A DNA stretch of 23,215 bases. It comes from a virus. The notes under the pieces were generated by a model, which was given only the letters and a program-made list of their open reading frames with translations, searched no databases and was not told the DNA's origin. A program made the translations under genes and the position numbers. The stretch spans positions 1 to 23,215 of IMG/VR virus record IMGVR_UViG_3300030060_004213. One strand, given 5' to 3'. This document shows positions 1 to 23,215 of this stretch, in pieces; position 1 is the first letter of the stretch; each line of letters starts with the position of its first letter.

Positions 1-2655
1 TTTAAACCAACCCTTGCTGCTAAAGAAGATGTGGCTAGAATTATTCAAAAGTATCATAAACGAAATGGTGAGAAAAACTTTTCTATAGATGATGCTATGA
101 TTGTTGTTAATAACATATTAAAACGTGTAACTAAAAACCCTGTATCTAACACACCTGAATTTCCTATAGGATCTGTAAATATATTAGATGACAAAGCTAT
201 ACAGATTGTAAACATTGGTGATAACATTACAGCTGGTGGTAAATTTAAAGCTACAAAAGACGGAGGTATAATACAGACTAAATCAGATTTAGAAGCATTT
301 AAAACTTTATTTGGTAGCTACAAAGATGCAAAAAATACTATCTACAATGTTATGACTGACCTAGGTGAGATCGTTGCTAGAGATAATTTTTACACATCGT
401 TATTAAAACAAAATGATGTCTTACTTAAAAATGGTGAGAGAGCTTTATTTTATCCAAGTTACAATGCAGCGTTAGCTAAATTACCTTATCAAGAAATATC
501 TAAACCTTTAAAACTTACAACAAGATTATCTGACGACGTTTATACGTCACCTTTAGATGGTATGTTTACAACTAAAGCTTGGGCCGATGCAGTAAAAGTA
601 GGAGATCAAATTATTGGTAGTGGTTTAACAAGATCACTTCCTTACAGAGCTATGATGTTAATACCAAAAGGTTTATCTCAAGCAGGTAAAACTATCTTAG
701 GTCCATTTACACACATGAGAAATTTTTTCTCTGCTGTGTTTACTACAGTGCATAGCGGTAATATTTTTATTAGTCCTTTAAAATTAGCAGAGTTTGCAAA
801 AACTGCATTCAATACTATTCAACCACAGTTGCTATATAGAAACACGCCTACAAATCAAAAGCTTTATAGATTTTTATTAGAAGAAGGAGTAGTTAATCAA
901 AATATTATTGCTAGAGAAGTTGAAGGAATAATAGGAGACATAACATTAGCTGGCCAAAGAAATACATCAGCAGAAGTATTTTTTAATAAATTAGTAAATA
1001 GCACAACCAGTAAATTTAAAAAATTATATGGTGTAGCAACAGACGCGTACACAGCAGAGGATGATATATTTAGGGTCATTAACTTCTTAGCGGAAGGACA
1101 TAAATTAAAAGAAGCATACAAGTCAGCTATATCAGCTGGTTTAAAAAATGCAGATGGTACATTTGTTAAGATGCCAAAAGACTTAGACCTTATGAAAGAA
1201 GCAGCTAAGGTTGTAAGAGAAACAGTTCCTAACTATGCATACGTATCAGACTTTGTAAAAGGAATTAGAAGATCACCACTTGGAAGTTTCGCATCTTTCC
1301 CATCAGAAATTTTTAGAACAGGTGGTAATACAACTATGCGTTCTTTGTATGAAATAAAAGATCCTATTAGAGAAACAATAGGTATGAAAAGATTGTTAGG
1401 TCAAGCACTAACATATGGTTTCTTTCCAATTGCAGCTATGAAAGCCGGCTCTGCTTTGTACGGTATCACTAGAGAAAAACTTACAGCAATGAGAGAGATC
1501 TTACCTGTATGGTCGGAAGACAATACAATCATTGGAGTATATGAAGATGGTAAATATAAATATATAGATTTTAGTCATGGTTTCTTTTACGACACTATGA
1601 TTCAACCTGTTAACACTATTGTTGCTAACGTTGAAAAAGCAAAAATAGCTAACGAAGATGATCCATTAATTGTTGGTTTTGTAAATGGATTAACACGAGC
1701 AATGGGTAAAGTATTAGAGCCATTCTTCTCTGAGTCTATTTGGTTTGGAGCTGTTGCTGACATAATGATTAGAAATGGAGTTAAAGATAATGGTAGCCCT
1801 GTATGGAATCCAGAAGATAGTCTAATGACCAAATGGAGTAAATCTACGCAGCACGTAGCTTACACATTATCACCTGGATCAATACCGCAGATTACAAGAT
1901 TAATAAATGCTATACGAAAAAAGACTCAATCAGGTATTAAATACGAAGTGCCAGATGAATTACTTGGTTTTGTAGGTTTTAGAAAAGTACCTTTAGATTT
2001 AGAAAGAAACTTTGACTTTAAAATAGCAGAGTTTAACGAATCGAAAAAAAATGAAGCTAAAAAAATATTTGAAGAACTTCGAACAGGAGATCCAGTAACA
2101 GATAAAAATCAAATTATAAGACAATACTTCGAAGCTAATAAATCGTTTTATGAAGACTACAGTAAATTAAGAAGAGTATACGATGCAGTTAAAACATTGG
2201 GTATGAGAGACGATAAAATAGAAGAAATATTTGGTGCTAGAAATGAAGGACCTTTGTATAACAATATTGAAGACAATCAGTTTTTTCCATTATTAATTTC
2301 AAAAAGAGCAGCGCTTCAGTTTGCACAATTAGCTGAAGATAAAAATATACCTAATGTTCTTACGGATGAAATACTAGAAGTAATTGAACAAATGTCTTTA
2401 GATATGTCAGAACTAAAACTTAATCAAGACTTTGATTTAAATATAGAAACTTATTTAATACCAACATCTGATGATCAATCATCACTAATAACACCACCAC
2501 TACCAGAAAATGTAGTCAAGACCGCCGTCAACCCTAACGTAATTAATAGTGGTCAGACAGCGCAACTAAATAACGGATTGACCATGACAGAGAATGCTCT
2601 ACTATCCGAAGAAGAAAAAATGATAAAACTAAAATCAAGAGGAATGATAACATAA
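1..2655 (+). CDS. Large virion-associated / internal virion-type protein (5'-truncated by window edge)
   Basis: The frame is open from base 1 with no stop, so this is the C-terminal 884 residues of a longer protein. The GTG at 31 is probably an internal valine, not the start. The sequence is mixed alpha-helical, with hydrophobic stretches in the middle (for example LGPFTHMRNFFSAVF and LTYGFFPIAAMKAGSALYG) and a charged, proline-rich C-terminus. I see no enzymatic motif. Large proteins of this kind lie at the end of the structural module in many marine podo- and siphoviruses and are usually called internal virion, DNA-ejection or large polyvalent proteins. That assignment rests on size, position and general appearance, not on a motif. 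The next gene starts on the last base of its stop codon (TAATG), so the two are probably translationally coupled. Confidence 0.6.
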   Translation, partial: FKPTLAAKEDVARIIQKYHKRNGEKNFSIDDAMIVVNNILKRVTKNPVSNTPEFPIGSVNILDDKAIQIVNIGDNITAGGKFKATKDGGIIQTKSDLEAFKTLFGSYKDAKNTIYNVMTDLGEIVARDNFYTSLLKQNDVLLKNGERALFYPSYNAALAKLPYQEISKPLKLTTRLSDDVYTSPLDGMFTTKAWADAVKVGDQIIGSGLTRSLPYRAMMLIPKGLSQAGKTILGPFTHMRNFFSAVFTTVHSGNIFISPLKLAEFAKTAFNTIQPQLLYRNTPTNQKLYRFLLEEGVVNQNIIAREVEGIIGDITLAGQRNTSAEVFFNKLVNSTTSKFKKLYGVATDAYTAEDDIFRVINFLAEGHKLKEAYKSAISAGLKNADGTFVKMPKDLDLMKEAAKVVRETVPNYAYVSDFVKGIRRSPLGSFASFPSEIFRTGGNTTMRSLYEIKDPIRETIGMKRLLGQALTYGFFPIAAMKAGSALYGITREKLTAMREILPVWSEDNTIIGVYEDGKYKYIDFSHGFFYDTMIQPVNTIVANVEKAKIANEDDPLIVGFVNGLTRAMGKVLEPFFSESIWFGAVADIMIRNGVKDNGSPVWNPEDSLMTKWSKSTQHVAYTLSPGSIPQITRLINAIRKKTQSGIKYEVPDELLGFVGFRKVPLDLERNFDFKIAEFNESKKNEAKKIFEELRTGDPVTDKNQIIRQYFEANKSFYEDYSKLRRVYDAVKTLGMRDDKIEEIFGARNEGPLYNNIEDNQFFPLLISKRAALQFAQLAEDKNIPNVLTDEILEVIEQMSLDMSELKLNQDFDLNIETYLIPTSDDQSSLITPPLPENVVKTAVNPNVINSGQTAQLNNGLTMTENALLSEEEKMIKLKSRGMIT

Positions 2656-2873
2656 TGCCCGCTGGCGATAAATTAAAACCCAAGAGTACAAGAGAACATT
2701 TATTATCTATATATGGATATATTACAGGTATCAAAAAAGATATGAAACACATGCACGAAGGTATTCACGATTTGGGTGGTAAGATAGACAAGATCTATTG
2801 GGTGGTATTGGGTACTGTTGGGGCAGTATCACTTCTGTTGCTAGAAAAAGTTATAGACAAAGGACTTTTTTAA
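2655..2873 (+). CDS. Small membrane protein, holin/XhlA-like
   Basis: This 72-residue protein has a basic N-terminus, an amphipathic segment around residues 14-45, and one predicted transmembrane helix at about 47-64 (YWVVLGTVGAVSLLLLEKV), ending in a short charged tail. An amphipathic N-terminal helix followed by one C-terminal membrane span is the layout of XhlA/BhlA-type haemolysin-like holin proteins. The start codon shares a base with the upstream stop codon, so it belongs to the late structural operon. It is convergent with the SNF2 helicase gene and overlaps it by 4 bp. Function as a holin or tail-associated membrane factor is inferred from architecture only. The endolysin candidate is about 12 kb away. 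Confidence 0.6.
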   Translation: MPAGDKLKPKSTREHLLSIYGYITGIKKDMKHMHEGIHDLGGKIDKIYWVVLGTVGAVSLLLLEKVIDKGLF

Positions 2874-4306
2874 ATCCATTCTTTTAATTCTTCACCCATA
2901 ATTTCAGTTGCAATATTAATTTTTTTACGCAAAGCTTTTACAATCTTCTCATCAATCGTTTCTTCTGTCATGATGTCAATGTAAGTCATTGGTTTTTCCT
3001 GACCGATACGATCTATTCTAGCTTCTGACTGTTGTCTTTTTTCTAAATCATAACCATTTGAAAAATAAATCATTGTACTCGCAGCAGTCAATGTGATACC
3101 ATAGCCGCCGGTTTGTGTAGTTCCTACAAAAAATCTACACTTGTCATCCTCTTGAAACTTCTTTATATTATTTTGCCTTTCTTCTTGAGGAGTTAGACCA
3201 TAATAGTCTACAACAGATCCTTCACCATGTTTCTTTTTTATTTCTTTAATTATTCTTTGCACATCTTTTTGATAATGGGACCAGATCACAGCCTTACCTT
3301 CTACTTCATCTAGAATATCCATAAGTTCATCTACACGTCTTGATGGGATTTCTTGCACTGTGCCATCATCAGCAGTGAAATGACCGCAAGTAATTTGATG
3401 TAAACGCATTAACTGCACCATCACTGTAGACGTTGTAACTTCTTTACCATCTAGTTGTGCATACGCATACTTTTTCATTTCTTTGTAAACTTTTTCTTGT
3501 GGTCCTGTCATGGTCACCATACGTTTCATATAAGTTTTAGCTGGTAGATCTAAACAATCGTCTTTCAAAACTCTTTCTGAAAACGGTTGTATCTTAGCTG
3601 AAAGTTCACCTAAATTTCTGTATCCTACAACCACATTAACTGAACGTGCGCCCAGGTTAATTGTTTTCATAGCTGCATATCTAGCTCTAAAAGTATAATA
3701 AGAACTATGATCCAGGAGCCAGGGATCAAGAAAGGCACATTGAGCAAAGAGATCTAATGGCGAATTAGTAACAGGAGAACCAGTTAAGATTCTTCTGTAT
3801 TTAGCATACTCACGTAGCCCTACAATATTTCTGGTTCTTTTGGCTGTAGGAGTTTTGATTGTTGTAGATTCATCTATAGCCATCATCGCTTTATGTGATG
3901 ACAAAAATCTACGAGCAAATTCTTTTCCAAAGTCGTAAGAGAACGCTTCAACGTTCATAATTAATACGTGAAAGTCTGTACCAGTTTCAAACAAAACATT
4001 TAATTTTTTTGTTTGCTCACCTGACTTGTCAGAGCTTTTCCACAATACCATTTTCTTTTCAATATGGTCTGGTAGGTGTTTAGGAATTTCAGACTCGTAC
4101 CAGTTTTTATATACACCTTTAGGAGCTATTAATAATAGCCCATTTATATCGCCTTTATCATAAAGCATAGCGCAATTGTCTATTAATACTTTAGATTTAC
4201 CTGTACCCATTTCCATGAAATAGGCAAAATTTTCTTGCTCCCAAGAACGTTCTAAAGCTTTGAGCTGATGCGCATAAGGCTTCGATTTAAATTTATAGTT
4301 TATCAT
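2870..4306 (-). CDS. SNF2-family DEAD/DEAH-like ATP-dependent helicase
   Basis: This 478-residue superfamily 2 helicase has all the expected blocks. The Q-like region is near residues 10-16, Walker A is GTGKS at 34-38, motif II is IDEST (D-E-S-T replacing DEAH), and motif III is LTGSPVTNSP. In the second RecA-like domain there are VIWSHYQKD (motif IV), GTTQTGGYGITLTAA (motif V) and QQSEARIDRIGQ (motif VI). The SEARIDRIGQ block is characteristic of SNF2/RapA-like translocases. Phage proteins of this class are thought to remodel DNA during replication or recombination; no target is visible here. It is transcribed opposite to the surrounding genes, from a gap shared with the replication block, and has its own sigma70-like promoter. 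Length is typical for a compact phage SNF2 protein. Confidence 0.93.
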   Translation of the reverse strand: MINYKFKSKPYAHQLKALERSWEQENFAYFMEMGTGKSKVLIDNCAMLYDKGDINGLLLIAPKGVYKNWYESEIPKHLPDHIEKKMVLWKSSDKSGEQTKKLNVLFETGTDFHVLIMNVEAFSYDFGKEFARRFLSSHKAMMAIDESTTIKTPTAKRTRNIVGLREYAKYRRILTGSPVTNSPLDLFAQCAFLDPWLLDHSSYYTFRARYAAMKTINLGARSVNVVVGYRNLGELSAKIQPFSERVLKDDCLDLPAKTYMKRMVTMTGPQEKVYKEMKKYAYAQLDGKEVTTSTVMVQLMRLHQITCGHFTADDGTVQEIPSRRVDELMDILDEVEGKAVIWSHYQKDVQRIIKEIKKKHGEGSVVDYYGLTPQEERQNNIKKFQEDDKCRFFVGTTQTGGYGITLTAASTMIYFSNGYDLEKRQQSEARIDRIGQEKPMTYIDIMTEETIDEKIVKALRKKINIATEIMGEELKEWI

Positions 4307-4357
4307 TTACTTATCTTTCTAATAATGTATATATAGGATGAAAGAGATAAAGTCAAT
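4307..4357 (-). promoter_or_regulatory. Divergent promoter region; minus-strand sigma70-like promoter for SNF2 helicase
   Basis: On the minus strand TTGACT (4356-4351) is followed after exactly 17 bp by TATATA (4333-4328), a good -35/-10 pair, about 20 nt before the helicase ATG. The gap also holds TATAGGAT (4332-4339), one copy of the motif found in most regulatory gaps of this window. The plus-strand gene at 4358 has a purine-rich leader (AAAGAGATAAAG) that may act as its ribosome site, but I see no clear plus-strand promoter. Confidence 0.6.
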
Positions 4358-4723
4358 ATGCAATTTAAAAATCATCCCAAAGAGACTAAATCAAAAGTCT
4401 ATTTAATTCAGGAAATACCAGGTACTTCTAAAGGTGAACCTAAATATAATATTTTAGGGGCACAGAAATATGGCGATATCGTGACAATGCTACCAGAATT
4501 TTCGCAAATGATTCTATCTCCAGGTCCTTTAATTCACAAACTTAGAACTCTTCTAAAAGACTATAATTCACATGATTATCTTTTATTATCAGGAGATCCT
4601 GCAATCATAGGTGTAGTATGTTCAATTGTGGCAGACACAACTAATGGTAGATACAAATTATTAAAGTGGGACCGTCAAGAAAAAACTTATTATCCAATAG
4701 AAATAAATATACATCACAAATAA
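4358..4723 (+). CDS. Conserved phage protein of unknown function
   Basis: This 121-residue soluble protein is of mixed alpha/beta composition, with no signal peptide or membrane span. Recognisable stretches are YLLLSGDPAIIGVVCSIVAD near the middle and GRYKLLKWDRQEKTYYPIEI near the end. It is the first gene rightward from the divergent promoter and precedes the replication genes. A similar short protein is, as I remember, common at the head of replication modules in uncultured marine phages, without a known role. It could be a small regulator or host-takeover protein, but nothing in the sequence shows this. Confidence 0.75.
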   Translation: MQFKNHPKETKSKVYLIQEIPGTSKGEPKYNILGAQKYGDIVTMLPEFSQMILSPGPLIHKLRTLLKDYNSHDYLLLSGDPAIIGVVCSIVADTTNGRYKLLKWDRQEKTYYPIEINIHHK

Positions 4724-4724
4724 G

Positions 4725-4752
4725 TTGACAACAAAAATTTTATCCCTATATT
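4725..4752 (+). promoter_or_regulatory. Strong sigma70-like promoter of the replication operon
   Basis: TTGACA at 4725-4730 and TATATT at 4747-4752 are separated by 16 bp. The consensus match is 6/6 and 5/6. It lies in the 76-bp gap before the 185-residue gene, which also has a good ribosome site (AAGGAG, 4789-4794). A degenerate copy of the ATCCTATA motif (TATCCCTATA, 4741-4750) overlaps the -10. Confidence 0.75.
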
Positions 4753-4799
4753 GTTTTTAATAAACTAAGATTAGATTAATAAAACAATAAGGAGTAAAA

Positions 4800-5357
4800 A
4801 TGAAAGACATTAATCTCAGACAAGATGCACCCTCTCAGGTGTCACAAGTAAATCCACAAAAAATCTCGGAAGAGATTTCCAAACTACAAGCTGTTCAGCA
4901 AGAAATTCTTAACAAAGAAAATGAAATAAAAGAATTAAAAAATAATGAAAATTATATAAGCGGGGTTGTTATCCCTGACTTGATGGCAGAGTTAAATTTA
5001 AAATCTATGAAGCTAGCAGATGGATCTGAAATATCTGTTGGCAATAAATATTTCGCTTCAATCAAAGCTGATAAAAAAGAAGAAGCGTATGACTGGCTTC
5101 GTACTGCTGGCCTAGGCGATATTGTGAAAAACGAAATCACAGTTCGGTTTGGCAAAGCTGAAGATAACAAGGCAATGGCTTACGCTACCCTTGCAAAAGG
5201 ACAAGGTTATGATCCGGAACAAAAAGTTTCAGTTCATGCCTCAACCCTTAGATTAACTTTGGAGGACTTTCATTCACGTGGTGGAAAAATTCCTCCGGAG
5301 TTATTCAACACGTTTGAAAAAAATCAAACGCAAATTAAAAACAAACCAAAACAATAG
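4800..5357 (+). CDS. Conserved phage protein of unknown function (early/replication block)
   Basis: This 185-residue protein has an N-terminal coiled coil (about residues 20-50, rich in K, E, Q, N) and then a conserved-looking globular part containing VVIPDLMAELNLKSMKLADG and ITVRFGKAEDNKA. I recall proteins with the same core (ISGVVIPDLM..., DGS.I.V, GD.IKN, F..GED.KA) in many podo- and siphoviruses, where they sit just upstream of replication genes and lack an assigned function. The start is secure: AAGGAG lies 5 nt upstream of the ATG and a strong promoter lies immediately before. It is probably co-transcribed with the next gene, 24 bp downstream. Confidence 0.8.
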   Translation: MKDINLRQDAPSQVSQVNPQKISEEISKLQAVQQEILNKENEIKELKNNENYISGVVIPDLMAELNLKSMKLADGSEISVGNKYFASIKADKKEEAYDWLRTAGLGDIVKNEITVRFGKAEDNKAMAYATLAKGQGYDPEQKVSVHASTLRLTLEDFHSRGGKIPPELFNTFEKNQTQIKNKPKQ

Positions 5358-5381
5358 ACTAACAAATCAATAGGAGGATAT

Positions 5382-6152
5382 ATGGATAGTCAAGTAGCAA
5401 CAAAGACCAATGCAGGTGCATTGGCAACAATCAATCTCAGAGCAGACTCTGGTAAAGGTGCAGAGGAAATTAAGTCGGACGATGTTTCAACTCCGATCTT
5501 AAAAATCCTACATCAACTTTCTCCAGAATGTAATGAGAGAGACGCTAAACACGTAGCGGGTGCAAAACCAGGGATGATATATTCATCAGGTTTTGGATCT
5601 CTCATTGAGAGCAACAAGGGTCTAGATGTGGTGATAGCTCACGCACAGACTAGATATCCTGAATGGCAAGAGAGAGGCGATAGTGCTTCTGCTCCTGTTG
5701 GAACTCACATCGATATTCCAGCTGATGCTAAAGAAGAAAAGAATGGTAGATATAGATTACCTAATGGTAACTATGTTGAGAAGACAGCTTACTTCTATGT
5801 GTTGGCAATAACAGATGGTGAAGTTAAACCAGCGGTCATTCCAATGAGATCGTCAAATCTTTCTCCAGCAAGAGAACTTAACAATATGATCAAGAATCTT
5901 AGATTCTCAGATGATAAAGGTTCTTTCAATCCTGCATCTTTTGCAGCAGTTTATAATTTAAAAACTGTTGGCAGAACTGCGGGCAGTAAAAGCTGGCATG
6001 TCTACAAACCATCAAGAGTAAGAAATCTTGATGTCAGTAATAAAGACGATGCATCGTTGTATGAAGTTGCACAACAACTTCAAAAAACTGTATCTAAAGG
6101 TGCAGCAAAACCAAAATATGATGCGCCTAAAAATACTGGAGACATCGTATAA
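5382..6152 (+). CDS. Conserved replication-block protein, possible ssDNA-binding or recombination accessory protein
   Basis: This 256-residue soluble protein has a strong ribosome site (AGGAGG, 5372-5377). The N-terminal 45 residues are low in structure. The core contains PILKILHQLSPECNERD, GMIYSSGFGSLIES, a WQERGDS segment and VIPMRSSNLSPAREL. The C-terminal 30 residues are lysine/alanine-rich. Position between an early operon leader gene and the primase fits a single-strand-binding or annealing role, as for similarly placed abundant proteins in other phages. I see no OB-fold signature, so this stays an inference from context. The gene ends 70 nt before the primase ATG, with a hairpin in between. 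Confidence 0.75.
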   Translation: MDSQVATKTNAGALATINLRADSGKGAEEIKSDDVSTPILKILHQLSPECNERDAKHVAGAKPGMIYSSGFGSLIESNKGLDVVIAHAQTRYPEWQERGDSASAPVGTHIDIPADAKEEKNGRYRLPNGNYVEKTAYFYVLAITDGEVKPAVIPMRSSNLSPARELNNMIKNLRFSDDKGSFNPASFAAVYNLKTVGRTAGSKSWHVYKPSRVRNLDVSNKDDASLYEVAQQLQKTVSKGAAKPKYDAPKNTGDIV

Positions 6153-6181
6153 TAGAGTTACCGTGGAGTAACACTTGCGAG

Positions 6182-6213
6182 AAGGGCGTGGAAGCGAGAG
6201 TGGAAACGCCCTT
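6182..6213. promoter_or_regulatory. Hairpin in the primase leader
   Basis: AAGGGCGT (6182-6189) and ACGCCCTT (6206-6213) are perfect 8-bp complements around a 16-nt loop, G+C-rich in an A+T-rich context. The structure ends 9 nt before the primase ATG at 6223, so it would sit in or next to the ribosome-binding zone. It lacks a T-run, so a classic terminator is unlikely; a translational control element is possible. Confidence 0.5.
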
Positions 6214-6222
6214 AATAAAGAT

Positions 6223-7851
6223 ATGGAAGAATTTAAAAAGTATTTTACAGGATTAACACGAGACTTTGGTTTTTGTAATGTAGAGAATGGTTACATAGAT
6301 GAGAACTCAGGTAAATTAAAGATTGACCCAGGCGATTATGGCTGGGCTCACAGAGCAATATCAGACGAAGATTATCAAAAACATTTAGACGGCAAAGTAT
6401 CAATAGGACTACAACCTTGTGATGATGAAGGCACTTGCTCATTTGGAGCTATAGATGTAGATCCAAAAGATTATTCTGACTACAACCTAGGAAAATTTTT
6501 AAAAGTTATAGACGATAAAAAATTACCTGTCATACCAATCAAATCTAAAAGCGGTGGACTACATGTATATATTTTTACAAAAGAAAAAGTACCTGCAACA
6601 TTAATAAGAGAAGTATTACAAAATTTATTATTCCTGTTTGGTCTATCATCTAAGACTGAGATATATCCTAAACAAACTAAACTAGGTAAGAATCAAAATG
6701 GAGAGAAGACTGTAGGTAGTTTTATAAATCTACCATACTTTAAGACAACAGAACGTAGAGCTCTTAAACCTGATGGTTCTCCAATTGAATACAAAGATTT
6801 TTTAGAAGTCGTCAAAGTTAACTTACAAACAAAAGACTCATTAAAAGAATTAATAAATAAAAAAGTAAATGATGAATTAAAAGGTGGACCTGACGATTTA
6901 AAAGACGGACCACCATGCTTACAGGTTATCTGTAAACAGGTCCAGGAATCAGGCACCAAATTAAAAGATGAAAGAGATAGATTTTTATTTAACTACATGG
7001 TCTTTTGTAAAAAGAAATATCCAGAGTCTTGGGACAAGAAAGTATTAGAAGCAGCTAGAGATTATATACAGTACGATGAAATATGGGGTGATGAGAAAGT
7101 AAAAGAAAAAATAAAATTTTGGAAAAAAGATACCGCAGGTCATACTTGTTATGACTTACCTATCTCCGCATATTGTGCAAAGGGTGTATGTATTAAAAGA
7201 AAATTTGGTATAGGAAGTAACAGAGATACACACTGGCCACAACTTTCAAATTTAATTAAAATAACTTACAGACCTGAACCAGAATATTTTTTTGATGTAG
7301 AACTTGGAAACAACGATGTAGTACAGGTGCACGCAAAGAACATAAGTCGTATGGATGAAGTAAAACAAATGCGTAAGTTAGTTGCAGATAGTACAAGTAT
7401 CTTTCCACCAATAATAAAACAGAACGAGTTTCAAAAAATTCTTGAAGGATTATGGGCTACTAAAAAAGATATGCCACCACCTATAGGAACTAACCCTATA
7501 GAAATTTTAAAAGAAGCTCTGATAGAATATGTAAACGGACCAGAAGCAACCACTAACACTGCATTTGAAAGTGGATCAGTATTAATCGAAGATGACTATT
7601 ATTATTTTATATTTCAAAAGTTTTATGAAGAACTTAAACGAGGTGACTGGACTCAAAAAAGAGATAGGACAGCTCACTTAATTCGCCAACACTTCAAGGG
7701 AGACTTTGACTGTAAGAAAAGATTTCCCAAAGGCGATAACAAAGAATCTTTTCCACAACTCAGAGTATTAAAACTACCAGTAGAAGGATTAGAAAGAGAA
7801 GAAACACCAGACGAAAAAGTAGAAATAGAAGACAAAAAGGAGATAGTATGA
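6223..7851 (+). CDS. Archaeo-eukaryotic-type primase (TOTE-type AEP domain) with C-terminal primase/helicase-like region
   Basis: This 542-residue protein, from the ATG chosen here, would synthesise primers for the phage polymerase. The first half matches the AEP domain of TOTE-type proteins: FGAIDVDPKDY supplies the metal-binding pair D78/D80, and SKSGGLHVYIF supplies H114. Between and after these come the YGWAHRAI entry segment and FINLPYF. The second half is helical and contains a Cys/His-bearing stretch (HTCYDLPISAYCAKGVC), possibly metal-binding. An upstream TTG at 6175 stays in frame but would translate through the leader hairpin, so ATG 6223 is preferred. The stop overlaps the next gene (ATGA). 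The primase lies upstream of the UvrD-like helicase and PolA in the same operon. Confidence 0.82.
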   Translation: MEEFKKYFTGLTRDFGFCNVENGYIDENSGKLKIDPGDYGWAHRAISDEDYQKHLDGKVSIGLQPCDDEGTCSFGAIDVDPKDYSDYNLGKFLKVIDDKKLPVIPIKSKSGGLHVYIFTKEKVPATLIREVLQNLLFLFGLSSKTEIYPKQTKLGKNQNGEKTVGSFINLPYFKTTERRALKPDGSPIEYKDFLEVVKVNLQTKDSLKELINKKVNDELKGGPDDLKDGPPCLQVICKQVQESGTKLKDERDRFLFNYMVFCKKKYPESWDKKVLEAARDYIQYDEIWGDEKVKEKIKFWKKDTAGHTCYDLPISAYCAKGVCIKRKFGIGSNRDTHWPQLSNLIKITYRPEPEYFFDVELGNNDVVQVHAKNISRMDEVKQMRKLVADSTSIFPPIIKQNEFQKILEGLWATKKDMPPPIGTNPIEILKEALIEYVNGPEATTNTAFESGSVLIEDDYYYFIFQKFYEELKRGDWTQKRDRTAHLIRQHFKGDFDCKKRFPKGDNKESFPQLRVLKLPVEGLEREETPDEKVEIEDKKEIV

Positions 7852-8549
7852 CGCAAAAAGTACCAAGCATATGCATATCGTTACCTGCGTACGATCAAAT
7901 GCATGTTTCAACCTGTTTATCTTTGTTAAAATTATTTGATAAGTTTACCAAAGCTAAAATAAAAACAACAATAAATACATTTAAATGTCCATACATTGGG
8001 TATGGCAGAAACGTATTAGCAGCATTATTTTTAAACTCAGGGTTTGATTATCAATTGTTTGTAGATGCAGATGTAGAGTTTGAACCTGAAGTTATAGGTA
8101 GGATGATAATATCAGAAAAAGATTTTATCTGCTGCCCATACAGAAAGAAAACACCAGACAACTCTGTTAAGTATTCAGTTAACTTTGAAGATCATGAGAA
8201 TATAAATATAGATAGCAAAGGTGTATGTGAAATTAAAAGAGGACCGGCAGGTTTAACTTTAATACATAGAAAAGTTTATGAACAGTTAATGGCTAAACAT
8301 CCTAATCTACAAATTAAAAACCATAGTTCTATACCTGAAGCTGCAGCTAAATATCTTTACAATTTTTGGGAGACAGAATTTAAGGACGGTATTTGGATTG
8401 GTGAGGATGTAAAATTTTGTGATTTAGCGAGGGAAGCTGGATTTAAATTTCATGCCATAGTTGATGGAGAAACAGTCCACCATGGAAACATGGGTTATAA
8501 AGGAAAATTAGTAGACACATTTAAAAAAGCTAATGGCAAAGATAACTAA
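7848..8549 (+). CDS. GT-A fold glycosyltransferase
   Basis: This 233-residue protein begins with a beta-strand CISLPAYDQMHVSTCLSLL, followed by the metal/nucleotide-sugar DxD motif at residues 73-75 (FVDADVEFEP). IKRGPAGLTLIHRKVYE and IGEDVKFCDLAREAGFKF, then a C-terminal HHG, complete a pattern seen in small viral GT-A enzymes. The predicted reaction is transfer of a sugar from a nucleotide-sugar donor. The acceptor is unknown: phage DNA, a phage protein or host surface glycan are all possible. It is embedded between primase and helicase, overlapping both neighbours (4 and 17 bp), so it is expressed with replication genes. I see no hydroxymethylase or base-modification enzyme in the window to supply a modified base. 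Confidence 0.82.
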   Translation: MTQKVPSICISLPAYDQMHVSTCLSLLKLFDKFTKAKIKTTINTFKCPYIGYGRNVLAALFLNSGFDYQLFVDADVEFEPEVIGRMIISEKDFICCPYRKKTPDNSVKYSVNFEDHENINIDSKGVCEIKRGPAGLTLIHRKVYEQLMAKHPNLQIKNHSSIPEAAAKYLYNFWETEFKDGIWIGEDVKFCDLAREAGFKFHAIVDGETVHHGNMGYKGKLVDTFKKANGKDN

Positions 8550-9969
8550 AATTTTTGGTCCACCTGGTACAGGTAAGACCTACCGATTACTTCAAAGGGT
8601 AAGAGCATATGTTCGAACTGGTACTCCATATCACCAGATTGGATACTTTGCTTTTACTAAAAAAGCCTCTGGGGTAGCGCGTGATAGGGTGGGAGTATCG
8701 GAAAAACAAGTTCCATACTTCCAAACTATCCATGCGTTTTGTTTTCATCTCCTGAATATGAACGAGGAACAGATTATGCAACCCTATAATTATGAAGAGA
8801 TAGGAAAAAAATTAGGCATACGTGTAAATTTTTCTGACAAATATAATGAAGAGCAGACGCATTATTTAACTTGTAACAATCCATATTTTCAGATGATAGG
8901 TAAAGCTATTAACCTGGACATAGATATAAAAGAATTATTTAACAAAAACGAACATGACAGGAAAGTTATTACCTGGGGTCCATTAAAAAATATTTCTAGA
9001 TATTTAAAAGATTATAAAAAAATAAATGAACTTATGGACTTTAACGATTTAATTAAAACTTTAATTGAAAAACAAGACAAGATACCAAAACTAAAAGCTA
9101 TATTTATTGATGAAGCACAAGACCTATCTCCACTACAATGGAAGTTAGTTGATATATTAAAAACTAAAACTGAACATTTATATTTAGCTGGCGATGATGA
9201 CCAAGCTATCTATGCTTGGGCTGGAGCTGATGTAAATAGATTTATTACAGAACCTGGTAGAGAAATTATTTTAAAACATTCAAGAAGAATATCAAAAGCT
9301 GTACAGCAGCAATCAGAAATACCTATTAGTCGTATAGCAGGCATCAGGAAACATAAAAAATATTTACCAAGACCAGTAGAAGGGTCAGCTCAACACATAA
9401 ATAATCTAGGTCAGGTGAACTTACATGAAGGTAACTGGTTAATTTTATCTAGGACTAAAAGTAATTTACTTTCAATTATGGAAGAACTTAGACGTAAAAA
9501 TTTATACTATCAAAGTAATAAGGGTAAAAGTTTTACAGTTGGAATTTATAACGCTGCAGTAGCTTATACAAAATGGAAAATAGAAGAGTCATTAGAAGAG
9601 GCAGAAATAAATGACATTAGAGATTATATACCTAATGCAAAATTTTGGAATAAAGATAAAGAATGGTATGATGTATTTACTGCAGCGCCACACAAAGAAG
9701 TTTTATATATTAGAAATATGTTAGCAGCAGGGGAAAAATTAAGTGGTAAAGCTAGAATATTTGTTTCTACAATTCATGCAGCAAAAGGTGGTGAAGAAGA
9801 TAATGTAATTTTATCTTTACATCAAAGCGGTAAAGTTCAGAAAGGAATTAAACAAAGTGTTGACAAACAAGACGAAGAGCATAGAGTGTGGTATGTGGGC
9901 ATTTCAAGAGCAAGAAATAATCTATATAAATTAAAAGCTAAAAAAGTAATAAAGGAATATAAACTATGA
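8533..9969 (+). CDS. UvrD/Rep-like superfamily 1 DNA helicase
   Basis: This 478-residue ATP-dependent 3'-5' type helicase has Walker A GPPGTGKT (9-16), motif Ia IGYFAFTKKA, motif Ib-like FQTIHAF, Walker B DEAQD (193-197), and motif III LAGDDDQAIYAWAGA. The C-terminal RecA domain has FVSTIHAAKGGEEDNVIL (motif V region) and EEHRVWYVGISRARNNL (motif VI). It is shorter than bacterial UvrD (about 720 residues), consistent with loss of parts of the 1B/2B subdomains. It presumably unwinds DNA ahead of the PolA enzyme, because no DnaB-like helicase is present here. The start overlaps the glycosyltransferase end by 17 bp, and the stop overlaps the DUF3310 gene (ATGA). Confidence 0.93.
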   Translation: MAKITKIFGPPGTGKTYRLLQRVRAYVRTGTPYHQIGYFAFTKKASGVARDRVGVSEKQVPYFQTIHAFCFHLLNMNEEQIMQPYNYEEIGKKLGIRVNFSDKYNEEQTHYLTCNNPYFQMIGKAINLDIDIKELFNKNEHDRKVITWGPLKNISRYLKDYKKINELMDFNDLIKTLIEKQDKIPKLKAIFIDEAQDLSPLQWKLVDILKTKTEHLYLAGDDDQAIYAWAGADVNRFITEPGREIILKHSRRISKAVQQQSEIPISRIAGIRKHKKYLPRPVEGSAQHINNLGQVNLHEGNWLILSRTKSNLLSIMEELRRKNLYYQSNKGKSFTVGIYNAAVAYTKWKIEESLEEAEINDIRDYIPNAKFWNKDKEWYDVFTAAPHKEVLYIRNMLAAGEKLSGKARIFVSTIHAAKGGEEDNVILSLHQSGKVQKGIKQSVDKQDEEHRVWYVGISRARNNLYKLKAKKVIKEYKL

Positions 9970-10214
9970 CAGACAAAGATATATTTAAAGAATCATTTCC
10001 GCAATATACTCAGGTAGGCGGGAATCACTACACTAAGTTTCCAATACAGCCTTACGAATTTATTTCAAAAAATGATCTTTCATTTTTTCAGGGGAACGTT
10101 GTGAAGTACGTTTGTAGATATCAAAGAAAAGGAGGTATCGAAGATCTTAAAAAGATAGTACATTATTGTCAATTAGAAATGTTGAAATTGAAAGATGGAA
10201 GAAAAAATAAGTAA
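9966..10214 (+). CDS. DUF3310 family small protein
   Basis: This 82-residue protein has the DUF3310 signature: GGNHYTKFPIQPYEFI near the start, then FFQGNVVKYVCRYQRKGGIEDLKK, and a final helix with H-Y-C. The family is widespread in tailed phages near nucleotide metabolism and replication genes. It is sometimes labelled nucleotide-kinase-like, but its activity is not established. It is co-translated with the helicase (ATGA overlap) and overlaps the following small gene by 20 bp. Confidence 0.88.
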   Translation: MTDKDIFKESFPQYTQVGGNHYTKFPIQPYEFISKNDLSFFQGNVVKYVCRYQRKGGIEDLKKIVHYCQLEMLKLKDGRKNK

Positions 10215-10416
10215 CAATAGAATATTAACTATTCATGCTGAATGGTTACGAAATAATGGATTTATAAAACAAGCTGATGAGTGTCTTAACCAAGCAAAAC
10301 TATATACTGATGAGCGTCAAGTAAACGGAAGGAAAAAATATGAAGCTACCAACTTACATGCAAGCTCAAACAGAATGGGTAATGCATACAGAATACCCAG
10401 ACTTAAGAGAGCATGA
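10195..10416 (+). CDS. Small conserved protein of unknown function upstream of PolA
   Basis: This 73-residue basic protein has a helical first part (ILTIHAEWLRNNGFIKQADE) that looks coding and, as I remember, recurs in marine phages beside DUF3310. It overlaps DUF3310 by 20 bp at its start and the polymerase by 77 bp at its end. The last 25 residues are therefore read out of frame through polymerase codons and are low in pattern. The ribosome site is weak. The N-terminal two-thirds is more trustworthy than the tail. Confidence 0.6.
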   Translation: MEEKISNNRILTIHAEWLRNNGFIKQADECLNQAKLYTDERQVNGRKKYEATNLHASSNRMGNAYRIPRLKRA

Positions 10417-12274
10417 AGAAATAGCTATCGACCTTGAAACAAAAGATACAGGTTTAAAATCATTAGGGTCAGGTGCAGTTGTAGGACGTGGAGAAGTTGT
10501 TGGGATAGCTGTAGCTGTTGAACACGGTAGTTGGTATTTTCCTATAGCTCACGCAGAAGGTCCAAACTCTAATCGAGAAAAAACTTTAGAGTGGTTTAAA
10601 GATATTTTAAATTGTCCAGCTACAAAAATTTTTCATAACGCTATGTACGACGTATGTTGGATACGTAAATTAGGCTTAAATATCAATGGTTTAGTGGTAG
10701 ATACAATGGTTGCATGTTCACTCCTAGACGAGAATAGATTTTCTTACACACTCAATACTTTGTCATGGCATTTTTTAAACAAAGGTAAAAATGAAAAGTC
10801 ACTTACTGAAGCAGCTAAGTCAAGAGGACTAGATGCAAAAGCTGACATGTGGCAGTTGCCTGCAAGTGAAGTTGGAGCTTACGCTGAAAAAGATGCAGAG
10901 TTAACTTTTGAACTTTGGCAGCATGTAAAAAAATTAATTGTTGAAGAAGATATACAAGATATTTTTAATCTTGAGACAGATCTTTTTCCTTGTTTGGTTG
11001 ATATGCGTTTCCTAGGGGTGCGGGTAGACGTTGAAGCAGCCAATCAATTAAAAAAAGAATTAACCACCAAAGAAGAATTGCTACTACACCAAGTGAAAAA
11101 AGAAACAGGAGTAGACACTCAAATATGGGCTGCAAGATCGATTGCAAAAGTTTTCGATAAATTAAATTTACCTTACGATAAGACCGAGAAAACAGAGTCA
11201 CCTTCATTTACAAAAAATTTCCTTTCTAATCATCCACATCCTACAGTGCAATTAATAGCACAGGCTAGAAAAATAAACAAGGTCAATACAACTTTTATAG
11301 ATACAATATTAAAACATGAGCATTGTGGTAGAATACATGCGGAGATAAATCAAATAAGATCTGATGACGGTGGTACAGTAACCGGAAGATTTTCATATCA
11401 GAATCCAAACCTACAACAAATACCTGCAAGAGATCCAGATACAGGTCCACTAATTAGAAGTTTGTTTATACCTGAGGAAGGTATGAAGTGGGGATGTTTT
11501 GATTACTCGCAACAGGAACCAAGACTTGTTGCACACTATGCATTAAGATTTGGTTTATCTTCTGTAAATCAAATTGCAGATTCTTATGACTCAAATCCTA
11601 AAACAGATTTTCACCGTATCGTAGCAGACATGGCAGAGATACCACGTAGTCAAGCTAAAGTAATTAATCTAGGATTGTTTTATGGAATGGGTAAAGCAAA
11701 GCTACAGGCAGAGTTAGGTGTATCAAAAGACAAAGCTTCTGCGTTGTCAGAAAGATATCATACTCGTGTACCATTTGTAAAACAGTTGATGAATAAATTA
11801 ATGAACGCTGCATCTAGCAAAGGTAAAATAAAAACTTTACTTGGTAGAAGATGTAGGTTTCCAAAATATGAACCTGTCTTACGTGGTGATGACTGGGGTA
11901 AATATGTACCTGCAGAAGATCATGAGAGAATGTTAGAGTTACAACAAATGGGACCAACACTCCTAGACGAAAATGGTAATGACACAGGTAAGAAAAATTA
12001 TTGGCATAACAATGCAGCAAGAAGAGCATTTACATACAAAGCATTAAATAAATTAATTCAAGGTAGTGCTGCCGACATGACAAAGAAAGCTATGTTAGAT
12101 TTATGGAAAGAGGGCATCACACCACATATACAAGTACATGATGAACTTGATATATCAGTGACCAATGATTTAGAGGCTGCAAAGATAAAAGACATTATGG
12201 AAAATGCAGTTGACTTAAAGATACCTAATAAGGTAGACTATGAATCGGGCCCAAATTGGGGCTCAATAAAATGA
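10340..12274 (+). CDS. polA: DNA polymerase I (family A) with 3'-5' exonuclease domain
   Basis: This 644-residue replicative polymerase has an N-terminal DnaQ-like exonuclease: IAIDLETK (Asp/Glu pair), FHNAMYDVCWIRKLG and YAEKDAELTFELW. The polymerase domain has motif A CFDYSQQEPRLVAHYA, motif B RSQAKVINLGLFYGMG (residues 436-451) and motif C HIQVHDELDIS. There is no 5'-3' exonuclease domain, which is normal for phage enzymes. The position equivalent to E. coli Phe762 is leucine (L444), a variant known in marine viral PolA proteins and linked to altered speed and fidelity. AAGGA before the ATG supports the start. It works with the upstream primase and UvrD-like helicase. Confidence 0.96.
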   Translation: MKLPTYMQAQTEWVMHTEYPDLREHEEIAIDLETKDTGLKSLGSGAVVGRGEVVGIAVAVEHGSWYFPIAHAEGPNSNREKTLEWFKDILNCPATKIFHNAMYDVCWIRKLGLNINGLVVDTMVACSLLDENRFSYTLNTLSWHFLNKGKNEKSLTEAAKSRGLDAKADMWQLPASEVGAYAEKDAELTFELWQHVKKLIVEEDIQDIFNLETDLFPCLVDMRFLGVRVDVEAANQLKKELTTKEELLLHQVKKETGVDTQIWAARSIAKVFDKLNLPYDKTEKTESPSFTKNFLSNHPHPTVQLIAQARKINKVNTTFIDTILKHEHCGRIHAEINQIRSDDGGTVTGRFSYQNPNLQQIPARDPDTGPLIRSLFIPEEGMKWGCFDYSQQEPRLVAHYALRFGLSSVNQIADSYDSNPKTDFHRIVADMAEIPRSQAKVINLGLFYGMGKAKLQAELGVSKDKASALSERYHTRVPFVKQLMNKLMNAASSKGKIKTLLGRRCRFPKYEPVLRGDDWGKYVPAEDHERMLELQQMGPTLLDENGNDTGKKNYWHNNAARRAFTYKALNKLIQGSAADMTKKAMLDLWKEGITPHIQVHDELDISVTNDLEAAKIKDIMENAVDLKIPNKVDYESGPNWGSIK

Positions 12275-12280
12275 TTGACT

Positions 12281-12928
12281 ATGGCTTATTTAAATGCAAA
12301 CATACCAGTAACTTATGCACAAATAAGAAGGGAGTACTTATATGACCTTACCAGACATCATGGAGAAGTTGAAGACTGTATCATCTTCGGCGTTACGTCA
12401 ATTACGGGACGTCCTATCCTATTTCATGCGATTATGGAAAATGGGGCTATCTTTTATCGTCTCCCGATTAGCGCCTTCATTCAGCGTGGCTTTGAAGCAA
12501 AAGAAGTTCCTCAACGTAGACTTGATGAGTTGGAGCTCTGGAATTCTTTTAGTTATTATCCTGCTATTACTTCTTACGATATCCTAGACGGACAAGCCGG
12601 AAAATATATAGGTAAAGATAAAAAATGGTATTCAGGTAAATATTTATTTACTGTTGACTGGGCTCACCCAGAGAGTAATATAGTAGACACTGATCATTCA
12701 GAAATACCGCACGAACATAAGTGCGCACATATACTTGCCTTAGATGACGGCAACTATGCGGCCCAGCCAAACAACAGAATTATATGGGACATACCTTCAT
12801 TTACTGTGAAGGATGATATCCCGGACTGGAAAGTTCAAACAAGCGAGTGGAACGTAGAAGACTCTCGCCAGTGGAGAACAGAGGACACTGATAAATTTTT
12901 CTACGAAATTGAGGAGAAGAAAAAATGA
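12281..12928 (+). CDS. Conserved phage protein of unknown function
   Basis: This 215-residue soluble, acidic protein follows polA directly. ATG 12281 is preferred over TTG 12275; neither has a clear ribosome site, so it may be read by coupling with polA. The N-terminal half (YAQIRREYLYDLTRHHGE, then CIIFGVTSITGRPILFHAI) and PISAFIQRGF look globular. The C-terminal half is rich in W, D and N (RIIWDIPSFTVKDD, DWKVQTSEWNVEDSR). I recall homologues next to PolA in pelagiphages and uncultured marine phages but no function. The stop overlaps the next start (ATGA). Confidence 0.82.
   Translation: MAYLNANIPVTYAQIRREYLYDLTRHHGEVEDCIIFGVTSITGRPILFHAIMENGAIFYRLPISAFIQRGFEAKEVPQRRLDELELWNSFSYYPAITSYDILDGQAGKYIGKDKKWYSGKYLFTVDWAHPESNIVDTDHSEIPHEHKCAHILALDDGNYAAQPNNRIIWDIPSFTVKDDIPDWKVQTSEWNVEDSRQWRTEDTDKFFYEIEEKKK
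12342..12587 (+). CDS. Candidate nested ORF with C-terminal transmembrane segment (low confidence)
   Basis: An 81-codon frame lies wholly inside the preceding gene in the +1 frame. A textbook ribosome site, AAGGGAG (12328-12334), lies 7 nt before its ATG, better than that of the host gene. The product would be basic and helical, with a hydrophobic C-terminal end (GILLVIILLLLLTIS), compatible with a small membrane-anchored protein. In A+T-rich DNA a second open frame of this length can occur by chance, and the ribosome-site bases also encode plausible residues in the main frame, so this is only a candidate. Confidence 0.22.
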   Translation: MTLPDIMEKLKTVSSSALRQLRDVLSYFMRLWKMGLSFIVSRLAPSFSVALKQKKFLNVDLMSWSSGILLVIILLLLLTIS

Positions 12929-13098
12929 GTATAAGATATGCACAACCTACTAATGTTTGTGTGATTTGTGGTATCCGGACAAGGGGATTGCCATGTCCTA
13001 CATGTATTACAGAAGAACAAGTGGAGGATAGTATGATTAAAAAAATTTGGAAAAAAATAAAAGAATTTTCTAAAAGATTAATCTTTTGGACTAGATAA
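12925..13098 (+). CDS. Small zinc-ribbon protein with a possible internal start
   Basis: This 57-residue protein begins ATGA across the previous stop and ends TAATG with the next gene. Cys12, Cys15, Cys24 and Cys27 form a CxxC-x8-CxxC zinc ribbon (CVICGIRTRGLPCPTC). The C-terminal third is strongly basic and amphipathic (MIKKIWKKIKEFSKRLIFW). A second start, ATG 13033, has an excellent GGAGG at 13023-13027 and would make just that 21-residue peptide. Role unknown; small zinc ribbons in phages often bind nucleic acid or host polymerase. Confidence 0.7.
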   Translation: MSIRYAQPTNVCVICGIRTRGLPCPTCITEEQVEDSMIKKIWKKIKEFSKRLIFWTR

Positions 13099-13409
13099 TG
13101 GATTTAGCAAGTTTACTAAAAAAGAATTTTGTATTAGTTCCGGTAGTGGCTTCGGTCCTTGTCGGAACTTTTACTGGTGTTAAATATGTAGTAAACTTAA
13201 CAGATACTATTAATGGAAATAAAGCACAGATAGAAAACATTCAAAGAGACATGACTGTTCTTACAGACAAAGTAAATTTAATAACAGGTAAACTTGAAAG
13301 AGCTGAAGGAACATGGGAGATGGCTGAAAATTTATATGAAGTTTTAGCTAATAAAGTTAATGAAATGGAATGGGATATTAAAGATTTAAACAGAGAGATA
13401 AATTATTAG
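13098..13409 (+). CDS. Membrane-anchored coiled-coil protein (lysis/envelope block)
   Basis: This 103-residue protein has a short cytoplasmic start (MDLASLLKKNF), one transmembrane helix at about residues 11-32 (VLVPVVASVLVGTFTGVKYV), and then a long coiled coil to the end (ENIQRDMTVLTDKVNLITGK). The layout is that of a bitopic inner-membrane protein with a helical periplasmic domain, as in i-spanins or accessory holins. Position among other membrane proteins upstream of the M15 endolysin supports an envelope role; no family is recognised. The start overlaps the previous stop by 1 nt. Confidence 0.72.
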   Translation: MDLASLLKKNFVLVPVVASVLVGTFTGVKYVVNLTDTINGNKAQIENIQRDMTVLTDKVNLITGKLERAEGTWEMAENLYEVLANKVNEMEWDIKDLNREINY

Positions 13410-13432
13410 GATGAACAATGGAGGTAGCCAAG

Positions 13433-13978
13433 ATGAATTATTATTTTACAGGGATATTAATTATTTTGCTATGTCTATTAGCTTTTATGGGCCCTGCATA
13501 TCCTAGAAACGAATATTTAAATTCATACCCTAACGAATGTAGAACTGGTGAGGTAGATGTATCTGTGTCAGCTCGACAGTATGATTACGATAATTATGAT
13601 CAAAGTTGGAATGAAAGTAATAGTCAAGATGTAAGACTTACGTTTAGAAAGTATTTAGGTAATTTACAGTGCAATGAAAGGAATGATTTAGCGCTGGAAA
13701 ATGAACGACTTAGACAACAATTAGAGTTAATGAAGATGTGTAACAAAGTGAATAGAAATCCTACACTTAAACACAACTCAAACTTTGATTTATTGGTATC
13801 AAAATGTAGAGGTATTGTGCCTGTAAACATGAATGAGGAAAGACCTGAACGTAAAAATTTATGGAAAGAAGAGAAGACAAAATATTTAAAAGATAATCCA
13901 GACGCTAAAACCATGGATAATACAACATTGAAAATGCCTCCAAAAGACTTTATAATGCCGGAACCAAAAGATGAGTAA
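13433..13978 (+). CDS. Exported or membrane-anchored protein with coiled coil, unknown function
   Basis: The start is placed at ATG 13433 because GGAGGT (13420-13425) is 7 nt upstream; an in-frame ATG at 13418 overlaps that ribosome site. The 181-residue product begins with a signal-type hydrophobic segment (YYFTGILIILLCLLAFMGPA). A predicted extracytoplasmic part follows, with four further cysteines that may form disulfides, and a coiled coil around LALENERLRQQLELMK. The C-terminus is charged and proline-containing. It may be a periplasmic component of the lysis/envelope block. Not recognised beyond that. Confidence 0.72.
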   Translation: MNYYFTGILIILLCLLAFMGPAYPRNEYLNSYPNECRTGEVDVSVSARQYDYDNYDQSWNESNSQDVRLTFRKYLGNLQCNERNDLALENERLRQQLELMKMCNKVNRNPTLKHNSNFDLLVSKCRGIVPVNMNEERPERKNLWKEEKTKYLKDNPDAKTMDNTTLKMPPKDFIMPEPKDE

Positions 13979-14372
13979 CAAACCTTTAACAATATCTGAC
14001 GAAGCTAAAGTGCAGATGCCAATGAAGACGGTTGCGTCTTTGATAGCGCTCGTTGCAATCGGCACCTGGGCTTATTTTGGTATCAATGAGAAGCTCAACC
14101 AGCACAGTACAAAATTAGAATTATTTGAAAAAGATCTACAACACAACACAGAGTTTAGAATCAAATACCCACGTGGAGAACTTGGTCAGTCTTCCGGGGA
14201 AGCGGAGCTCTTCATGTTGGTGGAACATATCGCAGGATTATTAGATGAGTTAGAAGTAGAAGTTAAGAGTATGAGAAACAACGCAGTAAACATAGAATTT
14301 TTACAAGAGAGAACAAAAAAACTTACAGAGGATGTAGAAAAATTAATTAGAAATGGTAATGGTCACCAATGA
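13971..14372 (+). CDS. Bitopic membrane protein with periplasmic coiled coil
   Basis: This 133-residue protein starts MSNKPLTISDEAKVQMPMKT, followed by one transmembrane helix at about 19-38 (TVASLIALVAIGTWAYFGI), then coiled-coil helices to the end with LFMLVEHIAGLLDELEVEV. Proteins with this opening are, as I remember, frequent in uncultured marine phages next to an M15 peptidase. The arrangement suggests a holin, spanin or virion membrane component, but none is proven. It overlaps the previous gene by 8 bp and the next by 4 bp. Confidence 0.78.
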   Translation: MSNKPLTISDEAKVQMPMKTVASLIALVAIGTWAYFGINEKLNQHSTKLELFEKDLQHNTEFRIKYPRGELGQSSGEAELFMLVEHIAGLLDELEVEVKSMRNNAVNIEFLQERTKKLTEDVEKLIRNGNGHQ

Positions 14373-14578
14373 TAGAGATTGTATTTGCATTAATATTAGA
14401 ATTAAATGGGACGATGATAGAACATGTTTATAAAGATTCTTTAAAAGCGTGCCTTTACTCAAAGCGCATAGCTAAACAAGAAGTAAATCCAGAACGAGTA
14501 GTCTTCAAATGTAAAAAAGTAAAAGCAGAGACAGAGGTCTACCAGGATAGAAAAAGAATTTTAAAAATAATTGAATAA
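14369..14578 (+). CDS. Small secreted or membrane-associated protein
   Basis: This 69-residue protein has a hydrophobic N-terminus (MIEIVFALILELNG) followed by a short domain with two cysteines (KACLYSKRIAKQEVNPERVVFKC) and a basic tail. The SKRIA segment followed by VxFKC recurs in small proteins of marine phages near lysis genes, by memory. The weak hydrophobic start may be a signal or a buried strand. It begins ATGA across the previous stop. Function unknown; the two cysteines could pair outside the cytoplasm. Confidence 0.68.
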   Translation: MIEIVFALILELNGTMIEHVYKDSLKACLYSKRIAKQEVNPERVVFKCKKVKAETEVYQDRKRILKIIE

Positions 14579-14600
14579 AAAATCAAACAAAAAAAATCAA

Positions 14601-14699
14601 ATGGCTAAACTATTAAAAGATAGAAGGTATAAACAACGTATACTTAAATCTAAAAAACTATATAATAGGAAGGATAAAAATTATGAATCTATCACGTAA
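14601..14699 (+). CDS. Very small basic protein
   Basis: This 32-residue frame begins MAKLLKDRRYKQRILKSKK and is almost entirely basic and helical, so RNA or DNA binding is possible. It overlaps the M15 gene by 17 bp at its end, a common arrangement in this genome. Similar basic peptides upstream of endolysin-type genes are familiar to me from pelagiphage-like genomes. It is short, but the sequence is not a shadow of another gene. Confidence 0.5.
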   Translation: MAKLLKDRRYKQRILKSKKLYNRKDKNYESIT

Positions 14700-15159
14700 C
14701 TTTACTCTTTCAGAGTTAACTAAATCAGATACTGCTATACGTAAGGGTATCAATAACAATCCTAACGCAGAGCAAATAGAAAAATTAAAAGCATTATGTG
14801 AAAACATCCTACAGCCAGTACGTGATCACTTCGGCAGAGTTAAAATTACTAGCGGATTCCGTAGCGTAGAATTATGTGAAGCTATTGGTAGCTCGGCTAG
14901 ATCGCAGCATGCAAAAGCTGAGGCGGCAGATTTCGAATGTGTTGGAGTAGACAATGCTGAATTATTTGATTGGATTAAATCAAACCTTTCACCAGATCAA
15001 TTGATCCTCGAGTTCTACACTCCAGGCGAACCTAATAGTGGGTGGATTCACTGCAGCTGGATAGAAGGGACACCAAGAGCATCATTCCTACACGCATACA
15101 AATCAGAGGGTAAAACAAAATACAAACCTATAATGGGAAGTGCTAAAGACATTGTCTAA
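14683..15159 (+). CDS. Peptidase M15 family endolysin (D-Ala-D-Ala carboxypeptidase/endopeptidase type)
   Basis: This 158-residue zinc metallopeptidase is expected to cut peptide cross-links in peptidoglycan. The zinc ligands are visible: H76 and D83 in SQHAKAEAADFE, and H123 in WIHCSW; E110 in ILEFYTP is the likely catalytic acid. The substrate-side motif VKITSGFRSVELCEAIGSS is also typical of M15A/M15_3 enzymes. There is no signal peptide, so release would need a holin, and several small membrane proteins lie just upstream. AATAGGA before the ATG gives an adequate ribosome site. Family length is typical for a single-domain phage endolysin. Confidence 0.92.
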   Translation: MNLSRNFTLSELTKSDTAIRKGINNNPNAEQIEKLKALCENILQPVRDHFGRVKITSGFRSVELCEAIGSSARSQHAKAEAADFECVGVDNAELFDWIKSNLSPDQLILEFYTPGEPNSGWIHCSWIEGTPRASFLHAYKSEGKTKYKPIMGSAKDIV

Positions 15160-15367
15160 AATAAAATTTAATTTTTCAAAAATTGATACAGTGCACGGGC
15201 ATTGTGAAGAGTGCGAGGAAGAAACTATTATGGTTGCAATCGTTACTGATTATTATAGATGTACAAATTGTGGTGCTGATACTAGACAACATGTTAATGG
15301 TAGTATAAGATATTTAAAACTAAATGAGAGTGATAAAGAATGGCTAAGAAGACAACGTTCGGAGTAA
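15140..15367 (+). CDS. Zinc-ribbon small protein
   Basis: This 75-residue protein has a CxxC pair in HGHCEECEEETIM and another in YYRCTNCGADTR, forming a four-cysteine zinc ribbon of about 20 residues. The remainder is basic and hydrophilic. The GTG start at 15140 overlaps the endolysin by 20 bp; TTG 15152 (MSKIKFNF) is an equally plausible start with less overlap. Such ribbons may bind nucleic acids or RNA polymerase; none is shown here. The end overlaps the next tiny gene by 28 bp. Confidence 0.72.
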   Translation: MLKTLSKIKFNFSKIDTVHGHCEECEEETIMVAIVTDYYRCTNCGADTRQHVNGSIRYLKLNESDKEWLRRQRSE

Positions 15368-15471
15368 ATAACTATCGAGAACGATCAAGAAAGAAGATAG
15401 GAAGACACAAAAAAAGGATGAATAAACATGAGAAACGAAATTTCAAACCCAACATTGGTCAAGGGCGTTAA
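15340..15471 (+). CDS. Tiny highly basic protein
   Basis: The 43-residue product, containing TTFGVNNYRERSRKK and HKKRMNKHEKRNF, is extremely basic (about 40% K/R/H). I recall closely similar peptides as a recurrent small gene in marine phages. The charge suggests nucleic-acid binding. It overlaps the upstream zinc-ribbon gene by 28 bp and the downstream gene by 44 bp in different frames, so the three genes form a nested cascade. Confidence 0.62.
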   Translation: MAKKTTFGVNNYRERSRKKIGRHKKRMNKHEKRNFKPNIGQGR

Positions 15472-15586
15472 AGAATTAGATAGATTATCTAATTTATATT
15501 ATAAGTCACGAGACGAAAAATACCGCGAAGAATGGTACCGGTTGACAAAGAAGTTGTCTCTTCTTCTACCTTGGGTTTCTTCTTAG
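15428..15586 (+). CDS. Small helical protein of unknown function
   Basis: This 52-residue frame contains EISNPTLVKGVKELDRLSN and YREEWYRLTKKL, a helical, charged sequence that looks coding. An AAAGGATG tract lies upstream. Its last 98 bp overlap the end of the minus-strand gene at 15489-15800, so the two are convergent and antisense to each other. Unknown function; proteins of this size and composition are common fillers in pelagiphage-like genomes. Confidence 0.6.
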   Translation: MRNEISNPTLVKGVKELDRLSNLYYKSRDEKYREEWYRLTKKLSLLLPWVSS

Positions 15587-15800
15587 GTACTATGACCTCT
15601 TCACACACGAATCTAGGATACATTCTTAATTTTACTACATCTTCTTGTTTAAAATTACCTTGGTACAATATCTCGTATGACTCTGATAACCCATTACGGA
15701 CGCAATCATAGTAGCTATCCTGTGGTTTAGGGTATGTTTCGTGAGTAAAGCAATTACCCGCTATGCTAGAACATATGTATATTGTTAAAAAGAATTTCAT
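15489..15800 (-). CDS. Small exported cysteine-containing protein
   Basis: This 103-residue protein, from ATG 15800 (a GTG lies two codons upstream), starts MKFFLTIYICSSIAGNCF, a signal-like hydrophobic segment. It then has conserved-looking YPKPQDSYYDCVRNGLSESYE and MYPRFVCEEV, with four cysteines, and a lysine/proline tail. I know this Cys-containing pattern from uncultured marine phages, usually as isolated minus-strand genes with no function. Periplasmic location is likely. A superinfection or envelope role would be speculation. The last ~19 residues overlap the plus-strand gene at 15428-15586. Confidence 0.68.
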   Translation of the reverse strand: MKFFLTIYICSSIAGNCFTHETYPKPQDSYYDCVRNGLSESYEILYQGNFKQEDVVKLRMYPRFVCEEVIVPKKKPKVEEETTSLSTGTILRGIFRLVTYNIN

Positions 15801-15830
15801 TGACACCTACTTGTAATTATTATATATAAT
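15800..15830 (+). promoter_or_regulatory. Sigma70-like promoter for the regulator gene at 15866
   Basis: TTGACA (15800-15805) is followed by TATATAAT (15823-15830; spacing 17 to TATATA, 19 to TATAAT). ATCCTATA (15829-15836) overlaps the end of the -10 and lies at the expected start point. The downstream gene has a good AAAGGA ribosome site. This gap also carries the start of the minus-strand gene, whose ATG overlaps the -35. Confidence 0.68.
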
Positions 15831-15865
15831 CCTATATGATTGTATAAACAGAAAGGATACAACAA

Positions 15866-16054
15866 ATGACAGACATAAGCAAATACAAAAGCCTCGCAGT
15901 AGATCATACCTGCTATGGCAACATTGATAAGCTAGCCAAGACTCTAGCACCAGGGATCACTCTATCTAGAGCTCAGGTAATTAGAATGTTAGTTGAAGAG
16001 AAAGTTAAGAAATTAAATGGCAAATCAACAAAGTCTATTTCCAAAAGCTCTTAA
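15866..16054 (+). CDS. Probable ribbon-helix-helix (CopG/Arc-like) DNA-binding protein
   Basis: This 62-residue protein has a predicted beta-strand (YKSLAVDH), a first helix (YGNIDKLAKTLAPG), and a second helix with the classic RHH turn (LSRAQVIRMLVEEKVKKL), followed by a short basic tail. RHH dimers insert the strand into the major groove of palindromic or tandem operators and are often autorepressors. It has its own strong promoter carrying one ATCCTATA element, which makes it a natural candidate for the factor recognising that recurrent motif; this is inference. It overlaps the following gene by 38 bp. Confidence 0.65.
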   Translation: MTDISKYKSLAVDHTCYGNIDKLAKTLAPGITLSRAQVIRMLVEEKVKKLNGKSTKSISKSS

Positions 16055-16331
16055 TTTCGGGGAAACAAAAGATCCAATAAGATCTTTGTGGAGGAATGTT
16101 TTAATTGTTGCATTGGAAGATGCAGTAGGTAGACACTGGCGTAATAAAAGTTACGGCAGTCCTAGAAATAATTTATTTACACAATCCGCAAGAGAATATT
16201 TTTTAGAACCTAATCGAGATTTTGCATTAGTATGTCAGTACGCAGGTTTTGATCACGAATATGTTCGGATGAAAGCCCGTGAGTTTTTTACAGAAAGGAT
16301 AGTATATGAAAAAAATATGCAGCGTATGTAA
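16017..16331 (+). CDS. Conserved phage protein of unknown function
   Basis: This 104-residue soluble basic protein starts MANQQSLFPKALNFGE and contains SLWRNVLIVALEDAVGRHW and NRDFALVCQYAGFDHEYV. The second stretch resembles a short helix-turn-helix-like segment, as in HTH-bearing phage proteins, but this is not convincing by eye. By memory it has homologues in marine phages. It overlaps the RHH gene and the next zinc-finger gene (26 bp). Confidence 0.72.
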   Translation: MANQQSLFPKALNFGETKDPIRSLWRNVLIVALEDAVGRHWRNKSYGSPRNNLFTQSAREYFLEPNRDFALVCQYAGFDHEYVRMKAREFFTERIVYEKNMQRM

Positions 16332-16461
16332 TGGCAACGGATTTGTTAGAGTGCCATTCGATCAAGCACGGGAAGAACAATGGGCCGATTGTACTTTCTG
16401 CAACAATCAAGGCGAAATAGAGGAGGACGAAGATGATACTGTTCGGGAAGTTCCAAATTAA
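16306..16461 (+). CDS. Tiny DnaJ-type zinc-finger protein
   Basis: The 51-residue product has two CxxC knuckles of the DnaJ zinc-finger pattern, CSVCNGNGF (residues 5-13) and CTFCNNQGE (29-37), and a very acidic tail. AAAGGA lies 7 nt before the ATG. The CxxCxGxG form in DnaJ binds unfolded protein or scaffolds zinc; its role in a stand-alone peptide is unknown. It overlaps the next gene by 29 bp. Confidence 0.68.
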   Translation: MKKICSVCNGNGFVRVPFDQAREEQWADCTFCNNQGEIEEDEDDTVREVPN

Positions 16462-16573
16462 TAATAAAAAATGGAAACAAGATTTAGCGACTAAGTCTCT
16501 GTATTACAGACAAGAAATTGTTTTAGTATCAATAGGTTTTATCGTTGGATTTATAATAGGAGTAATAATATGA
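16433..16573 (+). CDS. Small single-pass membrane protein
   Basis: The 46-residue product has a basic N-terminal half and a C-terminal transmembrane helix (EIVLVSIGFIVGFIIGVII) reaching the end. The start is supported by AGGAGG (16421-16426), 6 nt upstream. The stop overlaps the next start (ATGA). A membrane-inserting accessory role is likely, but no family is recognised. Confidence 0.65.
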   Translation: MILFGKFQINNKKWKQDLATKSLYYRQEIVLVSIGFIVGFIIGVII

Positions 16574-16785
16574 AAAGAGCAATCCTAGACGCATTAGAAG
16601 CAAAGTATAATGCAGACATTGCACATGCAGATGCAACTTTAAAAATTTATTTAGAAAACTCTGTGGGTATTGGGGAACATCCTCAACATGTTGAAGAGTG
16701 TGATAAATTAGTTGAAAAAATTGCTAATGCAAAAGAGAAGTTAGAAATACTACAAGACTTTGAACCAGAAAAGAGTGTATTGTGA
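16570..16785 (+). CDS. Small helical conserved protein
   Basis: This 71-residue, mostly alpha-helical acidic protein contains ILDALEAKYNADIAHAD and CDKLVEKIANAKEKLEIL, suggesting a two-helix hairpin or coiled coil. AGGAG (in ATAGGAGT) precedes the start. By memory, similar proteins are common in marine phages upstream of methyltransferase-like genes. Unknown function. It is coupled to both neighbours by 4-bp overlaps. Confidence 0.7.
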   Translation: MKRAILDALEAKYNADIAHADATLKIYLENSVGIGEHPQHVEECDKLVEKIANAKEKLEILQDFEPEKSVL

Positions 16786-17432
16786 TAAGTGGTGATAGTT
16801 TAGAGTATAGTCTACTAGCTAAATGGACTGATCAATTGAATGTAATGTCAACTGATTTTATAACTACACTGGAGATAGGAGTGCGGGAAGGTTATAGTTC
16901 TCATGTTATATGTGAAACAATCAAACAACCACACGTCCATATTGGTATAGATCCGTATGGAGATATTGACTACAAACATATCGATCATAAAGAAGGATTC
17001 GTTGCATACTGGATAGATGATAACAAACAACCTATAAAAAATGCTGATGGATCTTTTAAACGGCCCACCTATCCTAATTCAATGAAAGAAACTTTTAATA
17101 AAAATTTTGAACACCACCAGAAAACAGTCCTATTCCAACTAGAAGATACAGAATACATGAATGCTTTTGGTAATGGTGTACCCATTTATCACAATGGTAA
17201 AAAGAAATTAGTAAACCAATATGATTTAGTTTTCTTCGATGGGCCTCACACAACAGAAGCTGTGATGAGAGAAGCAACCTGGTTTGCCAATAGGAGTCGT
17301 AAGGGCACGCGTTTTATATTTGATGACATCGATACTTATCGAATGGATATGATAGCTCACGCATTAACTTTCGATGGATTTAAAACAATCGAAACAGGAG
17401 ATACTAAAATATGCTTGGAGAAACAGAAATAG
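16782..17432 (+). CDS. Class I SAM-dependent methyltransferase-like protein
   Basis: This 216-residue protein has a Rossmann-type glycine motif (TTLEIGVREGYSSHVI), a second strand with an acidic end (HIGIDPYGDIDY), and a characteristic YDLVFFDGPHTTEAV followed by GTRFIFDDIDTYRMD. These fit the Methyltransf_24 type of class I methyltransferases. The substrate is unknown; related enzymes often act on sugars or small molecules rather than on DNA, and no DNA-methylase NPPY/DPPY-type motif is seen. The start is GTG at 16782 (overlapping the previous stop), and the end overlaps the homing endonuclease gene by 22 bp. Confidence 0.8.
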   Translation: MISGDSLEYSLLAKWTDQLNVMSTDFITTLEIGVREGYSSHVICETIKQPHVHIGIDPYGDIDYKHIDHKEGFVAYWIDDNKQPIKNADGSFKRPTYPNSMKETFNKNFEHHQKTVLFQLEDTEYMNAFGNGVPIYHNGKKKLVNQYDLVFFDGPHTTEAVMREATWFANRSRKGTRFIFDDIDTYRMDMIAHALTFDGFKTIETGDTKICLEKQK

Positions 17433-17836
17433 CCTACATTGCTGGGCTGTTTGATGGTGAAGGTAGTATTCACATCAAACGAGGATGGGAAAAGAAAAAG
17501 AAACACAAAGGAAAACCGGGTTATCGTATGTCTAATAGTATGCGATTATCTATGGAAATAACAATGACTGATAAGTCTGTACTCCTATGGGTCCATGAAG
17601 TGTTAGGAGTTGGGACGCTAACTGACAAGCCGCGTAAGGGTAAACGGGTTGATGGTACTCCGTATTTAAAACAATACAGATGGCGCTGTACATTTAGAGA
17701 CGCGTATTACGTGTGTCTATTACTGTGGCCTCACGCCCACACCAAACTAGAAAAAATTAATCAAGTCATTGCTCATTACGATAATCAAAAGGCTAAAAAC
17801 ATAGTTAGCTTAGATGAATATAGAAAGGTTAACTAA
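17411..17836 (+). CDS. LAGLIDADG-type homing endonuclease, free-standing
   Basis: This 141-residue protein has one LAGLIDADG-type motif near the N-terminus (YIAGLFDGEGSIHI, residues 9-22) with the acidic catalytic position at E17. The usual alpha-beta-beta-alpha fold follows, and a lysine-rich patch (WEKKKKHKGKPGYRM). A single motif means it should act as a homodimer, cutting a long asymmetric site. No intron or intein boundary is visible around it, so it is free-standing. It overlaps the methyltransferase gene by 22 bp and the next gene by 1 bp, and so fits the operon tightly. It might instead have been adopted for a phage function. Confidence 0.87.
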   Translation: MLGETEIAYIAGLFDGEGSIHIKRGWEKKKKHKGKPGYRMSNSMRLSMEITMTDKSVLLWVHEVLGVGTLTDKPRKGKRVDGTPYLKQYRWRCTFRDAYYVCLLLWPHAHTKLEKINQVIAHYDNQKAKNIVSLDEYRKVN

Positions 17837-18567
17837 TGAAATTTAAATATATAACAACACCTGAGAAAGCTAGAGTTGAAGTTGATGGTACAAGACGATA
17901 CCGATGGGGAGAAAAATTACCCTCTGTTACAACCATCCTATCCGCAGTTCCGGATCAAGGTAAAGCGATAGCTTTGGCTAGGTGGAGAGAACGAGTAGGT
18001 GAAGAAGAAGCTGAGAAGATTAAGAATGATGCTGCTGTACGTGGTACGATTATGCATAGGATTCTTGAAGGTGAGATGACTGGAGAACGTCACGCTGATC
18101 TAACTCCTAGGGGTCAGGAAGCAGGCCTCTTGGCTCAGGCTATCATTGACCATGGCTTTCTTAAAAATCTTAATGAGGTCTGGGGTAATGAGATAATGTT
18201 AGCTTATGAAGGATTGTACGCTGGGACCGCTGATGTTGTGGGAGTCTACAAAGGTAAAGAGTGTATTATAGACTTTAAACAAAGCAACAACCCTAAAACT
18301 AAAAGACAATGCGAAGATTATTTTAACCAAGCGGCTGCGTATGCGATGGCTCATAACGATATGTATGGAACGAAGATCTGTTCTGGAATGATTCTAGTTA
18401 GCGTGATGGGTGGAGATGTGACTGAATTTTGGCTAAATCCTGACGAATTTAGGGCGAGAAGCGAGATATGGTTACAAAAAGTGAGTGATTACTGGGAATA
18501 TCATGTACCAAGACCCAAGCCCCAGGAACCTGGAAACACTGAGGAGTTTGAATGTCCATCGTTTTGA
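17836..18567 (+). CDS. PD-(D/E)XK nuclease (Cas4/RecB-like exonuclease)
   Basis: This 243-residue protein opens with PSVTTILSAVPDQ, typical of phage RecB-like nucleases, then GTIMHRILEGE (the upstream histidine region). The catalytic core is YAGTADVVGVYKGKECIIDFKQ, with D133, D146 and K148, followed by a QAAAYAMAH helix. Such proteins degrade or resect DNA ends in replication, recombination or host-genome breakdown. I see no cluster of four cysteines for an iron-sulfur centre, so Cas4-type cluster binding is not supported. The stop lies at the start of a 217-bp non-coding segment. Confidence 0.88.
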   Translation: MKFKYITTPEKARVEVDGTRRYRWGEKLPSVTTILSAVPDQGKAIALARWRERVGEEEAEKIKNDAAVRGTIMHRILEGEMTGERHADLTPRGQEAGLLAQAIIDHGFLKNLNEVWGNEIMLAYEGLYAGTADVVGVYKGKECIIDFKQSNNPKTKRQCEDYFNQAAAYAMAHNDMYGTKICSGMILVSVMGGDVTEFWLNPDEFRARSEIWLQKVSDYWEYHVPRPKPQEPGNTEEFECPSF

Positions 18568-18630
18568 GGCGTCCCATAGTATATTTTCAAATCTTTTTTA
18601 AAAAAATAAAAATAAAAAAGATAAACATAC

Positions 18631-18722
18631 CGTCTCAATGTCTCAATGGACTAAAACTGTTGGTATTACTAGCTAAAGTACTGCCTCAAAGATGTCTCAA
18701 GAGTGTCTCAAGATGTCTCAAA
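18631..18722. repeat. GTCTCAA iteron-like repeats with helical phasing
   Basis: The core GTCTCAA occurs at 18632 and 18640, then as GCCTCAA at 18683 and GTCTCAA at 18694, 18705 and 18715. The last four are spaced 11, 11 and 10 bp apart, that is one helical turn, so a protein could bind all on one face. The first two are 8 bp apart. Confidence 0.65.
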
Positions 18723-18740
18723 ACCCAACGCGAGAGGATT

Positions 18741-18761
18741 CTTTTTGCCTTTTGCAAAAAG
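18741..18761. other. Hairpin downstream of the iteron-like repeats
   Basis: CTTTTTGC (18741-18748) and GCAAAAAG (18754-18761) are perfect complements around a 5-nt loop; GGATT/AATCC (18736-18740, 18766-18770) can extend it with a bulge. No U-tract follows on the plus strand, so a standard terminator is not supported. Confidence 0.5.
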
Positions 18762-18784
18762 CAAAAATCCTGTAGAAAAACACT

Positions 18785-19069
18785 ATGGTAGCCAAGAAAT
18801 CAAAATATAAATCTGTTATAATTAAAAAGAAGCGATACTACTTCTATAAAATAACGTGGGTTGATCCGACAGGTGATAGCGGACATGCAACAGCTCATGA
18901 CTCATTAGGTTTAACACCTTCAGTTATGATAACTCATGCGTATCTGTTTGATCAGAATAAGAAAAACATTTGGACCTTTGGCACCTATGAAGATAATGAT
19001 GATTTGTTTTCGGATAGGAATGTTTTTCCAAAAGGATGTATTGTTAAAATGGAAAAGGTTTTAGTTTGA
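18785..19069 (+). CDS. Conserved phage protein of unknown function
   Basis: This 94-residue beta-rich basic protein opens with lysines (MVAKKSKYKSVIIKKKRYYF), then YKITWVDPTGDSGHATAHD and TFGTYEDNDDLFSDRNVFP. It looks like a compact small-barrel fold with aromatic residues. The ATG has no clear ribosome site. It ends 9 bp inside the end of the convergent TerS gene. Homologues are familiar from marine phages but have no assigned role; a nucleic-acid-binding domain is possible from charge only. Confidence 0.7.
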   Translation: MVAKKSKYKSVIIKKKRYYFYKITWVDPTGDSGHATAHDSLGLTPSVMITHAYLFDQNKKNIWTFGTYEDNDDLFSDRNVFPKGCIVKMEKVLV

Positions 19070-19576
19070 TTTATCTTTCAGCAGTTCTGGTTGCTGTCTT
19101 ACTTTTTCTTTCAATTCTTCTTCAGAGACTCCCTCCAGGAGCGGAGAATAGTCGTCGATTATTTTTTTCATTCGCGATTCTAACTCTTCTGTTGTTAAGT
19201 CTTCTAGTTTACCAGTACGTATTATCTTCTGCTCAATATATAGACCTGCAGCTTTTCCGCGTGCAACTTCAGCGTTGACAGCTGCTGACCACGCTCCTTT
19301 TTTAAGAGCTTCTTGTCTAATCTTACTAAGCTCTGCGATATGTCTATCGTAAGTGACTTCATATTTCTTTTGCCACTCCTCTCTCAAAGTTCCAATGTAT
19401 TGTACTACGAGCGGGTATAGGGTTGGATTTTGTAACTTGCTTGCGTATTGTCTAGCTGAGTCTTTACTAAAACCTGCATCGATAGCACATTCTGTTGCTG
19501 TCTTCCTACCTTCGTTGGTGACAAGTTCGTATGCAAATCTCATCTGTTGCTCTGTTAATTTTTTTGGTAAACCCAT
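19061..19576 (-). CDS. Terminase small subunit (TerS-like)
   Basis: This 171-residue protein, from ATG 19576 (a TTG six codons upstream is part of a promoter -10), resembles the Terminase_2 family. LTEQQMRFAYELVTNEGRKTATE, in its ATECAIDAGFSKDSARQYA part, is the N-terminal helix-turn-helix that binds packaging DNA, and LQNPTLYPLVVQYI follows. A long coiled coil (about residues 65-120) would form the oligomerisation ring. TerS recognises the pac/cos site and recruits the large subunit, which is not in this window. It is on the minus strand, divergent from the 74-residue gene, and convergent with the gene at 18785. The start region suggests a leaderless mRNA. Confidence 0.83.
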   Translation of the reverse strand: MGLPKKLTEQQMRFAYELVTNEGRKTATECAIDAGFSKDSARQYASKLQNPTLYPLVVQYIGTLREEWQKKYEVTYDRHIAELSKIRQEALKKGAWSAAVNAEVARGKAAGLYIEQKIIRTGKLEDLTTEELESRMKKIIDDYSPLLEGVSEEELKEKVRQQPELLKDKSN

Positions 19577-19578
19577 AC

Positions 19579-19607
19579 TTGATATATAATACAACTTAGA
19601 CTATATT
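19579..19607 (+). promoter_or_regulatory. Divergent promoters; plus-strand promoter for a leaderless gene
   Basis: On the plus strand TTGATA (19579-19584) and TATATT (19602-19607) are separated by 17 bp. The ATG at 19615 starts 7 nt after the -10, so transcription would begin at the ATG. On the minus strand TATTAT (19591-19586) lies 9 nt before the TerS ATG, with only a weak -35. Both starts would lack a 5' leader. Confidence 0.6.
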
Positions 19608-19614
19608 ACAACCT

Positions 19615-19839
19615 ATGTTTACTGGAAAGATATTAAGACAAGTATTAGAAAAATTTTTAAAAGGTGAAGCAGCTGGTAATGCACGTGTTCAAGTTCTTCT
19701 GCCAAATGGAGAATTTTATGACATCAATGGCATGAAACTCTTGCAAAATAAATTAATAGGAGTAAGAGAATCTCATCGATTGGTCTTCACAATAACTCCT
19801 GAAAAGTGGAAAATGGGAAAGGTAATTAAGAAGTTGTAG
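19615..19839 (+). CDS. Small conserved protein of unknown function
   Basis: This 74-residue basic protein is helical at first (GKILRQVLEKFLKGEAAGN), then beta-rich (ARVQVLLPNGEFYDING), and ends with SHRLVFTITPEKWKMG. The first part is similar in feel to phage virion or toxin-fold proteins, but no family is recognised. The ATG follows 7 nt behind a good -10, with no ribosome site, so it is probably translated from a leaderless message. It is followed 2 nt later by the nuclease gene. Confidence 0.62.
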   Translation: MFTGKILRQVLEKFLKGEAAGNARVQVLLPNGEFYDINGMKLLQNKLIGVRESHRLVFTITPEKWKMGKVIKKL

Positions 19840-19841
19840 TA

Positions 19842-20222
19842 GTGAAACCAGAAAGAAAATTTTGGCATGAGATTAAAACGTTCGTTACTAAAAATAATTG
19901 CAAATTATCATTTACACGCTTGGAAAATAGCGCTGCATGGGGGACTCCTGATATACTGGGGTATAATAGTTTTGGCCAGTTTTTCACTATAGAATTAAAA
20001 GTAACACGAGGAAACTCAGTTCGCTTTTCTCCACATCAATTTTCATTTCATCTAGTACATCCGAAGAATACATTTATTATGGTTAAGGCCCTCTCCCTTA
20101 ACCAAGTAAAACTTTATGAGGGGAAGGTAATCAAGGAGCTTGACGCTTGCGGCTTGAAGCTTGAACCTTGCCGCTTGCAGCTTGATGCTTGCCTCCTTCA
20201 TCTTGAGAACCTTGGCGCTTGA
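19842..20222 (+). CDS. VRR-NUC-type PD-(D/E)XK nuclease with repeat-derived C-terminus
   Basis: This 126-residue protein starts with GTG, 2 nt after the preceding stop. The catalytic core is GTPDILGYNSFGQFFTIELK, with D37, E51 and K53 in PD-x13-E-x-K geometry; E28 could also take part, and RFSPHQFSFHL follows. This is the VRR-NUC / small Holliday-junction-type nuclease pattern. The last ~28 residues (LDACGLK, LEPCRLQ, LDACLLH) are encoded by a 7-nt DNA repeat and read as 7-residue repeats; they are not part of the nuclease fold. The end overlaps a minus-strand gene by 92 bp. Confidence 0.82.
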   Translation: MKPERKFWHEIKTFVTKNNCKLSFTRLENSAAWGTPDILGYNSFGQFFTIELKVTRGNSVRFSPHQFSFHLVHPKNTFIMVKALSLNQVKLYEGKVIKELDACGLKLEPCRLQLDACLLHLENLGA

Positions 20223-20316
20223 CGCTTGCAGCTTGCCCCTTAGCTTCAGCTTGTTGCCTTTCGAATTCTTTTCTCTTCTTGGCTAGCTCTTTGTAATATT
20301 TAGGATGTCGGAACAT
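20131..20316 (-). CDS. Small basic protein downstream of gp88, C-terminus made of DNA-repeat heptads
   Basis: This 61-residue frame starts ATG one base after the gp88 stop (TAA-A-ATG), so it would be translationally coupled. The first 25 residues (HPKYYKELAKKRKEFERQQ) are helical, charged and credible. The rest is read from the CTTGNNG repeat in the antisense direction as QAASVKR, QAASGKV and QASSRKR. Its last 92 bp overlap the nuclease gene. Coding status is likely for the N-terminal part; function unknown. Confidence 0.5.
   Translation of the reverse strand: MFRHPKYYKELAKKRKEFERQQAEAKGQAASVKRQGSQDEGGKHQAASGKVQASSRKRQAP
20139..20256. repeat. CTTGNNG 7-nt repeat array (left of gp88)
   Basis: Exact seven-base steps run from 20139 to 20194: CTTGACG, CTTGCGG, CTTGAAG, CTTGAAC, CTTGCCG, CTTGCAG, CTTGATG, CTTGCCT. 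After a short interruption come CTTGAGA, CTTGGCG, CTTGACG, CTTGCAG and CTTGCCC, with a last CTTGTTG at 20250. On the other strand it reads CAAGCNN. Being 7 nt, it cycles through all reading frames and yields 7-residue peptide repeats on both strands. Confidence 0.9.
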
Positions 20317-20317
20317 T

Positions 20318-20911
20318 TTAGTGTTTTCCGTATGATACCACTTTAACGGCAGGATCCCAACAGGCCCTGCAATCTCCGCACTTGCCCGCCTGAGTAGGAG
20401 CGGGGCAGGTTGCGTCCTTCTCTACTACCATCGAAGAATTAGGCCAGCTGTCATTTCTTTGGCCTATCATTGGTGGAGAAAATCTTATTACTAAATTAGA
20501 AGGGCACCTGTCCAGGTGGTCCTTTATCCATGCTTCCCGCGTTGGCATCCAGTGACGGGTTGCAGGTGTAGCCTTAGCAATTGTAAAAATTTTGTTTAGA
20601 TGGTCTAGATCTTGGACGTCCCCTGCATCGTGCCATCTAAAATAATCTTGTCTTTTTATAACGGTGATCATTGCATCGACCCAGGCAGGATGTTTCATAG
20701 CTTCAAGCCTTCTATACTGTGCAGCTTTAATTGCTGGATATCTTGTGTAGTTACCTTTTAAAGCGTAGCACATACTGCAGACGCTGCCTTTTATTTTTCT
20801 AAGCTTGGAACCTGTTTTGCATTCCCAGGCTGGCAGGCTGTAACTCAGGCCCGGCATCTTGCTGGTTCTAGTGAATCCTTCTACAATCTTTTTTGCTTCT
20901 AATACTTTCAT
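20318..20911 (-). CDS. Phage gp88-family protein (probable metal/Fe-S cysteine cluster)
   Basis: This 197-residue protein matches the phage 'gene product 88' family as I recall it: CSMCYALKG near the N-terminus, DYFRWHDAGDVQDLDHL in the middle, WMPTREAW, and a C-terminal block CPAPTQAGKCGDCRACWD. Cysteines at 31, 45, 48, 169, 178, 181 and 184 could bind iron-sulfur or zinc. The enzymatic function is not known. GGAG, 6 nt before the ATG, sets the start. It is flanked on both sides by CTTGNNG arrays and preceded by a TTGACA-type promoter. A small basic gene follows 1 nt after its stop. Confidence 0.85.
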   Translation of the reverse strand: MKVLEAKKIVEGFTRTSKMPGLSYSLPAWECKTGSKLRKIKGSVCSMCYALKGNYTRYPAIKAAQYRRLEAMKHPAWVDAMITVIKRQDYFRWHDAGDVQDLDHLNKIFTIAKATPATRHWMPTREAWIKDHLDRCPSNLVIRFSPPMIGQRNDSWPNSSMVVEKDATCPAPTQAGKCGDCRACWDPAVKVVSYGKH

Positions 20912-20926
20912 AATTTCTCCTTTATA

Positions 20927-20958
20927 ATCCTATACCATAAATGCTTGCCACTTGTCAA
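20927..20958 (-). promoter_or_regulatory. Minus-strand promoter of gp88
   Basis: On the minus strand TTGACA lies at 20958-20953 and TATAGG at 20934-20929, 18 bp apart, with TATAGGAT (20934-20927) overlapping the -10. The ribosome site AAAGGAG is next. The -35 lies inside the adjoining CTTGNNG array. Confidence 0.55.
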
Positions 20959-20994
20959 GCTTGTGGCTTGACGCTTGCAGCTTGCAGCTTGGGC
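20944..20994. repeat. CTTGNNG 7-nt repeat array (right of gp88)
   Basis: CTTGCCA (20944), CTTGTCA (20951), then after two bases CTTGTGG (20960), CTTGACG (20967), CTTGCAG (20974), CTTGCAG (20981) and CTTGGGC (20988). This is the same unit as the array at 20139-20256, on the promoter side of gp88, so the gene is bracketed by both arrays. Confidence 0.88.
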
Positions 20995-21095
20995 CTTTAC
21001 CCTGGCCCGGAGGGATGATCAGTCAGGTACCGGAGGTTAATTCCCATATCACCTGTCTTCTTACAATACCCCCCTAGCTAGAAAGGATATTCAAC

Positions 21096-21294
21096 GGATC
21101 TGATCCCAGGTCCATTGCTAGTTTACGAGCTTGTGTGCACTAACTCAGCCAGCTTACTTAACCGCTTAACCATTGGCAATAGACCAGGGATCAGTACAGG
21201 TTGCATAGCTTTAATTCTAAGTTCAACCTGTACGTGTACCCGGACCTTTATTATCATGGCTCGTATCCAGGAGCCTTACCATTCGTTAGAATGG
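21096..21294. ncRNA. Candidate structured non-coding RNA or DNA element
   Basis: CTGATCCC (21100-21107) pairs with GGGATCAG (21187-21194). The same helix continues as GGTC/GACC (21109-21112 with 21182-21185) and ATTGC/GCAAT (21114-21118 with 21176-21180), giving 17 Watson-Crick pairs with two single mismatches. Further hairpins follow: GTACAGGTTG/CAACCTGTAC (21194-21203, 21224-21233), GGCTC/GAGCC (21258-21262, 21271-21275) and CCATTC/GAATGG (21279-21284, 21289-21294). No credible gene lies here. The strand is uncertain; G.U pairs extending the long helix only on the plus strand mildly favour it. The 20995-21095 part before it holds a GGGCC/GGCCC hairpin and nothing else clear. Confidence 0.5.
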
Positions 21295-21552
21295 CAATTC
21301 TTCTTGCGCCTTCCCATTGGTTTTAACTTCCATATCTTCACTTAAAACTAAAGGGTTAGTGTCCTCCATAAATTGAGGGTCAACTTTCTGAAGGTGATAA
21401 CTGTAATCTTTATTATCATTCAATTGGTCGTAAGCTAATAAATTTCTTGTAGCTTCTTCCAGGGTGAATGTTTTATCCTTACAGATTGTAAATTTAACTT
21501 TTCCATCAAACCATTTATCTTTTCGGATGACGAAGTATTTTTGCTCTGACAT
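21286..21552 (-). CDS. Small conserved protein with SSB-like acidic tail
   Basis: This 88-residue protein has an N-terminal part that looks beta-rich (KYFVIRKDKWFDGKVKFTI), followed by LEEATRNLLAYDQLND and an acidic/hydrophobic C-terminus ending EELPF. The ending resembles the acidic tip of single-strand-binding proteins (DDDIPF), which recruits replication partners; this may be coincidence. GGAG, 8 nt before the ATG, gives a clear start. It is the first gene of the leftward segment that reads through the structured region towards gp88. No family recognised. Confidence 0.68.
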   Translation of the reverse strand: MSEQKYFVIRKDKWFDGKVKFTICKDKTFTLEEATRNLLAYDQLNDNKDYSYHLQKVDPQFMEDTNPLVLSEDMEVKTNGKAQEELPF

Positions 21553-21590
21553 ATATTTCTCCTTTTTGTTATATTAGGAGTATATAGGAG

Positions 21591-21836
21591 AAATGAGGCA
21601 AGAATAAGGCAAGGACCAAAATAAATTTGTGGATAACTTAAATTATTTTCTTGACGTATCCTAAATTATCCTATACACTTGGACGGTGGCTGGGGATGGT
21701 GGTTAGTGTATATAATAAAAAATCTACATTAGAACCATTCTAAACTGGACCATACAACTACAGGTTGTGCGCAGGAATAGGACTTGACAAGATATTAGAT
21801 ATAGGATAGTCTGGGATACAGAAAGGAAAAAACACT
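21591..21836. other. Intergenic regulatory region upstream of the right-end genes
   Basis: These 246 bp contain a DnaA-box match, TGTGGATAA (21628-21636), and a promoter TTGACG (21651-21656) with TACACT (21674-21679) at 17 bp, overlapped by ATCCTATA (21668-21675). They also hold TTAGAA/TTCTAA (21729-21734, 21738-21743), the CATACAACTACAGGTTGTG repeat (21751-21769), and a second TTGACA (21784-21789) next to TATAGGAT (21800-21807). No coding frame is credible. Transcription from 21651 would make a long leader of about 150 nt before the gene at 21837. Confidence 0.6.
21751..21769. repeat. 19-nt repeat, copy 1
   Basis: CATACAACTACAGGTTGTG is repeated exactly at 23046-23064. A third, diverged copy shares CAGGTTGTGCGC at 23103-23114. 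Each contains a small inverted repeat (ACAAC...GTTGT, or CACAA...TTGTG). Confidence 0.8.
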
Positions 21837-22379
21837 ATGAGTAAAACAATGACTAAATATCAACTGGAACACTTTAAAGATAAAGTGAACCGACAATTTG
21901 AACCATTAATTAACGATCAAGAATTACTGGTAAAACAATTTAAGACTGAAGCAACTGATAAAGCGGTTGACAAGCTATCTAAAAAAATTGGCGCAGATAA
22001 AATTATTGCCAAGTTTAGACAAGCAGAAAAAATGTTAGAAGACGCGAGAGCAACAGCTCTAACATTTTTTGAAAAGAAAAAACCTAAAGACGCGGAACTC
22101 AATTATGAGTTTAGAAGAAATAGAGGCGATAGTGAATTAAGTCTTCGTGATTGTGAAGACCAGCTCCGCGAGTGGGCTTCGGATCTTGCACAACGTGAGA
22201 TTGAGAAAAGACCTGAAGGGCTTAAACTACGACAACTAAAAGAGCTTAAACAAAAAGCAAAAGATGTTGTTATGGAAAGCGGAACACCAGATACACTGGC
22301 AATAGCACTGGACAATGTATCTAAAAAGATTGGGTTAAGGTGGAACCAAGATTTACAGGCACTGCCAAACTTTAAATAA
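21837..22379 (+). CDS. Coiled-coil protein of unknown function
   Basis: This 180-residue, mostly helical charged protein has NDQELLVKQFKTEATDKAVD, ADKIIAKFRQAEKMLEDARA and REIEKRPEGLKLRQLKELK, suggesting two long coiled-coil hairpins. The segment FFEKKKPKDAELNYEFRR breaks them. AAAGGA before the ATG is a good ribosome site, and the upstream region carries two promoter-like elements. It may be an early protein or a virion scaffold, but nothing specific is visible. As I recall, similar proteins are common in marine phages. Confidence 0.72.
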   Translation: MSKTMTKYQLEHFKDKVNRQFEPLINDQELLVKQFKTEATDKAVDKLSKKIGADKIIAKFRQAEKMLEDARATALTFFEKKKPKDAELNYEFRRNRGDSELSLRDCEDQLREWASDLAQREIEKRPEGLKLRQLKELKQKAKDVVMESGTPDTLAIALDNVSKKIGLRWNQDLQALPNFK

Positions 22380-22387
22380 TAAAGGGG

Positions 22388-22420
22388 TTGACAGGGTATC
22401 CTATTTAGTATAGGATACCC
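22388..22420 (+). promoter_or_regulatory. Promoter with an 11-bp perfect inverted repeat spanning the -10
   Basis: TTGACA (22388-22393), 17 bp, TAGGAT (22411-22416). The spacer and -10 lie inside a perfect inverted repeat: GGGTATCCTAT (22394-22404), loop TTAGT, ATAGGATACCC (22410-22420). A repressor bound there would cover the promoter completely. The ATG at 22426 is 9 nt after the -10 and 5 nt after the repeat, with no ribosome site. The repeat could also end the upstream gene's transcript, but no T-run follows. Confidence 0.75.
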
Positions 22421-22425
22421 TTATT

Positions 22426-22650
22426 ATGAAAGAACTAATAAAAACGATAGAAGACCAAACAGATTTTATAGTTTCATGGAAAGCTATAAAATATAATAAA
22501 ACAATATTCAGAGTTGGCAACTTAAACAAAGAGGGTTGCAGAGTCTGGGAACAAGGCGGCAAGAAATATATGTGTTTTTGGGACACTGTTCTAGAAAGAT
22601 ATACGACTTGTATTAATCCAATGATAAGTTGGAAGAAAGAGAGGAACTAA
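22426..22650 (+). CDS. Small conserved protein, probably leaderless
   Basis: This 74-residue basic protein contains TIEDQTDFIVSWKAIKYNKT, GCRVWEQGGKKYMCFWDTVL and ERYTTCINPMISW; the pattern is beta-rich with aromatic and cysteine residues. No known family is recognised. The start is 9 nt behind the promoter -10 and lacks a ribosome site, so the ATG probably lies at the very 5' end of the message. The next gene starts directly after the stop. Confidence 0.62.
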   Translation: MKELIKTIEDQTDFIVSWKAIKYNKTIFRVGNLNKEGCRVWEQGGKKYMCFWDTVLERYTTCINPMISWKKERN

Positions 22651-22803
22651 ATGGACTATAATTTAATAATGTATATTGGAGTAGGATTAATGGTTGGAGG
22701 CTTTGGATTGTTTCTATTCTCTGAAATGAAGATTAGAGAAATAGATCGTAAGATGGCAGAGAACCAAAGGTTTATTGATGCTATGTTAAGAGTTAAAAAA
22801 TAA
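22651..22803 (+). CDS. Small single-pass membrane protein
   Basis: The 50-residue product has a transmembrane helix near the N-terminus (YIGVGLMVGGFGLFLFSEM) and a helical charged tail (REIDRKMAENQRF). GAGAGGA lies just upstream. The ATG directly follows the preceding stop. Such short bitopic proteins are common early phage products that act on host membrane processes; there is no evidence for the target. The sequence looks coding. Confidence 0.62.
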   Translation: MDYNLIMYIGVGLMVGGFGLFLFSEMKIREIDRKMAENQRFIDAMLRVKK

Positions 22804-22807
22804 GGGG

Positions 22808-22836
22808 TTGACAATGTTAGATTTATCCTATATGAT
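22808..22836 (+). promoter_or_regulatory. Near-consensus promoter for the leaderless gene at 22844
   Basis: TTGACA (22808-22813) and TATGAT (22831-22836) are 17 bp apart. ATCCTATA (22825-22832) overlaps the -10. The ATG at 22844 follows the -10 by 7 nt, so transcription should start at it. Upstream in-frame TTG and ATG codons lie inside the promoter and are unlikely starts. Confidence 0.75.
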
Positions 22837-22843
22837 ATGGGAT

Positions 22844-23026
22844 ATGAAAACAGAAGAAAGAAGAAATAGATTCACAGGTGAACGTGAGTTTTTAACAAAG
22901 GAAGAAGCTGACATACATGACAGCGTCTTTTACCATGAAGCACTCGAGCAGTGGGACAAGATGCAGAAGGCGTTGGATAAGTTTAGTCGTCTTAATCCAA
23001 AGGCCTATATGACTTTGTTAGATTAA
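22844..23026 (+). CDS. Small helical early protein
   Basis: From ATG 22844 the product is 60 residues: RFTGEREFLTKEEADIHDSV, then FYHEALEQWDKMQKALDKFS, and a final RLNPKAYMTLLD. It is acidic and helical, with no membrane span. The start was chosen because the promoter's predicted transcription start coincides with it; longer in-frame starts (22808, 22814, 22832) fall within the promoter. Unknown function; similar small acidic helical proteins in phages often act on host regulators. The stop is followed at once by the right-end hairpin chain. Confidence 0.65.
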   Translation: MKTEERRNRFTGEREFLTKEEADIHDSVFYHEALEQWDKMQKALDKFSRLNPKAYMTLLD

Positions 23027-23114
23027 TAGTTGTATGTAATAAATGCATACAACTACAGGTTGTGGCGAGGCTAACTCAACGCGTGGGCTGGCGCCACAAT
23101 CACAGGTTGTGCGC
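23027..23114. promoter_or_regulatory. Chain of overlapping, mutually exclusive hairpins
   Basis: Five segments pair in series. A TAGTTGTATG (23027-23036) pairs with B CATACAACTA (23046-23055). B's ACAAC (23049-23053) pairs with C's GTTGT (23059-23063). C TTGTGGCG (23060-23067) pairs with D CGCCACAA (23092-23099). D's CACAA (23095-23099) pairs with E TTGTG (23107-23111). Thus A:B with C:D excludes B:C with D:E. The B-C part contains the second copy of the 19-nt repeat. The remaining 23115-23215 shows only A/T-rich palindromes. Confidence 0.6.
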
Positions 23115-23152
23115 GGGGCATAGAGGTACCAGAGCCATTATCGATTTTGAAA

Positions 23153-23171
23153 TTTTTTAAAAAAGCTTTTT
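23153..23171. other. A/T palindromes near the window end
   Basis: TTTTTTAAAAAA (23153-23164) and AAAAAGCTTTTT (23160-23171) overlap, followed by CTTTTTTT. This could be a weak bidirectional terminator or a flexible, easily melted stretch. No gene is seen in 23115-23215, and the window ends here. Confidence 0.35.
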
Positions 23172-23215
23172 CTTTTTTTACAAAAAGGGGTCCCAGATCA
23201 AACACTTTATGCTAG

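Follow-up and report, generated by a model that had tools for sequence, protein, structure and literature searches.

The row of hairpins at the right end of the window, by which we mean the whole 23,215-nucleotide stretch of viral DNA analysed (IMG/VR record IMGVR_UViG_3300030060_004213), is one lineage's form of a variable hairpin block that stands beside a conserved site preceding terL, the gene for the terminase large subunit. From left to right, this site comprises one or more hairpins, a first box (box1, AGRGGTMCCA), a gap of 63 to 65 bp, a second box (box2, AGGGGTCCCA), an AT-rich tract with a TTGATT-like hexamer and terL. We consider it likely that the hairpin block belongs, as its left arm, to a functional site in front of terL; whether that site would be of the packaging type (pac or cos) is, judged from its sequence features, an evenly balanced question. 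The hairpin and the boxes also occur in integrated elements of SAR11 genomes that resemble phage satellites. A first-pass annotation had interpreted the hairpins as alternative structures with riboswitch or attenuator logic, an interpretation that we reject with high confidence.

Relatives show that terL lies just beyond the right edge of the window and starts about 250 bp past the stop codon of the last small gene. The best named match of this terL is Pelagibacter phage HTVC027P (81.5% identity), and HTVC023P (61%) is also among the nearest; by these similarities, the window is assigned to an HTVC023P-type pelagiphage, of which it is a fragment. The last small gene before the site (22844..23026, top strand, 60 amino acids from ATG 22844) has homologues in 80 loci; in many of these the alignment begins only at residue 14-17 of the longer frame, in favour of the start at ATG 22844. 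It is preceded on the same strand by a predicted sigma70-like promoter, TTGACA-17-TATGAT (22808..22836, 11/12 consensus matches). A BLASTN search of the window end (22800-23215) against phages gave no match, and a relaxed search with 23110-23215 returned one meaningful match, HTVC027P; the hits of a 14-mer scan, judged by their contexts, were mostly chance matches. No tRNA was found in the window. Another promoter sequence, TTGACA-17-TAGGAT (22388-22420), overlaps an inverted repeat of 10-11 bp (GGGTATCCTA..TAGGATACCC) and therefore coincides with a possible operator or hairpin, and a LAGLIDADG homing endonuclease-like gene (Pfam PF00961) occupies 17411-17836.

The hairpins are real. The five short segments described in the first-pass annotation are present on the top strand, together with the four pairings A:B, B:C, C:D and D:E that it had proposed, and its pair counts hold. 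Segment A (23027..23036, TAGTTGTATG) is the 5' arm of hairpin A:B and covaries with B (23046..23055, CATACAACTA), which provides the 3' arm of that hairpin and the left half of a palindromic word. Segment C (23058..23067, GGTTGTGGCG) is both the right half of this word and the 5' arm of hairpin C:D, with D (23092..23101, CGCCACAATC) as its 3' arm, and segment E (23105..23114, GGTTGTGCGC) is the right half of a second palindromic word. A:B has 10 perfect base pairs (12 with one G.U) and C:D has 8 (10 with one G.U), while B:C and D:E have 5 Watson-Crick pairs each, extended to 7 by G.U pairing in B:C and by one G.U in D:E. None of 1000 dinucleotide shuffles reproduced the chain of four successive pairings, and only one of 1000 contained a 10-bp stem. 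Between the stop codon and box1, the sequence has a folding energy of -38.9 kcal/mol (z about -5), is more stable than all 578 sampled 95-nt windows across the contig and has a G+C content of 52%, compared with 35% for the contig.

An RNA switch toggling between A:B with C:D and B:C with D:E would share with attenuators and riboswitches the chain of overlapping complementary segments, which in the window sequence lies far above chance, and two relatives (L222 and L239) keep all four pairings, B:C being marginal in L239 (+0.3 kcal/mol). The mutually exclusive structures of such regulators are of comparable stability, whereas here the first set reaches -24.7 kcal/mol and the second -6.8, a gap of about 18 kcal/mol, and the probability of B:C in the ensemble is 0. 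In a riboswitch both structures would also covary. Among seven distinct relatives, 98.2% of the cells of the A:B and C:D set pair and four pairs have changed on both sides, a result reached by 0 of 500 shuffles; B:C shows zero both-side changes and does no better than its own shuffles. The arms in this alignment were excised by hand, which biases the rows toward structure, but the contrast between A:B and B:C is independent of this. Compensatory changes, which the first-pass annotation would have taken as support for a switch if present in all four pairings, are thus seen in A:B and C:D and not in B:C. Homologues that break the pairings also exist. In L144, TAGTTG/CAACTA has become TAGGTG/CACCTA (T-A to G-C), a change that preserves A:B but, with C unaltered, disrupts B:C. 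Arms are lost in most relatives: A:B is absent in 7 of the 19 sequences examined (L157, L224, L235, L176, L171, L172 and L181), and E is missing in many, namely L130, L219, L223, L225, L226, L227 and L234. Rfam searches in both modes gave nothing relevant at gathering score, with one unrelated match elsewhere (E=1.5). Unlike known attenuators and riboswitches, the block has an alternative set that is unstable and unconserved, and it lies 3' of a gene, with a separate promoter-like region following at a distance of about 100 bp. A switch is therefore extremely improbable. Two alternatives that the annotation had offered more cautiously fit better: a gene does follow past the edge, namely terL, and the hairpins flank a site that would act at the DNA level.

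The apparent alternative pairings arise because a palindromic word, CAACYNYAGGTTG, is repeated back to back. B:C and D:E both derive from this recurring word and were correctly recognised in the annotation as copies of one repeat (ACAACTACAGGTTGTG / ACAATCACAGGTTGTG, 88%). C and E are copies of ACAGGTTGTG, which with its left half gives the 13-15 bp palindrome; palindromes and hairpins placed side by side automatically give rise to successive pairings that are alternatives to one another. What looks like an RNA switch can thus result simply from palindromes stacked next to a DNA site. A third copy of the word (CATACAACTACAGGTTGTG) lies at 21751..21769 (top strand), with a TTGACA promoter following after about 20 bp, a placement that is also seen in relatives. 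Among palindromes of its form in the noncoding DNA of the family, CAAC-N5-GTTG ranks second in frequency, after AAAA. The word is absent from the noncoding DNA of HTVC027P and HTVC023P, and is therefore not essential to the group. Two adjacent palindromes at 21729-21769, TTAGAACCATTCTAA and ACAACTACAGGTTGT, stand just 5' of the TTGACA promoter and recur as a pair in relatives. We also considered mobile hairpin-tip modules, and discarded them as the tip sequences were found solely at homologous places.

Box1 (AGAGGTACCA, 23122..23131, top strand; supported by 46 distinct homologues) and box2 (23186..23195, same strand; from the homologue alignment and a pattern scan) form a twin-box site whose spacing is far more constant than its surroundings suggest: it is 64 in 23 and 63 in 19 of the 46 distinct homologues (42/46), in a region with a mean pairwise identity of 57%. 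The boxes lie about 60-120 bp before terL; from box2 to the start of terL, close relatives have about 110 bp and most others 60-110 bp. A scan of IMG/VR with the twin-box pattern, made without using terL and allowing a spacing range 17 wide, matched at least 120 contigs. The spacing was 63-65 in 95 of the 116 distinct matches listed, and terL followed on the same strand within 1.5 kb in 103 of these 116. Conversely, the twin box was found in 63 of 102 distinct regions upstream of terL, the other 39 failing the box expressions, and in diverged relatives (psg01, HTVC023P and others) the boxes are altered or single. HTVC027P and the window, the latter a fragment, have one twin box each. A host origin of the twin box was considered and dismissed: only 2 of 397 Pelagibacteraceae genomes contain it, one in a putative satellite and one in a phage contig with terL.

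The hairpin belongs with the boxes and not with the small ORF. Nearly every twin-box locus has a strong inverted repeat 5' of box1, whichever gene precedes. It keeps this place in loci with other genes inserted behind the small gene (L267, L279, L280, L282, L285 and L286), and it is absent where another gene directly follows the small gene (L218, L237, L238 and L240). In the 79 sequence clusters compared, the 85 nt preceding box1 fold at -26.9 kcal/mol on average, against -13.4 for control stretches, and 62 of the 79 fold at -20 kcal/mol or below, against 13% of control windows. Of 120 distinct hairpins, 64 have loops of the types c(TNC)g or c(TNNC)g and one has a loop of the reverse types, c(GNA)g or c(GNNA)g; these counts include related sequences, and c(TNC)g alone occurs 18 times among 48 cluster representatives. 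In 37 U-tract terminators of the same contigs, the corresponding numbers are 3 and 4. The hairpins therefore constitute an oriented and distinct class. On the bottom strand, the loops read c(GNA)g and c(GNNA)g, which are unusually stable loops in single-stranded DNA. The window's own two hairpins lack them; within its clade, L130 has the small-loop class and others have replaced it. HTVC027P has only a weak hairpin at this position.

The site is also present in two putative satellites integrated in SAR11 genomes, clearly and without terL in one and in diverged form in the other. The first (L440, isolate AH-326-M17; G008:C1:146000-165000, reverse-complement 3690-10672) is a 6.9-kb element within a 221-kb host contig, bounded by a 56-bp direct repeat of the 3' half of tRNA-Thr. 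It encodes a tyrosine integrase (Phage_integrase, confirmed by Pfam) and a DUF5906 protein, and carries the hairpin and twin box near its left end, with no terL. The second (L449; G103:C3:243000-260000, 4297-10788) is a related element at tRNA-Asn with its own 56-bp repeat, an integrase identified by its similarity to that of L440 and a DUF5906-protein homologue 74% identical. Its hairpin, GCCTCGGCC-TTC-GGCCTCGGC, is followed by a diverged box1 (AGTGGTGCCA, differing at 2 of 10 positions); a standard box2 was not found, nor any top-strand ORF of at least 25 amino acids within about 590 bp behind the site. An attachment-type repeat at a tRNA gene and an integrase, as expected of satellites, are thus found in both. 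A further twin box with the standard 64-bp spacing lies at 1847-1920 of L441 (G007:C21), from a Pelagibacteraceae single-cell genome, upstream of a run of pilin-like (FTLIELLVV) genes and with no att repeat recognised. The hairpins of L440, L449 and L441 have in common a TC/TC internal loop and have TAC, TTC or TGTT as loops. A protein search for satellite relatives in IMG/VR found none.

Our preferred reading is that the whole site acts at the DNA level, as a terminase recognition or initiation site of the pac or cos type. The twin boxes would bind a packaging protein, for example the small terminase, with the adjacent inverted repeat serving as a structural or insulating element; in the lineage of the window, this arm would consist of the two hairpins able to form together, A:B and C:D. 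As in pac and cos sites, the boxes are adjacent to a terminase gene and, in the genomes checked, in single copy, and the conserved spacing, the position before terL, the oriented hairpin and the presence in putative satellites all count for this reading. Against it count the promoter-like character of the region 3' of box2, the weak hairpin of HTVC027P, the altered or single boxes of diverged relatives, and the diverged box1 and missing standard box2 of L449. Contig ends were considered as a trace of a physical terminus, but they scatter within terL and are uninformative; that they mark no genome end at the site also counts against a packaging role. The small terminase subunit gene itself is found at 19061-19594 on the bottom strand, about 3.4 kb before the twin box; the usual order has terS and terL as neighbours.

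Two other readings compete with a packaging site for the same evidence. The hairpins could mark the end of an operon, A:B and C:D terminating or stabilising transcripts from the 22808 promoter and insulating the terL control region from early transcription, by termination without a U-tract or by protection of the 3' end. The hairpins of the window begin directly after the stop codon, form its most stable 95-nt stretch and follow closely upon a strong promoter. A:B and C:D covary, and on the top strand of the window clade G.U cells number 13 and A.C cells 2, a hint at RNA that weighs against a site acting as DNA. This asymmetry, tried as a sign of RNA-level selection across the family, holds in the window clade and fails in the family, where the top strand is the more stable in 29 clusters and the opposite strand in 44. 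A U-tract terminator does occur in L247 and L252, where the small gene faces another gene and not terL. With intrinsic terminators the block shares a G+C-rich stem soon after a stop codon, but the site in the window has no U-tract, T is less frequent than any other base downstream of the main stem in the 79 clusters (128/632), and the loop class is unlike that of the U-tract terminators of the same phages. The lack of a U-tract and of a top-strand advantage argues against an ordinary intrinsic terminator and against top-strand selection at the RNA level. Moreover, the hairpin stays with box1 and not with the ORF where a different gene directly follows the small ORF, and satellites retain it without any upstream phage gene. 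An operon-end role is thus unlikely, if still worth serious consideration.

The twin boxes could instead be activator or operator sites of a terL promoter, with the hairpin and the CAACYNYAGGTTG palindromes as further protein-binding sites. The distance from box2 to the TTGATT-like hexamer is constant at about 28 bp, with TAAAAT about 16 bp beyond the hexamer, the boxes are about six helical turns apart, and the palindromic word precedes a TTGACA promoter in relatives. Yet the site has one copy per genome examined while late genes make up more than half of the genome, no ORF follows it in L449 over the distance given above, and HTVC027P and HTVC023P do without the palindromes; we regard such a late-promoter module as quite improbable. 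The papers on this phage group PMC12753301 and PMC9599517 make no mention of promoters, terminators or a packaging site, and the HTVC027P transcriptome paper contains no discussion of promoters or terminators, its reads being public (PRJNA1253180). Neutral or selfish REP-like palindromes accumulating in a tolerant gap would account for the extreme turnover of the hairpin sequences, for the abundance of CAAC-N5-GTTG and for the 5-nt core of ACAACTACAGGTTGT being inverted in place between L171 and L176, but not for a strong hairpin in nearly every lineage, linked to box1, with oriented loops and kept in satellites. This origin is hardly credible.

Returning to a packaging site, carriage of a helper's cos or pac site by satellites is an established packaging route (PMC6092414), and the SAR11 elements probably carry the site so that the phage packages them. 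Like the sites of cos-type SaPIs and EcCICFT073 (PMC6092414), ours is a short noncoding site near terminase genes that is also present in an island with integrase and replication genes and without structural genes; here, no sequence relation to them is shown, and terS is distant and on the other strand. PICMI of marine vibrios (PMC10803314) share with L440 and L449 a size of about 6-7 kb, an integrase and a replication gene, the lack of capsid genes and a marine host, but their hosts are Vibrionaceae, and AlpA was not identified in L440 or L449. The packaging site of PICMI could not be identified (PMC10803314), while a shared site is visible in the SAR11 elements.

Few biological entities in the sea are as abundant as SAR11 and its phages. 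With a fixed, searchable site common to phages and integrated elements, phage satellites of SAR11 can be looked for directly and paired with their helper phages. More tentatively, we propose that the hairpin and twin box may be an undescribed packaging signal of HTVC023P-type phages, built on an oriented DNA hairpin with c(GNA)g or c(GNNA)g loops on the bottom strand and hijacked by tRNA-integrated SAR11 satellites; if so, elements of the L440 type would belong to the first phage satellites to be recognised in SAR11. In two further SAR11 genomes (L450, around 8933, and L454, around 8374), box2 followed by GCTTGATTTA lies near tRNA-Met, without box1, and these loci are possible satellite remnants.
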